NCBI GenBank assembly: GCA_021272315.1
Contig: JAJSLI010000050.1
Span: forward strand, 1-64,000
From: Methylacidiphilales bacterium
GTDB lineage: Bacteria; Verrucomicrobiota; Verrucomicrobiia; Methylacidiphilales; UBA1321
DNA: 64,000 nucleotides
Direction: 5' to 3'
Within the stretch, counting starts at the first letter, position 1. Every line of letters starts with the position of its first letter. The position numbers and the translations under genes are program-made. Of the stretch, positions 1-64,000 are shown one piece after another. The notes beneath the pieces were generated by a model that was given only the letters and a program-made list of their open reading frames with translations, was not told the origin of the DNA and ran no database searches.

Positions 1-2439
1 GGCATTGGTCCAGGTCTGGTTGGTGCCCAGCGCCACCGGCGCGCTGATGGTGACCGCTCCCGCGCCGCTCTGGTCGTTGATGCCGTTAGGCGCGACGTTG
101 ATGCCGTTGCTGCTTGTCGTCGTCGTCGCTTCCAAGGTCAAAGAGCCGCTGTTGGTCCCCGCCGCGATGGTGACCGCACCCGAGGTCGCGTTGAAGGTCA
201 GGCTGTTGACCGTCGTGGGCGCATCCAACGTCGTGCTCAGGTTGGTCGCCGTCGGGCTGCTCGTCGAGAAGACCACGTCCGTGACTTTCCCGGGAACCGC
301 CGTGGCGGGTGTGTTCGAGGTGTTGGTCGTGCTAAAGTTGCCCACCGTTTGCCAACTGGAACCGCTGGCCCCCGTCCAATAGGCCACCGTGGGCGTGGTG
401 GCGGAGCCTTCCACTTCCAGAATGAGGGCGGTCGAGGTTGGGTCGAGCACCAAAGTGTATCCGTTCGTGGTACCGGTCACTGCCAAGCTGTAATCGGCGG
501 TGGAGGTTTCGAGCCCGCCGCCGGGGGCGTAGATCAGGTCCTCGTTAGTGGCGGTCAAACCACCCAGGCCGTTAATATTGACGTCCACCGTCACATTGGT
601 CATCGAGACCGCGCTGGAACTGTTTTGAAGTTTAATTTCATCCGCGCTGCTCCCTACGTCAAAATCAAGAGTAATCGTGCCAGTGGTGCCGCTGCCCAAG
701 GTCAGAGCCGTGTTGGTGGTGTTGAGGAGGGCGAGTTGATTGCCGAGCCCGCCGCCTTGAAGATTGAGGGTGCCGCCATTGCTGATGGTGAGGCTGCCCC
801 CACCGCTGACGCCGATAGTGGAACTATTGCTCGATGCCAAGATGGCGTTGTTGGAAACCGTAACCGCCGTGCCGGCGAGGGAACTGCCGTTTAGTTCCAA
901 CGTGCCGGTGGTGACGGTCGTCGCGCCCGTGTAGGTGTTGGAGCCCTCCAATATCCACAGGGAGCTGTTGGTGCCGGTCACCGTCACCGAGGCGGTATTG
1001 GTGGTCCCGGTCATAGAGCCTTCGATGATGCCGGTTCCGGGGCCGGTAAGGGTGAGCCCGTTTACGGTCATGGTAAACGTGGGGCTGGCCAGAGTCAGTG
1101 TTCCGGAATCGACGGAAATGGTGGTGCTTTTGCCTAAAACCACCTCACCGTTGTACGTGTTGGTTCCACTAACATTTTCCAAGTTGCCGGTGCCGCCGGT
1201 CGCGAAGGTGGCGGAATTAAGGTAAAGCTCATGGGTGGTAAGCGAATTCGTAGTCGTGCCGCCTCCCGTAATGCCTCCCGACACCATGATCACACCGGCG
1301 GTGGCGTCCTCAAGCTCGGCGTTGCCACCCCAGGCGGTGCCGTTTTCGAATTCCGTAGCTTGAGTAGTTACCGTAGTCAACTGGTTATAGGTATTGGAGC
1401 CCGTGATGATAAGCGCCAAGGCTGTGGTTCCTCCGGCACCCTCCAAGCTCAAAGTGCCGCTGGTGCCGGCAATGACATCATTGATTGTGATCTGATCGGT
1501 TAGGGACTCAATTATAGAAGCTCCCGAGACGGTGATCGTTGGCATCGTCGTCAAACTGTTGGTACCAAGCGTATAGTTGCCTTGAGTTTCGAACGTAGAA
1601 TTCGAAATAGTGATTGGATTATCGATGACGACATTGGTGGTTGATCCCGTCAAACGAGCACTGGCGTTCCACGCCAAGGTTCCGGTGCCAAGCCCGCTGC
1701 TTTGGAGAACTCCACCCGATATCGTGCCGGTCGCCGTATCCGACAGATAACCCGTTCCCGACACCGTCACGCCACCCGAGAAGGTGTTCTGGCCGGCAAG
1801 CGTCCAGCTTGAGCTACTACTCGTGAAATCGATGGCAAGAGTCCCCCCCGCGGATCCGTTGCCGATGATACCGTTGATGATGTTATAGTTGGTTTTGGCA
1901 ATCGTGCCGGTCAAGGTCAGCGTGTCCGTGGTGCTCGACGTGGCGGCCGACGTGATCCCGCCATTGAAGATCAGTACACTGTTGTTCGTGCTGCTGTTGT
2001 TGGCAAAGGTGTAATTTGTACTCGTTCCTTCGAGAACGAGCGGAGCGTTGATGGTGTCGTCGTAGACGGTATTGGAGGTAGCGAGCGTGGGCGTTTGGTC
2101 CAGAATCTCGCCGCCCGCCGACAGGTCAAGCGCATCTCCATTCGTGGTGCCGATGGTCCAAACACCTTCATAAAAAGCGAGGTTCGTGACGGTTTGGACT
2201 GAAACGGCATTGGCAACGGTAAAAGTTCCTCCAACGCTAGACGCGGAGAAGACCGCCGTGGTCGTCGGAACACCGGCGGACCAATTGCCGGACGTATTCC
2301 AATCGCCGCCGGTTGCGCCCGTCCATGTCGATTGCGCCTGAGCCGGGTGGCCGGACAGCAGGAGAAGAGCGGCGAGGACCAAGAGAAGACGGCCCGCGCA
2401 AATAAGATTCCGTTTACCGAGGTAGTTGGAGATAGTCAT
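1..2439 (-). CDS. Autotransporter-associated beta-strand repeat protein, 3' part cut off by the window edge
   Basis: The frame is open from an ATG at 2439 to base 1, 813 codons without a stop, so the C-terminus lies outside. Residues 1 to about 37 are a Sec signal peptide: basic KR/R, a long Leu/Ala core, then an AQAQ cleavage region. The rest is Thr/Ser/Gly/Asn-rich low complexity with beta-repeat units, for example WILEGSNTYTGATTV followed by GTLELNG (about 880-960) and SWTLAGQNTFSGGVTV. These fit the autotransporter-associated beta-strand (PATR) repeat, which forms a right-handed beta-solenoid on the cell surface. The anchor (barrel, PEP-CTERM or other) is not visible. The gene is divergent from the prepilin-like cassette and shares a 14-bp upstream box with it. 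Family assignment is firm; the biological role is unknown. Confidence 0.85.
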   Translation of the reverse strand, partial: MTISNYLGKRNLICAGRLLLVLAALLLLSGHPAQAQSTWTGATGGDWNTSGNWSAGVPTTTAVFSASSVGGTFTVANAVSVQTVTNLAFYEGVWTIGTTNGDALDLSAGGEILDQTPTLATSNTVYDDTINAPLVLEGTSTNYTFANNSSTNNSVLIFNGGITSAATSSTTDTLTLTGTIAKTNYNIINGIIGNGSAGGTLAIDFTSSSSSWTLAGQNTFSGGVTVSGTGYLSDTATGTISGGVLQSSGLGTGTLAWNASARLTGSTTNVVIDNPITISNSTFETQGNYTLGTNSLTTMPTITVSGASIIESLTDQITINDVIAGTSGTLSLEGAGGTTALALIITGSNTYNQLTTVTTQATEFENGTAWGGNAELEDATAGVIMVSGGITGGGTTTNSLTTHELYLNSATFATGGTGNLENVSGTNTYNGEVVLGKSTTISVDSGTLTLASPTFTMTVNGLTLTGPGTGIIEGSMTGTTNTASVTVTGTNSSLWILEGSNTYTGATTVTTGTLELNGSSLAGTAVTVSNNAILASSNSSTIGVSGGGSLTISNGGTLNLQGGGLGNQLALLNTTNTALTLGSGTTGTITLDFDVGSSADEIKLQNSSSAVSMTNVTVDVNINGLGGLTATNEDLIYAPGGGLETSTADYSLAVTGTTNGYTLVLDPTSTALILEVEGSATTPTVAYWTGASGSSWQTVGNFSTTNTSNTPATAVPGKVTDVVFSTSSPTATNLSTTLDAPTTVNSLTFNATSGAVTIAAGTNSGSLTLEATTTTSSNGINVAPNGINDQSGAGAVTISAPVALGTNQTWTNA

Positions 2440-2535
2440 AAATTTAATCGCGATTGCAACTAACACGAACCTAATACATGCCTTACTTATATGCCCAGGT
2501 GAGGAAGCGCACCAACACCTAAAAACAGCAATTAT

Positions 2536-2768
2536 ATTCTAATTGTAGATACGATTTTTGTAGCAAAGGAGAAATGGCCTCGTCACCGGCTCGAAATGAG
2601 ATTGTCACCAACACTTCCCATCGGAGTAAAGCGAAGCCAAATTTTCTTCCAGAGAAAATCCATTCCGAGACGACAAAACGGCCTCGGTGAGACAACATGG
2701 AGAAAATCGAAACAGGAAAATCCGGCTGTAGAATGTCGGTTTTCAGGCGATATTTCTACAATTAGAAT
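2536..2768. promoter_or_regulatory. Shared 14-bp box upstream of two divergent units
   Basis: This lies inside the 369-bp gap between the beta-repeat gene and the prepilin cassette. The 14-mer TCTACAATTAGAAT occurs on the plus strand at 2755-2768, 41 bases before the cassette start, and on the minus strand at 2549-2536, 97 bases before the beta-repeat start. Each copy therefore points toward its own gene. The box contains TACAAT, close to a -10 hexamer, but no clear -35 precedes either copy. It may be a duplicated promoter or a site for a shared regulator; terminal inverted repeats of a small insertion are an alternative. I see no gene in the gap. Confidence 0.5.
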
Positions 2769-2808
2769 TAGTTTGCAACTTTAACTGCTTTTAAAGCTTT
2801 CCAATGAA

Positions 2809-3351
2809 ATGTACATTGTAAACATGCAGTCCGTTCGCGTTTGTTCCCTCGCCCACTGCGCGCTGCTGCCCGTCCGGGGCAACCAAAAATATCCTCTCGC
2901 ACGAACCAGTTTACCGGCGTTCACCTTGGTCGAAGTGGCCATTGCCCTGGGCGTTTTCAGCTTTGCCATCATTGGAATTCTGGGGATGATGATGACGGGC
3001 CTGGCCACCGCGCACAAGTCGATGGATTTTAATACGGAAACCGCCATCAGCCAGCAGCTCAGCGGCGAGGCGGAAGTGCTCAATTACAGCATGATCACCA
3101 ATACCGGTTCAAGCTACCGGGAGAATTTCGAGCTCGGCCGCTATTTCGATGTGTTTGGGCAGGAACTGACCAACATCCCGACTCCCACCAGCTATGTTTA
3201 CGAGGCAACCCTGACCGTCACCAACGCCTATGTGCCCGGGACGTCCACGAGCAGCTCCGTGGCGCAGGAGTTGATTTTTCAAATCACGAGTCCGCACCTG
3301 ACGGGATCGACCAATTCTTACTATTTGTGGGAGGTCGATAATGGCCGATAG
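2809..3351 (+). CDS. Prepilin-like protein, Verru_Chthon cassette protein B type
   Basis: This is a 180-residue protein with a type IV prepilin/pseudopilin N-terminus: a basic leader, then A|FTLVEVAIALGVFSFAIIGI, with cleavage expected before Phe and the conserved Glu at +5, followed by one hydrophobic helix. The rest is a soluble Thr/Ser-rich domain with no recognised enzyme motif. Size and position in a four-gene set match cassette protein B known from Verrucomicrobium and Chthoniobacter. The start at 2809 is the most upstream ATG; an in-frame ATG at 2824 is also possible, and neither has a good ribosome site. The next gene overlaps its end by 11 bases. It is probably processed by a prepilin peptidase and assembled at the inner membrane. 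Confidence 0.75.
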   Translation: MYIVNMQSVRVCSLAHCALLPVRGNQKYPLARTSLPAFTLVEVAIALGVFSFAIIGILGMMMTGLATAHKSMDFNTETAISQQLSGEAEVLNYSMITNTGSSYRENFELGRYFDVFGQELTNIPTPTSYVYEATLTVTNAYVPGTSTSSSVAQELIFQITSPHLTGSTNSYYLWEVDNGR

Positions 3352-4441
3352 CGCGATTCGGGCAACGCGAACCCTCCCCGACTGCCGCTCCTTCACCCTC
3401 ATCGAGATGCTCGTGTCACTGGCCATTTTCAGCATCATCATGGTTCTGGTCGCGCAGATGATCAGCGAAACGGAACTCGCCTGGAAACGTTCCTCGGCCA
3501 ACATCCAGGCCTTTCAAGGCGCCCGGACAGCCTTTGACACCATGTACCGCACGATCAGCGAGTCAACGTTGAACACCTACTACGATTACTACGAGTACTC
3601 CAACTCGGAATATGTTCCTTACTCCACGAACAACGCCACGAATTTTGCTCCCGCGGCCTACGGCCGCTACTCGGAACTGCATTTCATTTGCGGACCGAGC
3701 CTGGTGACTTTGCCACGGGCGCAGGTGACCCATTCCATTTTTTTTCAAACTCCCGCCAGTTACACCGCCACTTCCTCCAGCTATGGAAATATGAATTCCC
3801 TCCTGAACGCGGTGGGATTCTATATAGATTTCAATACCGACTATTCCTCCTGGCCGGCCTTTCTTACCACGCTCAGTATCCCGCCGGCGCAGCGCTGGCG
3901 TTACCGCCTGATGGAGTTTATCCAGCCCACCGAGCAACTCACGATTTACACCAACACAACCGGCACGGGCTGGTTTACCAATGCGATTGCGTCCTCGTCG
4001 CCGCCGGTGGAAGTGCTGGCCGAAAATATCATCGCCTGCGTCATTTGCCCCCACCTTTCGGGAGAGCTGACTCCAAACGAACCCTACTCCACGCTGGCCA
4101 CCAACTATGAATACGACTCGCGCATGGGCGCGACCGCCTCGACCAGCGGATGGACCAACGGGGCGCAGCCGACCGCCATGAATCAGCTTCCGCCCCTGGT
4201 CCGGGTGGTGTTGATTGCCGCGGATGAGCCCTCGATGATCCAGTTCCAAGGCTCCAGCACCACGCAACCCAACCTGGGCTTCAGCTACACCAACGTCTTT
4301 CAAACCGCGAACAATCTCACGACCGATATCGCCACCGTCAGCGCGGCCCTGACCGCCGACCATGTGAATTTTCATGTCTTTCAAACCGACATTCCCATCC
4401 GGAGCGCCGAGTGGAGCGAATCGACTACTTCAGCCAATTAG
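3341..4441 (+). CDS. Prepilin-like protein, Verru_Chthon cassette protein C type
   Basis: This 366-residue protein has a class III prepilin signal (CRSFTLIEMLVSLAIFS, Glu +5 present) near residue 20, then a single membrane helix and a long Asn/Thr/Ser-rich soluble domain with many Tyr residues. It starts inside the previous gene (ATG 3341) behind a strong GGGAGG at 3328-3333, which argues for translational coupling. It is similar in plan to GspJ-type minor pseudopilins but longer. It is the second gene of the B-C-A-D order seen here. The function of these cassettes is not established; a surface or periplasmic pseudopilus-like assembly is an inference from the leader. Confidence 0.75.
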   Translation: MADSAIRATRTLPDCRSFTLIEMLVSLAIFSIIMVLVAQMISETELAWKRSSANIQAFQGARTAFDTMYRTISESTLNTYYDYYEYSNSEYVPYSTNNATNFAPAAYGRYSELHFICGPSLVTLPRAQVTHSIFFQTPASYTATSSSYGNMNSLLNAVGFYIDFNTDYSSWPAFLTTLSIPPAQRWRYRLMEFIQPTEQLTIYTNTTGTGWFTNAIASSSPPVEVLAENIIACVICPHLSGELTPNEPYSTLATNYEYDSRMGATASTSGWTNGAQPTAMNQLPPLVRVVLIAADEPSMIQFQGSSTTQPNLGFSYTNVFQTANNLTTDIATVSAALTADHVNFHVFQTDIPIRSAEWSESTTSAN

Positions 4442-4449
4442 AGCCTGAC

Positions 4450-7400
4450 ATGAAACCCTCCCCCCATCGCCCTTTCCCTTTCCGGCGCAAGGGGCGTCGC
4501 AGCGCCGCGTTGGTCCTGATTTTGGGATGCCTGGTCATCCTGACTATCGTGATCGTCGCTTTCTTGAGCAGCGTCAAGACCGAGTTGAACGGCTCCAAAA
4601 CGTATGCCGACAACGCCCACGTCCGCACGCTGATGAACACGTGCGTCAATCTCGTCTACGCCCAGATCCGCCAGGCAACGACCACCACGCCGACGGATTG
4701 TTGGACCAGTCAGCCGGGCTTGATCCGGACGTTCAACAACTCCGGAACGCCCGACATGTCGTACAAATTGTACAGTTCGGCCACGATGCAAGTTTCCGGC
4801 GCCCTGGTCCCGGCGACGGAAGAGGCGACGATCCCCTCCTCTTGGAACACGCAAACGGCGGTCTACACCGATCTCAACGACCCGGTCTCGGGAGTCTACC
4901 CGATTGTTGATCCGAACGTCCTGACCAACAGCGCTCCGGTTCAAGGGTTCAGCATCGATTCCAGCGCCCCGACCACCACCAATCAGGCGGCTCCCATGCC
5001 GGTACAGTGGCTCTATGTTTTGAGCAACGGCGCCCTGGTCTCCCCCACGATGACCGGGACCGGCACCACGGCGACCATCGCGGGCGCGAGCGCGAGCAAT
5101 CCAATCGTCGGGAGAATCGCCTTCTGGACGGACGACGAAACCTGCAAGGTCAACATCAACACCGCTTCCGAGGGAGGCACGTTTAACGGCACGCAGACTA
5201 CGTCCGGAGTTTCGCCCAACGTGGGCACCAACACGGTTAGCTGGGACATCCCTCATTTTAACAATACGGTCGACGAAAATTTGGGACTCTATCAACCCCT
5301 GGAGAATGAATTCCAGAATTTTCCGGGACACCCGGCGGGAGTCAGCCTTTCGACCGTTTTCCCAAGCCTGGTGGTCTCCGGTTCGGCAGGGTCGGCATTC
5401 ACCAACTTCTACACCATCTCGCCGCGCATCCGAAACGGCGGCTCCTACAGCGGGACAATCGTAGTCTCCACGAACACTTTGCCTGTAACCACGGGCGGAG
5501 ACCGCTTGTACGACAGCGTCGACGAACTGCTCTTTAATCCAAGCCGGACAGCCAATCCCACCTCGTCCAGCAGCAATACTCTCACCCAAACGCAGGTCGA
5601 ACAGGCCCAATTCTTCCTCACCGCCCACAGCCGCGCCCCGGAAACCACGCTTTTTGGCACCCCAAAAGTCGCCTGCTGGCCCATCAATGCCGCCCTGTCG
5701 CCAGCCCTGGCGGCCGGCACGAACACCCCTTATGCCTCGACTTTTGATAATTTGGTCGCGTTTTGTTCCACGCTGAATGGCACCGCCAGCACGGCGGGCG
5801 GCACCAGTACCGCGCCGGGTGGCAGCAACCAGCAGGTCTATTATTTTCAACGGCAAAACAAGGACAGCCTGACGAATGATTACCTGAACATCCCGCGCAA
5901 TCAGACGCTCTTTACCTATTTACATACCCTGATGAACACGCAAGTGCCCGGGTTCGGCGGAAATCTGGCCAACAAGTTCGGAACCGACAGCGACCAGATC
6001 CTAACGGAAATTTTTGATTATATTCGCAGCACCAACCTCAACGATTTGAATCTCACCACCGAAACCGCCTATCCCTATTACCAATATGGATCGGGAGGGA
6101 CGACCCACGGTTTCGGCGTGGCTGAAGTGGCGCCCATTACTATCACGAGCCCCTCGGGCGCCGCCACCCGGGGATTCGGCCGCTTCACGACCATTTCCGA
6201 GGCGTCTTTGTGGCTCATCTGTACGGCGGACCCGTCGATCGCCGCCGCCGGCCTCACCCCAGCCTCCAACTCCACCAATAATCTGACCATTCCCGCGGGA
6301 GTAACGCTGGCCAACACGGCGACGTACAAACAGATCGTCATTGAGGCGGCGTTGGTTCTCGATCCGTTTACCCCGATGAACGGCGTCACTCCCATGCGCC
6401 CCGACATTAATATTTTAGTCTCGGGACTCGACCAATGGACCATCGAGGGAAACGATGACAACGCGGCCACCAGTTTGGGGTTTCCGTCCCTGTCCCAACA
6501 GACCACGAGCAACGCGGGAGTTTACCAATTGGGAGGCTCGCCTTCCAATGTTGGCGGCATGTACAACGAGGGAGGCTTCATGGGAACCTCTTGGGCCCTG
6601 GCTAGTCGCTGTGTTCGCGCGCGCAATTCAAATCTCCTCACTCTGGATACCAATTTCAACTCAAGCCTCGATGGCGCCAGCGGCCCTTTGAATGAACAAT
6701 ATCCTTTTGTCAGTCAACCGGTCGCTGTCAAAGTCTATAAAGCCAGCCCGACGCTCACTTTTTCCGGCGGTACGATCACCGTCACCATCCAGCAAAGAAC
6801 CAACGGAACCATCCAAAGCGCCAGTCCTTCCACTCCCGGTGCGACCATCCAAACTTTGGTCATCAATTTTCCGTCAACCACGCTACCGCTCCCAATCCTG
6901 CCCACCAGCACTACGGCCAATGATGCCATCTATTGGACATTTCAGGCGGGGGGATGTGGCATTGTCAACCAAGGACGCCTTTCGACGACAAACGCAGGCG
7001 GGGAGACCCCTCCAACCTTCTTGACGGGCAACGATATTATCTATTCCGTGGTCCCGGCCCAAAGCAACGGCTCGAGCCTCCAAACGCTCGATCCCCGTTT
7101 TGTCGCCTTGATGGCTTCGGATACAAACGATGTGCTCTTCAGCAAGCATCCTTGGTACGATGGCGTCCATACCCTGGCCAATACGTTGATGCCCACACCC
7201 GGAGAAGGCCTTGACGAGGTCCTGAATGGGACAACCTTCGCAGACGATCCCGATAGTACCAACACGTTGGCAAATATCGGTTCCGGGAATTATTACCCCT
7301 GGAAAAATTGGCCATGTCCCAAGGTTCCCTACCCGGCGCCGGATGCCATCGCCAATGGGGATTGGGACAACGGACTAGGCTCCATGTCGGACGGCGGCTA

Positions 7401-8532
7401 TGTCAACGAACCGGACCAAGGCACAATCATGAAGGGCAGTTCCACGGAGCCTTATTATACCGATGGTATCAACGCCACCCTCAACTACACCTCCCCGAAC
7501 CGGATGATGCCCTCGCCCGGCATGTTTGGCTCGCTCCCGACCACCTTCCTGCGCAGCCTGGCGAATAACTTTACGGGCGCGCACCAGCAGGGCTGGCAGA
7601 CGCTCCTCTTTCGCCGCCAGCCGACCCATCCGAGTTACGTCAATTCGCCGTCTTCTTATAACGCATCGGGGAGCACCGCCACCACCGGACTCGGCAACGG
7701 ACTTTTTTCCAATGCCCCCGATTATCTGATGATGGACCTCTTCTGGATGCCCGTGGTTCAGCCCTACGCCATCAGCGAGGCTTTTTCCACGGCGGGGAAG
7801 ATCAACATGAACTATCAGGTCATTCCCTTCACATATCTCGAACGGCAAACGGGCCTTTACGCGGTGCTCAAGCATGAAAGCGTCATTGCGGTGCCGACGG
7901 CCGATTACAAAGTCTATAAGGGCGAATATACCGCCATTCTAACGTCGACGCCGACCCAATATACCTACCGCCTGCCCATTCAAATCGCGCCCACGTTGCA
8001 GCAATTCCTCAATCGCTTCGACAACTCCGACAACACCGGGCTTTATGCTTACCGCACCCCGGCTGAAATTTGCGACGTCAACCTCATTCCCAACGACCCC
8101 AACTACTCGAGCTCGTTGTCGGTGACTTTAGGCACCAACGACACGGGAGGTAGCACCGACTCGCAGATCGACAGCACGATGGCCACCTACTGGAGCACGC
8201 ACACCCTGACCGGCGACAACTGCCGCGAACGCCCCTACACCACCATCTATCCCAAGTTGACCACCCGTTCCAACACCTTTCGCGTCCATTACCGCGTCCA
8301 GACGCTGAAACAGATCCCCAGTTCCACTCCAGGCAATTGGACCGAGGGGACCGATCTCATCACCAGCGAGGGACGCGGTTCCGTGCTCATCGAGCGTTAT
8401 CTCGACGCCAATGACACCACGATTCCCGATTATGCCTCTTCATCCACCCTATCGACGACCCTGTCGACGGGGCCCACCATCGAATCTCACTACCAATTCC
8501 GCGTCATCAGCATCAATCGGTTCCCCCCATGA
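4450..8532 (+). CDS. Large GspK-like membrane-anchored protein, Verru_Chthon cassette protein A type
   Basis: This is a 1360-residue protein with an N-terminal basic cluster (RRKGRRSAA) followed by one hydrophobic helix (ALVLILGCLVILTIVIVAFLSS), then an extended exported Thr/Ser/Asn-rich region. It lacks the FTLIE box but keeps the pseudopilin-like anchor, as GspK proteins do. Length and partners fit cassette protein A. I prefer the ATG at 4450, 8 bases after the previous stop. A GTG at 4411 with GGAG just upstream would add 13 residues and overlap the previous gene. Its stop originally overlapped the next start as ATGA; a small repeat has since been inserted there. Confidence 0.72.
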   Translation: MKPSPHRPFPFRRKGRRSAALVLILGCLVILTIVIVAFLSSVKTELNGSKTYADNAHVRTLMNTCVNLVYAQIRQATTTTPTDCWTSQPGLIRTFNNSGTPDMSYKLYSSATMQVSGALVPATEEATIPSSWNTQTAVYTDLNDPVSGVYPIVDPNVLTNSAPVQGFSIDSSAPTTTNQAAPMPVQWLYVLSNGALVSPTMTGTGTTATIAGASASNPIVGRIAFWTDDETCKVNINTASEGGTFNGTQTTSGVSPNVGTNTVSWDIPHFNNTVDENLGLYQPLENEFQNFPGHPAGVSLSTVFPSLVVSGSAGSAFTNFYTISPRIRNGGSYSGTIVVSTNTLPVTTGGDRLYDSVDELLFNPSRTANPTSSSSNTLTQTQVEQAQFFLTAHSRAPETTLFGTPKVACWPINAALSPALAAGTNTPYASTFDNLVAFCSTLNGTASTAGGTSTAPGGSNQQVYYFQRQNKDSLTNDYLNIPRNQTLFTYLHTLMNTQVPGFGGNLANKFGTDSDQILTEIFDYIRSTNLNDLNLTTETAYPYYQYGSGGTTHGFGVAEVAPITITSPSGAATRGFGRFTTISEASLWLICTADPSIAAAGLTPASNSTNNLTIPAGVTLANTATYKQIVIEAALVLDPFTPMNGVTPMRPDINILVSGLDQWTIEGNDDNAATSLGFPSLSQQTTSNAGVYQLGGSPSNVGGMYNEGGFMGTSWALASRCVRARNSNLLTLDTNFNSSLDGASGPLNEQYPFVSQPVAVKVYKASPTLTFSGGTITVTIQQRTNGTIQSASPSTPGATIQTLVINFPSTTLPLPILPTSTTANDAIYWTFQAGGCGIVNQGRLSTTNAGGETPPTFLTGNDIIYSVVPAQSNGSSLQTLDPRFVALMASDTNDVLFSKHPWYDGVHTLANTLMPTPGEGLDEVLNGTTFADDPDSTNTLANIGSGNYYPWKNWPCPKVPYPAPDAIANGDWDNGLGSMSDGGYVNEPDQGTIMKGSSTEPYYTDGINATLNYTSPNRMMPSPGMFGSLPTTFLRSLANNFTGAHQQGWQTLLFRRQPTHPSYVNSPSSYNASGSTATTGLGNGLFSNAPDYLMMDLFWMPVVQPYAISEAFSTAGKINMNYQVIPFTYLERQTGLYAVLKHESVIAVPTADYKVYKGEYTAILTSTPTQYTYRLPIQIAPTLQQFLNRFDNSDNTGLYAYRTPAEICDVNLIPNDPNYSSSLSVTLGTNDTGGSTDSQIDSTMATYWSTHTLTGDNCRERPYTTIYPKLTTRSNTFRVHYRVQTLKQIPSSTPGNWTEGTDLITSEGRGSVLIERYLDANDTTIPDYASSSTLSTTLSTGPTIESHYQFRVISINRFPP

Positions 8533-8534
8533 TC

Positions 8535-8600
8535 TGTTGTCGTGGTTGTGTTAATAGATCCTTCGACAAGCTCAGGATGACATTAGTTCCCCCCATGATC
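8535..8600. repeat. 66-bp repeat insertion with 14-bp flanking direct repeat
   Basis: The 14-mer TTCCCCCCATGATC occurs at 8521-8534 and again at 8587-8600. Between the copies lies the dispersed-repeat core at 8559-8584 (TCCTTCGACAAGCTCAGG then ATGACATT). The layout looks like an insertion with target duplication exactly at the stop/start junction of cassette genes A and D. Because the added length is 66 bases, the upstream ATG at 8529 stays in frame with gene D. A related core, in the opposite orientation, sits at 34212-34246. Confidence 0.65.
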
Positions 8601-9269
8601 CCAACTCAAGATTGTGCCGGCCGGCATCGGCGATCCTGTTCTCAAGGAGGTTTTACCTTGATCGAACTGCTGGTGGTCATAGCCATTATCGCGCTGATGA
8701 CGGCGTTGACTATGCAGAGTTTTCAGTCTTATACCCGCAGCTTCAGTCTCACCACCGCCAGCGCATATCTCCGGGATGGGCTGGAGTTGGCGCGCCAGAC
8801 GGCGGTATCCAAGAACAGCACCGTCGAGGTGCGGTTCTATCAACTGCCTGCCAGCTCAAGTTCAACGCTCTCGGGTTATTGCGCCTTTCAAGCGTTCCTA
8901 AAGGGGAACCTGACGCCACCTACCTATACCGCCATTACCGCGATCATCTATTTCCCCCGGTCCATCGTTTTAAGCACCGACTCGACGAAGACCTCCTTTT
9001 TAACTTTAAGCGGCCAGCCTGCCGCCGGCTCGTCCCCGCCTTCCAGCGCAACTCCGATATCGCTTCCGACCTGCGGGACCAATTACAATTACCTCTATTT
9101 TTGTTACACCCCAAGCGGGGGGACCAATCTCAGTCCCACCGGCTCATGGTTTGCCACCCTGGTGCCTGAAAACGCGCCGACCAGCACCAGCAATGGCGGG
9201 TTGCCGACAGATTTTGCCACCGTACAAGTCGATCCCGTCATGGGAAACGCGCGCGTGTACCACCCGTAA
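8595..9269 (+). CDS. GspH-like prepilin, Verru_Chthon cassette protein D type
   Basis: This 224-residue protein has a canonical prepilin leader (QGGFTLIELLVVIAIIALMTALTM, cleavage before Phe, Glu +5) and a GspH/FimT-like soluble domain (SAYLRDGLELARQTAVSKN). It closes the four-gene cassette. I chose the ATG at 8595 because the upstream in-frame ATG at 8529 lies in the preceding gene and in the inserted repeat; before the insertion the start would have overlapped the stop of gene A (ATGA). No strong ribosome site is visible, consistent with former translational coupling. Confidence 0.75.
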   Translation: MIPTQDCAGRHRRSCSQGGFTLIELLVVIAIIALMTALTMQSFQSYTRSFSLTTASAYLRDGLELARQTAVSKNSTVEVRFYQLPASSSSTLSGYCAFQAFLKGNLTPPTYTAITAIIYFPRSIVLSTDSTKTSFLTLSGQPAAGSSPPSSATPISLPTCGTNYNYLYFCYTPSGGTNLSPTGSWFATLVPENAPTSTSNGGLPTDFATVQVDPVMGNARVYHP

Positions 9270-9428
9270 ATGCTTCCGCTCCCGGGGAACGCCGGCCCCG
9301 CCTTCGCTAATTTTCCAGGTCGACAGGGCATCATGACGCCCCGGGATATCGACCCCAAGGCGATTAAACACCAACAAAAACATTGCTGCTATTAGAGTTT
9401 CAGGTAGTATATAGAGCTTACGCAGCGC

Positions 9429-9683
9429 ATGAATAATACCACGGACACCATTGAAGTCGAAGGCAGGGTCATGACGATCCTGCCCGGCACCATGTTTCGC
9501 GTCGAGCTGGACAACAGCAAGCACGTGGTTCTGGCCCATATCTCCGGCAAAATGCGCAAGCGCTTCATCCGCCTCACCCCCGGCGACCGCGTCAAAATGG
9601 AAATGTCGCCCCACGATTTCACCAAGGCGCGCATCGTCTACCGCCTCGATGCCAGGGCGCCCGTCGTCCGTGACGTCGTCTAA
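9429..9683 (+). CDS. infA: Translation initiation factor IF-1
   Basis: This 84-residue protein is a single S1/OB-fold domain. Diagnostic stretches are [45 protein letters not shown] and MSPHD. IF-1 sits in the 30S A site and works with IF-2 and IF-3 in initiation-complex assembly. It is about 12 residues longer than the usual 72, with extra residues at the C-terminus ([11 protein letters not shown]). It lies alone, 159 bases after the prepilin cassette, rather than in a ribosomal-protein operon, and is followed by yajQ. Confidence 0.96.
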
Positions 9684-9736
9684 AGCCGCACCGGCCGCCG
9701 ACGCGCGGACTGCCCTGCCTCCCCAGGTTTTCTCCC

Positions 9737-10222
9737 ATGCCATCCTTTGATGTCGTATCCGAAGTGGACGAGATGGAAGTCAAAAACGCCGTCGAGCAGG
9801 CACGCAAGGAACTGGCCAACCGCTTCGACTTCCGCGAGGCCAAGGCCGAGATCATCCTCGAAAAAGAAGCCATAAAACTTTCCGCCATCGACCAGTTCAA
9901 GCTCCAGGCCCTCGAGGAAATCGTCCTGGGCAAACTCGCTCGCCGCAATGTCAGCCTCAAGAACATCGAGCGCAAGGAAGCCGATATCTCCCCCCTCGGC
10001 CACGCCCGGCAGGAACTCAAGCTCAAGCAGGGCCTCGAAACCGACGTGGCCAAGACCATCGTCCAGGCCATCCGCGACACCAAGTTCAAGGTCCAGACCC
10101 AGATTCAGGACCGCCAGGTTCGCGTCACGGGCAAGAACCGCGACGATCTCCAGGACGTCATCGCCGCGCTGCGCGGCGGGGAATTCCCCGTCGCCCTCAA
10201 TTACACCAACTTCCGCGCGTGA
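9737..10222 (+). CDS. yajQ: YajQ family nucleotide-binding protein
   Basis: This 161-residue protein begins with MPSFDVVSEVDEMEVKNAVEQ and contains the family stretches NRFDF, ITGKNRDDLQ-like VTGKNRDDLQ and the FPVALNYTNFR end. Family members have two ferredoxin-like domains in tandem; some bind cyclic di-GMP and act on transcription, others bind nucleotides or RNA with no known role. Its stop overlaps the GTG start of the EVE gene by one base pair step (GTGA), so the two are likely translated together. Confidence 0.93.
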   Translation: MPSFDVVSEVDEMEVKNAVEQARKELANRFDFREAKAEIILEKEAIKLSAIDQFKLQALEEIVLGKLARRNVSLKNIERKEADISPLGHARQELKLKQGLETDVAKTIVQAIRDTKFKVQTQIQDRQVRVTGKNRDDLQDVIAALRGGEFPVALNYTNFRA

Positions 10223-10635
10223 ACCATTGGCTGGTCAAGTCTGAGCCCGAAGCCTACTCCTTCGCGCAATTCACCCGCGACAAAACCACCGCCTGGACCG
10301 GCGTTCGCAACTACGCGGCCCGCAATTTTCTCAAGGCGATGGAGAAAGGCGACGAGGTCTTCTTCTACCACAGCGTCAGCGAAAAAGCGGTGGTTGGCCT
10401 CGCCACCGTCATCAAAACCGCCCATCCCGATCCGACGGTCGAACCGGATGAAAAAGGCGACTGGGTTTGCGTCGATTTCAAGGCCGTCCGCGCTTTGGCC
10501 CGTCCCGTTGCCCTCGACGAAATCAAGCGCCAGCCCGCCCTGAAAAATATCCCGCTGCTGCGTCAGTCCCGCCTTTCCGTCATGCCCCTCACCGCTACGG
10601 AAGCGGCCGCGATCAAGCAACTCGGCCAGGGTTAA
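10219..10635 (+). CDS. EVE domain protein
   Basis: This 138-residue protein is almost only an EVE domain (PUA-like fold): HWLVKSEPEAYSF at the N-terminus, WTGVRNYAARNFL, GDEVFFYHS and VGLATVIKTAHPDPT. The family includes human THYN1 and bacterial homologues believed to bind modified bases in DNA or RNA. It starts at GTG 10219 inside the stop region of yajQ. There is no restriction or modification gene next to it, so a housekeeping role is more likely than phage defence. Confidence 0.9.
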   Translation: MNHWLVKSEPEAYSFAQFTRDKTTAWTGVRNYAARNFLKAMEKGDEVFFYHSVSEKAVVGLATVIKTAHPDPTVEPDEKGDWVCVDFKAVRALARPVALDEIKRQPALKNIPLLRQSRLSVMPLTATEAAAIKQLGQG

Positions 10636-10641
10636 AGTGCA

Positions 10642-11016
10642 TCAGGGACCGCCGTTTTTGAACATGTCCTTGAGGAACTTGATCCGGTCTTCGGTCAGTT
10701 TTTGTTCGGCCGTGCTGACCGTAAGAGGATAGATGCTTCCGCCGAAGTCGGAGGAGGCTTCAAACTCGGCTTCCTTTTCCCGGTACGCCAGCCAAGCCTG
10801 CTCGGCGGCATCAAACGCAGCCTGCTCTTGGGCATCGTCTTTGAGCAACGCACGAAATTTCTGATAGGTTGCCGTGAGTTCCTGGTCTGCCTTGTCGGCG
10901 CTGGCCGCCGCCGCGCTGTTCAACTCGGGTTGGCTCTGTGCGTGAACCGGCGCATGGGCGCCGAAAAAAATGATGCTGATTAGGGCAAGAAGCAGGCGGA
11001 TTTGCGGATTGGTCAT
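10642..11016 (-). CDS. LprI/DUF1311-like periplasmic protein
   Basis: This 124-residue protein has a signal peptide (IRLLLALISIIFFGAHAPVHAQ) and a helical domain: ELNSAAAASADKADQELTATYQKF, then AFDAAEQAWLAYREKEAEFEA. The Ala-rich helix with WxxYRxxEAxFE is typical of the lysozyme-inhibitor LprI / DUF1311 family. The family's usual Cys pairs are not evident, so inhibitor function is uncertain. Start at ATG 11016; the longer frame to 11091 has no signal peptide at its N-terminus. It converges with the EVE gene, with only 6 bases between the stops. Confidence 0.7.
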   Translation of the reverse strand: MTNPQIRLLLALISIIFFGAHAPVHAQSQPELNSAAAASADKADQELTATYQKFRALLKDDAQEQAAFDAAEQAWLAYREKEAEFEASSDFGGSIYPLTVSTAEQKLTEDRIKFLKDMFKNGGP

Positions 11017-11115
11017 TCGCTTAGGATACCAGCCCGTTGGGTGATCCGCAATTGGGTCGGCCATACCGCCGTCCGCTGTACCGCCGCGCACCTTGCCCTG
11101 TTAGGAAAACATATC

Positions 11116-11778
11116 CTAGGCTGAATCTCGCAATTCCCTGTTTACGGTGAACCGGTAGTCTCCAAGTTCGAGAACGTCACCCGGGTTGACATACCCATCT
11201 TTAACCAAAACGCCATTGATATAGGTTCCGTTGGTTGAATCGAGGTCCAAAATAAACAGACCGCGCCGATGAATATCCAGGATACAGTGCCTTCCCGACA
11301 CATTATTACCGTCAATGACCAAATCAGAGGATTTATTTCTGCCGATGACGGAAGCCGACTTGGTCAAATAGAGTTTGGTCGCCGGCTGGCTGGCGGGAAT
11401 CAAAAAGTATCTATATTTGGATTCGTCCGCCGGTTCTACAACTCTTCCATGGAGCCTGCTCGTTTCGGCTATTTTGTTCTTATAAATATCTCCACTCTTC
11501 AGAAGGAATTCCTGAATATTCAGGTAAATACTATGAACCGGATCGGGAGGTCGAACACCCCGAAGCCACTGGTACGACGCATCCGTCAGGTGCACCGCCT
11601 GTTCGACGGCCTCCTTGCCGGTCCTCCGGTCCGAGGTTGCGTTTAAAACGAACCCCTCCTGCACATAAATCATAATCAGTTCCGCGTCTTTAAACACCAA
11701 AAGGCATCCCTGTTGCTTGTTCTCACCCAGGCGCAAAAGCACCTCTTCAATGGTAAAGAGCGGATCCTGGAGACTCAT
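11116..11778 (-). CDS. FHA domain protein with N-terminal DUF4388-like region
   Basis: This 220-residue protein has two parts. Residues about 5-90 (LFTIEEVLLRLGENKQQGCLLVFK...AVEQAVHLTDASYQWL) resemble the DUF4388/PatA-type domain of signalling proteins. Residues about 120-215 form a forkhead-associated domain with the phosphothreonine-binding residues visible: VIGRNKSSDLVI, NNVSGRHC, LDLDSTNGTYING. The FHA domain would bind a phosphothreonine partner, probably of a Ser/Thr kinase encoded elsewhere. The ATG at 11778 was chosen because the longer frame would run through the tRNA-Thr gene. Confidence 0.82.
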   Translation of the reverse strand: MSLQDPLFTIEEVLLRLGENKQQGCLLVFKDAELIMIYVQEGFVLNATSDRRTGKEAVEQAVHLTDASYQWLRGVRPPDPVHSIYLNIQEFLLKSGDIYKNKIAETSRLHGRVVEPADESKYRYFLIPASQPATKLYLTKSASVIGRNKSSDLVIDGNNVSGRHCILDIHRRGLFILDLDSTNGTYINGVLVKDGYVNPGDVLELGDYRFTVNRELRDSA

Positions 11779-12002
11779 GACGGGATAAGGGCATGCCGGG
11801 CTGCATTTTTGTGAAGCTTGCCCGCAACACAAATTCTCGCGTAAGATGCGCCGGTTGGAGCGTAGTGTTGAAGATTTTGGCCGGCCTGCACGATCTTGAA
11901 ATTGGGAATCGTCGAGGGCATCGTGATTGCCCTTGTGGTAAACGGACGATGACCGAGAGTCAAGCGCGTCCGTCCAAAAACTTCGATGCTGGCGATTGCG
12001 CT

Positions 12003-12074
12003 GCCGGTTTAGCTCAGTGGTAGAGCAGCGGTTTTGTAAACCGTTGGTCATCAGTTCGAATCTGATAACCGGCT
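12003..12074 (+). tRNA. tRNA-Thr (UGU anticodon)
   Basis: The cloverleaf folds completely. The acceptor pairs GCCGGTT (12003-12009) with AACCGGC (12067-12073), discriminator T. The D-arm is GCTC/GAGC. The anticodon stem GCGGT/ACCGT encloses the loop TTTGTAA with anticodon TGT. The T-arm is ATCAG-TTCGAAT-CTGAT. The 3' CCA is not encoded (TCCC follows), so it must be added enzymatically. Confidence 0.95.
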
Positions 12075-12232
12075 CCCCTCAATTTTGCCTCTTAAATTCA
12101 GCAGGGAGAAAACTTGCAAACATTTTTACCCAAGAGGCCCTTGCGCGCCTGTAAGCGTCCAAGCGCAAGAAGCCGTTACAGCCAGAAAGCGCGTGCATGG
12201 AACCAGACCATCCTCTAGATGTTGGGCTTCCC

Positions 12233-14053
12233 ATGCTTCGCCTGATTCTCTCGTCTGCCCTGTTCTTTATTTTGCTTTCGATTTCTCGTGGACAAGCTCC
12301 AGCACAGATCGATCCGAACGCTTTGGCACAAAAAATTCAGGGTGAGCTCTCCGGCCCGCCCCTCCCTGACGCCAAAGTCGATCCCAGCGTCCCGCACGGC
12401 GAATTACTCCAAGGCATTATCACGGATTCGAAAATCTATCCCGGCACGGAGAACGGCTTCCAGGTCTACGTTCCCGCCCAGTACGATCCCGCCAAGCCCG
12501 CCTGCCTGCTGGTCAAGCTCGATGGCCTGGGCACCTACGAGGCCACCGTGCTCGACAACCTCATCGCAAAAAAAGATGTGCCGGTCATTATCGGCGTCGG
12601 CATCTCTTCCGGAACGGTCTGGAAAGACCCGCCCGGAACCCCCAAACGCGCCGCAATCCGATTCAACCGATCCTACGAGTTCGACAGCGTGAACGATCAC
12701 TTCCCCGATTTCGTACTGAATGAGGTGCTGCCTGCCGTGGAAAAGATGAAGACCAAGGATGGCCGTGCGATCAACCTTTCGCCCGATGGCAATGACCATG
12801 CCGCCACCGGTGGCAGTACCGGCGGAATCGGTTCCTTTACCCTGGCATGGCGGCGGCCCGACCAGTTCACCCGTGTCTACTCTCTTATCGGTACCTTTGT
12901 CTCCATGCGGGGCGGCCACGAGTACCCGGCGCTGATTCGCAAGACCGACCCCAAGCCCATCCGCATTTTTCTGGAAGACGGCTCGACTGACGCGTGGAAC
13001 CCGCTCTTCGGCTCATGGTACGATGCCAATCTGGCCATGGAGTCGGCCCTGAGCTTCTCCGGCTATGACGTCGCCCATGCCTGGGGCACCCATGGCCACG
13101 ACGGACGGCCCGGAGGGATGATTTTTCCCGACGTGATGCGCTGGCTCTGGCGCGATTATCCGGCGCCGATCAAAGCCGGCATCTCGAAAAACAGCACGCT
13201 GGTGGAAATCACACTGCCGGGTGAAGGGTGGCAAAAAATTCCGCAGACGTTCCAGTCCGCCGCCGGTTTGGCCGCGAACGCACAAGGCGACGTTTTCTTG
13301 AGCGATAGGCCCGCCTCAACTCTCTACCATCTTGGCGCTGATGACAAACCGGTGGCATACGGTCACGAACCCGACGTGGTTGGAGAGGCCTTTGGCCCGG
13401 ACGGGACGCTTTACGGTGTCGAGCCTGGTGAGAAGAAGGTTGTGGCACTCGATCCACAGGGCCAGACCCGCACCGTCGCCGAGGGTATCGCCGGTAACGG
13501 CATCGTCGTTACCCATGACGGCACGCTCTACGTAAGCGAACCCGGCGAGCACAGCGACATGCCCAGCACCATCTGGCAAATCAAGTCGACCGGCGAAAAG
13601 AAGGTTGTCGATCAGGGACTTCACTCCGCCTCCGGAGTCGCTTTTTCACCTGATGGCTCACTTTTCTATGGGGCAGAGAATAGTACCAAATGGATCTACA
13701 GTTATGTCGTCCAGCCCGACGGCTCCCTGGCCGACAAGCAGCCCTTTTACTGGCTTCACATGACCGACATTCCCAATGACAGCGGCGCGGAAGACCTCGC
13801 CGTCGACACGCACGGTAATCTCTATGCGGCGACCCGCATGGGCATCCAAGTCTGCGACCAAAACGGCCGCGTCCGCGCCATCCTGCCGCTGCCCACGCCA
13901 TGCGGACCGGTGTGTAGTTTGTGCTTTGGCGGTGAACATTTCGATATTCTCTACGCCACCGACGGCACACAGGTTTTCAAGCGGCATCTGAAAGTGCCGG
14001 GATTCGCCCCGTGGGCCGCACCGATTGCGCTTCCAAGTCATAGCGCAGGTTAA
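12233..14053 (+). CDS. Secreted esterase (Fes/EsD type) fused to an SMP-30/gluconolactonase beta-propeller
   Basis: This 606-residue protein has a signal peptide (LRLILSSALFFILLSISRGQA). Residues about 60-310 are an alpha/beta-hydrolase of the putative-esterase family, with the nucleophile elbow GGSTGGIGS and a late GTHGHDG that may hold the catalytic His. Residues about 325-600 are a six-bladed SMP-30/gluconolactonase-like propeller (GVEPGEKKVVALD, TLYVSEPGEHSD, SGVAFSPDGSLFYGAEN, EDLAVDTHGNLYAAT). The combination suggests periplasmic hydrolysis of a carbohydrate or hydroxy-acid ester or lactone. The lactate-permease-family gene starts 27 bases later, so both likely act on one substrate. An upstream start at 12197 would bury the signal peptide and is less likely. 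Confidence 0.82.
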   Translation: MLRLILSSALFFILLSISRGQAPAQIDPNALAQKIQGELSGPPLPDAKVDPSVPHGELLQGIITDSKIYPGTENGFQVYVPAQYDPAKPACLLVKLDGLGTYEATVLDNLIAKKDVPVIIGVGISSGTVWKDPPGTPKRAAIRFNRSYEFDSVNDHFPDFVLNEVLPAVEKMKTKDGRAINLSPDGNDHAATGGSTGGIGSFTLAWRRPDQFTRVYSLIGTFVSMRGGHEYPALIRKTDPKPIRIFLEDGSTDAWNPLFGSWYDANLAMESALSFSGYDVAHAWGTHGHDGRPGGMIFPDVMRWLWRDYPAPIKAGISKNSTLVEITLPGEGWQKIPQTFQSAAGLAANAQGDVFLSDRPASTLYHLGADDKPVAYGHEPDVVGEAFGPDGTLYGVEPGEKKVVALDPQGQTRTVAEGIAGNGIVVTHDGTLYVSEPGEHSDMPSTIWQIKSTGEKKVVDQGLHSASGVAFSPDGSLFYGAENSTKWIYSYVVQPDGSLADKQPFYWLHMTDIPNDSGAEDLAVDTHGNLYAATRMGIQVCDQNGRVRAILPLPTPCGPVCSLCFGGEHFDILYATDGTQVFKRHLKVPGFAPWAAPIALPSHSAG

Positions 14054-14080
14054 TGACCCCGATTTTCACCTGACCTCCCC

Positions 14081-15742
14081 ATGTCCGTCTGGCCCCAATT
14101 CTACGATCCGCTCGGTAACATCTATGTCTCGGCGCTCGTTGCGGCGGTTCCCGCGCTCCTGCTTTTGGTCCTGATCGCCGGATTCAATGTTCGCATCCAC
14201 CTCGCGGCACTCGTTGCGCTGGGCGCCTGCCTGACGCTCGCAATTGGACTCTATCACATGCCCGTCGCCTACGCGGCGGCCGCCACGGTTTACGGCGCCG
14301 GCTACGGCCTTTTCCCCATCGGCTGGCTGGTGGTGAACATCATTTTTGTCTATCAACTTACGGTGCAGCGCGGGCTCTTTGACGTGTTGCGCCGCAGCCT
14401 CGCCCGGGTCGCGCCCGATCCGCGCATCCAGGTTATCCTCATCGCCTTCGCCTTTGGCTCCTTTCTCGAGGGTATGTCGGGTTTTGGCGCGCCGGTGGCC
14501 ATTACTGCGGCCATCCTGATTCAGCTCAGGTTCCCTCCGCTTCAGGCTTCAGGGTTGGCGCTCGTCGCCAACACGGCGCCTGTCGCCTTCGGTTCGCTCG
14601 GCATTCCACTGACCACGCTGCAGCAGGTCACCGACCTCGATATCCGCGCGCTTTCGGCCACGGTCGGCGCGCTCCTCGTCCCGTTTGCCTTTTCCATTCC
14701 GTTTCTCATCGTCATCATGCTGGCTGGCTGGCGTGGGCTGCTCGGCATCTGGCCCGCCGCCCTGGTCGCGGGCCTTTTCTACACGATTCCGCAGTTTCTC
14801 ATCGCCACTTACCATGGCCCGTGGCTGGCCGCACCCGTCGCGGGACTCTCCTGCATTTTCGCACTGGTCGTGCTCCTGCGTGTCTGGCGACCGCGTGAGC
14901 TTTATCGCTTCGATGAAGAAGGCAATCTAACCACCGGCATCGAACCAAGAGCCGCGACCGGATCAACCGATTCCGCCCGGCGGATTTTCGAAGCGTGGCT
15001 TCCCTGGGGCATTCTGACCATCCTCATTCTTATCTGGGGTGTGCCGCTATTTCAGGCTGCCTTGGACAAGGCTTTCCCTGCCGAGTTCAACATGCCGTGG
15101 CTGCACAAACTGATTCGCCGGATGCCGCCGGTCGATCTGGCCAACGCCGCGCCGATCAAGGCCATCTTCAAATTCCATATCCTTTCCGCCACCGGCACCA
15201 GCATTTTTGTCGCCTCCCTACTTGTCGGCTTGACCACAGGTTATTCGCCACGCGAGTGGCTCAAGCTCTTTTTTGAAACCGTCTGGCGCATCCGGCTCTC
15301 GCTTCTCACCATGGCCGCCATGCTTGCGCTCGGCAATGTCACCCGCTACTCGGGGACCGACGGCACCCTCGGTCTTGCCCTCTCCCACACCGGCTCGTTC
15401 TACCCCTTCTTCGGCACGCTGCTCGGCTGGCTCGGCGCGGCCATCACCGGTTCCGACACTTCAACGAACGTTCTCTTCGGCAGCCTGCAGAAAATCACCG
15501 CGCAGCAAATTGGCGTCAGCGCGGTCCTCATGTGCGCGGCCAATACCTGCGGCGGAGTCATGGGCAAGATGGTCAGTTCCCAAAGCATCGTTGTCGCCAG
15601 CACCGCCACCAATTGGTACGGCCATGAGGGACGCATCCTCCGTTACGTTTTTCTGACCAGCATCATCCTCGCCTCGCTCATGGGCATCCTTGTCTATCTC
15701 GCCGCTTACTTCGCCCCGTTTACCGCATTGGTGACAAAATAG
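14081..15742 (+). CDS. L-lactate permease (LctP) family transporter
   Basis: This 553-residue polytopic membrane protein has about 12-14 hydrophobic segments. Family stretches include LEGMSGFGAPVAITAAIL, LVANTAPVAFGSLGIPLTTL, NVTRYSGTDGTLGLALS and GSDTSTNVLFGSLQKITAQQ. The family imports lactate or glycolate with protons. It follows the esterase/SMP-30 fusion by 27 bases, which suggests uptake of the hydroxy acid released outside. No lactate dehydrogenase or LldP regulator is adjacent, so the substrate is inferred from family only. Confidence 0.93.
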   Translation: MSVWPQFYDPLGNIYVSALVAAVPALLLLVLIAGFNVRIHLAALVALGACLTLAIGLYHMPVAYAAAATVYGAGYGLFPIGWLVVNIIFVYQLTVQRGLFDVLRRSLARVAPDPRIQVILIAFAFGSFLEGMSGFGAPVAITAAILIQLRFPPLQASGLALVANTAPVAFGSLGIPLTTLQQVTDLDIRALSATVGALLVPFAFSIPFLIVIMLAGWRGLLGIWPAALVAGLFYTIPQFLIATYHGPWLAAPVAGLSCIFALVVLLRVWRPRELYRFDEEGNLTTGIEPRAATGSTDSARRIFEAWLPWGILTILILIWGVPLFQAALDKAFPAEFNMPWLHKLIRRMPPVDLANAAPIKAIFKFHILSATGTSIFVASLLVGLTTGYSPREWLKLFFETVWRIRLSLLTMAAMLALGNVTRYSGTDGTLGLALSHTGSFYPFFGTLLGWLGAAITGSDTSTNVLFGSLQKITAQQIGVSAVLMCAANTCGGVMGKMVSSQSIVVASTATNWYGHEGRILRYVFLTSIILASLMGILVYLAAYFAPFTALVTK

Positions 15743-15779
15743 TCGAATTCAATTCCAGATTGGGCGACAGAGGGGCAAC

Positions 15780-16061
15780 TCAGGGCGCGTTCGTCGTGAC
15801 ACCCGTTGGTAAGTTCGTGGTGACGCCGGTTGGAAGATTTGTCGTCACTCCGGTTGGAAGATTTGTCGTCACTCCGGTCGGTAGATTACTACTGACGCCC
15901 GGCGCGGGATTCGGATTATTGCTTACCCCGGGATTGCTATAAGTGCCAACGGTAATACTGGGAACATAGGATAGCGGCGCGGCGGTTAAAGTCACCCACC
16001 CTGTTCCAAGGACCGAGGCCAGTGCGACAAGTTCGGCCACAGTTTTTATTGAGATTTTCAT
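15780..16061 (-). CDS. Small secreted protein with C-terminal octapeptide repeats
   Basis: This 93-residue protein has an N-terminal hydrophobic signal-like segment (KTVAELVALASVLGTGWVTLTA) and a C-terminal half of near-identical units NLPTGVTT, four in a row, preceded by Pro/Asn/Ser-rich sequence. No known domain. Start at ATG 16061; a longer frame to 16091 is less likely. A perfect 6-bp hairpin (CCCCGT/ACGGGG, 16083-16100) lies 22 bases upstream. It is convergent with the permease gene. Unusual composition and repeats point to a cell-surface or periplasmic role; that it is translated at all rests on the signal peptide and frame conservation of the repeats. Confidence 0.55.
   Translation of the reverse strand: MKISIKTVAELVALASVLGTGWVTLTAAPLSYVPSITVGTYSNPGVSNNPNPAPGVSSNLPTGVTTNLPTGVTTNLPTGVTTNLPTGVTTNAP
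15791..15886. repeat. Four tandem 24-bp units
   Basis: Four contiguous 24-base units begin at 15791, 15815, 15839 and 15863. The last two inner units are almost identical (core GTCGTCACTCCGGTTGGAAG); the outer ones have diverged at third positions. Because the unit is 24 bases, it encodes eight residues (NLPTGVTT) in the small gene on the minus strand. There are no spacers, so this is not a CRISPR array. Confidence 0.85.
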
Positions 16062-16302
16062 GGTAAAATATCGCCCTGACCACCCCGTCACACAACGGGG
16101 AATAAATGAAAGGAGAATTCGCCATTAAGGAGACCAAGCTATTATTTGGAAGCCTGCCAACAGCCAGCCGGATTGCGCGGGGAATCGGCCTATCCCTTGC
16201 GTCGCAAGCCCCGTTGAAGCCCTCGACCCACTTCATGATTGCGCTTGTCATGGCTCATCGTTAATTTTTGTGATTGGAGGTTTTGCTGTTGCCACCTTCC
16301 AG

Positions 16303-16908
16303 ATGAAATACTTTCTTCTCCTCATTATTCTTGCTCTCTGTGGTGGTGGTTATTACGAGTACACGGTCCTGCAGCAAAAACAGGACGCGCAATCCGCCGC
16401 CGACCAGAAACAAATTGACGATCTGAATGGGCAAATCGAGCAGCTCAAAGCGGAAAAGAAAAAGACACAGGACAATTTGGACGCGGCGAATCAAGACCTG
16501 AACGCCGCCAAGACGCAGCTCACCGATTTAACCGCGCAACTTCTGGCGCTGCAAAAAGCAGCGGAAGCCGCCAAAAAAGCGGCCACCCAGACAGCCTCGC
16601 AGTCAGGCGAGGTCAAGCCTGCGCCCGTTTTATCCAATTTTCTTGGCACGATTGTGACGTTGGATGGAAAGACCTTCCAGAATTGCAAACTGCTCAAGGT
16701 CGAAGCCGACGGCATCACCTTCAACCATTCCGAGGGCATCACCAAAGTCACGTTCATCCTCCTGCCGCCCGATCTGGCAAAAAAGTTCGGTTTCGATATT
16801 CATAAGGAAACTCAACTGTCGCCTGATGAAGTTGAAGCTCAGGAGACCTTGAGAATCAAAGCCGACCTTCAGCCCTCTGCTCAAAGCCCATCACCAGCCC
16901 AGCCGTAG
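16303..16908 (+). CDS. Membrane-anchored coiled-coil protein of unknown function
   Basis: This 201-residue protein has one N-terminal hydrophobic anchor (KYFLLLIILALCGGGYYEY) and then a long heptad-type coiled coil (about residues 25-100: QIDDLNGQIEQLKAEKKKTQDNLDAANQDL...). A small globular domain follows (LGTIVTLDGKTFQNCKLLKVEADGITFNHSEGITKVTFILLPPDL), a pattern seen in verrucomicrobial proteins where a short beta domain reads a site-like 'G.ty..v.v..v..dgi.i.h..G...v'. Pro-rich tail. A GGAGG at 16276-16280 is too far from this ATG to be certain; a GTG at 16270 is an alternative start. Function unknown. Confidence 0.65.
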   Translation: MKYFLLLIILALCGGGYYEYTVLQQKQDAQSAADQKQIDDLNGQIEQLKAEKKKTQDNLDAANQDLNAAKTQLTDLTAQLLALQKAAEAAKKAATQTASQSGEVKPAPVLSNFLGTIVTLDGKTFQNCKLLKVEADGITFNHSEGITKVTFILLPPDLAKKFGFDIHKETQLSPDEVEAQETLRIKADLQPSAQSPSPAQP

Positions 16909-16979
16909 GGAAACATTACCAGTTCCGGATGACGCAACGTTGTTGTCAGAATCAAGCCTTCGCTGCATGATTGGCGGTC

Positions 16980-17195
16980 ATGCGCTTCTACCTTCTGCCC
17001 ATTGAGCAAGGCAAAACGGTCTGCATCAACTTTGACCACGTCACCAACATCCGCATCAGTGCGTCAACCATCGAGTTGTTTTTCGCCGGCGTCGAAGCGC
17101 CCATGGTCGTCCCGAAAACATCGAACACCTTGTCCACCATCGCCAAGGGCATGGATCTCTCGGAAAACACCAAGGATCTTATCAACGCTCTTTAA
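16980..17195 (+). CDS. Small conserved-looking protein of unknown function
   Basis: This 71-residue soluble protein (RFYLLPIEQGKTVCINFDHV...) has no signal peptide or membrane segment. Alternating hydrophobic pattern and the stretch VVPKTSNTLSTIAKGMDL suggest a small alpha/beta fold. I do not recognise a family. The in-frame TTG at 16971 is a weaker start. It lies 91 bases before lexA; the dyads and promoter of lexA fall between them, so it is probably not co-transcribed with lexA. Confidence 0.5.
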   Translation: MRFYLLPIEQGKTVCINFDHVTNIRISASTIELFFAGVEAPMVVPKTSNTLSTIAKGMDLSENTKDLINAL

Positions 17196-17251
17196 CCGCC
17201 GGCCATTTCGCGCCAGCCGTGTAATATAATCCATCTGTATAGCGATTTTCT

Positions 17252-17285
17252 TTGACAAGTTCCTTCTGTCATTATACTAAAGTAT
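17252..17285 (+). promoter_or_regulatory. lexA promoter with two overlapping dyads (candidate LexA operator)
   Basis: TTGACA at 17252-17257 and TATACT at 17273-17278 form a promoter-like pair with a short 15-base spacer. A perfect dyad TGACA-N9-TGTCA covers 17253-17271 and a second one, ATACT-AA-AGTAT, covers 17274-17285, just before the ATG at 17287. Both overlap the expected polymerase site, as expected for LexA autoregulation. Which dyad is the operator is not decidable from one copy. Confidence 0.55.
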
Positions 17286-17286
17286 C

Positions 17287-17904
17287 ATGCGTCAAAGTAA
17301 CAGCCAGCAAATGGTCCTCGCCTTCATCGAACACTACCAGGGCGAGAACCAACGCCCGCCTACCATCCGCGAAATCCAGGATCACTGCGGCTTCAAGAGC
17401 CCGCGCGCCGTCTCCTACATCCTTGAAAAACTGGAACAGGCCCGCCTCGTCATCCGCCAGGCCCACTCCCGCGGCATCCAACTCACCAAGCCGCGCATCA
17501 ACGCCGCCGGCGTTCAGTTGCCGCTTTTTTCCTCCATTCCAGCCGGCATTCCCGACCAGTTCGACGGCAGCGAAGCGCCTGAAACGCTCCGCTTCATTCC
17601 CACGACCCTCGGCATCTCCAATCCGAGCCGCGCCTTTGCCGTTCGCGTTCGCGGCGACAGCATGGTCGACGCCGGAATCTTTTCCGGCGACATCGTCGTC
17701 CTCGAAAAAAAGGAAGCCCGCCCCGGCGACATCGTCGCCGCCCTGATCGACGGCGAAAACACCCTCAAGCGCTACATCAGGGAAAACGGCCGCGTCTATC
17801 TGAAGGCTGAAAACGCGCGCTACCCGCGTCTCGAACCGGTCGAAAAGCTCGAAGTCCAGGGCGTCGTCGTCAGCGTCCTGCGCACCATGGCCGCTGCGGC
17901 TTAA
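17287..17904 (+). CDS. lexA: LexA-type SOS repressor
   Basis: This 205-residue protein has an N-terminal winged helix (about 1-65: PTIREIQDHCGFKSPRAVSYILEKLE) and a C-terminal S24 peptidase domain. The self-cleavage dipeptide is Ala86-Gly87 in SSIPAGIP; the catalytic Ser is in GDSMVDAG (Ser125) and the Lys in NTLKRY (Lys161), all at normal LexA spacing. RecA-stimulated self-cleavage would de-repress DNA-repair genes. It is monocistronic here, with dyads over the promoter suggesting autoregulation. A phage-type S24 repressor is unlikely given the absence of phage genes. Confidence 0.93.
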   Translation: MRQSNSQQMVLAFIEHYQGENQRPPTIREIQDHCGFKSPRAVSYILEKLEQARLVIRQAHSRGIQLTKPRINAAGVQLPLFSSIPAGIPDQFDGSEAPETLRFIPTTLGISNPSRAFAVRVRGDSMVDAGIFSGDIVVLEKKEARPGDIVAALIDGENTLKRYIRENGRVYLKAENARYPRLEPVEKLEVQGVVVSVLRTMAAAA

Positions 17905-17934
17905 CCCGCTTCCGATTTAAACTCGTGGGATAAA

Positions 17935-18984
17935 TTACACCGAAGTTTGCGGTGTGTCGTTGGTAGCCAACCGACATTTCGAAAGTCGTCCCGCCTGCGC
18001 GGCGTATTCGCGGAAAAGCGAAAGGTACAGTTGATAATCGCGATAGGAAACTCCGGGCGGCGTCTGATGATCGCAACTGATGAGGAACCCACCTTTTGCC
18101 GCCGTCGGCAGCAGGCGCTCGAATTCCGCGCGCATCACCACCTCGCCCTGATTCATGGTCATTTTGTCAAAGTGCCCAATGAATCGCATGCGGGGATGCT
18201 CCGCTCGCACACCGGCGATATCCACTCCCGCCTGCCGTTCCAGCGGCAAAATCCCTTCGACGCCTGTTTCTTCAAACCATGCAGCGGGCACGGTGATGTC
18301 TCCGTCGGAATCAATGAAGGGAATGATTCCGCGCTTTTTGAGCGCCGGAATCACGCGCGCGTAATAGGGCTTTAGAAATTCATCGAACTGGTCCTTCGAA
18401 ATCATGGAGCCCTTGTTGTAACTGAGATCTTCGGCGAAGGTCATGAAATCGGGAGCGCAGATCGAACCAATTTTTTCGAGGACGCTCAAGTGCCAGGCGG
18501 CAAGATCGGCGTTAATGCGGTGCACCAGATCGGGCTCGTCGTAAAAGGCGTAAAGATGAGGCTCGATCCCCAGCAAAACCCGCGGAAACCAAAAAAATCC
18601 CTCGAGCGTGAACCACAGCACGGCTTCGCCCTGCTGCTGCCGGCGCGCCCATTCCATCCATAATTTCCACCGCTCGGACTGCGTTTCAACGTCGGGAAAA
18701 AGGTGCGGGCGGATCTTCTCATAATCGGACATCGTGCTGATAAGCGGCGCGCCGTGCGACGCCGGTTGCGGACACGTCGGACGCCGCGTTCCGATCCAAT
18801 CCTGCCAATACAAATCCAATCCGAAATGCCGGCAAATGGCGTAACGATCCGTGAGGGCTTCCGGCAATCCCTCTACATGCCAGCGCGTGAGGGTCTTGTC
18901 CCACCACCCGGCCCATTCCACCAGGGGCAGCCGGTCAAACGGCTGGAAATGTATAACCGCTTGAAAACGTTCACGGGTTGTCAT
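17935..18984 (-). CDS. Uroporphyrinogen decarboxylase (UroD/MtaA superfamily) protein
   Basis: This 349-residue cytoplasmic protein starts MTTRERFQAVIHFQPFDRLPLVEWAGWWDKT, the N-terminal pattern of the URO-D-like family common in Verrucomicrobiota and Planctomycetota. It continues with a TIM-barrel arrangement (FTLEGFFWFPRVL, FAEDLSYNKGSMISKDQF, IPFIDSDGDI, FIGHFDKM, FLISCDHQTPPGVSYRDY). The distance from true HemE and the D-x-D-G/HxTPP features suggest a corrinoid methyltransferase-like or still unknown role rather than haem synthesis. The start at 18984 is preferred over an upstream frame inside the next gene. It follows the PhyH-like gene by 70 bases on the same strand. Confidence 0.75.
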   Translation of the reverse strand: MTTRERFQAVIHFQPFDRLPLVEWAGWWDKTLTRWHVEGLPEALTDRYAICRHFGLDLYWQDWIGTRRPTCPQPASHGAPLISTMSDYEKIRPHLFPDVETQSERWKLWMEWARRQQQGEAVLWFTLEGFFWFPRVLLGIEPHLYAFYDEPDLVHRINADLAAWHLSVLEKIGSICAPDFMTFAEDLSYNKGSMISKDQFDEFLKPYYARVIPALKKRGIIPFIDSDGDITVPAAWFEETGVEGILPLERQAGVDIAGVRAEHPRMRFIGHFDKMTMNQGEVVMRAEFERLLPTAAKGGFLISCDHQTPPGVSYRDYQLYLSLFREYAAQAGRLSKCRLATNDTPQTSV

Positions 18985-19054
18985 GGTAAAGCCGGAGTGG
19001 CGTTCAGATTCGGGTCGGTTGATCACGCGCCCGCCGAGAATCCCTCCGACGGCA

Positions 19055-19870
19055 CTACGCGCGCGCCATTGCGTTTTGCAGGCAAACGACCGGATTCCAA
19101 TCGTCGTTGGCCAGCACCTCGCCGTGTTGCAGCGACTTGAAGTACGCCTCCGGCAAAATGTTTCGCTGGCCATTGAATGTGCTGCCCACGGGCATATAGG
19201 CGCAGGTCATGGCGATACGGCGTTTGCGCGTCATGTTCGCTCCCGCGCCGTGGGCGGTCAGACCGTTGTGAAAACTGCAATCGCCGGCTTTCATCGGCAC
19301 GCATATCGGGTCGATCTCCCTCATCTTCGGATAGATCCTGAACAGTTCGCCAAGGTCATTGCCGATGCCTACGTTATCAAACGTGGCGAGCCTTTGTGTG
19401 CCGGGCACAAAATACATGCAGCCATTTTCCGGCGTTGCATCTTCGAGCGCGATCCAGATCGAAATCGAATCCTTCGAGTAAAACGACCAGTAGGGATTGT
19501 CGAGATGCCAGGCCGTCGGATTGCCATACGGTTCCTTGATGAGGGCCTGGTCGTGCCACACGCGGAACCCTTCCACTCCGGCCAGGCGGCAGAGCATCCG
19601 GCCCAGATCGGAATTCAACATGAACTTTTTGGCCGTATCGTTGATGCGCCAGAGATTGAGCCGCTGGGTGAAGACTTTGTCGTAATAACTGTCGCCCGCC
19701 TGCATGTCGACTCCTCCACCCGCGACCGTCTTTTTGCCCATGGCCGCGACAGTCATAACTACCGCCTCCTTTAATTCGGCAACCTCCTCCGCGGATAAAA
19801 ATCCGCGATGAAGAACGAAGCCGTCCTGCTGATACGATGCAATCTGTTCCGAAGTGAGCGTTGTTTTCAT
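19055..19870 (-). CDS. Phytanoyl-CoA dioxygenase (PhyH) family protein
   Basis: This 271-residue protein has the double-stranded beta-helix of Fe(II)/2-oxoglutarate oxygenases. The iron ligands are visible as His122-x-Asp124 in TAWHLDNPYWSF and a distal His207 in FHNGLTAHGAGAN; an Arg in TRKRRIA is placed to bind 2-oxoglutarate. VPGTQR precedes the distal His as usual. Members hydroxylate diverse small molecules. It is divergent from an AraC regulator 63 bases away and followed by the UroD-like gene, a combination that suggests an inducible catabolic step. Start at ATG 19870; ATG 19906 would add a hydrophobic stretch overlapping the divergent promoter. Confidence 0.85.
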   Translation of the reverse strand: MKTTLTSEQIASYQQDGFVLHRGFLSAEEVAELKEAVVMTVAAMGKKTVAGGGVDMQAGDSYYDKVFTQRLNLWRINDTAKKFMLNSDLGRMLCRLAGVEGFRVWHDQALIKEPYGNPTAWHLDNPYWSFYSKDSISIWIALEDATPENGCMYFVPGTQRLATFDNVGIGNDLGELFRIYPKMREIDPICVPMKAGDCSFHNGLTAHGAGANMTRKRRIAMTCAYMPVGSTFNGQRNILPEAYFKSLQHGEVLANDDWNPVVCLQNAMARA

Positions 19871-19933
19871 GGAAAGCAATATTAACATGAATAAAATCGC
19901 TTTCATGGACTATGTTATCTTACAATTACGACA

Positions 19934-20806
19934 ATGTTGACCCTCTCAAATAAACGACACCTCTCTTCGCTAAGAACACTCGGCCTCGCCGTGGAGTATT
20001 TCCCAGGCTACATCAACCGGAAAATCAGGATGCATTCGCTCGACGTGGTTCTTCTCAGCTTCATCATACGCGGCCGGGGCAGGCACATCATCGGAACCGA
20101 GGTTTTTGAGGAAACCGGCGCATCGCTGGCGGTCACCCATTACGGACAACAGCATGACATCCTCACGGATGGTCGGGGCATGGATGTCGTCAACGTCTAT
20201 CTTGACCTCCAAAATCATCCCTTGCCCACGCTGCCCCGCGAACTCCAATCGGTCCTGCCGTTGCTCCTGCCGCTGCACCCGAGATTTCAGCACCGGCTCA
20301 ATCGCATCGTGCGCCTTGAGTTCGAAAATCCCCGCCCGCTGGCCGATTTGTTGTTTTCGATCCAGCGTGAACTGGATACGCGCGAAACCGGCTATGAGGA
20401 ATCCGCGCTGATGTTGTTCAAGCTTTTCCTCATTCAGTGCTGCCGGCACGCGGCGCGGAAAGGTTTTGCCTCCGGCGAACCCGCGTCCCAACCCCATCGT
20501 TCACTCGGGGAATTGCGGGACTTTCTGGACCGGTACTACGCGGAACCGCATACGCTGGAATCTCTCGCAAAAAGGAGCCGGTTGAGCCGGACTTATCTTT
20601 GCCGCGCCTTCAAGGCTTACACGGGCAAGCGCCTGTTCGACTATCTGATCGAACGCCGCATCCAAGCCGCGATGTTGCGCCTCCGGGGCGGGGAAGAAAA
20701 AATACTGGGGATCGCGCTCGATTGCGGGTTTAACGATCTCTCCTACTTCAACCGCAAATTTAAGCAACTCGTCGGCGTCACGCCCTCCCAATACCGGTGC
20801 AAATAA
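19934..20806 (+). CDS. AraC family transcriptional regulator
   Basis: This 290-residue protein has an N-terminal cupin-like sensing domain (about 20-120: FIIRGRGRHIIGTEVFEETGASLAVTHYGQQH) and a C-terminal double helix-turn-helix (about 195-288: LESLAKRSRLSRTYLCRAFKAYTGKRLFDYLIERRI, LGIALDCGFNDLSYFNRKFKQLVGVTPSQYR). It is divergent from the PhyH-like gene, with a 63-bp shared promoter region, so it likely controls the PhyH/UroD-like pair in response to a sugar or related ligand. Confidence 0.9.
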   Translation: MLTLSNKRHLSSLRTLGLAVEYFPGYINRKIRMHSLDVVLLSFIIRGRGRHIIGTEVFEETGASLAVTHYGQQHDILTDGRGMDVVNVYLDLQNHPLPTLPRELQSVLPLLLPLHPRFQHRLNRIVRLEFENPRPLADLLFSIQRELDTRETGYEESALMLFKLFLIQCCRHAARKGFASGEPASQPHRSLGELRDFLDRYYAEPHTLESLAKRSRLSRTYLCRAFKAYTGKRLFDYLIERRIQAAMLRLRGGEEKILGIALDCGFNDLSYFNRKFKQLVGVTPSQYRCK

Positions 20807-20871
20807 TCTTAATCGTTTGACCGCGCCCTTGCGCCGAAGGCGTCGTCCGCGTCCTACGCTGTCGCCGCGGC

Positions 20872-21144
20872 TTAACTTTCTTCCATCCCCTCCGGTGGAG
20901 CCTCCGCCATCATCCGCCGCGCTTCCTCCAGTTCCTTGAAGGTCGCCTGCCGCCGTGTGTAACGCCGCTCGATCGCGTCGAGAAATGTCTCGAGGTCCTC
21001 CCGCGCCGGCTTCCGGTCATAGTCCCAACGGGACTCGCCCTGCTCCTTGAACTGAAATCTGAATTGCCCCGAGAACCAGGTCACCCGCACGTCGTAGCGC
21101 GAACCGTCGTCCCGCTTTGTCGTCCAGTTGATGTCCCGCCGCAT
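20872..21144 (-). CDS. Small conserved protein of unknown function
   Basis: This 90-residue hydrophilic protein (MRRDINWTTKRDDGSRYDVRVTWFSGQFRFQFKEQGE...) is followed by a helical C-terminal half (EDLETFLDAIERRYTRRQATFKELEEARRMM). No signal, no membrane segment and no family that I recognise. Start at ATG 21144, two bases after the stop of the HAD gene (TAATCATG), so it is the second gene of that operon. The longer frame upstream lies antisense-like within the HAD gene and was not used. Confidence 0.65.
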   Translation of the reverse strand: MRRDINWTTKRDDGSRYDVRVTWFSGQFRFQFKEQGESRWDYDRKPAREDLETFLDAIERRYTRRQATFKELEEARRMMAEAPPEGMEES

Positions 21145-21146
21145 GA

Positions 21147-21806
21147 TTACCTGCCCCAGAGTTCCGCCACGCTCAACTCGTCGAGCCGGTCCACCACCCA
21201 GTCCGCCTCGTGGAGCGAATCCCGCTTGTTCGTCGTCGCCACCGCGACCACCCGGATCTTCGCCGCCCGCGCCGCCGCGATGCCAACCAGCGCGTCCTCG
21301 AATACCACCGCGTTTCGCGGCGCGGCCTCGACCCGCCGGGCCGCGGTCAAAAAAACCTCCGGATCGGGTTTCCCCCGCTTCACGTCCTCCGCCGCGATGA
21401 TCTCGGCAAAGAATTTCCCGAGACCGAGAATGCCCAGCGTCGTGGTGATATTCTCCCGGTGCGTCGACGACGCGATCACGCACGCAATCCCCTCCTCCTT
21501 CAAAGTCGCCAGCCATGGCTCGACGCCCGGCAGCGGCTTGATCCCGAGTTCCCGCACCACTTCGCGCCAGATGGCTTCCTTGCGCAACGAGAGCTTCTGG
21601 ATTTCCAGCGGCTCCGTCGTCCAGCCCAGCAATTCCGGAATGATCACGTCGTTCTTCATCCCGAAACCGCGCTCGAAATGTCCCTCCGGCAGCACGTAAC
21701 CCGTCTCGGCCGCCAGCCGGTCCCAGCTCACCCGATGATGCTCCTCCGAGTTGATGATCACGCCGTCCCAGTCAAAAATCGCGCCCCGTTTTTTCGAACT
21801 TGCCAT
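21147..21806 (-). CDS. HAD superfamily phosphatase, beta-phosphoglucomutase-like
   Basis: This 219-residue protein carries all four HAD motifs: motif I FDWDGVIINSE (nucleophile and acid Asp), motif II IASSTHRE, motif III Lys in VKRGKPDPEVF, and motif IV VVFEDALVGIAAA. A helical C1 cap lies between motifs I and II (about residues 20-85), as in PGMB/PGPase-like enzymes. Likely substrates are sugar phosphates or phosphoglycolate; the sequence alone does not decide. It is the first gene of a two-gene operon. Confidence 0.9.
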   Translation of the reverse strand: MASSKKRGAIFDWDGVIINSEEHHRVSWDRLAAETGYVLPEGHFERGFGMKNDVIIPELLGWTTEPLEIQKLSLRKEAIWREVVRELGIKPLPGVEPWLATLKEEGIACVIASSTHRENITTTLGILGLGKFFAEIIAAEDVKRGKPDPEVFLTAARRVEAAPRNAVVFEDALVGIAAARAAKIRVVAVATTNKRDSLHEADWVVDRLDELSVAELWGR

Positions 21807-21888
21807 GAACGGTGTTTATGGCCCGCCTCAAAATTTGTCGAGCGCCGCCATTTCTTTTAAAATGCCATTTTTGCTGTATAAGGAATTC

Positions 21889-22383
21889 ATGAAGCGAAAA
21901 CTCCTCCTGATCGCCCTCGGCGCCGCGCTGGCCGGTTCCGCTTGGGCGCAATCGACCAATTCAACCAACACGCCCCCGGCCAATCCGCCGCCGCCCGGCG
22001 GTCCTCCTCCCCATCACCGCCTTGATCTCTCCAAAATTCTCACGCCTGAAGAGAGACAGGAACTGGATGCGGCCCACGCCGCCGCCATCAAGGCCAATCC
22101 CGACCTCGGCGCGCAGGAAAAGGAACTCATCGGGGAAATGCAGGAGGCCCGTGATTCCGGCGAACCGCCCGATCCCGCGCTCTTCACCCAGATGGCAGAC
22201 CTGCGCAAAAAACTCCATGATGCCATGCTCAAAACCGATCCCAAAATCAAACCGATCCTCGCCAAGCTCGACGCCGCCATGAAACTGCACCACGGCGGTT
22301 TTGGCGGACCACCGCCACCCCCTCAACAGCAGGGACAACAGGGCCAGCCGCCGCCGACCAATAATGCGCCTTCGCGCAATTAA
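21889..22383 (+). CDS. Periplasmic Pro-rich helical protein of unknown function
   Basis: This 164-residue protein has a clear signal peptide (KRKLLLIALGAALAGSAWAQ), a Pro-rich linker (PPANPPPPGGPPPHH), and a helical core (LSKILTPEERQELDAAHAAAIKANPDLGAQEKELIGEMQEA...LRKKLHDAMLKTDPKIKPILAKLDAAM). A Gly/Pro/Gln tail follows. The plan recalls the Spy/CpxP-like small periplasmic chaperones, but the LTxxQ boxes are not clear. Start at ATG 21889 with AAGGA at 21880-21884. A strong terminator-like hairpin follows. Confidence 0.7.
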   Translation: MKRKLLLIALGAALAGSAWAQSTNSTNTPPANPPPPGGPPPHHRLDLSKILTPEERQELDAAHAAAIKANPDLGAQEKELIGEMQEARDSGEPPDPALFTQMADLRKKLHDAMLKTDPKIKPILAKLDAAMKLHHGGFGGPPPPPQQQGQQGQPPPTNNAPSRN

Positions 22384-22392
22384 TGGTTGAGG

Positions 22393-22422
22393 CATCCGCC
22401 GCTCTCCGGGCGGCGGATGTTT
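22393..22422 (+). terminator. Rho-independent terminator-like hairpin
   Basis: Nine-bp perfect stem CATCCGCCG/CGGCGGATG (22393-22401 with 22411-22419), loop of nine bases, followed by TTT. It lies 10 bases after the stop of the periplasmic Pro-rich gene and before the convergent MazF-like gene. The T-run is short. Confidence 0.65.
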
Positions 22423-22498
22423 CCCGGTAGCTACAGCGGGAAATTTTACCCAAGGAGATTCCCCTCCCCGCGTATTTTTTATCGCCTTGAGAGCCCGT

Positions 22499-22828
22499 TC
22501 ATAGAGGCAACCGCAAACACTCCACGATCTTCCTCGCCACGAGTTTCCGGCGCAAAGGAGCGACTGACCCGCGCATTTCACGAAAACCCGATTTCTCCAG
22601 CAAATAAATTACGTCGCATCGCACCGCTGTTTTCCAGTCGAGGCCGTCGCTTTCATCGAGGATAATCTCGTTTTTCTTCAGTTCCCGATTCAGCTTGGCG
22701 CTCGTGCACAGGAGGGCATTGACGTAAACGAGATCGGTGTTCTGGCACCGTTCTTCATTGGAAATGACCACCGCGGGATGCGCGCCTTCTTCCTCGAAGG
22801 CGAACAGGTAGATGTCCCACGGCCTCAT
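22499..22828 (-). CDS. MazF/PemK-like toxin (endoribonuclease family)
   Basis: This 109-residue protein has the PemK/MazF pattern: RPWDIYLF at the start, HPAVVISN (beta strand with the conserved Pro-x-x-V-x-S), VNALLCTSAK, a conserved basic/aspartate stretch (GLDWKTAVRCDVIYLL) and RKIVECLRL at the end. Members cleave mRNA. It overlaps the upstream antitoxin by four bases (ATGA), so the pair is co-translated. The antitoxin is Phd/YefM-like rather than MazE-like. Confidence 0.8.
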   Translation of the reverse strand: MRPWDIYLFAFEEEGAHPAVVISNEERCQNTDLVYVNALLCTSAKLNRELKKNEIILDESDGLDWKTAVRCDVIYLLEKSGFREMRGSVAPLRRKLVARKIVECLRLPL

Positions 22829-23064
22829 CGTACGGGACGCTTGGCGGATCGGGAGGCCAGGCGGTTCAATTCCTTTATTTCAGCCTTGGTATAGACATCA
22901 TTAAAATAACCGGGAGGCCGCTGGGGGATGCTTTCCACCGGCTCGTATTCCTGCAAGGTCAACAGCCGGGATTTACGAATAATAACGATCTTTTCACCGT
23001 TCAGGGCCTGATCGGCCACAGCCCCGAGGCTGCGCTTGGCTTCGCTGATCGAAAGCGTTTTCAT
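22825..23064 (-). CDS. Phd/YefM-like antitoxin
   Basis: This 79-residue protein starts MKTLSISEAKRSLGAVADQALNGEKIVIIRKSRLLTLQEYEPV, the DNA-binding N-terminal domain of the Phd/YefM fold (SEAK...L..VAD.AL.GE.V.I.R). The short C-terminal region (YTKAEIKELNRLASRSAKRPVR) would wrap the toxin. It comes first and would autoregulate the pair. Its gene ends in the four-base overlap with the toxin gene. Confidence 0.78.
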   Translation of the reverse strand: MKTLSISEAKRSLGAVADQALNGEKIVIIRKSRLLTLQEYEPVESIPQRPPGYFNDVYTKAEIKELNRLASRSAKRPVR

Positions 23065-23175
23065 GGTCTAAAAATAGACTAAATTGAGTCCAAATGCAAA
23101 CTCTCCCGTTGACGGCGGCAAAAATCCCGCCAGCGCAAGCTTGTCGAAACTGCCGTTCCGCTTAAACTTGCGCCA

Positions 23176-24516
23176 GTGAGCCCGTCCTCCACCCCCATGG
23201 CGCTGCCCACCCGGCTGCCGAATTCTCTTTTCATTCGCGGCGGCCGCGTCATCGATCCCGCCTCGGGCCGCGACGAAATCGCCGACCTGTTCATCCTCGA
23301 CGGGCGCATCGCCAAGGGCACGGCCAGGCCGAAGGATTCCTCCGTCCCCGTCATCGAGGCCAGGGGACTCATCGTCGCCCCCGGCCTCATCGACATGCAC
23401 GTTCACCTGCGCGAACCGGGCGGCGGCCAGAAGGAAACCATCGCCACCGGCACGCGCGCCGCGGCCGCCGGCGGATTCACCAGCATCCTGGCCATGCCCA
23501 ACACCACGCCGCCCGCCGACGGCCCGAATACGATTGCCCTCATGCGGCAGCGCGCGGTCGAGACCGCCTGCGTCAACGTCTTCTCCACCGGCTGCATCAC
23601 CGTCGGCATGAAAGGCGAGCAGCTCGCCCCCATCGGCTCGCTCCACAAGGCCGGCGTCGTCGCGCTCACCGACGACGGCCATTGCGTCCAGAACAACGAG
23701 GTCATGCGCCGCGCCCTCGATTACGCCCGCATGTTCGACCTCCTCACCCTCGACCACTGCCAGGACTACAACCTCTCCGCCGGCGGCGTCATGCACGAAG
23801 GCCACTGGAGCACCGTGCTCGGCCTGCCCGGCTGGCCCCGTATCGCCGAGGACGTCATCGTCGCCCGCAACATCCTCCTCGCCGAACTCACCGGCGCCCG
23901 CATCCACATGCAGCACCTCTCCAGCGCCAACTCGGTGCGCCTCGTTCGCGAAGCCAAAAAACGCGCCATCGCCGTCTCCGCCGAGGCCATGCCCCACCAC
24001 ATCGCCCTCACCGACGCCGCCCTCGGCAAGTACGACACCAACTTCAAGATGAACCCGCCCCTGCGCGAGCAAGGCGACATCGACGCCCTTCTCGCCGGGC
24101 TCGCCGACGACACCATTGAAATCCTCGCCAGCGACCACGCCCCGCACGCCTCCTACGAAAAGGAGGTCGAGTTCGCCGACGCACCCTTCGGCATCGTCGG
24201 CCTCGAAACCGAACTCGGCATCTTCGCCAAAATTCTCATCGCGGGCCGCGTCCTCGACTGGCCCCAAATGCTCGCCAAGCTCACCGTCAACCCCGCGCGT
24301 TTGCTGAAATTGGACCGCGGCACGCTCGCCCCCGGCATCGTGGCCGATGTCACCCTCATCAACCCGGAACTCCCCTGGAAAGTCGACGCCGGTCAATTTT
24401 ATTCCCTGAGCCGGAACACCCCTTTCAACGGCTGGGCACTCCCCGCCCGCGCCACCCACACCATAGTCGGCGGCCACGTCGTCTGGAGCCTCGACAAGGG
24501 ATTTGCGGAAGGGTGA
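23176..24516 (+). CDS. pyrC: Dihydroorotase, class I
   Basis: This 446-residue amidohydrolase catalyses the third step of pyrimidine synthesis, closing carbamoyl-aspartate to dihydroorotate. Visible motifs are PGLIDMHVHLREPG (metal HxH and substrate Arg), GGFTSILAMPNTTPP, the metal His in LDHCQD and HMQHLSS, and the catalytic Asp in LASDHAPH. The length and the PyrC class I pattern are normal; the catalytic residues rule out a PyrC' pseudoenzyme. Start at GTG 23176; ATG 23197 is the alternative. No other pyr gene is adjacent. Confidence 0.93.
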   Translation: MSPSSTPMALPTRLPNSLFIRGGRVIDPASGRDEIADLFILDGRIAKGTARPKDSSVPVIEARGLIVAPGLIDMHVHLREPGGGQKETIATGTRAAAAGGFTSILAMPNTTPPADGPNTIALMRQRAVETACVNVFSTGCITVGMKGEQLAPIGSLHKAGVVALTDDGHCVQNNEVMRRALDYARMFDLLTLDHCQDYNLSAGGVMHEGHWSTVLGLPGWPRIAEDVIVARNILLAELTGARIHMQHLSSANSVRLVREAKKRAIAVSAEAMPHHIALTDAALGKYDTNFKMNPPLREQGDIDALLAGLADDTIEILASDHAPHASYEKEVEFADAPFGIVGLETELGIFAKILIAGRVLDWPQMLAKLTVNPARLLKLDRGTLAPGIVADVTLINPELPWKVDAGQFYSLSRNTPFNGWALPARATHTIVGGHVVWSLDKGFAEG

Positions 24517-24543
24517 ACGGGCCGTTAAAGTAAGAAAGACGCC

Positions 24544-24771
24544 ATGAAAAAGATTCCCTCGCTGACCGCCGTGATTGAAAAGGAAGGGAAATGGTATGTG
24601 GCAACGTGTCCGGAATTGGGCGTTGCCAGCCAGGGCCGCACCCTCAAGGAAGCTCACGCCATGGTGCAGGAAGCCGTGAGTCTCTTCCTGGAATCAGCCA
24701 GCCCTGAAGAGATCAAGCGCTCGTTAGCCAGGGGCGCCAAGGTGAAAAAATTAGAGATGGCCCATGCCTAG
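24544..24771 (+). CDS. HicB-like antitoxin
   Basis: This 75-residue protein has the HicB partial RNase-H-like fold: LTAVIEKEGKWYVATCPELGVASQGRTLKEAHAMVQEAVSLFLE. No separate DNA-binding domain is present, so the C-terminal (KRSLARGAKVKKLEMAHA) is short. Its end overlaps the HicA start by eight bases. Such short HicB proteins neutralise HicA; the gene order B then A is the less common order. Confidence 0.85.
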   Translation: MKKIPSLTAVIEKEGKWYVATCPELGVASQGRTLKEAHAMVQEAVSLFLESASPEEIKRSLARGAKVKKLEMAHA

Positions 24772-24985
24772 ATTGGGCGTCTTCTCCGCCCGCGACGTTT
24801 GCCGGATATTACAGGCCCACGGCTTTGAAAAAGTACGACAGGCCGGCAGCCACATCATCATGCAAAAGAGACAAGGGAACGATACCCGGACCGTGCCTGT
24901 TCCAAACCATAGTGAAATCGCCAAGGGAACTCTCAAAAGCGTGATTCATTTGAGCGGGCTGGATATTTCGCTATTTATGAAGTGA
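24764..24985 (+). CDS. HicA-like mRNA interferase toxin
   Basis: This 73-residue protein is the double-stranded RNA-binding-like HicA fold: FSARDVCRILQAHGFEKVRQAGSHIIMQKR, with the catalytic His in GSHIIM and the conserved end VPVPNHSEIAKGTLKSVIHLSGLD. Members cleave mRNA during stress. Translation is coupled to the HicB gene by overlap. An intact, apparently full-length toxin. Confidence 0.88.
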   Translation: MPRLGVFSARDVCRILQAHGFEKVRQAGSHIIMQKRQGNDTRTVPVPNHSEIAKGTLKSVIHLSGLDISLFMK

Positions 24986-25074
24986 GTTATGATTTCCGAA
25001 CCAAGTAATCAATTTAGCAAATGGGAACCGATTTCTGGAATTGATTCTCCATGTGCTAATCTGTCTTTTAATTC

Positions 25075-25953
25075 TCAGGCAAAGAGAATTGTTTTGTTGC
25101 CGTGCACCAAGACCCGGTCTTCAAGGTGGTAGCGCAAGCCCCGGGCCAGGACGGTGTTTTCGACGTCTTTGCCCAGGCGCATCATGTCCTCGATCGTGTC
25201 GCTGTGCCGGACCCGAACGACATCCTGTTCGATGATCGGTCCCGCATCGAGGTCCTCGGTGACGTAGTGGCAGGTCGCGCCGATGAGTTTGACGCCGCGC
25301 TCGTCCGCCTGGTGATAGGGCCGGCCACCCACGAACGAGGGAAGAAAGCTGTGGTGGATATTGATGACCCGGTGGCGGAATTTCTCGCAAAGCCATGGCG
25401 GGAAAATCTGCATGTAACGGGCCAGGACAACGGTATCCGGTTCCGCTTCCTCGATCCGCCGGGCGATCTCCTCGAAGGCGGCCTGTTTGCCCGCGGCCTC
25501 CTTGGGCACGGGCACGTGGTGGTAGGGGATGCCATACCATTCGACGAGGGCGCGGAGGTCGTTGTGGTTGGAGATGACGCAGGGAACATCCATCTTCAGG
25601 TCGCCCACTTTCCAGCGGTGGAGCAGATAGGCGAGGCAGTGGTCGAATTTGCTGACGAGCAGAACCACGCGCTGGCGTTGGCTCACATCGCGCAGCTTCC
25701 ACTCCATGCCGAACTCCTTGGCGACCGGCGTGAAGGCGTCGGTAAGTTTTTCCAAAAGCCCCGGGGCGTCCGGGATGTCGAACCCGTAGCGCATGAAAAA
25801 AGTGCCGCTGCGCAGCTCCTCGTATTGGGCGGCCTGGGTGATGGAAGCGCCCCGGTCGGCCAGAAAGGTGGCCACCCGGGCCACAATGCCGATCCGGTCG
25901 GGGCATCTGGCAATGAGGCGCAGGCTGCGGGCCTTGGGACTATTATTGCTCAT
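25075..25953 (-). CDS. purU: Formyltetrahydrofolate deformylase
   Basis: This 292-residue protein has an N-terminal ACT domain (SLRLIARCPDRIGIVARVATFLADRGASITQAAQ) and a C-terminal formyltransferase-fold domain. The catalytic stretch NIHHSFLPSFVGGRPY and ATCHYVTEDLDAGPIIEQD contains the Asn, His and Asp of the hydrolase. It cleaves 10-formyl-THF to formate and THF. The start at 25953 overlaps the upstream demethylase gene by 11 bases, so it is the last gene of a three-gene operon and most likely serves one-carbon disposal there rather than purine balance. Confidence 0.92.
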   Translation of the reverse strand: MSNNSPKARSLRLIARCPDRIGIVARVATFLADRGASITQAAQYEELRSGTFFMRYGFDIPDAPGLLEKLTDAFTPVAKEFGMEWKLRDVSQRQRVVLLVSKFDHCLAYLLHRWKVGDLKMDVPCVISNHNDLRALVEWYGIPYHHVPVPKEAAGKQAAFEEIARRIEEAEPDTVVLARYMQIFPPWLCEKFRHRVINIHHSFLPSFVGGRPYHQADERGVKLIGATCHYVTEDLDAGPIIEQDVVRVRHSDTIEDMMRLGKDVENTVLARGLRYHLEDRVLVHGNKTILFA

Positions 25954-27295
25954 TGAGCCGGTCGGTATGCAGTGTGGCGCGGATATCGGTTTGCTCGTGG
26001 CGCTCAACGATGGGCTTGGCCGACCCGCCGTTTTCCTCGCCCCAGACGACGCGAACTTCCGTGCCATCCACCGCCAGGTCTTCATCGACCATCGCCAGCG
26101 AAAACCAGTGGCGCACGTTGGTGGTGTAAACGGTGTAGGTGGACAGCCCGGCGAGGCGGTCGCCGATCAGGACCTTGTCGAAGGGAAGGATGGAATAGTA
26201 GGCGTTCGGAACTTCCATGTATTTGTAGCGGGGACCGGTGCCGAGCTGGCTGGCAAATACGCGCAGCACGTCCTCGTCGCTCCACTTCAACCACACTTTG
26301 CGCCGATGTGGCTGGTTGGCAATTTTTTCGAGGGCCGCGCGCCCGATGAAATCGTGGTCGAATTTGACATGGCCTCCGTAGCCAAGGTCCCATGGGGTCT
26401 GGTAGTAATCCCCGATCCGGTCGGAGTAGAAGCTGCCGCCCAGTGAGGCGTTCGCCTCGAAGCCATTGCCGGGAAGCCATTCCCGGTAGGGTTTCATTTT
26501 GTCGCCGGAGTAGATGGCGGGCATGGGAGAGGGAATCCAGCCGCTCTCGGGGGAGACGGTCGAGTAGGCGCGGCTGCCGCCGAGGAGCAAGCCAAACTCG
26601 GGGCCGGCGGCAAGGAGCGCTTCGAGCACAGCGGGACCGTCCGCGGTTGGACCATGCAGCTCCAAGCCGCCCATGCGCGACATATTGTGATTGAGGGCGC
26701 GGACTTTGCGCCCCGCGATTTTGAGGTCGCCGAGGTGGAAGAACTTGATCTCCGGGAAGGGTCCTTCGTGGACTTTTTTGATCAGGTCCAGCGCGTTGGG
26801 ACCCTGGATTTGATAGCGGTAAATGAGACGGCTGCCGGTGTTGCTCACCGTCCGCTCGTCGCGCGTGACCTTCACGTCGTAATCGCCGGTTTCGGCTTGA
26901 AAATGCACCCAGTTTGGAACGCTCGGGCGTCCGACGACGCTGACTTTATCGTCGGTGTGACCGAAGAGAATGGCATCGCCGATGACATGGCCATCGGGAT
27001 TGCAAGCCACGATCTGCTTGGCACGATTGGCGCCGAAATTCTTGAAGGAGTTGACCGCCACGTCGGAGAGCAGGCGGCGCACGTCCGGACCCTCGAAATA
27101 GACGTCAGTCATGTGGAAGGACTGGTCGAAGAGCACGACCGTTTCCTGCCAGGCACGTTGTTCGCTCCGCCAGTTGGTGTATTGGGCGGGGAAAGGGAAC
27201 TCGTAGCCACCGGTGGGCGAATTGCGGAGCATTTCGACGGGGCTGGCGTGTTGTTGAAGTTTGGCCTCAAGGCTCGCGGGGGATTTTTGACTCAT
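25943..27295 (-). CDS. LigM-like tetrahydrofolate-dependent O-demethylase (GcvT fold)
   Basis: This 450-residue protein has the aminomethyltransferase (GcvT) fold and many stretches close to LigM, the vanillate/3-O-methylgallate demethylase of Sphingobium: VEMLRNSPTGGYEFPF, TNWRSEQRAWQETVVLFDQSFHM, DGHVIGDAILFGH, SGWIPSPMPAIYSGDK, YREWLPGNGFEA, GYGGHVKFDHDFIGRAALE and VWGEENGGSAKP. The family transfers a methyl group from a donor to THF. Neighbours are a MetF-like reductase (40 bases upstream) and purU. The substrate (aryl methoxyl, DMSP, betaine or sarcosine) cannot be fixed by sequence; LigM similarity makes a methoxylated aromatic the best guess. Start at ATG 27295; TTG 27331 is also in frame. 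Confidence 0.82.
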   Translation of the reverse strand: MSQKSPASLEAKLQQHASPVEMLRNSPTGGYEFPFPAQYTNWRSEQRAWQETVVLFDQSFHMTDVYFEGPDVRRLLSDVAVNSFKNFGANRAKQIVACNPDGHVIGDAILFGHTDDKVSVVGRPSVPNWVHFQAETGDYDVKVTRDERTVSNTGSRLIYRYQIQGPNALDLIKKVHEGPFPEIKFFHLGDLKIAGRKVRALNHNMSRMGGLELHGPTADGPAVLEALLAAGPEFGLLLGGSRAYSTVSPESGWIPSPMPAIYSGDKMKPYREWLPGNGFEANASLGGSFYSDRIGDYYQTPWDLGYGGHVKFDHDFIGRAALEKIANQPHRRKVWLKWSDEDVLRVFASQLGTGPRYKYMEVPNAYYSILPFDKVLIGDRLAGLSTYTVYTTNVRHWFSLAMVDEDLAVDGTEVRVVWGEENGGSAKPIVERHEQTDIRATLHTDRLNEQ

Positions 27296-27334
27296 GGTGT
27301 TGGTTGTGGGTTGGTTTTTACTGAGATTCAAGAT

Positions 27335-28612
27335 TCAGACGGCGACGGGTTCGAACTTGATGCCGGCTCGCAGACGGGCTTGGGCCGCGCGTTCGCGGAT
27401 TTGGGTGAGGAATTCATCGATCCGTTCCGGCGACATGCCGAAATTCATGGCATGAATCCCGGCTGCGCCGGTTTCGATCACGCCGTCGGCGATGGCAAAG
27501 GCCCAGTCCAGGCAATCCTGCTCAAAACTGTCGCGCTCCATGATGGCGTGAAGCGAGGGATCCACATAAACGCCCGGCAGCCGACAAAGCACCTCGAAAA
27601 TCTTCCGGCTGCCGATCAGGGGCAGTGAAGGAATGGTGAGCTTCGGCGCCTCCTCCCGCCCGGCCCGGACCTGGCGATACCATTCGGCATAGGTCGGCAC
27701 GTGAGTGATGGCTTGTGTCTGGCAGAAACGCGCTCCGGCCGCCCGCTTGAAGGCGAGGCGATCGACGCTGATGTTCATCGGCGTGGAGAATGGATTGGCG
27801 GCGCAACCAAGGAACGGAACCAACCCAAGCCGAGCGCGCCAATCTTTCAACTGCTGGTTGGCAAAATGGATCATTTGAGAGCTATCCATCGGAAACCAGG
27901 TATCCTGGGCAACCTTGCGCTCGGTCTGCGGCAGCCAGTCCCCGGTCAGAAGGAGAAAGTTCCGGTAGCCCATGTCCATGGCATTCTCGAGCTGTCGGAG
28001 AAAATCCTCTTTGTCATGGTCCCGTCCGCAGAACTGGATGATCGATTCGGCTCCGTATTCGGCCACCACTTTTCCGGTTTCCGTCGAGTGCAGCGTGGGT
28101 ATGCCCCCGGCATTGGTCGTGGTGTTGACCGCGTCGACCTTGTCGCCCACGCGCTTCATGACGGCATGGACCCGGGAAAGGCCCTCGGTGGTGCGCGGGG
28201 AGGCGATTTCGAGGGTCAGAACAAACTCCCCGCTCCCCATTTTCCCGGCCAACCGGGAACTGGCGGGGATATCGTGTGTGTCGATAAACTCATGCGGCAG
28301 CCAGGTCTCGCGGTCTTTGCCGTTGAATAAATTGACATAGCTGGCGGTGTTGAACAGCTCCTGCTTCGGCGGCAGATGAATCTTGTATTTTTTGTCCTTC
28401 TTCCTCGTCTCGATCCGCGTCCAGACACAATCGATCTCTGGAATCACCTCGCATTTGCCGTCGAGTGTTCCACCGCACGGGCCGTTGCGCAGCCCCTTGG
28501 GACAGTTCATGGGACAAATCAAGGCGGTGTGACTGAGCACGCATTGACCGCACATTTTGCAATCAAAGAGCAACTCCTTGAACCACTTTTCCGATTTGAC
28601 GACGACGCTCAT
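27335..28612 (-). CDS. Methylenetetrahydrofolate reductase with N-terminal MetV-like Cys domain
   Basis: This 425-residue protein starts with a Cys-rich domain (FDCKMCGQCVLSHTALICPMNCPKGLRNGPCGG, Cys at about 18, 21, 24, 33, 37, 46), like the MetV / MTHFR C-terminal zinc or iron-sulfur domain of acetogens. The MetF TIM barrel follows (FVLTLEIASPRTTEG, VDAVNTTTNAGG, ESIIQFCGRDHDKEDFLRQL, FLLLTGDWLP, GARFCQTQAITH). In the operon it would oxidise methyl-THF produced by the demethylase to methylene-THF; the electron acceptor is unclear, and the Cys domain suggests an electron-transfer partner. It is the first gene of the operon, divergent from an AraC regulator. Confidence 0.85.
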   Translation of the reverse strand: MSVVVKSEKWFKELLFDCKMCGQCVLSHTALICPMNCPKGLRNGPCGGTLDGKCEVIPEIDCVWTRIETRKKDKKYKIHLPPKQELFNTASYVNLFNGKDRETWLPHEFIDTHDIPASSRLAGKMGSGEFVLTLEIASPRTTEGLSRVHAVMKRVGDKVDAVNTTTNAGGIPTLHSTETGKVVAEYGAESIIQFCGRDHDKEDFLRQLENAMDMGYRNFLLLTGDWLPQTERKVAQDTWFPMDSSQMIHFANQQLKDWRARLGLVPFLGCAANPFSTPMNISVDRLAFKRAAGARFCQTQAITHVPTYAEWYRQVRAGREEAPKLTIPSLPLIGSRKIFEVLCRLPGVYVDPSLHAIMERDSFEQDCLDWAFAIADGVIETGAAGIHAMNFGMSPERIDEFLTQIRERAAQARLRAGIKFEPVAV

Positions 28613-28639
28613 CGCTGGTTGGTTTTGCCGATCACACAA

Positions 28640-28668
28640 GCTAATGAATTAGCATGGTGGGGCTAATG
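28640..28668. promoter_or_regulatory. Candidate AraC-type operator between regulator and one-carbon operon
   Basis: In the 97-bp divergent gap, GCTAAT-GA-ATTAGC forms a perfect dyad at 28640-28653. The half-site GCTAATG recurs as a direct repeat at 28662-28668, 22 bases from the first, about two helical turns, the spacing used by AraC-type dimers. It lies 28-56 bases upstream of the MetVF start. Confidence 0.5.
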
Positions 28669-28709
28669 GTCTTGGATCATAAGGCCAAAAGTGATTGTAT
28701 TATCCGGCA

Positions 28710-29585
28710 ATGCCATCCCCGACGACGCTCCCCAACCGGCGCAAAACCCCCGCCGAGATCGCACTTCCCCAGGGAGAAGTTCGGATCGTCGAGAGCCATC
28801 ACGCCGCCGAGTTTGTGATGGCGATGGATGCGTGGCCGTTCCACAAAATCGCGTGGACAGCCATGGGTTCGGGCCGTCTGGAATTTGACAGCGGATGGCA
28901 GGAACTGAAGCGCGACGACTTCGTTGTTCTCCCCTCGCACCGGGCCCATCGTTTTGTGGATGATCCCCGTGATCCGCTGACCCTCGTTTTGTTTTGCCTT
29001 TCCCCTGCTTTCATCGACAACCCGGGGAATCCCGAACGGGCGCTACTTTGGGCCTCGATCAAAGAAGGCGGATGGGTTGGACGGGTTCTTCGCGCCCGCA
29101 CGGCGTTCCACCAGACCGCTCTGGTGGAGCGGTTTCGCCTGGCGCTCCGCGAACAAAGCGCCCACTCGGTCGGTTGGAAAACCGTCCTGCGCGGCCTCGC
29201 CGATGGAGTTCTGGTCCGCCTGGCTCGCGGACACCTTGTTTCCGCGGACGACAGACCCGCGGCAAACAGTCGGAAGTCAATTGAAGGGGCCATTGAAACT
29301 ATCGACCATCATCCCAATGAACCCCGTCGGATTGCCGACGTGGCCGCGCAGTGCCGACTCTCCGAGCGCCGCTTCACCCAGCTTTTCAAGAAGATAACAG
29401 GCGAGACGTTTATCTCCTACCTGAATCGGCGGCGAATCGAATACGCCTGCGAACGCCTGCGCGAGACCGGCCACATTCTCTACGCGTGCCATGAGTCCGG
29501 ATTTAACGATCCGGCCTACTTTTACCGGATATTCAAGGCCCAGACCGGACGAACACCCGGCGCCTTTCTGCGGGACATGCGGTAA
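28710..29585 (+). CDS. AraC family transcriptional regulator, probable controller of the one-carbon operon
   Basis: This 291-residue protein has an N-terminal cupin sensing domain (about 20-105: EVRIVESHHAAEFVMAMDAWPFHKIAWTAMGSGRLEFDSGWQELKRDDFVVLPSHRAHRF) and a C-terminal AraC DNA-binding domain (RRIADVAAQCRLSERRFTQLFKKITGETFISYLNRRRIEYACERL, ACHESGFNDPAYFYRIFKAQTGRTPGAFL). Start at ATG 28710; the TTG at 28695 is in frame. It is divergent from MetVF/LigM-like/PurU with a candidate operator between, so ligand-dependent control of the demethylation operon is likely. Confidence 0.9.
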   Translation: MPSPTTLPNRRKTPAEIALPQGEVRIVESHHAAEFVMAMDAWPFHKIAWTAMGSGRLEFDSGWQELKRDDFVVLPSHRAHRFVDDPRDPLTLVLFCLSPAFIDNPGNPERALLWASIKEGGWVGRVLRARTAFHQTALVERFRLALREQSAHSVGWKTVLRGLADGVLVRLARGHLVSADDRPAANSRKSIEGAIETIDHHPNEPRRIADVAAQCRLSERRFTQLFKKITGETFISYLNRRRIEYACERLRETGHILYACHESGFNDPAYFYRIFKAQTGRTPGAFLRDMR

Positions 29586-29628
29586 TTTTAGAACTTTCCC
29601 CGAGGCTGGGATGGTTTAAAATGTGTGC

Positions 29629-31074
29629 ATGAAGGAAACGACGCCATCGCCGCAGTCCTATCAGAGTTATAAAAATCTCCCTTCCCTGGCCGGACTGACC
29701 GACTTTGAGCACGCCGCCAAGCCGGGCCTGTCGGTCGAGGAATGTGTCAAGCGACTCAAACGGTTTCACTACATCTTCTGGCGACTGCATCAGATTTTCA
29801 TCGCGCACATTGCCGAAGAACCGGTCTACGAATTAAAGATGGCCTTCAGCCTGCACGCGCACCTCGCCGCGGAGAATGACACGAATTTCCGTCATCGCAT
29901 CGGCGAAATGCGCGAACCGCCGCTGGGCCTCGAAAAAATCCCCCATCCGGCGTTGGGCGTCTTTTTCGACGAAATTTTATCCACGCCCTCGTCCGAGGAA
30001 CGCGTGCTCGGGCTGTATGAAAAGGTGCTGCCGGCGCTTCGGGAAGCTCTCCGGCGTTACCTCGCCGAAACCCATCCCCTGGCGGACGCGCCCTCGATCC
30101 GCCTTTGCCGCATCGCCCTCATGGACGTCGAGGACATCTGCCGGTATGGCGAACAGGCCGTCAAATCCCTCGTCACTCCGGAACAGCGCCGAAAGTCCGC
30201 CCAATGGCTCTCGCTGCTCGAAGTTTGTCTGGCCGTGGCCGGCGCAATCGACGGTGGCGGCGAGGCCGGCGGCGCGGAACCGACCCGTTACTATTCTTCC
30301 AAGCCCTTTGTCTTCAATGGAGAACCCCGTCGCGACGAGCGCTTCCCCGATCCCTATAATATGGCGGTGAATGCGGAAGTCTTCCTTTACGACGAATCCC
30401 AACCGCCGGAACTCAAGGTGCTCATGATGTTTTACAAGCGCCTGCGGGAAATCGACGTGCCGGAAATGATGTCGAGCATCATCACCGAAACCAAAGGCAA
30501 ACCCTGGGAATATTACCGGGACATGACGCGTCAGCTCTGGGATGAAGCGCGTCACGCCATGATGGGGGAAGTCGGCTTTGTCAGCCTCGGCCTCGACTGG
30601 CCCAAGCTCGTCATGGTCAACTCGACCTGGTCGCGCGCGCTCAATCAGCAACTGACGGCCAAGGAACGCCACGCCGTTCTTTATTATATCGAACAGGGCC
30701 TCATGCCCAAAACCGGGAAGCGCTACGAATGGGAGGTCAGCCAAAAAAGCCACTACCCCATCTCCACAACGTTCCAGGATTTCGACTGGGCCGACGAAGT
30801 CCTGCATGCCCGGGTCGGTCGTGACTGGTATGTGGCCGACATGCCCGGGGCCTCCGAAGCCGTCGCCTACGGGGACCGGTGCTGGAGCAAAGTCCTCGTC
30901 GGTTGGAAAGATTGGCAGGACCAAGGCCTTACCGGGCACCGCAACTGGTGGCCGGACCTTTACCGCGCTTATTGCAAAAACAAGGGGATCGAGCCCGATC
31001 CGAAGGTGCTGTCCTACGGCACCACTTACGAAAATAAGCGGGCCGACCTTAAACAGATCGCTGTTTCCACATAA
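29629..31074 (+). CDS. Ferritin-like di-iron protein of unknown function
   Basis: This 481-residue protein has no signal peptide. The C-terminal part contains two four-helix-bundle type metal sites: DEARHAMMGEVGF (about residue 305) and DEVLHARVGRDWY (about residue 385), with an upstream Glu in VPEMMSSIITETKG. This pattern occurs in ferritin-like families such as DUF455. The N-terminal half (about 1-220) is helical and unknown. It lies 43 bases after the AraC gene in the same direction and may share its regulon. Oxygenase or oxidase activity is possible but not shown. A second ATG at 29623 is also in frame. Confidence 0.7.
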   Translation: MKETTPSPQSYQSYKNLPSLAGLTDFEHAAKPGLSVEECVKRLKRFHYIFWRLHQIFIAHIAEEPVYELKMAFSLHAHLAAENDTNFRHRIGEMREPPLGLEKIPHPALGVFFDEILSTPSSEERVLGLYEKVLPALREALRRYLAETHPLADAPSIRLCRIALMDVEDICRYGEQAVKSLVTPEQRRKSAQWLSLLEVCLAVAGAIDGGGEAGGAEPTRYYSSKPFVFNGEPRRDERFPDPYNMAVNAEVFLYDESQPPELKVLMMFYKRLREIDVPEMMSSIITETKGKPWEYYRDMTRQLWDEARHAMMGEVGFVSLGLDWPKLVMVNSTWSRALNQQLTAKERHAVLYYIEQGLMPKTGKRYEWEVSQKSHYPISTTFQDFDWADEVLHARVGRDWYVADMPGASEAVAYGDRCWSKVLVGWKDWQDQGLTGHRNWWPDLYRAYCKNKGIEPDPKVLSYGTTYENKRADLKQIAVST

Positions 31075-31266
31075 AATAAAAACCTTGCCCAACGCCTGCC
31101 CACTTTTCGGGACAGGTTCATGCACATCGGAACGCGGGGACACCCTCGCCATCATCGACTGCCCTGCCCCCTTGACTAACGCCTCAAAAAAACGACCTTG
31201 CCCAAGGCAGCCCTTATCCAATTTCCGCAACTTCATCCCAGACTAATGGTTTAAGTAATTAGACTT

Positions 31267-32742
31267 ATGTTGGAACCGCTTCCCGCGTCGCAGTGGAACG
31301 AAACCACCGCCGCCCATCTGCTCAATCGGGCCGGATTCGGCGGCAGCCCGGCGGAAATCGACCGGCTCCGCCAGATGGGCTTGGGCGGCGCCGTCTCCTG
31401 GTTCGTCAATTACGAACGCATCCCGGACGAAACCCCCGCACCCGATTGGGCCCATCCCGACCCCAACTACCTTGCGCAACGCCAGGCCATCCAGCAGGCC
31501 GCCGATCCGGAAACCAAGAAGGCCCTGCAGCGCATGCAGTACCAGAATGAATACCAGCAAATGGCCGACCTCCGCTACTGGTGGGTCCGCCGGATGGCCC
31601 TCGGCCCGCGCCCCTTCCAGGAAAAGATGACTCTCTTCTGGCACGGCCACTTTGCCACCAGCTTCGAGAAAGTTCAGTCGCCCTTTTTGCTCTGGCAGCA
31701 GAACGAAACACTCCGGCAAAACGCCACCGGGAATTTCTACCAGATCCTCACCGCCGTGGCCGAAGACCCCGCCATGCTCCGTTACCTCGACGGCGCCCAA
31801 AGCCGCAAGGGCAAGCCCAACGAGAATTTTGCCCGCGAAGTCCTCGAACTCTTCACCCTCGGCGAGGGCCATTACACCGAGCAGGACATCCAGCAGTCGG
31901 CCAAGGCCTACACCGGCTGGGGCATCGACCGCAGCCAGATGAGCTACGAATACCATCCCTCCAACCACGACAACGGTCCCAAAACCGTTTTTGGCCAGAC
32001 CGGCAACTTCACCGGTGAAGACGTCCTCAACCTGATCTGCGACAACCCCCAGTGCGCCAAATTCATCACCGGTAAAATCTGGCGCTTCTTCGTTCAGGAC
32101 CAGCCGCCCGAGCCGGTCATCGACGCCCTCGCCGCCGATTTTCACAGCCACGGCATGGACCTCAAGCACCTGATGACCACCATCTTCAGTTCAAAGGAAT
32201 TCTACGCCCCCGACGTCATCCGTTCCCAGATCAAGAGTCCCGTCCAGTGGCTCATTGCCAGCACCCACCAGCTCGAAGCTCCGCTGCCAACCCAGCCCAT
32301 GACCCTCGTCATGCTCGCGCAACTCGGCCAGGAACTTTTCCAGCCCCCCAACGTCAAGGGCTGGGACGGCGGCATCGCGTGGATCACCACCAACAGCCTC
32401 ATGGACCGCTACAATTTCGCAGCCGCGCTCGTCGAGGGCCAGCGCGTTCCCCTCCCCGGCCTCATGGGCCAGATGCGCAGCGTCATGCACAACAACGTCT
32501 CCGAAAACAATCTCATGGAACTCTCGCCCGTCGACGTCAACGCCCTCTTCACCCCGGTCCAATTGGTCGATTCGGAAAATTTCCTCGCCGCCCTCGAGGC
32601 CCGCTTCATCAACGGCACCCTCGGCGACCAGCGCCAGAACACCCTCCAGGATTTCCTGAAACATCGATCACCCATCGAGGAAATCGACATCCGCAAAGCC
32701 ATCCGCCTCATCATGTGCACCCCCGAGTATCAACTCACATAA
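31267..32742 (+). CDS. DUF1800 family protein
   Basis: This 491-residue protein is a full-length DUF1800 member: WNETTAAHLLNRAGFGGSPAEIDRL, YWWVRRMALGPRPFQEKMTLFWHGHFATS, NENFAREVLELFTLGEGHYTEQDIQQSAKAYTGW, and NVKGWDGGIAWITTNSLM. The family is widespread in Planctomycetota and Verrucomicrobiota and nearly always sits next to a DUF1501 gene, as here (13 bases). No Sec signal is visible, though partners are exported. The biochemical role is unknown. Confidence 0.92.
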   Translation: MLEPLPASQWNETTAAHLLNRAGFGGSPAEIDRLRQMGLGGAVSWFVNYERIPDETPAPDWAHPDPNYLAQRQAIQQAADPETKKALQRMQYQNEYQQMADLRYWWVRRMALGPRPFQEKMTLFWHGHFATSFEKVQSPFLLWQQNETLRQNATGNFYQILTAVAEDPAMLRYLDGAQSRKGKPNENFAREVLELFTLGEGHYTEQDIQQSAKAYTGWGIDRSQMSYEYHPSNHDNGPKTVFGQTGNFTGEDVLNLICDNPQCAKFITGKIWRFFVQDQPPEPVIDALAADFHSHGMDLKHLMTTIFSSKEFYAPDVIRSQIKSPVQWLIASTHQLEAPLPTQPMTLVMLAQLGQELFQPPNVKGWDGGIAWITTNSLMDRYNFAAALVEGQRVPLPGLMGQMRSVMHNNVSENNLMELSPVDVNALFTPVQLVDSENFLAALEARFINGTLGDQRQNTLQDFLKHRSPIEEIDIRKAIRLIMCTPEYQLT

Positions 32743-32755
32743 TGAAGTACCCACC

Positions 32756-34093
32756 ATGAAAAACCCCATCCTCACCACCCGCCGCAACTTTCTCCGCACC
32801 ACCCTCCTCGGCGGCGCGCTTTCATGGACCGTACCCAGCTTCGTCGCCCAGACCTTCGACGTCCTCCACGCCGCCACCGACGGCGCCCTCACCCAGGTCA
32901 ACACCGGCAAGGACGGCACCATCCTCGTCCTCATCCAGCTTGCCGGCGGCAACGACGGCCTCAACGCCGTTGTCCCCTACACCAACGACTACTATTATCA
33001 GGCCCGCCCCACCCTCGGCATCCCTCATGACCAGGTACTGCCCCTCAACGACACACTCGGCCTCAACCCCTCCATGACCGGCTTCAAGTCCCTCTTCGAC
33101 AGCGGCCATCTCTCCATTGTCAACGGCGTCGGCTATCCCAACCCCAACCGCAGCCACTTCCGCTCCACTGAAATCTGGCAGACCGCGAGCGACGAAGACC
33201 GCTACCTCACCAACGGCTGGATCGGACGCTACTTCGACAACGCCTGCGCCGGATGCGACGCCACCGTCGGCATCAACATCGGCCCGCGCCTGCCCCAGGC
33301 CTTCGCCTCCGCCACCCCCACCGGCGTCAGCATCGAAAACCCCGACAACTACCGTTTCGTCAGCGCCGGCAAAAACGACGACGAGGAACTCGCCTACCGC
33401 AGCATGTACGCCCCGCCCGACGATCCCCTCGGCGATGCCTCCGGCGGCAACTCCGGCGGCAGCATCAGCATGGTCTCCGGCACCGTCACCCTCCACAACG
33501 GCCAGAGCGCGGTCGACTTCCTCGAACGCACCGCCATGAACGCCCAGTTCAGCTCCGACAAAATCCGCGCCATCGTCGCCAAGACCCGGGACACCTTCCA
33601 GTATCCCCCGGGCCCCCTCGCCCGCAACCTGCAACTCGTCGCCCGCCTCATCACCGGCGGCCTCACCAGCCGCGTCTACTACGTCTCGCAGGGCGGCTAC
33701 GACACCCACACCTTCCAGCGCGGCGCCCAGGACGGCCGCCTCAAGGAACTCGCCGACTCGGTCAAGGCCTTCACCGACGACCTCCAGGCCTCGGGCGTCT
33801 TCGACCGCGTCATGATCATGACCTTCAGCGAGTTTGGCCGCCGCGTCCTCGAAAACGGCAGCCGCGGCACCGACCACGGCGCCGCCGCCCCCATGTTCCT
33901 CATCGGGCCCAACATGAAATCGGGCCTCCTCGGCGCCGAACCCAGCCTCGCCCCCGCCGACCTCCTCGACGGCGACATCAAGTACAACACCGATTTCCGC
34001 AGCGTCTACGCCAGCATCCTCCAGTCGTGGCTCGGCGCCAATTCCGTACCCATCCTCGGCAAACAGTTCGATACCCTGCCCATCCTCGGCTGA
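32756..34093 (+). CDS. DUF1501 family Tat-exported protein
   Basis: This 445-residue protein has a twin-arginine signal (TTRRNFLRTTLLGGALSWTVPSF), which implies export folded, probably with a cofactor or metal. DUF1501 members belong to the alkaline phosphatase/sulfatase-like fold: VLIQLAGGNDGLNAVVPY, SHFRSTEIWQTA, GGYDTHTFQ, MIMTFSEFGRRVLENGSRGTDHGAAAPMFLIG contain the conserved Asn/Asp/His residues. It is co-transcribed with the DUF1800 gene. Substrate unknown. Confidence 0.93.
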   Translation: MKNPILTTRRNFLRTTLLGGALSWTVPSFVAQTFDVLHAATDGALTQVNTGKDGTILVLIQLAGGNDGLNAVVPYTNDYYYQARPTLGIPHDQVLPLNDTLGLNPSMTGFKSLFDSGHLSIVNGVGYPNPNRSHFRSTEIWQTASDEDRYLTNGWIGRYFDNACAGCDATVGINIGPRLPQAFASATPTGVSIENPDNYRFVSAGKNDDEELAYRSMYAPPDDPLGDASGGNSGGSISMVSGTVTLHNGQSAVDFLERTAMNAQFSSDKIRAIVAKTRDTFQYPPGPLARNLQLVARLITGGLTSRVYYVSQGGYDTHTFQRGAQDGRLKELADSVKAFTDDLQASGVFDRVMIMTFSEFGRRVLENGSRGTDHGAAAPMFLIGPNMKSGLLGAEPSLAPADLLDGDIKYNTDFRSVYASILQSWLGANSVPILGKQFDTLPILG

Positions 34094-34141
34094 CGATCAA
34101 CCGGTAGCCGCCGCTGTCCCTAGCGACGGATGTCTCCATCG

Positions 34142-34267
34142 GCAACCCCAACGGGGTTGCAATCTTGTAGCCCAGGGCCATTCCCGGCGGAGCAACCGCC
34201 GCTGGCAAAACGTCATTCTGAGCGAGCGCAGCGATGTCGAAGAATGCCCCGCAGGGGCTACCCTGGG
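34142..34267. repeat. Structured intergenic repeat with internal hairpins
   Basis: The 294-bp gap between DUF1501 and the BlaI gene contains no gene but several paired segments. GCAACCCC-AAC-GGGGTTGC (34142-34160) is a perfect hairpin. CCCAGGG (34171-34177) pairs with CCCTGGG (34261-34267). Between them lies the dispersed core GTCATTCTGAGCGAGCGC ... TGTCGAAGAATG (34212-34246), related to the repeat inserted at 8559-8584. The whole looks like a mosaic of dispersed repetitive elements common in such genomes. Confidence 0.6.
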
Positions 34268-34338
34268 AACCGCCATCAAAACAGCCCAATCCTGAAAGGC
34301 GTTGAATCCTCTCGTCCCCGATCCCACCACCCTCATAT

Positions 34339-34376
34339 AGTACAATTGTACTTGACGTGTCGCGTACGAATGTACT
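34339..34376 (+). promoter_or_regulatory. Candidate BlaI operator
   Basis: A perfect 14-bp palindrome AGTACAATTGTACT lies at 34339-34352 and a second, imperfect site GTACGAATGTACT at 34364-34376. Both contain the TACA/TGTA half-sites recognised by BlaI/MecI-type repressors. Centres are about 24 bases apart. TTGACG (34352-34357) between them may be a -35. They end 11 bases before the BlaI start, so autorepression is expected. Confidence 0.65.
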
Positions 34377-34387
34377 AAACACGACTC

Positions 34388-34765
34388 ATGGGCAAGTCCC
34401 CGCGCATCTCCGAGGCCGAATGGGTCGTCATGGAGGTCGTCTGGCGCAGGCACCCCGTCACCGCCCTGGAGGTGGTGCGGCAACTGGCCGCCCACAAGCA
34501 ATGGCAGGACCAGACCATCCGGACCATGTTGCGCCGCCTCATCCGCAAAAAGGCGCTCAGTTACCGGGCCGAGGGCAAAACCTATTACTATTCGCCCGCC
34601 GTCAGCCGCGAGCAATGCGTGCGGGGCGAGAGCCGGTCGTTCCTCGAGCGCGTGTTCGGCGGCGCGGCGCATCCGCTCCTGGTCCAACTCGTGCAGGAAG
34701 CCAAACTTTCGCCGGAGGAAATCGCGGAACTGAAACGCATCCTCCGGAATAAGGAAAAAAGATGA
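34388..34765 (+). CDS. BlaI/MecI family repressor
   Basis: This 125-residue protein has the winged-helix of BlaI/MecI/CopY (ISEAEWVVMEVVWRRHPVTALEVV, WQDQTIRTMLRRLIRKKALSYRAEGKTYYYSPAVSREQCV) and a helical dimerisation tail (HPLLVQLVQEAKLSPEEIAELKRIL). It would bind the upstream TACA/TGTA dyads and be inactivated through the M56 peptidase encoded 292 bases downstream. Pairs of BlaI with M56 proteins occur far beyond beta-lactam resistance; no beta-lactamase is near. Confidence 0.93.
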   Translation: MGKSPRISEAEWVVMEVVWRRHPVTALEVVRQLAAHKQWQDQTIRTMLRRLIRKKALSYRAEGKTYYYSPAVSREQCVRGESRSFLERVFGGAAHPLLVQLVQEAKLSPEEIAELKRILRNKEKR

Positions 34766-34790
34766 ACGCCGACTTATTGTGCCCGCCACA

Positions 34791-34946
34791 CCCTCGTTCC
34801 CAAATTTCATTTGGGAACGCCCTTTTGCTCCCCGCGAAATTTCATTTCGCGCTCATGTTCCCATCCGTCCTATCAGTCCCATTTTTACCCTCGTTCCCAA
34901 ATTTCATTTGGGAACGCCCTTTTGCTCCCCGCGAAATTTCATTTCG
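34791..34946. repeat. Two copies of a 59-bp double-hairpin repeat
   Basis: A 59-base unit occurs identically at 34791-34849 and 34888-34946. Each copy holds two hairpins with the same five-base loop TTTCA: CGTTCCCAAA/TTTGGGAACG (first copy 34795-34819) and GCGAAA/TTTCGC (34834-34850). The units sit in the gap between the BlaI gene and the M56-ankyrin gene and could act on the bicistronic message. Only the last base pair of the second hairpin differs (TTTCGT in copy two). Confidence 0.85.
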
Positions 34947-35007
34947 TGCCAACTCAAACAGCTCTTCATCGCATCGAGATCGGCAATGAAATTACCTCAG
35001 CAAGCGC

Positions 35008-35032
35008 GTTCCCAAGTAAAACTTGGGAACGA
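35008..35032. repeat. Third GTTCCCAA-type hairpin
   Basis: CGTTCCCAAGT-AAA-ACTTGGGAACG is an 11-bp perfect stem with a three-base loop. It is the same hairpin family as the two 59-bp units upstream but with a different loop. It ends 24 bases before the start of the M56-ankyrin gene, so it could hide or expose that ribosome site. Confidence 0.8.
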
Positions 35033-35056
35033 GGAAGAAAAACTCCCGCCAAACAA

Positions 35057-38000
35057 ATGATTCCTCTTTTCCTCCACAACTTGGAATTGATCTTCTTCTG
35101 GCTGCTGGCGGCCTCGTGGCAGGCTTCGGTCCTGGCCCTGATCGTGCTGGCTGTGCAGACGGTGTTGCGGGGCCGGCTCAATCCCCGCTGGCGCTATGCC
35201 CTGTGGCTGCTCGTCGTTCTGCGCCTGGTGATGCCGGCGCTGCCGGAAAGCGCGCTGAGCCTGTTCCAGTTTGCCCCAACGCCCTCCCCTGTCCTGCTGA
35301 CACCGGTGACGGAACCGCTTTTTGCGCCGGCGGCTCCAATTTCGCCCGCGGTTGCGACCCCTTTGACCGAACCAAGCTCTCCGTTGACCCTTTACTCGCT
35401 GCTGGCGATGGGCTGGCTGGCCGGCGCCGTCATTCTGCTCATTTTGACCTGGGAAGCCAACCGGCGCTTTGCCCGGCAGATGACCCGGTCGCCCGAGATC
35501 ACCGACCCCGCGCTGCTCGACTTGTTTCTCGCGGCGAAAGCGGAACTCGAGGTGCGGCGCCCGATCCGGCTGGTCGAGAACGGGCAGGTGCAGAGTCCCG
35601 CGATCATGGGCCTCTTCTCGCCGACCCTGTTGCTGCCGGGCGGAGTCCGGGACCGCTTCGACGCGACCGAACTGCGGCTCATTTTCTTGCATGAACTCGC
35701 CCACCTGAAACGCGGCGACGTCATCGTGCAGGGACTCATCGCCCTCCTGCAAATCCTCCACTGGTTCAACCCGGTCCTCTGGTACGCCTTCCGCCGGATG
35801 CGCATCGACCGCGAACCGGCCACCGACGCCCTCGTCCTTTCGCGCGCCGGCGAAGCCGAGAAGGAACGCTACGGCCTCATGCTCATCAAGCTGCTGGAAC
35901 ATTTCAACCAGCGCCATTCCCTCCCCACCCTCGTCGGCATCCTCGAAGACAAGGACCAGTTCAAGCGCCGCTTCTCCCTCATCGCGAAATTCACCCGCGG
36001 CGCGTACGGCTGGTCGCTTCTGGGGATTTTGCTCATCGGCATTCTTTCCGTGGCGTGTCTGACGAAAAGTAAATCAATAGCTTCACCGAGCGACACCAAA
36101 GCGTTGGCAAAAATCAGTTCTGAACAAGCGAAACCGAATGGCCAGCAATTGATCGACGCAGCCGGGCGGGAAGACATTCCTGAAATGACCCGGCTTTTGA
36201 ACCTCGGCACCGATGTCAATTATCGTGAAAAGGACGGATGGACTCCGATTACCAGGGCGGTGGAATCGAATAAAGCCGGTTCGGTCAAATTCCTTTTGGC
36301 ACATGGCGCAGATTCAACGCACGGTCTTAATGACAACGATCAAACCCTGCTTTTCAATGTGAGAAGTCCCGAAGTTGCGGAAATCCTGATCCAGCATGGC
36401 GTCGATGTAAACGCCCGCTCAAAAAGCGGGGAGACCGCGCTCGACAGACTTTGCATGTTCGCGGAAAAGCCGGCGGAAGTAGCCCGTGTCCTTTTAAAAC
36501 ACGGAGCCGATCCCAATGCCCGCGACAATTACGGCTCAACGCCGCTGATGTTTGCCTCCGACGGGGCGACGGTGGATCTCTTGATCGATCATGGTGCCGA
36601 TATCAAAGCCAAGAACAAATATGGCGTTGGTGTTCTGCATAATCCTCGGGGCGATGCCAGCCGACTCCAAGCCCTGATCCGGCACGGCGCGCCGTTTGAC
36701 CCGAAAACCGACGGGCCAACCCTGATGATGGAGGCAGCTTGGTTCGATCATGTCGATGTCATCGCTTATTTGCTCAGCCTCGGCGTCGATCCGAACCAGA
36801 AGGGAACATGGAATGAGAAAGCCGACATGTATTTTACCCCTTTGCAACAGTCCGTAATCAGCGGGCACTTGGATGCCGCAAAATTTCTCCTGGAGCATGG
36901 GGCAAAATTCGTACCGCACCTCTTTAACGGGAAACCGGGACCCGATGAGATGGTCAACGCGCTTTATAACCGGCGTAAGGACATCGTTCGGCTTTTTTGG
37001 GAGCACGGCATGCGGAGCATTTCCGAATTGACCTACGCCATCAGCCAGGGAGAACCCGTCGGCGCGGTGCAAAAACTCCTGGACGGCGGTATTCCGCCCG
37101 ATCCGCCACAGGACAAATTCATGTCTCCTCTCGCGCTTGCCGCCGAACTCGGCCAACTCGATGTCGTCACCCTTCTGGTGCAACGGGGAGCGAAAATCAA
37201 TGGTCATGTGGCTCCGTCCGTAACGCCCATCGATCAAGCTGCCATGGAGGGACAAGACGAAGTCGTCGATTATCTCCTGCGCCAGGGAGCGCAGGTCGAT
37301 TACCAGGCTCTCTATAATGCCATATGGAATTCTTATCCGGGTCCAGATCAGCGCAGCAAGGATCATTTTGAGAGAACAGCGAAGCTGCTGATCGATGCGG
37401 GAGCCTTGAAAACAACCACCTCGGAACAAAACGGACAAATCTTGGTCGGGGCCATCGATACACGAGACCCAGGCGGTAACACCACGGTGCTCAAGATGTT
37501 ATTGGAAGCGGGTTTAAGCCCCGAATCGCCCATGCCCTACCTTAAAAACGGGGAGAAACCCAATTCCGTCATCGGCTATTACCGGGACTTTTACCGGAAA
37601 AATAAAGACGATCCAAGTAACGGCCCGTTCGCGGCCATGATCAAGCCGTTCCTGGATATGCTCGAAGCGGCGGACAAGAGCGCAACGCCGAAAGCCGATG
37701 CGGGAACCAACGCGACTGATGCCAACGCCCAAATGCCCCAAGCCGTCCAGAAAGGTGACGCGGCTACTGTGCAAAAGTTGATCGACCAGGGAGCTGATCC
37801 GAAAGCAATCGACAAATACGGAAGGACGTTGCTCTTCGATGCCGGTAGCCCGGAAGTTGCAGAAATCCTGATCGCCCACGGAGTTGATCCCAATGCCCGC
37901 GATCAAGGAGGTCATGTCGCCTTGTTCAATCTTTGCCAGAATGGAAGCAAGGATGTGACGGCAACGGCGACCGTGCGCGTGTTACTTGATCATGGAGCCG

Positions 38001-40291
38001 ATTTTGATCCCAAGGGCCAAAGCGGCGCGACGGCTCTCGGGTTCGCGGCTGCGTCCAATGACGTTAAGCTCATGAAATTTCTCATGGATCGTGGCGTTAG
38101 CCCAAACGCCCATGGAGCGGAAAATCAGGACTCGCCGCTCGGCATGGCGGCATTCCGCAGCCCGGAGGCCGTGAAACTCCTGCTGGAGCGGGGCGCCGAT
38201 CCCGAAGGCTATTCGCACGAAGGGATGAGTCCGCTGGCCGCGGCCATCATGTTCAACAAGACTGAGAACGCGAATCTTCTGCGCGCTGCCGGTGCGCACG
38301 ATGTCGGCGACCTGTCCGCCGCGGTCGCCGCAGGAGATAATGCAAAAGTCGCGGCTCTTCTCCACGACGGAGCCAACGTTAACGAGACAGACCGCGCCGG
38401 CAACACGCCACTTCTCTACGCCGTTCGGCGTGGCCAGGTCGATATGGCGAAATTGCTCCTGGCGCACGGCGCCAACATCAATCAATTCAGTTTCGGCGGT
38501 TTGACACCAACGGACAGTCTGGATGAGGAGGCTAATTCAGGCAGGCCCGATCAGGCCCAGTTGGATTGGGGCGTATCGCAGGAGGAAGGTCAGCGCCGTC
38601 TTGCGGCCTTCAAGGCGCTCTTTTTGAACTATCCCCCCGATCCGAATTACCGGGACAGTCGTGGTCGAACGGCCCTGCATCAGGCCGCCTTTTCGGGAAA
38701 TGTCTTCCTCCCGATGGGGGACAAGGCCCATCCGGTGGATCCCAATATTCGGGATCATGATGGGAATACGCCCCTTCTTCTGGCCGCTCTTTCTCCGCAT
38801 GTCAAATATACCGTTGATCGAAGCTCGAATTCCCAAGCTTACATCGTCAACAGGCTTCTCAAGGCCGGGGCGAAGCTCGACCTCGTTATGGCAAATGGAA
38901 AGACGGTGGGCGAAATGGCCATGGCCGCAGCGGTCAAAGCCAATAATCCGCAATTGATCTCCGTCCTGCACGATGCCGGTGTCGCCGAGCCTGCTTCTCC
39001 GCCGGAATCTCCCGACCAGGGCGCGGGAACCAATGCGACCAATGCCGTCCAAGCTCCCACACTCAACGTTCCCAAATTCACACTCAGCCTACCCCCATCC
39101 ACCACCACGAACACCGAAGGTTCGATAAGTCAACCACGCTCCCCCATTCACATCACACCCACCGTTCCCCTGCCCCCAAACCCCAACAACGGAGTTTATT
39201 ATGGTAGCGTTACTGTCGTCACGGTTAGCGGTCCCATGGCTACCCCCGTGAACGGAGGAGATAAGGATACCAACGCCATCAACACCGTTGGAAATCCTGC
39301 GCTCGCTCAGGCCCTGATCGCTGCCATCAAGCAGGACGATCTTGCCGAAGTGGAACGCCTGCTCAAGCAGGGAGCAAAGTTGAGCGAAAGCGACGTTTTG
39401 GTAGTGGCGGCAACCAAAAATCAAAAACTGGTCCAACTATTGCGGCAATACAAGTCGCTTCCGATTTCCGACCTTGCCTGGGCCGTGCTGGAAAACAGGT
39501 CCGAGGACGAAATTGTGGAAATAGAGGAGAAGGAGGCGGAGGAAGCGAAGGAGAAGATAGGACTGCCCTTGGAACTACCGGATTCTATCTTGATACCCAC
39601 ATTATTTCATCCGAATGCGGTACTAATTAGTCGTGGTGATAAGCTTAGCATTCTCGAATTCCAATTACCGCTTCACGAAATAGGCGATCTCTCGATATTC
39701 GACGACTCCACGGTACCTTTGCCCGTTGCCGCCCTGATGGGCGATCTTCCCACGGTTGAGCTGCTTTTGCAGAATGGCGTCAACCCCAACGCCCTTCCCT
39801 GGACCAATTGGTCCAACCCGTGGTTGTCCGTATCCCCCCTTTCGCTGGCGGCGCTTGCTGGTCATGACGACGTGGTTGTTTATCTTCTCCAACATGGAGC
39901 CAAAGCTCACTTTAATGACATCGCTTGTGTGATGCAGGGTTGGCCTTCCGCTTCTCGTTCACAGGAAACCCGCGAAAATACGGTCAAACTGATGATTGCG
40001 ACGGGCGCGCTAAAAAATATCACCGAAGAACAGACCGCCTTTCTTTTTGAATCATCTTTCCGAAGCCCCGAATGGAACCTGAGCATCGTCAAACTTCTGC
40101 TCGATGCGGGACTCAATCCGAACGCTCGAAGCGCCGACCCCGGTAAAACGGTTATCGACCTGACAAAAGAGCGGATCGATCAGGAAGCGAAATATAGCCC
40201 GGAATGGGAAACGAAATATCACTTCCAGCGAAACACCAAGCCCCTTTTGGAACTGCTCGAAAATGCCGCGTCCAACGCGAACGTCAGGTAA
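35057..40291 (+). CDS. M56 (BlaR1-type) membrane metallopeptidase fused to a giant ankyrin-repeat array
   Basis: This 1744-residue protein starts with a BlaR1/MecR1-like module: membrane helices at about 10-36, 46-62 and 110-132, a zinc peptidase with HELAHLKRGD (HExxH at 212-216) and the downstream DREPATDALVL (about 251-261), then a fourth helix at about 317-335. Beyond residue 350 almost everything is ankyrin repeats (hallmarks G-x-TPL, LLxxGAxxN, VDLLIDHGADI, AKLLLAHGANIN), in about three blocks separated by Thr/Ala/Asn or Pro-rich linkers (near 875 and 1320-1400). In BlaR1 the part after helix 4 faces outside and senses the ligand; here the ankyrin array takes that place. Start at ATG 35057 (first residues form the helix); the frame continues upstream through hairpin repeats and was not used. 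It would inactivate the BlaI-type repressor encoded upstream. Confidence 0.88.
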   Translation: MIPLFLHNLELIFFWLLAASWQASVLALIVLAVQTVLRGRLNPRWRYALWLLVVLRLVMPALPESALSLFQFAPTPSPVLLTPVTEPLFAPAAPISPAVATPLTEPSSPLTLYSLLAMGWLAGAVILLILTWEANRRFARQMTRSPEITDPALLDLFLAAKAELEVRRPIRLVENGQVQSPAIMGLFSPTLLLPGGVRDRFDATELRLIFLHELAHLKRGDVIVQGLIALLQILHWFNPVLWYAFRRMRIDREPATDALVLSRAGEAEKERYGLMLIKLLEHFNQRHSLPTLVGILEDKDQFKRRFSLIAKFTRGAYGWSLLGILLIGILSVACLTKSKSIASPSDTKALAKISSEQAKPNGQQLIDAAGREDIPEMTRLLNLGTDVNYREKDGWTPITRAVESNKAGSVKFLLAHGADSTHGLNDNDQTLLFNVRSPEVAEILIQHGVDVNARSKSGETALDRLCMFAEKPAEVARVLLKHGADPNARDNYGSTPLMFASDGATVDLLIDHGADIKAKNKYGVGVLHNPRGDASRLQALIRHGAPFDPKTDGPTLMMEAAWFDHVDVIAYLLSLGVDPNQKGTWNEKADMYFTPLQQSVISGHLDAAKFLLEHGAKFVPHLFNGKPGPDEMVNALYNRRKDIVRLFWEHGMRSISELTYAISQGEPVGAVQKLLDGGIPPDPPQDKFMSPLALAAELGQLDVVTLLVQRGAKINGHVAPSVTPIDQAAMEGQDEVVDYLLRQGAQVDYQALYNAIWNSYPGPDQRSKDHFERTAKLLIDAGALKTTTSEQNGQILVGAIDTRDPGGNTTVLKMLLEAGLSPESPMPYLKNGEKPNSVIGYYRDFYRKNKDDPSNGPFAAMIKPFLDMLEAADKSATPKADAGTNATDANAQMPQAVQKGDAATVQKLIDQGADPKAIDKYGRTLLFDAGSPEVAEILIAHGVDPNARDQGGHVALFNLCQNGSKDVTATATVRVLLDHGADFDPKGQSGATALGFAAASNDVKLMKFLMDRGVSPNAHGAENQDSPLGMAAFRSPEAVKLLLERGADPEGYSHEGMSPLAAAIMFNKTENANLLRAAGAHDVGDLSAAVAAGDNAKVAALLHDGANVNETDRAGNTPLLYAVRRGQVDMAKLLLAHGANINQFSFGGLTPTDSLDEEANSGRPDQAQLDWGVSQEEGQRRLAAFKALFLNYPPDPNYRDSRGRTALHQAAFSGNVFLPMGDKAHPVDPNIRDHDGNTPLLLAALSPHVKYTVDRSSNSQAYIVNRLLKAGAKLDLVMANGKTVGEMAMAAAVKANNPQLISVLHDAGVAEPASPPESPDQGAGTNATNAVQAPTLNVPKFTLSLPPSTTTNTEGSISQPRSPIHITPTVPLPPNPNNGVYYGSVTVVTVSGPMATPVNGGDKDTNAINTVGNPALAQALIAAIKQDDLAEVERLLKQGAKLSESDVLVVAATKNQKLVQLLRQYKSLPISDLAWAVLENRSEDEIVEIEEKEAEEAKEKIGLPLELPDSILIPTLFHPNAVLISRGDKLSILEFQLPLHEIGDLSIFDDSTVPLPVAALMGDLPTVELLLQNGVNPNALPWTNWSNPWLSVSPLSLAALAGHDDVVVYLLQHGAKAHFNDIACVMQGWPSASRSQETRENTVKLMIATGALKNITEEQTAFLFESSFRSPEWNLSIVKLLLDAGLNPNARSADPGKTVIDLTKERIDQEAKYSPEWETKYHFQRNTKPLLELLENAASNANVR

Positions 40292-40406
40292 CCGGGGACC
40301 GGACGCTTTCCCGCGAATGTGAGGCGGGGCGGCTAACACCATAGCCGCGCAGGACGCCAAGACACCGGGGACCGTCTGAGGCATGCTTCGGCCAGCGAAA
40401 AGGCCA

Positions 40407-40702
40407 AGAACTCTTATCAAAAGTAGCCATGGGTCGCGTTGCCTTTATTTTTTGGCCTCTGACGAGGCGCGAGGAGGGAGGATACCCGCAGCGGTCTCTG
40501 ACCGACGAGCAACAAAAACAAAGTCAGAGACCAAAAAATAGGCAACCCTTCGGGCCGGGGTTCTTTTGCCTTCTGGCTTCGTTGCTCGCTCCTTACAGAC
40601 CACGGCGGGTATGCGCGTCGCTCGACGCCTCGCCAGAAGGCAAAAATTACTGCTGTCCGCAGGACCCCGGCGCGACCCGTGTCTACTTTTGATAAGAGTT
40701 CT
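40407..40702. mobile_element. 296-bp element with 20-bp terminal inverted repeats (MITE-like or structured RNA)
   Basis: This occupies most of the 658-bp gene-free gap between the convergent M56-ankyrin and aconitase genes. Ends pair perfectly: 40407-40426 (AGAACTCTTATCAAAAGTAG) with 40683-40702. The similarity continues inward in patches (GGGTCGCG, CGAGGCG, ATACCCGC, GGTCT, CGAGCAAC), so the two halves are an imperfect long inverted repeat. Each half also folds on itself: TTGCCT...TTTTTTGGCCTCTGAC with GTCAGAGACCAAAAAATAGGCAA on the left, and TTTTGCCTTCTGG with CCAGAAGGCAAAA on the right. No transposase and no clear target duplication. The rest of the gap (40292-40406, 40703-40949) shows nothing coding. 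Confidence 0.7.
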
Positions 40703-40949
40703 AACCATGACCCGTCTCCAACCTCCCCTCCCCATGAATGCAACCCTGCTCCACCCCCTCGCCGCGTCCGATTGGACAGGCCTGTTCCCACACGCGCCAA
40801 CGACAAGCAAAGGGCCCACCGCGCGCGGTTGGACGCGGCAAAGCGCCATAAAAATTGGCAACCCGACGGAAAATCTGGGCGAAATTCAACCAAATCAAGG
40901 CAATTCAAGGCAAACCGCACCTGATCGCACCACGTCCGACCCAAACTCC

Positions 40950-43679
<2,730 letters not shown>

Positions 43680-43877
43680 ATACTTTGGGTGTCAGTTCAG
43701 TATGGCTTGGAGCAAGCATGCTTCAAGCCGTAACCCGTGCAAAATGGAAGGATTGGCCACAAAATTACACGGCCCCCGCCCTCGCGGGATTTCCAACTTC
43801 GCTATTCCAGTTGTGGAGTTGGCATCCTTTAGGCTCTGCGAAGGCTCGAACAGAAACCAGAAAGGAAATACGTCCTG

Positions 43878-44033
43878 ATGAAAACAGCCGACATGATGGT
43901 CGACTTGGTTCGAACACACAAACACCCCTTCCGCTTGGCGGACATGCGCATTACCAAGATGCAGCAGAACCGCCACGAACGCCGGAAGATTCGCGAGGTT
44001 CTCCGCTTGGGGGACTGGGTGGCGGACGCCTGA
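43878..44033 (+). CDS. 51-residue basic protein of unknown function
   Basis: The frame encodes MKTADMMVDLVRTHKHPFRL and then a basic amphipathic helix (DMRITKMQQNRHERRKIREVLRLGDW). AAAGGAA lies upstream at 43861-43867, a little far from the ATG. No Cys, no membrane segment, unknown family. It sits in a 558-bp patch that also holds a transposase remnant and hairpins, so it may be a conserved passenger of a mobile repeat. Expression is unproven; the base composition and start context are the only support. Confidence 0.4.
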   Translation: MKTADMMVDLVRTHKHPFRLADMRITKMQQNRHERRKIREVLRLGDWVADA

Positions 44034-44038
44034 TCCGC

Positions 44039-44100
44039 GGGAATTCTCCGGAATTCCCCTCACCGCTCCACGTTCCTGCCGTGTACGAGGCAGGAACGTG
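44039..44100. repeat. Two adjacent perfect hairpins
   Basis: GGGAATTC-TCCG-GAATTCCC lies at 44039-44058 and CACGTTCCTGCC-GTGTACGA-GGCAGGAACGTG at 44069-44100 (12-bp stem). Both follow the 51-residue frame. The second shares its CGTTCC/GGAACG arms with the hairpins at 34795-34819 and 35008-35032, so it may belong to the same dispersed family or act as a bidirectional terminator. Confidence 0.7.
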
Positions 44101-44111
44101 AGAAGCGAGCG

Positions 44112-44189
44112 GAAACACCCAACCTCTCCCTCCAGTTCATCGGCTAATACCGGCTTCATCACTTTCCACTGCTCATCGGACAAGTCCAT
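44112..44189 (-). pseudogene. Remnant of a transposase N-terminus (IS5-like)
   Basis: From ATG 44189 the minus strand encodes MDLSDEQWKVMKPVLADELEGE, the conserved start of many IS5/IS4-type transposases (D-L-S/T-D-x-Q-W-x-x-x-x-P-x-L). The similarity stops within about 25 codons, where the hairpins begin. No DDE core follows in any frame, so this is a decayed fragment. Confidence 0.5.
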
Positions 44190-44237
44190 GACCCGATCTT
44201 GGCTTTTCAACGCTTTCAGCTATTTATGAGATAGCTG

Positions 44238-45047
44238 CTAGCGCGTTCCCCACATGACCATATTCCAGGCGAGACGTCGAAAAAGCGGCATTCTTGTGAG
44301 AACGGAATCCATGGCGCGAAGTGGAAACCACCACCACAAGTTCTTCGGCTCTTCTTCCAGGATTCGCTTCCAGTAGCGACTCTCGTTGGGATGTACTCTA
44401 TCCACGAGGTAGTACTTTAAGAAAAGCGCAAGCGTAGCAATCCAAAACTCGCAATGCCCGACATTCTTGAAATATTGTCGGGCCAAGCCCAAATCCTTAA
44501 AGGTCAAAGGAGTTTCATCCGGCGTCCGCACTTTGTCCGCCATGCGACGGTATTGGTTGATGACAGGATTGTAGGCCAGCGGATCCCAAGAATAAAACCG
44601 TCCGCCAGGCTTCAACGCCTTTTTAATTTCGGAAAAAAGATGCGGTTTGTTGGTCACATGGTGAAACGTGTTCGCTACATAGACAAAATCATAGTAATCG
44701 CTGGGAACATTAAGTTCTTCTGCAGCCTGAACTTTACCTTCAATTTTAACACCGTAAAATTTTGCCAGTTGCACGGCGCAATCGACCATTCCCGGAGAAA
44801 TGTCCGTCGCAGTGACCTGGGCTCCATGAAGGGCAAAGTAAACGGCGGCTTCACCCAACCCCGTACCAACTTCCAGAATGCGTTTTCCTTTTAATGGCCC
44901 CATATGGCGAAGAATAAATCGGTTCTCCTGGGCTGTCGGGGCTTCAAAACAGGCGACGACTTGAATCTGATCCAATGGAGTAGACGCCGCCCAAGCGTCA
45001 TGAAATAGCGATTCGCGATTTAAGGTGTCTTTAGCATCAGAGTCCAT
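44238..45047 (-). CDS. Class I SAM-dependent methyltransferase
   Basis: This 269-residue protein has the Rossmann methyltransferase motifs: motif I KRILEVGTGLGEAAVYFALHGAQVTATDISPGMV, post-I, and motif with FVYVANTFHHVTNKPHLFSEIKKALKPGGRFYSWDPLAYNPV. The C-terminal 60 residues are Trp/Arg-rich and amphipathic (YWKRILEEEPKNLWWWFPLRAM), suggesting membrane association. It follows the GT2 gene by 24 bases, so the pair probably methylates or otherwise finishes a lipid-linked glycan. Confidence 0.88.
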   Translation of the reverse strand: MDSDAKDTLNRESLFHDAWAASTPLDQIQVVACFEAPTAQENRFILRHMGPLKGKRILEVGTGLGEAAVYFALHGAQVTATDISPGMVDCAVQLAKFYGVKIEGKVQAAEELNVPSDYYDFVYVANTFHHVTNKPHLFSEIKKALKPGGRFYSWDPLAYNPVINQYRRMADKVRTPDETPLTFKDLGLARQYFKNVGHCEFWIATLALFLKYYLVDRVHPNESRYWKRILEEEPKNLWWWFPLRAMDSVLTRMPLFRRLAWNMVMWGTR

Positions 45048-45071
45048 TAATCAATCAGGTGGAAAACAAAT

Positions 45072-46025
45072 TCACGAAAAATTAACGCGAGTCGCCACGA
45101 TATAGAGCGGACGTCCCTTTATTTCTTCAAAAATACGACCGACATATTCTCCCAGGAGCCCGTTACTGACGAGGATCGTACCTCCAAGAACACTGGTTAG
45201 CACAATCTGGGTGGTCCAGCCGAGAACCGTATCATGATAGATGAGGGATCGAAGAACGGCATAGATTCCGTAAATGGCTCCTCCGCAAGCGACAATAATA
45301 CCGATCACCAGACTGATTCTTAAAGGTAAGGGTGAAAACGAGACGATGGCGTTCCAGGCAAAACGGCACATCTTCCAAACGGTATACTTGGTAGAGCCAG
45401 CCGCGCGCACGTCGCGACGGTACTTAAGTGGCACTTGTGCGAAGCCCACCCAGGTGATCATTCCCCTGAGGAAACGATGGACTTCATGCATGGAGCAGAG
45501 CGCGTCCAGACTGCGCCTTGAAATAAGCCGAAAGTCTCCAGCGTCTAATGGAAGGTCGGAGTGTACGAGAACCTTCATCAATCTGTAAAACAGCCACGCG
45601 GTTATCCGCTTAAACCAGCTTTCGCCTTCCCTGGAAATACGCTGGCCGTAAATAACATCATATCCTTCACAATATTTCTCCGTCATCTGTTGGATGACTT
45701 CCAAAGGATCCTGCAAGTCGGCATCCATGAGCACCACCGCATCCCCCTTGGCCGCATCCAGGCCGGCAGTTGCAGCGTTTTGGTGGCCAAAGTTGCGGGC
45801 AAGCCCGATGATTTTGACTGCCGAATTTTCAGACGCCCAGCGCATTAAAAAAAGAAGCGTGTTGTCCCGGCTCCCATCGTCGACAAAGATAATTTCAACG
45901 GGGATCGAAAAGCTTTTAACAAAAGAACTTAGACGGTCGCGAAGGATGGGCAGAACGGCCTCTTCGTTGAAACAGGGGATCACCAAGCTGAGAAGGCGTG
46001 GTGCCGGCCGCCGCTCCAATATCAT
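45072..46025 (-). CDS. GT2 polyprenyl-phosphate glycosyltransferase (GtrB/ArnC/DPM1-like)
   Basis: This 317-residue protein has the GT-A fold of family 2: LSLVIPCFNEEAVLPILRDRL, EIIFVDDGSRDNTL, GLARNFGHQNAATAGLDAAKGDAVVLMDADLQDP (the DxD metal site) and AGDFRLISRRSLD. Two C-terminal membrane helices (ISLVIGIIVACGGAIYGIYAVL and LTSVLGGTILVSNGLLGEYVG) are typical of enzymes that make undecaprenyl-phosphate sugars. It is upstream of the methyltransferase in the same operon. Confidence 0.92.
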   Translation of the reverse strand: MILERRPAPRLLSLVIPCFNEEAVLPILRDRLSSFVKSFSIPVEIIFVDDGSRDNTLLFLMRWASENSAVKIIGLARNFGHQNAATAGLDAAKGDAVVLMDADLQDPLEVIQQMTEKYCEGYDVIYGQRISREGESWFKRITAWLFYRLMKVLVHSDLPLDAGDFRLISRRSLDALCSMHEVHRFLRGMITWVGFAQVPLKYRRDVRAAGSTKYTVWKMCRFAWNAIVSFSPLPLRISLVIGIIVACGGAIYGIYAVLRSLIYHDTVLGWTTQIVLTSVLGGTILVSNGLLGEYVGRIFEEIKGRPLYIVATRVNFS

Positions 46026-46382
46026 GCGGCATACTTATCTTCTAATCGCCTTGGGGCAAGATAATTTGAGGTCATCGCGCCATTGAAATAAAATATCTGT
46101 GGATATACCATATCACCATGGCTTCTTCGGGACGGCAATGCACCACAACGGCTTCAATTATACGCCTACCATAGTGACCTAAAGACGTTGCCGAAGTCGT
46201 TGGCATCGAGGATTCCTCAAGTCGATGGTCAGGCCGATCCTCAGGGCCACTTGATTTGCATGATTACGGGAAAGATTTACTCCGACGATCTCCACTTCGC
46301 TAAAGCAGACATCACTACAAAAATCATTGGATTTCGGTTCATAACTTTCATTTTTCTGTTGCAGGGAACTCTTTTTTCGAAA
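46026..46382. other. Gene-free 357-bp gap
   Basis: No coding frame with support was found. It holds a small perfect dyad GATAT-ACC-ATATC at 46102-46114, 77 bases upstream of the GT2 start on the minus strand, which may be an operator or part of a promoter. The remainder is AT-richer than its surroundings, as expected for a promoter region. Confidence 0.5.
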
Positions 46383-48095
46383 TTATAAACCGAGTTGTTC
46401 ATGAAGTTGCATGATTTCCTCCGGCGTGGAGGGACGCACCCGCTCAAAAACGTAGACGCGGACTCCCTGATCAAGTTGGAAAATCCGCGGATCACGGGTG
46501 AAAGCATGGGCAAAACCCTCCCCCCGAAGAAACAGGCGCGCCGGCACAGTCATGACTTTTTGCCTGCTTGGAAGATCTGTCTGGATCGGGTCGGTCACCA
46601 GAACCAGCCTAGCGCTCACCAACTGATCAGGAAACCCGTCCCTGACATCCACATCCTTTGTTATGCAAACGTGGTCTTGTGCCGGCAGTGATTCGTTCAA
46701 CTGAAAGCCCGCGCTGCTCAAAAGGCTGGAGTTGAAGAGATCGCTGGAGGCAAGCACATAAACATCCCTGGCCGGTGGCACGCCCGGCGGACTGCCGACT
46801 TTGTCACCGATAAAACGCACGAGCGCCTCGATCTCGCCCAAATCGTGGCGCTGAACCGGCTGCCTCCGCACAACCGGAAACGCCGCTTGGGCCAAGGATG
46901 AACCGAGGGGAGGAGAAGGTGAAAACACGCTCCAAAAACTCAAACCGCTCACCAAAACCGCAACGACAAGGAGCACCCAGCCCCACGGTTTTCGATCAGG
47001 CAATCCCGGCGAAGAAAGAAGCTGCCGCGCCAAAAAAAGGGGCATCACCGCTGTGGCAATATAAAACAGCAAAATGTGGTGAATGCCCATTTCCGCCACC
47101 CGGGAGAAAAAAAGCCAAGCTACCCACCCAGGTAGGTAAAGGTAGAGAGCGCCGCGCCGCGCCTGGGTCAGGAAAAGGGCCACGACAAAGCACAGAAGAG
47201 CCAGCGCCACTTGGGCCAGTCCGAAATACCGGAAAAGCGCGACAAAGTTGGTCCCCAAGGTAGCTAACCATGAACCGTTGGTCTGGTAAGAGGTGTAAAT
47301 GCGGGAATAGTTCGTAGTCAGGATTTCCACGGGTAGCGGGAAAGAAAGAAAATAAACACCGACAAGACCCCAGGCGCAAAAAAACGGCCCATAGGCGGCT
47401 TGGTAAACCGACACCAGTGTGACGGAGCGGGACCGGCGGCTGGTCGCGATAAAATCAAGCGCGATTTCCACCAGTAAAACCACCAGCAAACCGACATCAA
47501 GATAGAGATACCAGCGCTTGCATAAGGCGAGAATGGCCAACGCCGCTCCAATACTTAACCACCGGATTACGTCTCTCGACCGAATGTCCGTCCGTATAAA
47601 CAGATCGGTTGCTACAGCGGCCACTATCAGTCCTCCCACGTCCGTTAATCCATTCAGCGTCACGATCCAAGGCAAAGGAACCAAGAGAAGAGCAAGAAAC
47701 GCCAGGACCGACCACACAGCATGGGGCCAGGTGGTTTGAGGAACCTTGATAAGAAACCACACGCAAAATGTCACGGATGGGATGAGGAGAAAGACGACGT
47801 TGGAAACAATGTCGCAGAGCCTGGATCCTCCAAAAAGCGCCATCATGCAGGCGGAAGGAACAGCGCAAACGAGGTTGTAATCGTGGTGCATGTACCGTCC
47901 GAGAACCGCGATCGAACTCAAGACGCTGTGATCCGGCGGGTGCGTCATCGGGTCCTCCAACCACCAAAAGTTGGAATCCCAACAATACAAGGTGTGCTCA
48001 GCCCGCATGAACCGGACAGTCCAACTCACAAAAACAGCCGCAATGACAACCCACAAAACGATGATCACCCCTTGCTTTAAATGAAACCGCGGCAT
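46383..48095 (-). CDS. Polytopic membrane protein, GT-C-like
   Basis: This 570-residue protein has about 10-12 hydrophobic helices and a soluble C-terminal domain (about 415-570: IEALVRFIGDKVGSPPGVPPARDVYVLASSDLFNSSLL). The first loop carries WDSNFWWLEDPMTHPPDHSV, with acidic residues placed like those of GT-C glycosyltransferases that use lipid-linked sugars, but no certain signature. It lies between the GT2/methyltransferase pair and the MsbA-like exporter, so a glycan-transfer role in the envelope is likely. A mere scaffold cannot be excluded. Confidence 0.65.
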   Translation of the reverse strand: MPRFHLKQGVIIVLWVVIAAVFVSWTVRFMRAEHTLYCWDSNFWWLEDPMTHPPDHSVLSSIAVLGRYMHHDYNLVCAVPSACMMALFGGSRLCDIVSNVVFLLIPSVTFCVWFLIKVPQTTWPHAVWSVLAFLALLLVPLPWIVTLNGLTDVGGLIVAAVATDLFIRTDIRSRDVIRWLSIGAALAILALCKRWYLYLDVGLLVVLLVEIALDFIATSRRSRSVTLVSVYQAAYGPFFCAWGLVGVYFLSFPLPVEILTTNYSRIYTSYQTNGSWLATLGTNFVALFRYFGLAQVALALLCFVVALFLTQARRGALYLYLPGWVAWLFFSRVAEMGIHHILLFYIATAVMPLFLARQLLSSPGLPDRKPWGWVLLVVAVLVSGLSFWSVFSPSPPLGSSLAQAAFPVVRRQPVQRHDLGEIEALVRFIGDKVGSPPGVPPARDVYVLASSDLFNSSLLSSAGFQLNESLPAQDHVCITKDVDVRDGFPDQLVSARLVLVTDPIQTDLPSRQKVMTVPARLFLRGEGFAHAFTRDPRIFQLDQGVRVYVFERVRPSTPEEIMQLHEQLGL

Positions 48096-48244
48096 GCGAA
48101 TAAGGGAAAAGAATCAGAACGGGTTACCTCTCTTGCCCACAAACAGGCCGGCAAGCGATGGTAGGTCCAAACACCCCGCGTAAACGTTATGTGCTTTGCG
48201 CGCCCATGGTCAAGCCGATATCCCTCCGGCACATACCCTTTGTC

Positions 48245-50089
48245 CTATTTGACCGCCGCTGCTTCCGCCTCATCTGATAAAATGTTGGCGCCGTGCTGAA
48301 GATCAACCATCCGGCGATAGGCGCCATCGGGCACGTTCATCAGTTCGTCGTGCGAGCCGGTTTCCAGCACCGCCCCTTCCCGCAGCATGACGATCACGTC
48401 GGCGTTGCGGATGGTCGAAAGTCGATGGGCGATCACGAAGCAGGTCCGCCCTTTCATCAACTCGTCCAGCGCCTGCTGGACGAGCAGTTCGCTCTCCGCG
48501 TCGAGCGCGCTCGTCGCCTCGTCGAGAATCAAAATGGAAGGATCCTTCAATAATGCCCGTGCAATGGCGATCCGCTGCCGCTGCCCGCCGGAAACTTTCA
48601 CGCCCCGATCACCGACCAGCGTCTCGTACCCCTCGGGAAACCGGGTGATGAAGTCATGCGCGTTGGCCCGCTTGGCCGCAGCCTCGATCTCCACCCGCGA
48701 TGCGCCCGGTCTGCCGTAGGCGATGTTCTCCGCAATCGAACCGCCAAAGAGCAGCACCTCCTGCGGCACCAGCGCCATCTGTCCGCGCAACTCGTGCAAG
48801 CCGTAATCCGTCGCGGGCCGCCCGTCGAAAAGAATCCGGCCCTGCTGCGGGTCGTAAAAACGGAGCAACAGCGCCGCAATAGTCGACTTGCCCGAGCCGC
48901 TCGGCCCTACCAACGCGACCACTTTGCCCGCCTCCACCGAGAACGTGAGGTTCTTCAGGACGCTGACCTCCGGGCGCGAAGGATAGGCGAAGGTCACATG
49001 ATCCAACGTCACCTCGCCTCGAAAGCGCTCCTTCGCAATGGCCCCGTCCGAACGCGCAGCGGCCAGCGTCAGTCCCTCCGACGGCTCGGCCAGAAGCTCG
49101 CGCACACGCTGCGTCGCCCCGATTGATTTTTGGAGGTTGCTGTAGAGGTCCGCAAAGCTGCCGAGAGAACCGCCGACAAAAACCGTGTAAATCATAAAAC
49201 TGATAAGTTCTCCCTTCTGGAGACTCCCGTCGAGCAGCAGGGTCGTGCCGTACCAAAGCACGACCACAATGGCGCTGAAAATGCCTAAAATGATGAAGGC
49301 GATCAACGCCGCCCGCGCCTTCGCGCCGTGCAGCACCGCGCCCAGAAAGACGTCGATCCGCGACCCATACCGTTTCTGCTCGAAAAGCTCGTTGCAGTAG
49401 GCCTTCACACTCGCAATGCCCTGCAGCGCCTCCTCAACTACGTTCGCCGTTTGCGCGAGCGCGTCCTGCGTCACCTTTGACCGCTTGCCCACGCGGCGCC
49501 CGAGCAGAATCGCCCCGATGATCGTCAGAGGGAAACAGGCCAGCATCACGCCCGTAAGCCGTGGCGACATGCAGCCGATGAACACGACGCTCCCGATCAA
49601 AATCAGGCTCTGACGCAAAAACTGGGGAACCGCGAAGACAAACGCGTCCTGCAGCTGTGTCAGGTCGGCCGACATCCGGCTGGTCAACTCGCCCACCTGT
49701 TTCTGGCCAAAGAACGTCATCGACATTTCCGTCAGGTGCGCGAAAAGCGCCTTGCGCAGGTCGGCCAGTCCATATTCTCCCACCGTGTTGAAGCGCATCG
49801 TTTGGAAATAGGTCATGGCGGCCTGGACAAAGAGAACGGCCAGCATGAAAAACATGAAATGAAAGGCCCACTCGCGATTGGGACTGTCGATCAGCTTGCC
49901 CGCGAACCAGGGAAACAAAACGCCTAGCACGCTCGAACAAACCAGGAGCACAATACCCATCGCGAGCCTCCCCCGGTAGGGCCGCAGATAGCCGTAGAGA
50001 CTGAACATCTGCCCGAACGTTTCGCGTGTCAGTTTCACCTTCGGCGGGGCGTCCGGGGACGAATTGGAATCATGGGAACGAAGCGGCAT
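48245..50089 (-). CDS. MsbA-type ABC exporter (fused membrane and ATPase domains)
   Basis: This 614-residue half-transporter has six membrane helices (about 35-310) and an ATPase domain (about 355-595) with Walker A VGPSGSGKST, Q-loop LVPQEVLLFGG, signature KVSGGQRQRIAIARALL, Walker B ILILDEATSALD and the His switch in VIAHRLSTI. It works as a homodimer. The family exports lipid A core or other lipids; the surrounding glycan genes agree, though drug or peptide export is possible. It is preceded by a 258-bp gap and not tightly linked to neighbours. Confidence 0.9.
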   Translation of the reverse strand: MPLRSHDSNSSPDAPPKVKLTRETFGQMFSLYGYLRPYRGRLAMGIVLLVCSSVLGVLFPWFAGKLIDSPNREWAFHFMFFMLAVLFVQAAMTYFQTMRFNTVGEYGLADLRKALFAHLTEMSMTFFGQKQVGELTSRMSADLTQLQDAFVFAVPQFLRQSLILIGSVVFIGCMSPRLTGVMLACFPLTIIGAILLGRRVGKRSKVTQDALAQTANVVEEALQGIASVKAYCNELFEQKRYGSRIDVFLGAVLHGAKARAALIAFIILGIFSAIVVVLWYGTTLLLDGSLQKGELISFMIYTVFVGGSLGSFADLYSNLQKSIGATQRVRELLAEPSEGLTLAAARSDGAIAKERFRGEVTLDHVTFAYPSRPEVSVLKNLTFSVEAGKVVALVGPSGSGKSTIAALLLRFYDPQQGRILFDGRPATDYGLHELRGQMALVPQEVLLFGGSIAENIAYGRPGASRVEIEAAAKRANAHDFITRFPEGYETLVGDRGVKVSGGQRQRIAIARALLKDPSILILDEATSALDAESELLVQQALDELMKGRTCFVIAHRLSTIRNADVIVMLREGAVLETGSHDELMNVPDGAYRRMVDLQHGANILSDEAEAAAVK

Positions 50090-50347
50090 AGCTTGATCTT
50101 ATCTCTTCCTTCAGAGAATGCAAAGAAGAGGCTTCCGGAGCCCAACTTCAAGGCTTAGTTCAACGCAAACACTATCACGGTCTACCCAAGCAATAGTTAC
50201 TTTGAGTTCATGGCCATTGACGACAACCGCCGCGCGATTGACGGCGTTGAGAAGACCATCAAAGCGTAGCCCGAAGTCACCTGCACAATGTCCTGGATGG
50301 CCTCGAGCGTCTTGGGGCAAATCGTTTTCGCGATCGTGCCGGAACGG

Positions 50348-52303
50348 TCATTTGGAAGGAGGAGGAGGCGTATCGCTGGCGCAGCGGAACCCGAGCCAGA
50401 ATGTCCGGGTTTCCAGCGGAAAATTGGTAGCGCGGTAAGTCGATTCTTCGTGCTCCTTCATTTTGGTCTGTATATTGCCGCCGCGAATAACTGCGTCCAT
50501 CACGGAACTGACCACCGTGCCCGGCACAACCGTATCCGTCCATTCGCTCACGTTGCCCGCCATGCCATAGACCCCGTAATAACTCTTGTCGTCCGGCATC
50601 TGGTCGACCATCAGGTGGGCTGGTCGCGGGTGGCTGGCCCGATCCATATCCGGCAGCAGCACGTCGGTGTTCGCCTTCATGGCAAACTCATTGCCCCAAG
50701 GAAAAAGGTTGCCATTGGGCCCTCGTGCTGCCTTCTCCCATTCCTGTTCAGTCGGAAGCCGTTTGCCCGCCCACTTCGCATAGGCCTCGGCATCGTACCA
50801 GTCAATGTTGAACACCGGATGGTCCAAGGTCAGTATTTCGTTGCTGTAAGGCATGTGATATTTAATGCAACGCCAAATACCCGGCACGATCGCCCCGTTC
50901 GCATCCTCCTTGTCGGCCCAGTCTTTCGGCTGATGATCCTTCTCGCCTTGTTGCCGCGGGTTGCGCCAGGCAGCGTCGGTGCCCGCCTTGTCCACCGCGC
51001 GCAGAAATTTTAGGTATTGTCCGAAGGTCACCTCGTATTGGTCGATGTAATACGTGTGGTCGATTGTCGCCGTGGTTGTCTGAAAGAAAAAGTCGCCTGC
51101 CGGAATCTCGACCATCGTGTTGAATTCCCGCGAAGGTGGATCAGCCAGATAACGGGTGTAAATAAAATATCCGGCGATCAGCAGGATCAGCGCGAACGAA
51201 GCAAACATCAGGTAGGAGGCGCGATGCTGTTTCTTGCGCTCCGCTACGAGCGCCTTTTGCGCGATATGATGCTCCTCGGATACCGCGATTTCGCGCTCCG
51301 GCGCCAGTTCAATGTCAATGGCCTGAGCCTCGCTGATCACCGGCGCCATTTGCACCGGCCCCTGCCGGATTTTCTCCAGCAACTGGCTCACACGCGGCGG
51401 AACTGGCATATCGGGCGGCAACAGCGCCTGCACCGCATGCCCCAACAGCGACAAATCGGAAATGCCCGGCGGCGGCGGCGTGAGGTTAGGATCCACGCAA
51501 TTGGCCAGCTTGATCACCCCCTGAGGCGATAAAGTAACATCCGTCGCACCCACCACCGCATGTGGGTACTTGTTCACGTCCCAAAAAAGAATTACCGACC
51601 CGACAATGTGGATAATTTGCGCCACCTGTCGCGGTTCGATCCCCTGCCCCGTCGTCGCCATTTCCGCCAAGTTCGGCATGTCCCATTTTTCCCGGCAAAA
51701 GAAATCGCGCCCCTGGTAGTTGCCTGCCTGGTACACCGCTTGGACGTTCGGGTGGCTCGCCCTCGCCATCAAGGTCGCGAAACTCCGGAAGCGTTCCGTC
51801 TCCTGCGGCGTTAGCCATGAATGGGCCACGGTGATGAAAATTTCCCGCTTCACCCCGGTGTCATACGCTTGGTAACAATCCCCCCACCGGTCCGGCGGAT
51901 GTTTCTTGCCCAACCGGTAGGGCGGGAATACCGTGCCCTCCAGCGTCGTCAGCGCATCCTGGCACGTCGCCCCAAAAAGCGGCTCATCCAGCGGCAGAGG
52001 GAAAAGCGTCAACCCCTGGATGTAATCGGCAAAATTTTGCAAATTGAAACTGGTCACGATGATCACGCGGGCGCGCCGGAATCTTGACCGTACGGTCGAC
52101 AGAAACTCCAGCCCGTCCCCCTCGGCGAAATAGACCTCGCAAATGCAAAGATCAAGATCGTTGAACCTGTCCAGAGCCGCAAGACCCGATGGCGGATCAG
52201 ACGAAATGAAAACCACCGCATCCGGTGTGCCCATCAAAATGAGTTCCTTCATGTGCGCCGCCAGCGCAGGATCAGATTGAAGAATCAGGACTTGGGCGCT
52301 CAT
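50348..52303 (-). CDS. Degenerate receiver - pseudokinase - SUMF1-like fusion, membrane anchored
   Basis: This 651-residue protein has four parts. Residues 1-120 are a receiver-like domain (VLILQSDPALAAHM, LDLCICEVYFAEGDGLEFL), but the phospho-acceptor Asp is Glu56. Residues about 125-330 match a Ser/Thr kinase fold (YRLGKKHPPDRWGDCYQAYD, FRSFATLMARASHPNVQAVYQAG), yet no VAIK Lys, HRD or DFG is present. One membrane helix follows at about 366-386 (YLMFASFALILLIAGYFIY). Residues about 400-645 form a SUMF1/formylglycine-enzyme-like domain (MVEIPAGDFFF, YYIDQYEVTFGQYLKFL, GKRLPTEQEWEKAARG, GNVSEWT, FWLGFRCA) without the catalytic Cys pair in the KEHEESTYRAT region. It likely binds ligands and transmits a signal rather than catalysing. 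Unusual combination, not recognised as a named protein. Confidence 0.75.
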   Translation of the reverse strand: MSAQVLILQSDPALAAHMKELILMGTPDAVVFISSDPPSGLAALDRFNDLDLCICEVYFAEGDGLEFLSTVRSRFRRARVIIVTSFNLQNFADYIQGLTLFPLPLDEPLFGATCQDALTTLEGTVFPPYRLGKKHPPDRWGDCYQAYDTGVKREIFITVAHSWLTPQETERFRSFATLMARASHPNVQAVYQAGNYQGRDFFCREKWDMPNLAEMATTGQGIEPRQVAQIIHIVGSVILFWDVNKYPHAVVGATDVTLSPQGVIKLANCVDPNLTPPPPGISDLSLLGHAVQALLPPDMPVPPRVSQLLEKIRQGPVQMAPVISEAQAIDIELAPEREIAVSEEHHIAQKALVAERKKQHRASYLMFASFALILLIAGYFIYTRYLADPPSREFNTMVEIPAGDFFFQTTTATIDHTYYIDQYEVTFGQYLKFLRAVDKAGTDAAWRNPRQQGEKDHQPKDWADKEDANGAIVPGIWRCIKYHMPYSNEILTLDHPVFNIDWYDAEAYAKWAGKRLPTEQEWEKAARGPNGNLFPWGNEFAMKANTDVLLPDMDRASHPRPAHLMVDQMPDDKSYYGVYGMAGNVSEWTDTVVPGTVVSSVMDAVIRGGNIQTKMKEHEESTYRATNFPLETRTFWLGFRCASDTPPPPSK

Positions 52304-52593
52304 GAAAATGAAAAGCTGAGATTGCGCTAAAATTGTGCTTCTGCCAATGGTGATTCTTCATACCCCTCAAGGCGACTACAAGCCGGCACGGAGCACCTCG
52401 TTGTCCCATGCGTGTGTACATGCATCCGTTCCGCGGGTTTGGCGGACAACTGCCAAGCAGAAGAAAAATCAGGAAAGAGAAGTTCGCTGTAGGTTGTCAG
52501 CAGCCAAATCACGTCATTCGGCCTTCGATCAGCAACCGGTGCAAGACGAATGCGAAATCTTTTCCGCCACTCCGTCAAAAGATGTTTTTTCTC

Positions 52594-54816
52594 TCATTTT
52601 GTATTTGATTTATTGACACCTGTACCCGTGGGTTGCGCCGGCGCCTCGACCTTGTTCAGGTTGTCGCGGGCTTGCTGCAGATTCGGGTCCAGGCGCAGGG
52701 CTTCTTGGAATTCTTCGATGGCCTGCTGCTTCGCGCCCATTTGAAAGTAGACGATCCCACGGGTGTTATGGGCGACGGCAAGATTGGGATTGATTTGCAG
52801 TGCCTCGTTAAATTGTTCAAGCGCTTCCGGAAGTTTGTTCAGGAGAAGGTAGGAATGACCGAGGTTGTAATGAAACTGCACGTTATTGGGGTCGAGCTGC
52901 AAGGCCATCAGATAGTGCACGGTTGCTTCCTGATAGTGTTCCGGTCCCATGGCACTGAGGACGTTGCCCCAGTTATTCTGGGCGCTGGCCAGCGTCGGCT
53001 TTTGCTGCAAGGCCACCTGATAGTGGGTGACGGCCTCCTGATAGTGCCCAAGTTCGGCCGTGGCATTGCCCCAGTTGTAATGGGCGTCGGCATAATTGTG
53101 CTGGATGGTCGTGGCCTCCTGAAATTGCGCGGCGGCCTCAGCCGGTCGCTTTGCGCCCAGAAGCGTGACTCCGTAGTTGTTGTGGGCCCGGGCATTACCG
53201 GGCTCCTGAGAAATGGCTACTTTCCAGAAGTTGACATCGGTTGAGTAGTCCTCATTGCGCAGAAAGGTTAGAACACCATAAACGGCGCACAGGGCGATGA
53301 CAGGAAACCAAAAACGGGTACCGAGGAAGTGACGCAAGACGAGCACCAAGGGAACCAGAAAGGCAAGCAGGGGGAGATAGAGCCGGTGTTCGCCTTGAGG
53401 CGAAACGACAATGGGAATGAAGCTGGAGGTGGGGGCGAGGATGAGGAAAAACCAGGCGCCCGCAAAGCCAATAAGCGGCCAGCGCACCAAGGCGACCAAA
53501 GTGGCGGCGAGAAGGACCACGACGGTGATCGCATCGAGCAGGGCATGGTTGGCGATGAGATCAGGGAAGACAAGGATGGCGTAATCGATCGAATCCTCAT
53601 GCCTGATGTGGAACGTAGTCAGGCCATAGTCGATAATGAGTGGATGGGGCCATACCATCAGAGCGAGGTAATGGACAATGGCGGGACATTCCGTAAGGGC
53701 ATAATCCCAGCCGGTGACACCAAATTGATAACCGACGATCCGACCTTGGGGATTTTCGTGGCCCTTCGTATCCTGTACGCCATAGGCCACAAACAGCCAG
53801 CAACTCACAGCCAGCACGAGATAAAGACCCCAACGGCGACGCAACGCCGGGAGAAAAGTCCCGGCGAAGAAAACACCGTCAAAGAGGAAAACCACGATCG
53901 GGGCGGCCAAACAGATTTCCACGATGCGGTACTCGGCGTTGTCGTAACCCTTGATGTCCTGCACGCCATAGATGAAGACCAGCCAGCAACTCACAGCCAG
54001 CACGAGATAAAACCTCCAACGACGGCGCCAGGCCTGGAGAAAAGTCCCGGTGACGAAAGTGCGGTCGTAGAGGAGAACCATGACCGGGGCGGTGATGATG
54101 ATTTCCTTGAAGGCGGCGCCTGCGGTGCAAGAAAGGACGGCAAGGAAGAACCAACGGCGGGGGTCGATCGTCTGCGGTTCGGTGGCGCGGATAAAACAAT
54201 AAATGGTGAGAAGATAGCAGAGCCCCATGAGAGCCTCGGCGCGCTGGGAGATGTAAGCGACACACTCAGTCTGAAGGGGATCGAGCATCCAAAGCAGCGT
54301 GGCGGCAACCGCAAGCGGCAGGGCGGCGGAACCGAAGCGCGCGCGCAGGACCGGCTGCAAAAAGGTGCGGCGCAGGACGCCGAGAAGGGTCAGCCCGGCC
54401 AGAATGTGAACCAGAACATTGAGGGCATGATAACTCCAGGTCCCGCTTCTGCCGTTGATGGCGTAATTGATGGCGAAGGAGAGGTTGAGCAGAGGACGTC
54501 CGCCCACGGTTAGAAAGCAGGGAGGGTCAAGAGGCGCCCATGGCGGCCAGAGATGCTCGATAGAGTAGTTTTTCATGATGGCCTGATCGTCATCGAAGAG
54601 GAAAGGCCCGGTGAAGCTGTTGCTGTAGACCAGAAGGATGACGAGCACGATGAGGCCGATAATCCAAAGGGGGCTACCTTTTTCGACCAGGATCGGTGAT
54701 CGGGCTGGGGAAGCGCTACGTGGCGGCGGAGGCCCCTCCAAAGGAGGGCTCTTTTCGGCCAAGGCGGACGGGGCCGCGCGAAAGGCTTGGGAACGGTTTT
54801 TTTTCTTTCTGGACAT
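52594..54816 (-). CDS. Tmtc-like membrane protein with C-terminal TPR repeats
   Basis: This 740-residue protein has a Pro-rich N-terminal tail, then many membrane helices (about 48-510) with the loop SNSFTGPFLFDDDQAIMKNYSIEHLWPPW that is typical of Tmtc/DUF1736-type O-mannosyl transferase-like proteins (acidic DDD after a short helix). The C-terminus holds about six tetratricopeptide repeats (NARAHNNYGVTLLG, ADAHYNWGNATAELGHYQEAVTHYQVALQQKP, VQFHYNLGHSYLLLNKLPEALEQFNEAL, LAVAHNTRGIVYFQMGAKQQAIEEFQEAL). A 62-residue segment is duplicated in the membrane part. Start at ATG 54816; the upstream frame is unlikely. Confidence 0.75.
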   Translation of the reverse strand: MSRKKKNRSQAFRAAPSALAEKSPPLEGPPPPRSASPARSPILVEKGSPLWIIGLIVLVILLVYSNSFTGPFLFDDDQAIMKNYSIEHLWPPWAPLDPPCFLTVGGRPLLNLSFAINYAINGRSGTWSYHALNVLVHILAGLTLLGVLRRTFLQPVLRARFGSAALPLAVAATLLWMLDPLQTECVAYISQRAEALMGLCYLLTIYCFIRATEPQTIDPRRWFFLAVLSCTAGAAFKEIIITAPVMVLLYDRTFVTGTFLQAWRRRWRFYLVLAVSCWLVFIYGVQDIKGYDNAEYRIVEICLAAPIVVFLFDGVFFAGTFLPALRRRWGLYLVLAVSCWLFVAYGVQDTKGHENPQGRIVGYQFGVTGWDYALTECPAIVHYLALMVWPHPLIIDYGLTTFHIRHEDSIDYAILVFPDLIANHALLDAITVVVLLAATLVALVRWPLIGFAGAWFFLILAPTSSFIPIVVSPQGEHRLYLPLLAFLVPLVLVLRHFLGTRFWFPVIALCAVYGVLTFLRNEDYSTDVNFWKVAISQEPGNARAHNNYGVTLLGAKRPAEAAAQFQEATTIQHNYADAHYNWGNATAELGHYQEAVTHYQVALQQKPTLASAQNNWGNVLSAMGPEHYQEATVHYLMALQLDPNNVQFHYNLGHSYLLLNKLPEALEQFNEALQINPNLAVAHNTRGIVYFQMGAKQQAIEEFQEALRLDPNLQQARDNLNKVEAPAQPTGTGVNKSNTK
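53719..54090. repeat. Internal tandem duplication, 186-bp period, inside the TPR gene
   Basis: Two adjacent 186-base units encode 62 residues each: APVMVLLYDRTFVTGTF...GVQDIKGYDNAEYRI and APIVVFLFDGVFFAGTF...GVQDTKGHENPQGRI. The DNA is still highly similar, with identical runs such as CAGCCAGCAACTCACAGCC at 53794 and 53980, so the event is recent or maintained by conversion. It adds membrane helices to the protein. Confidence 0.85.
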
Positions 54817-55200
54817 CGGCCTGAATGCGAGTGGGCCGGATTCTGGCACAAATTTTGATAGGATCAAAATAAAACGCAACTAATCGGCTTTTACGGGTTT
54901 GGCTCTTTCAAGGTGCACCGTCAAAAATTTGATCTTTCGATCCCGGTTTTCCATTGGGATCGATCTTTTCTATTCACAACACCATTGCTTTCATTGAACG
55001 GCTCATGAAATGAAACGTTTTCAAACAAAAAAGAGTGACGTATGAGGACGAACTTGAAAGGATGAGGTTTTTTCATCGGGCTCGGGCCTCTTCCGGCTCC
55101 GGTTTTCCGGTGCAATTTTTTTGTGTCAAGCTGCTTTACCCCCAGAATCGGTGTTTGCCGGTCGGGGGAGCGGGCGGACCACATCAACAGCTTGGAAGAT
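54817..55200. other. Divergent 384-bp intergenic region with two dyads
   Basis: The gap separates the TPR gene (minus) from the tripartite exporter (plus). ATTTTGAT-AGG-ATCAAAAT (54852-54870) is a perfect 8-bp dyad 36 bases upstream of the TPR gene start and is a good operator candidate. CGATCCC/GGGATCG (54938-54944, 54956-54962) forms a further stem followed by a T-rich run. No gene is supported here; a short frame at 55035-55424 overlaps the exporter gene. Confidence 0.5.
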
Positions 55201-56535
55201 ATGATTTTTTGGCGCACGGCAACTGTCTGGCTGATAACAGCAACGATGGGAGTATTGGCACTCCGCGCAAATCCTGCGCTTTCATCCGCACCCCAGGTGG
55301 ACACGGGACCGGTTTCAATTCCAGACGTGCCGGGTACGGAACTGACGTGGGAGGATTGTGTCCGGCTGGCAACGGCGAACAATCCCGCGCTGCAATCGTC
55401 GCGGGAGGCGGTGTTGAACAGTGACGCGGTGCGGATGGGTGCCTATTCGGCGCTTTACCCACAGATCAGCGCCTCCTTCAGCGGCAACCGTTCCTACTCG
55501 GGACCGGGACTTTATTCGGAGAACAACTATTCGACTTCGTACACGGAGCAACTTTCGCTTTCGCAAACGATTTTCAACGGCTTTGCCACGAAGGGAAATA
55601 TCGATCAGGCGCGGGCTCAGTTGAACCTCGCCTTGGCAAGCCTGGACGAAGAGAAGGCGTCAACGAGCTACAACGTCAAGACGGCGTTTGCGAACCTGAT
55701 CTACGCGCAGAAACTGATGACAATCAGCCGCGACGTGGTCGATATCCGAGAAAAGGCGGCGCGGCTGGTCAGGCTGCTTTACGAAGGCGGCAGTGAAGAC
55801 AAAGGTAATATGTTGCTGGAGCAGGCCGAGCTCGACCAGGCGGTTTACAATTTGAACCAGGCGGAGCGGAACCTCGACCTGTCAAGCGTCCAACTGATGG
55901 AAATGATCGGCAAGGAGCTGCCGCAACCACTGGTGGCCGAGGGTGAATTAAAGACCAATCCCCTGACGGCAACGCCCGATTTCAAGCAACTGGCCGTGCA
56001 GACACCCACTTATTTCCAGCAGCGTGCCGAGGTGGATGCCTCAGCCGCGGGCATTACCATCGCCGACAGCGGCTGGTATCCGACGATTACGGCAACCGCC
56101 GCGGCGATGCGGAGCGATACACAGTTTCCACTCAAGGTTAACGGCTGGTCGGCCGGGTTTGCGGTCTCGTACCCGATTTTTCAGGGCGGCCAGACTTACT
56201 TCAACGTAAAGGCGGCAAACGCCGCGTTGCGCGAATCGCTCCAGAATCTCCGTTCAGGAACGGACCAGTCGGTGTCGACGCTGGCGGGGGATTTCAAGGG
56301 ACTGGTCGACTCGGCGGACAATGTCCGTATCCAGGATGAATTGCTGGAGGCGACGGCTCTACGTTACAAAATTGCCGAGCAAGATTACCGCAACGGCCTG
56401 ATGTCGTTCGAGGATTTTGATACGATCACGGGCAATTACGTCAGTCAACAAGAGGCCTATCTTTCCGCGGAGTTGAGCGCCGTGCTCGCGGAGGCAGCCT
56501 GGGAAGAGGCGCGAGGTTTGGGGGCCATTCCATGA
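55201..56535 (+). CDS. TolC family outer-membrane channel protein
   Basis: This 444-residue protein has a signal-like N-terminus (FWRTATVWLITATMGVLALRANPALSSA) and two OEP repeats: LTWEDCVRLATANNPALQSSREAV...SYNVKTAFANLIYAQKL, and ADSGWYPTITATAAAM...GFAVSYPIFQGGQTYFNVKAANAALRESL. Helices of about 60-70 residues form the trimeric tunnel. Start at ATG 55201 after GGAAG; the longer frame is unlikely. It is the first gene of a tripartite exporter, overlapping the adaptor by four bases (ATGA). Confidence 0.92.
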   Translation: MIFWRTATVWLITATMGVLALRANPALSSAPQVDTGPVSIPDVPGTELTWEDCVRLATANNPALQSSREAVLNSDAVRMGAYSALYPQISASFSGNRSYSGPGLYSENNYSTSYTEQLSLSQTIFNGFATKGNIDQARAQLNLALASLDEEKASTSYNVKTAFANLIYAQKLMTISRDVVDIREKAARLVRLLYEGGSEDKGNMLLEQAELDQAVYNLNQAERNLDLSSVQLMEMIGKELPQPLVAEGELKTNPLTATPDFKQLAVQTPTYFQQRAEVDASAAGITIADSGWYPTITATAAAMRSDTQFPLKVNGWSAGFAVSYPIFQGGQTYFNVKAANAALRESLQNLRSGTDQSVSTLAGDFKGLVDSADNVRIQDELLEATALRYKIAEQDYRNGLMSFEDFDTITGNYVSQQEAYLSAELSAVLAEAAWEEARGLGAIP

Positions 56536-57509
56536 AAAAAAGAATCAAAATAACCTGGAAACACCTGGCGATCTTCGGAGGCGTGCTTGCGCTGCTCATC
56601 GCCGCGATTTGGATCGTCGTGGTGTGGAACGAGGACCGCCCAAGCTACGAATACCTCCAGGTGGAACACGGGCCGATGCGGGTGACGTTGCGCGAAACGG
56701 CGGTGATTGAGCCAGAACACCGCCTCAATATTACTCCACCGATCCCAGGCCGGATCGATTCAGTGAACGTGGCCAACGGCGAGAGGGTAAAGCAGGGCCA
56801 GGTGCTGGCGTGGATCAGCTCGACGGACCGGGCAGCGTTGATGGATGCGGCCCGTGCGGCGGGTGGCAAGGAAATAGCTTACTGGGAAGACGTTTACAAG
56901 CCGGCGCCCTTGGTTGCACCGCTGGACGGACGCATCATCTCAACGGCAGTGGTACCGGGGCAGGTGGTTGTGGCGGCGCAGACGGTTTTTACCATGTCGG
57001 ACCATCTGATCGTGCAGGCCAGCGTGGACGAAACCGATCTTGATCACGTCTGGCTGGGACAGCCGGTGGACATCACCTTCGACAGTTTTTCCGACACCCG
57101 CCTGACCGGAAAGATCCACGAAATCGCGTTCGACTCGACGACGGTAAACAACGTGACCACCTATCTCGTGAATATCTTCCTCGATCACGATAAGGCACCC
57201 GATTACGTGCGCAGCGGCATCGACGCAAATGTGTTCCTGGTTATTTCCGACCGCAAGGATGTCCTTCGAGTGCCTACCGACGCCATCACGCCGGAGGGGG
57301 AGGTGCTGCTGGTGCCGGGTCCGAACCAGCCACTTGTACCCACAAAAATCCTGATGGGGAGCAGCGACGGGACCTGGACGGAGGTCCTGTCCGGAGTAAA
57401 CGAGGGGGATTGGATCGCCCGGCGCACGTTTGAAGTGAAAACTGTGGGTGCGGCTGCTTTTTCCAACGTGTCGGCCATGTTGAACGGGAAAAAGCCCCCA
57501 AAGAAATGA
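56532..57509 (+). CDS. Periplasmic adaptor (MacA/HlyD family), short hairpin variant
   Basis: This 325-residue protein has one N-terminal membrane helix (HLAIFGGVLALLIAAIWIVVVW), a lipoyl half (ITPPIPGRIDSVNVANGERVKQGQVLAWI), a very short stretch of about 30 residues where the alpha-hairpin normally is (DRAALMDAARAAGGKEIAYWEDVY), the second lipoyl half (PLVAPLDGRIISTAVVPGQVV), and the beta-barrel and membrane-proximal domains. MacA has a hairpin of 60 or more residues that meets TolC. It overlaps both neighbours by four bases, so the three are one operon. Confidence 0.88.
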   Translation: MKKRIKITWKHLAIFGGVLALLIAAIWIVVVWNEDRPSYEYLQVEHGPMRVTLRETAVIEPEHRLNITPPIPGRIDSVNVANGERVKQGQVLAWISSTDRAALMDAARAAGGKEIAYWEDVYKPAPLVAPLDGRIISTAVVPGQVVVAAQTVFTMSDHLIVQASVDETDLDHVWLGQPVDITFDSFSDTRLTGKIHEIAFDSTTVNNVTTYLVNIFLDHDKAPDYVRSGIDANVFLVISDRKDVLRVPTDAITPEGEVLLVPGPNQPLVPTKILMGSSDGTWTEVLSGVNEGDWIARRTFEVKTVGAAAFSNVSAMLNGKKPPKK

Positions 57510-59464
57510 TCGTTCTCGATAACGTTACCAAAACCTACCTGATGGGTGAAACCACCGTCGGGGCCCTGCGCGGTGTGTCGTTGCGGGTGGAGCAGGGCGA
57601 GTTCGTATCCCTGGTCGGAGCTTCAGGCTCAGGAAAGTCTACCCTTCTGCACGTGATCGGGCTGCTGGACCGTCCCGATAGCGGCACCCTCTCCATCAAC
57701 GGCCGGAACACGGCGGAACTGCCCGATGACGAGGTGGCAAGGCTCCGATCCGAGACAATTGGCTTTGTCTTCCAACAGTTTCACTTGCTCAAGAGGATGA
57801 CGGCGTCTGAAAATGTGGAGTTGCCTCTGATCTACGCGAAGGGGGACCGGCCCGGGGCGAATCCGGAGGACCTGCTGAAGCGGGTGGGGCTGGAGCGGCG
57901 ATCCGGGCACCGTCCGAATGAGCTTTCCGGCGGCCAACAGCAGCGGGTGGCGATTGCGCGGGCTTTGGTCAGACGTCCCCAGATCGTGCTGGCGGACGAG
58001 CCGACGGGAAATCTCGATTCACAAAGCGGCGCGGAAATCATGGCGCTGCTGCGGGAGCTTCACGCGCAGGGGTTAACGGTGATCCTGGTGACGCACGAGC
58101 CCTCCATCGCGGCTACCGCCGACCGGATGATTCGGGTGCATGACGGGGAGATCATCGAGGATGTGCGCAAGCCGGCTTCGGAATTGAAGCCGGCGCCATC
58201 CGCGGCTGCCCCGCTGCCCGGGTATGCCCTGACCGTGCGGAGACGATGGGACGTCATGCTCATCAATCTGGAACAGGCGGGGCGTGGACTTTGGTCGAAC
58301 AAGTTGCGCACGTGCCTGTCGGCGCTGGGCATCATCATCGGGGTGGCGGCGGTCATCGTCATGCTGGCACTCGGCAGCGCGGCACAGTTGACGGTGGACC
58401 GGCAGATCGAAGCACTGGGCTCAAATCGGCTGGTCATCGCGCCAAACCCGCAGAACACGTTGGGAGTGCGTCAGCAACCAGGCGCCGTAAGCCGGCTGAC
58501 CTTGGACGAGACCCTGCATATTGACGGGCGGATCGCGACGGTTGCAGCGGTTTCGGGCGAGGTAAGAGGGGGCGTGCAGGTGGTCTACGGGCACAATAAC
58601 GCGAGCACGACGCTTTTTGGGACGCTGCCGGGTTACCAGGAGATTTACAATTCAGCGCCGGTGTACGGACGTTTTTTCAGCCTCGATGAATGCCGGGTCC
58701 GGGCGCGGGTAGCGGTATTGGGGACAACGGTGTTGACGGAGCTCTTCGACAAGAGCGATCCAGTCGGGCAAACGATCCAGATCAATCACATCCCATTCAC
58801 TGTGATCGGGGTGCTACCGTCCAAGGGGTCCACCGGCGACACCGACACCGACGACCGGGTGGTGGTACCGCTGCAGACGGCGATGTTCCGCGTGCTGGGC
58901 AAAAAATATGTCGACTGGATCGACACCAGCGCGACAGAAACGGACACCGTGCCGGGCGCCCAGCAGGACCTGCTCGAACTGACACGGCAATGGCCGCACA
59001 TCCCAGGCGTGACGAACGACAGTTACCGGGTGATCAATCTTGCCGCCGTCGCGCAGGCCATGGGGGCGATCACCGAGGCCCTTTCCCTGATGCTGGCGAG
59101 CGTGGCGGCGATTTCTCTCGTGGTGGGCGGCATCGGGATCATGAACATCATGCTGGTTTCTGTGACCGAACGCACACGGGAGATCGGCTTGCGCAAGGCG
59201 CTCGGAGCGCGAGGCCGGGACATCAAGATGCAGTTCCTGATCGAATCGGTAACGCTATGCTTGAGTGGCGGTTTTATCGGCATTGCGCTGGGGTGGATGA
59301 TCTCGCTGGTCATTGGCTATTTCCAGGGCATCTGGTTGAACCCGACGCTGCTTTCGGTGTTGATCTCGTGCGGTTTTTCCGTGGGTGTGGGCGTCGGTTT
59401 CGGCTACTGGCCGGCGGTGCAAGCGTCGCGGCTCGATCCAATCGAAGCGCTGCGCTACGAGTAG
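57506..59464 (+). CDS. macB: MacB-type ABC transporter (ATPase fused to FtsX-like permease)
   Basis: This 652-residue protein has the ATPase first (Walker [16 protein letters not shown], signature [17 protein letters not shown], Walker [14 protein letters not shown], switch THEPS), then one helix, a large periplasmic domain (about 300-510) and three C-terminal helices ([53 protein letters not shown]). As in MacAB-TolC it would push periplasmic substrates (peptides, lipoprotein-linked or small molecules) to the outside. Substrate unknown. A methyltransferase gene follows by 80 bases. Confidence 0.92.
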
Positions 59465-59544
59465 CGCTGCGCAACGATTGCTTCCCTGCTGGGATTTCAT
59501 TTGAATCCGGCTATGATTCGGCGTTATCCGGAGACAACCCGATT

Positions 59545-60210
59545 ATGATGAAACGCGGCTACAAACGTCTCTTTTACTTTCTCAGCAGCCCCTTGCTGAA
59601 GGCAAACGGATTTTTCCATCGATGCTTCCGTGCTCCACGCCGCGGCTGCATCAAGGTGCAGCTTGGTCCCGGCAAGAGGAATTACCTCAAAGGCTGGATC
59701 AATGTTGATGCGAACATGTTCACCGGCAAATGCGACGTTTGGGCCGACCTTGACAACCCGCTCCCTTTTCCCGATTCCACCGTGGACGCCATTTATTCGC
59801 ATCACGTCATCGAGCATCTTGAAAATCCCGCTTTTCATTTTCGTGAAATCTACCGGGTGCTCAAGCCGGGGGGTATTTTCCGAATTGGCGGCCCGAATGG
59901 CGATGCAGCCCTACAAAAATTCATGGAACAAGACAGCGGCTGGTTTCCGGAATTCCCGGATAACCGCAAAAGTTTGGGGGGGCGCCTGGAAAACTTCGTC
60001 TGTTGTCGCGGCGAACACCTGACCATCTTAACCTATTCCTTTTTGGAGGAGATTGCGCTTCAGGCGGGCTTTCGGGAAATCCGGCAGTGCCGTCCGAAAA
60101 CCGAAACTTTCCACCGCGATTTCATTGACGAGGCTGTTTTGGCCTTGGAATGGGAATCCACCCCCGAATGTCCCCATACCCTTCTAGTGGAAGGTCAAAA
60201 ACCTTCCTGA
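59545..60210 (+). CDS. Class I SAM-dependent methyltransferase
   Basis: This 221-residue protein has the pattern of predicted methyltransferases that start with LGPGKRNYLKGWINVDANM (motif I), then DLDNPLPFPDSTVDAIYSHHVIEHLENPAFHFREIYRVLKPGGIFRIGGPNGD. Members modify sugars or aromatic groups. Start at ATG 59545 behind GGAGA (59530-59534); a second ATG follows directly. An apparent longer reading frame begins inside macB but the distance and the ribosome site argue for a separate start. Confidence 0.88.
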   Translation: MMKRGYKRLFYFLSSPLLKANGFFHRCFRAPRRGCIKVQLGPGKRNYLKGWINVDANMFTGKCDVWADLDNPLPFPDSTVDAIYSHHVIEHLENPAFHFREIYRVLKPGGIFRIGGPNGDAALQKFMEQDSGWFPEFPDNRKSLGGRLENFVCCRGEHLTILTYSFLEEIALQAGFREIRQCRPKTETFHRDFIDEAVLALEWESTPECPHTLLVEGQKPS

Positions 60211-60324
60211 AGCGGCCTTGAGGCAGAGGGAGTTGCAGAGCGGCAGCTCCCGCGTCGGCAGGATGTCGGCCAGAAACAAAAAACCCCGGCCAGCTACCTG
60301 GAATTAACGGTTGCCCGCCAACCG

Positions 60325-60396
60325 TGCGGAGTGAGGGGATCGAACCCCCGACCTTGTCCGTGTAAAGGACCTGCTCTACCGCTAAGCTAACTCCGC
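60325..60396 (-). tRNA. tRNA-Val (UAC anticodon)
   Basis: The acceptor is GCGGAGT/ACTCCGC with discriminator A. The D-arm is GCTT/GAGC. The anticodon loop is TTTACAC (anticodon TAC). The T-arm is GGGGG-TTCGATC-CCCTC. In the anticodon stem GGTCC/GGACA the outermost pair is G-A. The 3' CCA is not encoded. A short stem (CCAG/CTGG) with GGGG and a T-run follows at about 60275-60300 on the minus strand, possibly its terminator. Confidence 0.93.
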
Positions 60397-60559
60397 AATA
60401 CCCAGCCGGCGGTGCATCTTACGCCCTCGCCAACTTGCGAGGCAAGCCATTCAAAAGTGGCGTCCGTGGTGCCATTGGAAGATACCGCCAACTGGAAGAG
60501 CCCCCTTAGCGGCTTTTTGGCGCTACTGCGCCTATGGGTGGCGTGAGGAGCCCGTCCAC

Positions 60560-61840
60560 TCAGGGCGAGTTGAACGACTGCGGCGGCGAGAAGGTGGTCG
60601 CATTCTCGCCCGCCGCCGGGGGCAGCCAGAGATGCAAGAGCAGGCGAAAGACCGTCCCCTTATTGAATTTGCCGCCGTAATAGGTGGTTCCGTAGAGGTT
60701 GCCATCGTGGCCGGGGATCAGCGAATTGGGAATCGTGCCGAGATGGTTGCCGCTGGTGCCCGTGAAGGAGACGAGCGTGGTGAGCGATCCGTCGGCGGTG
60801 ACGCGGAACACCGTGCCGTTGGCATGTTCGCCACCGGTGGAAGTCGTGCCGCAGAAGTTGACGCCGCTCCACTGCACCGTGCTGGCCTTGATCCATTGAT
60901 TTTCCCAAAGACGTTCGAAGTAAAAATAGCCGTCGCTCCACTGGATCAACCCCGAGTTGGGATTGGCACCGTCGGGGCCCTCGAAGGAATAAACCGTGGT
61001 AAGAACCCCCTGCGGAGTCAGGCTGAAAACGGTGCCTTTCTGGTATTTGCCGCCATTTAAGGCTGTACCGTAAAAGTTGCCATCGCTGAGCTGGGACAGC
61101 TCGGACTGTGGATTTGCCCCATTATCGCCGGTGAACGAGATCAGGATCACAAATTGCGGATCGGGATCGTACTTGAACGCCGTGCCGAGGTCCTTCGCCC
61201 CCCCCTTGTACGTCGTCCCATAAAAATTACCGTCCGTGCCGCAGCACAATCCACCGGGGTTGCTCCCGTTGGCCCCGTTGAAAGTGATCAGCGCCGTCAC
61301 CTTTCCATGCGGAGTCACGCTGAAAAGCACTCCCTTGTCCGCAGCGCCGCCGGCAAAAGTCGTACCGTAAAAATTGCCGTCCTTACCCAGCAATAATCCC
61401 GACTTCGGATAAGCCCCGTTCGATCCATTGAAAGCGACGATCGTCTTCAGCTTGCCGTCGGACGTCATGCAAAAAATGGTTCCCTTGCCATCCGGGCCGC
61501 CCGAATGGGTCGTCCCATAAAAATTTCCATCAGGCCCTTCGACCAGCCCCGAAATCGGATTCGCGCCGTTGGAGCCGTCGAAGGATATAACGGTCTGCAA
61601 CGGCTGGTTAAGCGGCACCTCAAAGATCGTACCCTTGTCATACTTGCCACCAGTGTAGGTCGTCCCGTAAAAATTGCCGTGTTCGTCCTGGAGAATATAG
61701 CCGGGGTAGGCCCCGTTGGTCCCCGTAAAAGTAGCCAGCGTCTCGAGGGTTTCCTCAGCGCGAAGGCTCTGAGTCGCCACGAAGGCCCCCAGAAAGGCCA
61801 GCGTACCCCAGCGACTTATTTTAAACCGTTTGATATTCAT
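60560..61840 (-). CDS. GloVer-repeat (choice-of-anchor) secreted protein
   Basis: This 426-residue protein has a signal peptide (MNIKRFKISRWGTLAFLGAFVATQSLRA) followed by about nine Gloeo/Verruco repeats of roughly 40 residues with the core DGNFYGTTYxGGxxxKGTxFxVTPxGxLTTLxSFxGxNGANPxSGL. Each repeat is a beta blade; the whole is probably a propeller. Family members occur in Gloeobacter and Verrucomicrobiota and are secreted; function unknown. Repeat 7 is disrupted (YFERLWENQWIKASTVQW inserted). Start at ATG 61840; the longer frame to 61927 is unlikely. Confidence 0.9.
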   Translation of the reverse strand: MNIKRFKISRWGTLAFLGAFVATQSLRAEETLETLATFTGTNGAYPGYILQDEHGNFYGTTYTGGKYDKGTIFEVPLNQPLQTVISFDGSNGANPISGLVEGPDGNFYGTTHSGGPDGKGTIFCMTSDGKLKTIVAFNGSNGAYPKSGLLLGKDGNFYGTTFAGGAADKGVLFSVTPHGKVTALITFNGANGSNPGGLCCGTDGNFYGTTYKGGAKDLGTAFKYDPDPQFVILISFTGDNGANPQSELSQLSDGNFYGTALNGGKYQKGTVFSLTPQGVLTTVYSFEGPDGANPNSGLIQWSDGYFYFERLWENQWIKASTVQWSGVNFCGTTSTGGEHANGTVFRVTADGSLTTLVSFTGTSGNHLGTIPNSLIPGHDGNLYGTTYYGGKFNKGTVFRLLLHLWLPPAAGENATTFSPPQSFNSP

Positions 61841-61991
61841 GATTGAGGGGTGATCCTGAACAAAGCAATAGACGTTACACGGAAGCAACTCAACAAAAAA
61901 GCAGCAAAAGAATGTTGGACAAAACAAAAGAAGTCAATTTATTTACACGGCTGACGTATTTTCTTTAAAATTTAATTTAGGTACCGGTTTC

Positions 61992-62006
61992 CACTATCTA
62001 ATAGTG
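61992..62006. promoter_or_regulatory. CACTAT dyad between the GloVer gene and the export operon
   Basis: CACTAT-CTA-ATAGTG is a perfect 6-3-6 dyad in the AT-rich 289-bp divergent gap. It lies 124 bases before the barrel gene on the plus strand and 152 bases from the GloVer start on the other side. It may be an operator for either; nothing else in the gap looks coding. Confidence 0.4.
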
Positions 62007-62129
62007 TCATAAAAATTCGTTTGCCTTTAAAAGGATGCTGGTTAGTGTTCGTTTCGCAGGTAGGCAAAAGTGAGGAGAAAGCGGTTCTTGTGCCTGCTTG
62101 GGCCAAAAGTTGCTAACAGTCTTTCGTCC

Positions 62130-63419
62130 GTGAAAAAAATACTCTTTATTCTCAGCCTCGCCGTCGCGCTTTCGCCCGACGCGCTCAGGGCACAAGAGCT
62201 TCCGCGCCCTTCGATGGCGCAGGAAACGGAGCCTCGCACGCTGCCAACGGACTACAACATGAAGGTGGGGCCGGTGTTGCTCAACTTCAACAGTTCCCTC
62301 GAAGCCGACTACGTTGACAACGTTGCCTTGTCCAATACGGGGGCCCAATCGGACTTCGAGCTCACTCCGGAAGTCGGCGTGGGCTTCTCCTGGCCTATAA
62401 CGGAAACGAATACTTTATCTCTCGGAACTTCACTGGGATATACCGCCTACATGATCCATCCCCAATACGACACGGGTAATCTTTTGGTATCTCCCAACTC
62501 ACGACTGGCCTTCGATGTTTACACGGGTAATTTCAAATTCGACTTTCACGACGTGTTTTCCTTCCAGCAGGACCCGGTCAATGAAGCCGCCTTCAGCAAC
62601 ATTGTGAATTTTGGCCGATTTGAAAATGACGCGGGCGTAAGTGTCCTTTGGGACCTGAACCGGGTCGTGCTCAATCTCAACTACGACCACATCAATTTCA
62701 TTTCGACCCAGTTGCAAACGGTCAATGGAAACAACCTCCCCGACCCCGATCTGCTCGACTATTCCGCCGACCAAGTCTCGGCTGCGGCCGATGTCCATAT
62801 GAGTTCCACGCTCAGCGGCGGAGTCGAGGGCGTCGTTTCCCAACGCACCTACGACAACTACACGGGCGACTACGATACCTGGAGCGTTGGACCGTTCATG
62901 AAGGTCCAGGTGACGCAACACATCAAGGTGGAAGCCTCAGGCGGATTTGAAAACGTCGATTCCCCGAACAATTTTGCGGGGCCGGGCCAGATCTTACCCT
63001 CCAACGTGATCCAACCAGGATCGAGCGGCGGCAGCACCGACAGCTACTACTTCGACGTGACCGTCGACCATGAACTCAACAAGTATTATCTGCAACGCTT
63101 CTCCATCGGCCATGATGTCGTCCTCGGCATTCTGGGCGAACAAGACGACACGTCCTACGTGAATTACACATCGAGCTGGCATGTCAACCGCGACCTCAAC
63201 CTCGCCCTGAACCTCTCCTATCAGGACGTCAGCGAAGTGGGCGGCCTGGTGAACGTTTCCTCGTACAATTACCTCTCCGCCGGGGTTCAGGCGAACTTCC
63301 CGGTGACCAGGAGCCTTTCGGGAGCCTTGTTCTACCAATTGTCCGACAAATTTGCGACGCAATCGGACCAAAGCTACCAACAAAACAAGGTTGGACTGCT
63401 TCTCACCTACCATTATTGA
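62130..63419 (+). CDS. Outer-membrane beta-barrel protein of an exopolysaccharide export operon
   Basis: This 429-residue protein starts at GTG 62130 (KKILFILSLAVALSPDALRAQ signal peptide), then has amphipathic beta strands with alternating Tyr/Leu (SLGTSLGYTAYMIHPQYD, VGPFMKVQVTQHIKVEASGGF, LALNLSYQDVSE) and the aromatic end LLLTYHY, typical of a barrel with about 18 or more strands. The sequence resembles outer-membrane proteins found before Wza-like genes in Verrucomicrobiota. It is followed by the Wza-like gene after 7 bases. A GTG at 62070 is the alternative start. Confidence 0.75.
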   Translation: MKKILFILSLAVALSPDALRAQELPRPSMAQETEPRTLPTDYNMKVGPVLLNFNSSLEADYVDNVALSNTGAQSDFELTPEVGVGFSWPITETNTLSLGTSLGYTAYMIHPQYDTGNLLVSPNSRLAFDVYTGNFKFDFHDVFSFQQDPVNEAAFSNIVNFGRFENDAGVSVLWDLNRVVLNLNYDHINFISTQLQTVNGNNLPDPDLLDYSADQVSAAADVHMSSTLSGGVEGVVSQRTYDNYTGDYDTWSVGPFMKVQVTQHIKVEASGGFENVDSPNNFAGPGQILPSNVIQPGSSGGSTDSYYFDVTVDHELNKYYLQRFSIGHDVVLGILGEQDDTSYVNYTSSWHVNRDLNLALNLSYQDVSEVGGLVNVSSYNYLSAGVQANFPVTRSLSGALFYQLSDKFATQSDQSYQQNKVGLLLTYHY

Positions 63420-63426
63420 TGAATTG

Positions 63427-64000
63427 ATGAATCACGCGCTTTCCAAGGGGATTGCTTCCTTCTTCTGCGCTGCCATCCTGCTCGCACCACCTGAAGTGCG
63501 GGCCCAAACCAACTCCGCATCCGATGCGAGCTATCCGCCCCCGGGTACCGACAGCCCCAGTACGGCATCGCTGATCAACTCGATGGATGCGCTCAACGAC
63601 ACGACCAAACTGGGCAATAGTGACCGCGTCAGCTACCGGGTGATCGAGGAGCACAAAGACCCGATCATGCTGATGGTGACCGATTCGGGTGAACTGGAAA
63701 TTCCGCTGCTGGGCCGTTATCCTGCCGCGGGCAAAACCTGCAAGCAACTCGCCTACGAACTCAAGCCCCTGTTGGAAAAGGACTATTTTTACAAGGCCAC
63801 GGTGATCGTCGGCCTTGACATTCTGAGCACCCGCCCGCTGGGCAAAGTCTACATCATGGGCCAAGTCCACTCGCAGGGGGCCATCGATATCCCGGCCGAT
63901 GGAACCCTCACTGTCAGCCGCGCCATCCTCATGGACGGTGGTCTGGCGGATTTTGCCGACCGGCGCAAGGTCAAGCTCATGCACAAGAAAACAGATGGAA
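63427..64000 (+). CDS. Wza-like polysaccharide export protein, N-terminal part (cut by window edge)
   Basis: From ATG 63427 the frame runs to the right edge without a stop (191 codons). Residues 1-30 are a signal peptide (IASFFCAAILLAPPEVRAQ). The poly-export domain follows (RVSYRVIEEHKDPIMLMVTDSGELEIPLLGRYPAAGKTCKQLAYELKPLLEKDYFYKATVIVGL) and the start of an SLBB domain (VYIMGQVHSQGAIDIPADGTLTVSRAILMDGGLADFADRRKV). It would form the outer-membrane pore for capsule or exopolysaccharide. No lipoprotein Cys is visible. The previous gene ends 7 bases upstream. Confidence 0.9.
   Translation, partial: MNHALSKGIASFFCAAILLAPPEVRAQTNSASDASYPPPGTDSPSTASLINSMDALNDTTKLGNSDRVSYRVIEEHKDPIMLMVTDSGELEIPLLGRYPAAGKTCKQLAYELKPLLEKDYFYKATVIVGLDILSTRPLGKVYIMGQVHSQGAIDIPADGTLTVSRAILMDGGLADFADRRKVKLMHKKTDG

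Follow-up and report, generated by a model that had tools for sequence, protein, structure and literature searches.

The 64,000-nucleotide stretch of a Methylacidiphilales draft genome analysed here (the window; GCA_021272315.1, contig JAJSLI010000050.1, positions 1 to 64,000) carries a BlaI-type repressor gene followed by the gene of an M56 membrane protease with a long tail of ankyrin repeats. We regard this pair, with a probability of about two in three, as a derepression switch of the BlaI/BlaR1 type in which the penicillin sensor has been replaced by an exported ankyrin module. The gene order, the operators, the catalytic residues, the BlaR1-like fold and the repeated exchange of the tail between proteases are the observed parts on which this reading builds. 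Every part is already known; searches of the open-licence literature for M56 or BlaR1 proteins with ankyrin repeats gave no description of the combination (most subscription journals lie outside this coverage).

A BlaR1-like protease next to a BlaI-type repressor

The repressor gene (34388 to 34765, forward strand) encodes 125 residues with a Penicillinase_R winged-helix domain (Pfam, E 2.3e-35, 121.8 bits against a cut-off of 22.6), which places it in the BlaI/MecI family and agrees with the original prediction of a normal BlaI gene. It is the sole Penicillinase_R match in the draft genome, and the protease that adjoins it is the sole M56 protein. The 291 bases between the two genes contain REP-like repeats (34790 to 35031; two exact 63-nt copies and one diverged 25-nt relative; repeat sequence CGTTCCCAAATTTCATTTGGGAACG, with 16 sites in the genome at up to 2 mismatches), which are probably an insertion in the operon. 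An upstream start for the protease, TTG at 34811 (1826 aa), was rejected because its frame would read through these elements. Many related loci have almost no gap between BlaI and M56. Tandem DUF1800 and DUF1501 genes (31267 to 34093) lie directly upstream of the operon.

The protease gene runs from an ATG at 35057 to a stop at 40291 and encodes 1744 residues, the first 345 of which (35057 to 36091, forward strand) form an M56 core with four transmembrane helices, TM4 spanning residues ~318-336. The Pfam M56 match covers residues 16-309 (E 1.3e-63, 215.4 bits against a cut-off of 31), and the gluzincin-type zinc site (ligands H212, H216 and E253) consists of H212-E213-x-x-H216 and E253-x-x-x-D257, aligned with the HEXXH and E242XXXD zinc motifs of BlaR1 (PMC9834060); these five residues are invariant in 9/9 aligned related cores. 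When a profile of the nine cores was compared with solved structures, BlaR1 alone was matched (8EXP, 8EXS; E ~1e-19), with HExxH and the second glutamate in register. An AlphaFold model of residues 1-891 had a mean pLDDT of 81.7, with low confidence in the TM2-TM3 loop and in the linker between TM4 and the ankyrins, and its structural comparison retrieved BlaR1 (8EXS, Z 20.6, rmsd 4.4, 255 residues aligned) amid many ankyrin matches. By analogy with BlaR1, the region around residues 290-300, with its invariant G294 and E297, would hold the autocleavage loop. The BlaR1-like helices and HELAH zinc site that had been read from the sequence are thus borne out, and so is the absence of a penicillin-binding sensor: a class D beta-lactamase-like (SxxK) domain was sought with Pfam and NCBIfam, and the tail gave ankyrin families only. 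The protein therefore lacks the C-terminal sensor that defines BlaR1/MecR1, and the blaR1_generic match covers positions 8-322 of 585, with 168 bits against a cut-off of 400.

The ankyrin tail and its exchange between proteases

Ank_2 matches the tail in 9 stretches (E 8.7e-100, 327.9 bits), in keeping with tandem units of ~33 residues, and a purpose-built repeat model recognised ~29 repeats, 18 of which score clearly, the remainder being weak or partial. The 1400-residue ankyrin tail that had been proposed is therefore present in substance, although not as one continuous array: the repeats form three blocks split by low-complexity linkers, all on the forward strand. Block 1 (36137 to 37696, residues ~361-880) is a module common to other M56 proteins and a secreted protein; block 2 (37724 to 38986, residues ~890-1310) is followed by a low-complexity linker with pLDDT mostly below 50 (38987 to 39289, residues ~1311-1411); and block 3 (39290 to 40261, residues ~1412-1735) is partly degenerate. 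The end of block 1 recurs in diverged form at residues ~1552-1735 (37% over 175 aa), and a poorly predicted stretch lies near residues 1490-1550. Blocks 2 and 3 were modelled with low confidence (pLDDT 65).

The history of the tail differs from that of the core. The nearest core is that of locus L033, from the same genus, with 74% identity in the core and 85% in BlaI, but its tail is weakly Wzz-like and without ankyrins; the alignment is close up to the LTK directly after TM4 and then collapses. In locus L034, from that genus too, identity is only 31% in the core and 24% in BlaI, yet 48% over 496 residues of the tail. On a tree of 107 M56 cores, made in a quick version, the ankyrin label needs 6 changes, at least 5 of them forced by well-supported branches. 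This mismatch and the tree indicate that the tail moves as a unit between distinct proteases; judged from these alignments, core and tail evolve separately and the tail has been exchanged repeatedly. In the single close pair that could be compared, the joint appears to be at TM4's outer face. Other M56 proteins of the order, mostly adjoining a BlaI gene, carry secretin, CarboxypepD_reg, DUF4019 or Wzz-like tails.

Several of these loci deserve mention. In three of them (L050:2374-6267, L051:4004-6802 and L054:2203-5583) an M56 gene beside BlaI has a secretin domain (PF00263) match in its tail, with E 2.6e-15 in L051 and a score under the curated cut-off in L050. In another (L044:4510-7251), likewise beside BlaI, the tail is made of degenerate helical repeats (DPxAAxxWAxxLP-like) that Pfam leaves unnamed.

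Operators and the extent of the regulon

Upstream of BlaI, a TTGAC box is flanked by two putative operator dyads, TACAATTGTA (34341 to 34350), directly upstream of this -35-like box, and TACGAATGTA (34365 to 34374), within the promoter spacer. The promoter-like region (34351 to 34380, forward strand), assigned by position, comprises TTGACG, a 17-base spacer with the second dyad, and CTAAAC as a weak -10. The double pattern occurs once in the 3.83 Mb genome and 0 times in a backward control, and a 19-base version of the operator, with up to 3 mismatches allowed, was also found once. Comparable pairs, similarly spaced around TTGAC (GTAGAC in L040), precede BlaI in L033 and L035-L042, some of their dyads being one base off the consensus, and the strict double pattern was found only at BlaI-M56 loci, in the window's genome and nine relatives. 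Since the double site is single in the genome, absent from the control and matched by similar pairs before the relatives' BlaI genes, the TACA/TGTA dyads, already noted in the original prediction, are conserved predicted operators and not a product of chance. In a second M56 clade (L034, L046, L049) the BlaI genes have other palindromes, so that the TACA/TGTA code is not common to every M56-ankyrin pair.

The genome-wide dyad search that had been suggested as a way to find regulated genes confirmed the double site as unique to its own operon and, for sites of the exact form, yielded no additional targets: the sole other GTACRNNTGTAC sites in the genome (C39 and C105) are both inside coding frames. 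Autoregulation alone is thus supported as regulation, and the response may consist of nothing else. With no second repressor target detected, the main rival to a sensor is that the array is itself what the operon serves to make: a scaffold or chaperone, exported and produced on demand, for which the M56 part would mainly be a regulated membrane anchor. The only known induced product would indeed be the M56-ankyrin protein, exported ankyrin proteins that stand alone occur commonly in the order, and a title cited in PMC3091734 describes the periplasmic ankyrin-like AnkB as required for optimal catalase activity in Pseudomonas aeruginosa. An anchor, however, fits poorly with catalytic residues conserved in all nine aligned cores, or with a tail that starts where BlaR1 has its sensor and is exchanged at that very point, and we hold this alternative to be considerably less probable than a sensory switch.

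Predicted topology and exported ankyrin proteins

The array is probably outside the inner membrane. Homology, model and charge pattern agree on this predicted topology: in addition to the BlaR1-like core with its TM4, there are Lys/Arg-rich stretches in loop 1 and in the segments that follow TM3 and precede TM4, whereas most members have a neutral or acidic TM2-TM3 loop; such a pattern would put the tail on the outside, the BlaR1 arrangement. Homologues of the array with signal-like N-termini lend independent support. A free-standing ankyrin protein of 514 residues (L057) is 49% identical to block 1 over 466 residues and begins with a signal-peptide-like segment, MKTIKYFVVPALILLALLSF; and when 22 free-standing ankyrin frames from the order were scored with a simple hydrophobicity rule rather than a trained predictor, about 16 showed a signal-like segment at the N-terminus or a lipobox, six of the ~16 being mutually close homologues and hence not independent. 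One such frame with a lipobox (L063) is found in the window's own genome.

Described ankyrin arrays are mostly intracellular, which, together with the mildly basic residues directly after TM4, would favor a cytoplasmic array recruiting substrates to the protease. This would demand a topology unlike that of BlaR1, against a BlaR1-like fold with TM4, a positive-inside pattern and secreted homologues of the array, and we consider it improbable. An array outside the membrane, as originally proposed, gains support from the BlaR1-like core and TM4, the charge pattern and the secreted homologues, and neither the model nor the charge pattern pointed to the cytoplasm. The accompanying statement that such arrays are rare there does not hold for this lineage, where exported ones are not rare; a periplasmic ankyrin-like protein, AnkB, is also known in Pseudomonas (cited in PMC3091734).

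Distribution of the fusion

The architecture had been presented as one without a name, and its implied uniqueness was contradicted by a search for other M56-ankyrin proteins: 12 further frames, each adjoining a BlaI gene, came to light in 8 more genomes from this order (G003, G004, G018, G020, G025, G030, G033 and G036). Including the window, there are 13 loci, spread over 4 genera in 3 families of a single order, represented here by 62 genomes. No fusion was detected outside the order in 338 and 388 genomes of the phylum, in a shallow search in which the best two candidates per genome were scored; and among 80 loci from a named genome collection ankyrins appeared only in L084, L085 and L090, apparently of the order members G036 and G020. 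In this sampling the fusion is restricted to one order. The idea that the gene is a decaying or mis-assembled one, an accidental joining of protease and repeats no longer functional, could draw on the REP-like repeats in the operon and on one relative (L043:4815-7734) interrupted by a TGA, itself either a decaying copy or an assembly error, but is very unlikely given the intact frame of 1744 codons, the zinc site, the operators and the 11 of 12 further fusions that are uninterrupted.

A search for conserved neighbors of the M56-ankyrin genes showed none that recur except among close relatives. The free-standing secreted ankyrin gene L057 (4835-6379, genome G004) is near aconitase (acnA), as is the M56-ankyrin gene of the window. 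Fusion in place beside aconitase is not claimed, as both ankyrin and M56 genes are missing from this position in five other genomes of the genus.

Proposed mechanism

In the switch that we favor, topology, BlaI cleavage and signaling path would follow those of BlaR1, by homology. At rest, BlaI would sit on both dyads and repress its own operon, while the M56 core would be held in the inner membrane with its zinc site on the cytoplasmic side and the ankyrin array hanging from TM4 into the periplasm. When the array binds or lets go of its partner, which is most likely a protein or other envelope component, the signal would reach the protease by way of TM4 and the TM2-TM3 loop, and the protease would then cleave BlaI and derepress the operon. 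Ankyrin repeats usually bind proteins, and a protein partner in the envelope is for that reason the most likely ligand. Of the earlier suggestion that a protein or envelope state is sensed rather than a beta-lactam, the second half fares better: the lack of a penicillin-binding domain makes a signal other than beta-lactam likely, and the proposed ligand keeps the rank of a candidate.

A more speculative extension, which we put forward with much less conviction, is that in this order the M56 core would be a general membrane platform whose extracytoplasmic sensors are swapped at one set position behind TM4; the longest arrays would then serve as binding rods or springs, reading out protein partners or the spacing of the envelope. 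We know of no bacterium in which ankyrin arrays signal across a membrane.

Comparison with known systems

Switches of the BlaR1 type are known chiefly for sensing antibiotics. A family that recurs with the protease, repressor and operators retained but an exported ankyrin array as its sensor would show that the same proteolytic route serves other signals and that the sensor can be exchanged at a defined boundary; its members would offer natural chimeras for testing how a signal passes across the membrane, as well as candidate modules for built biosensors.

As in the BlaR1/BlaI systems of Staphylococcus aureus and Bacillus licheniformis, and likewise in MecR1/MecI, the repressor gene adjoins that of an M56 zinc protease; TACA/TGTA dyads at the promoter and the HExxH and ExxxD motifs are also held in common with BlaR1/BlaI, as are, with BlaR1, the four membrane helices and the position of a C-terminal sensor after TM4 (PMC9834060). 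The window protein departs from BlaR1 in having ~29 ankyrin repeats instead of a penicillin-binding domain, and the system from BlaR1/BlaI in that no beta-lactamase or transpeptidase gene is under the double operator in the window's genome. With AnkB of P. aeruginosa, and with the secreted homologues in the order, it would share ankyrin repeats outside the cytoplasm, as predicted here; exported ankyrin proteins such as AnkB are unlinked to a protease or repressor, unlike the window protein. The M56 proteins of the order with secretin, CarboxypepD_reg, DUF4019 and Wzz-like tails have the M56 core and, mostly, the BlaI neighbor in common with it and differ in the C-terminal module.
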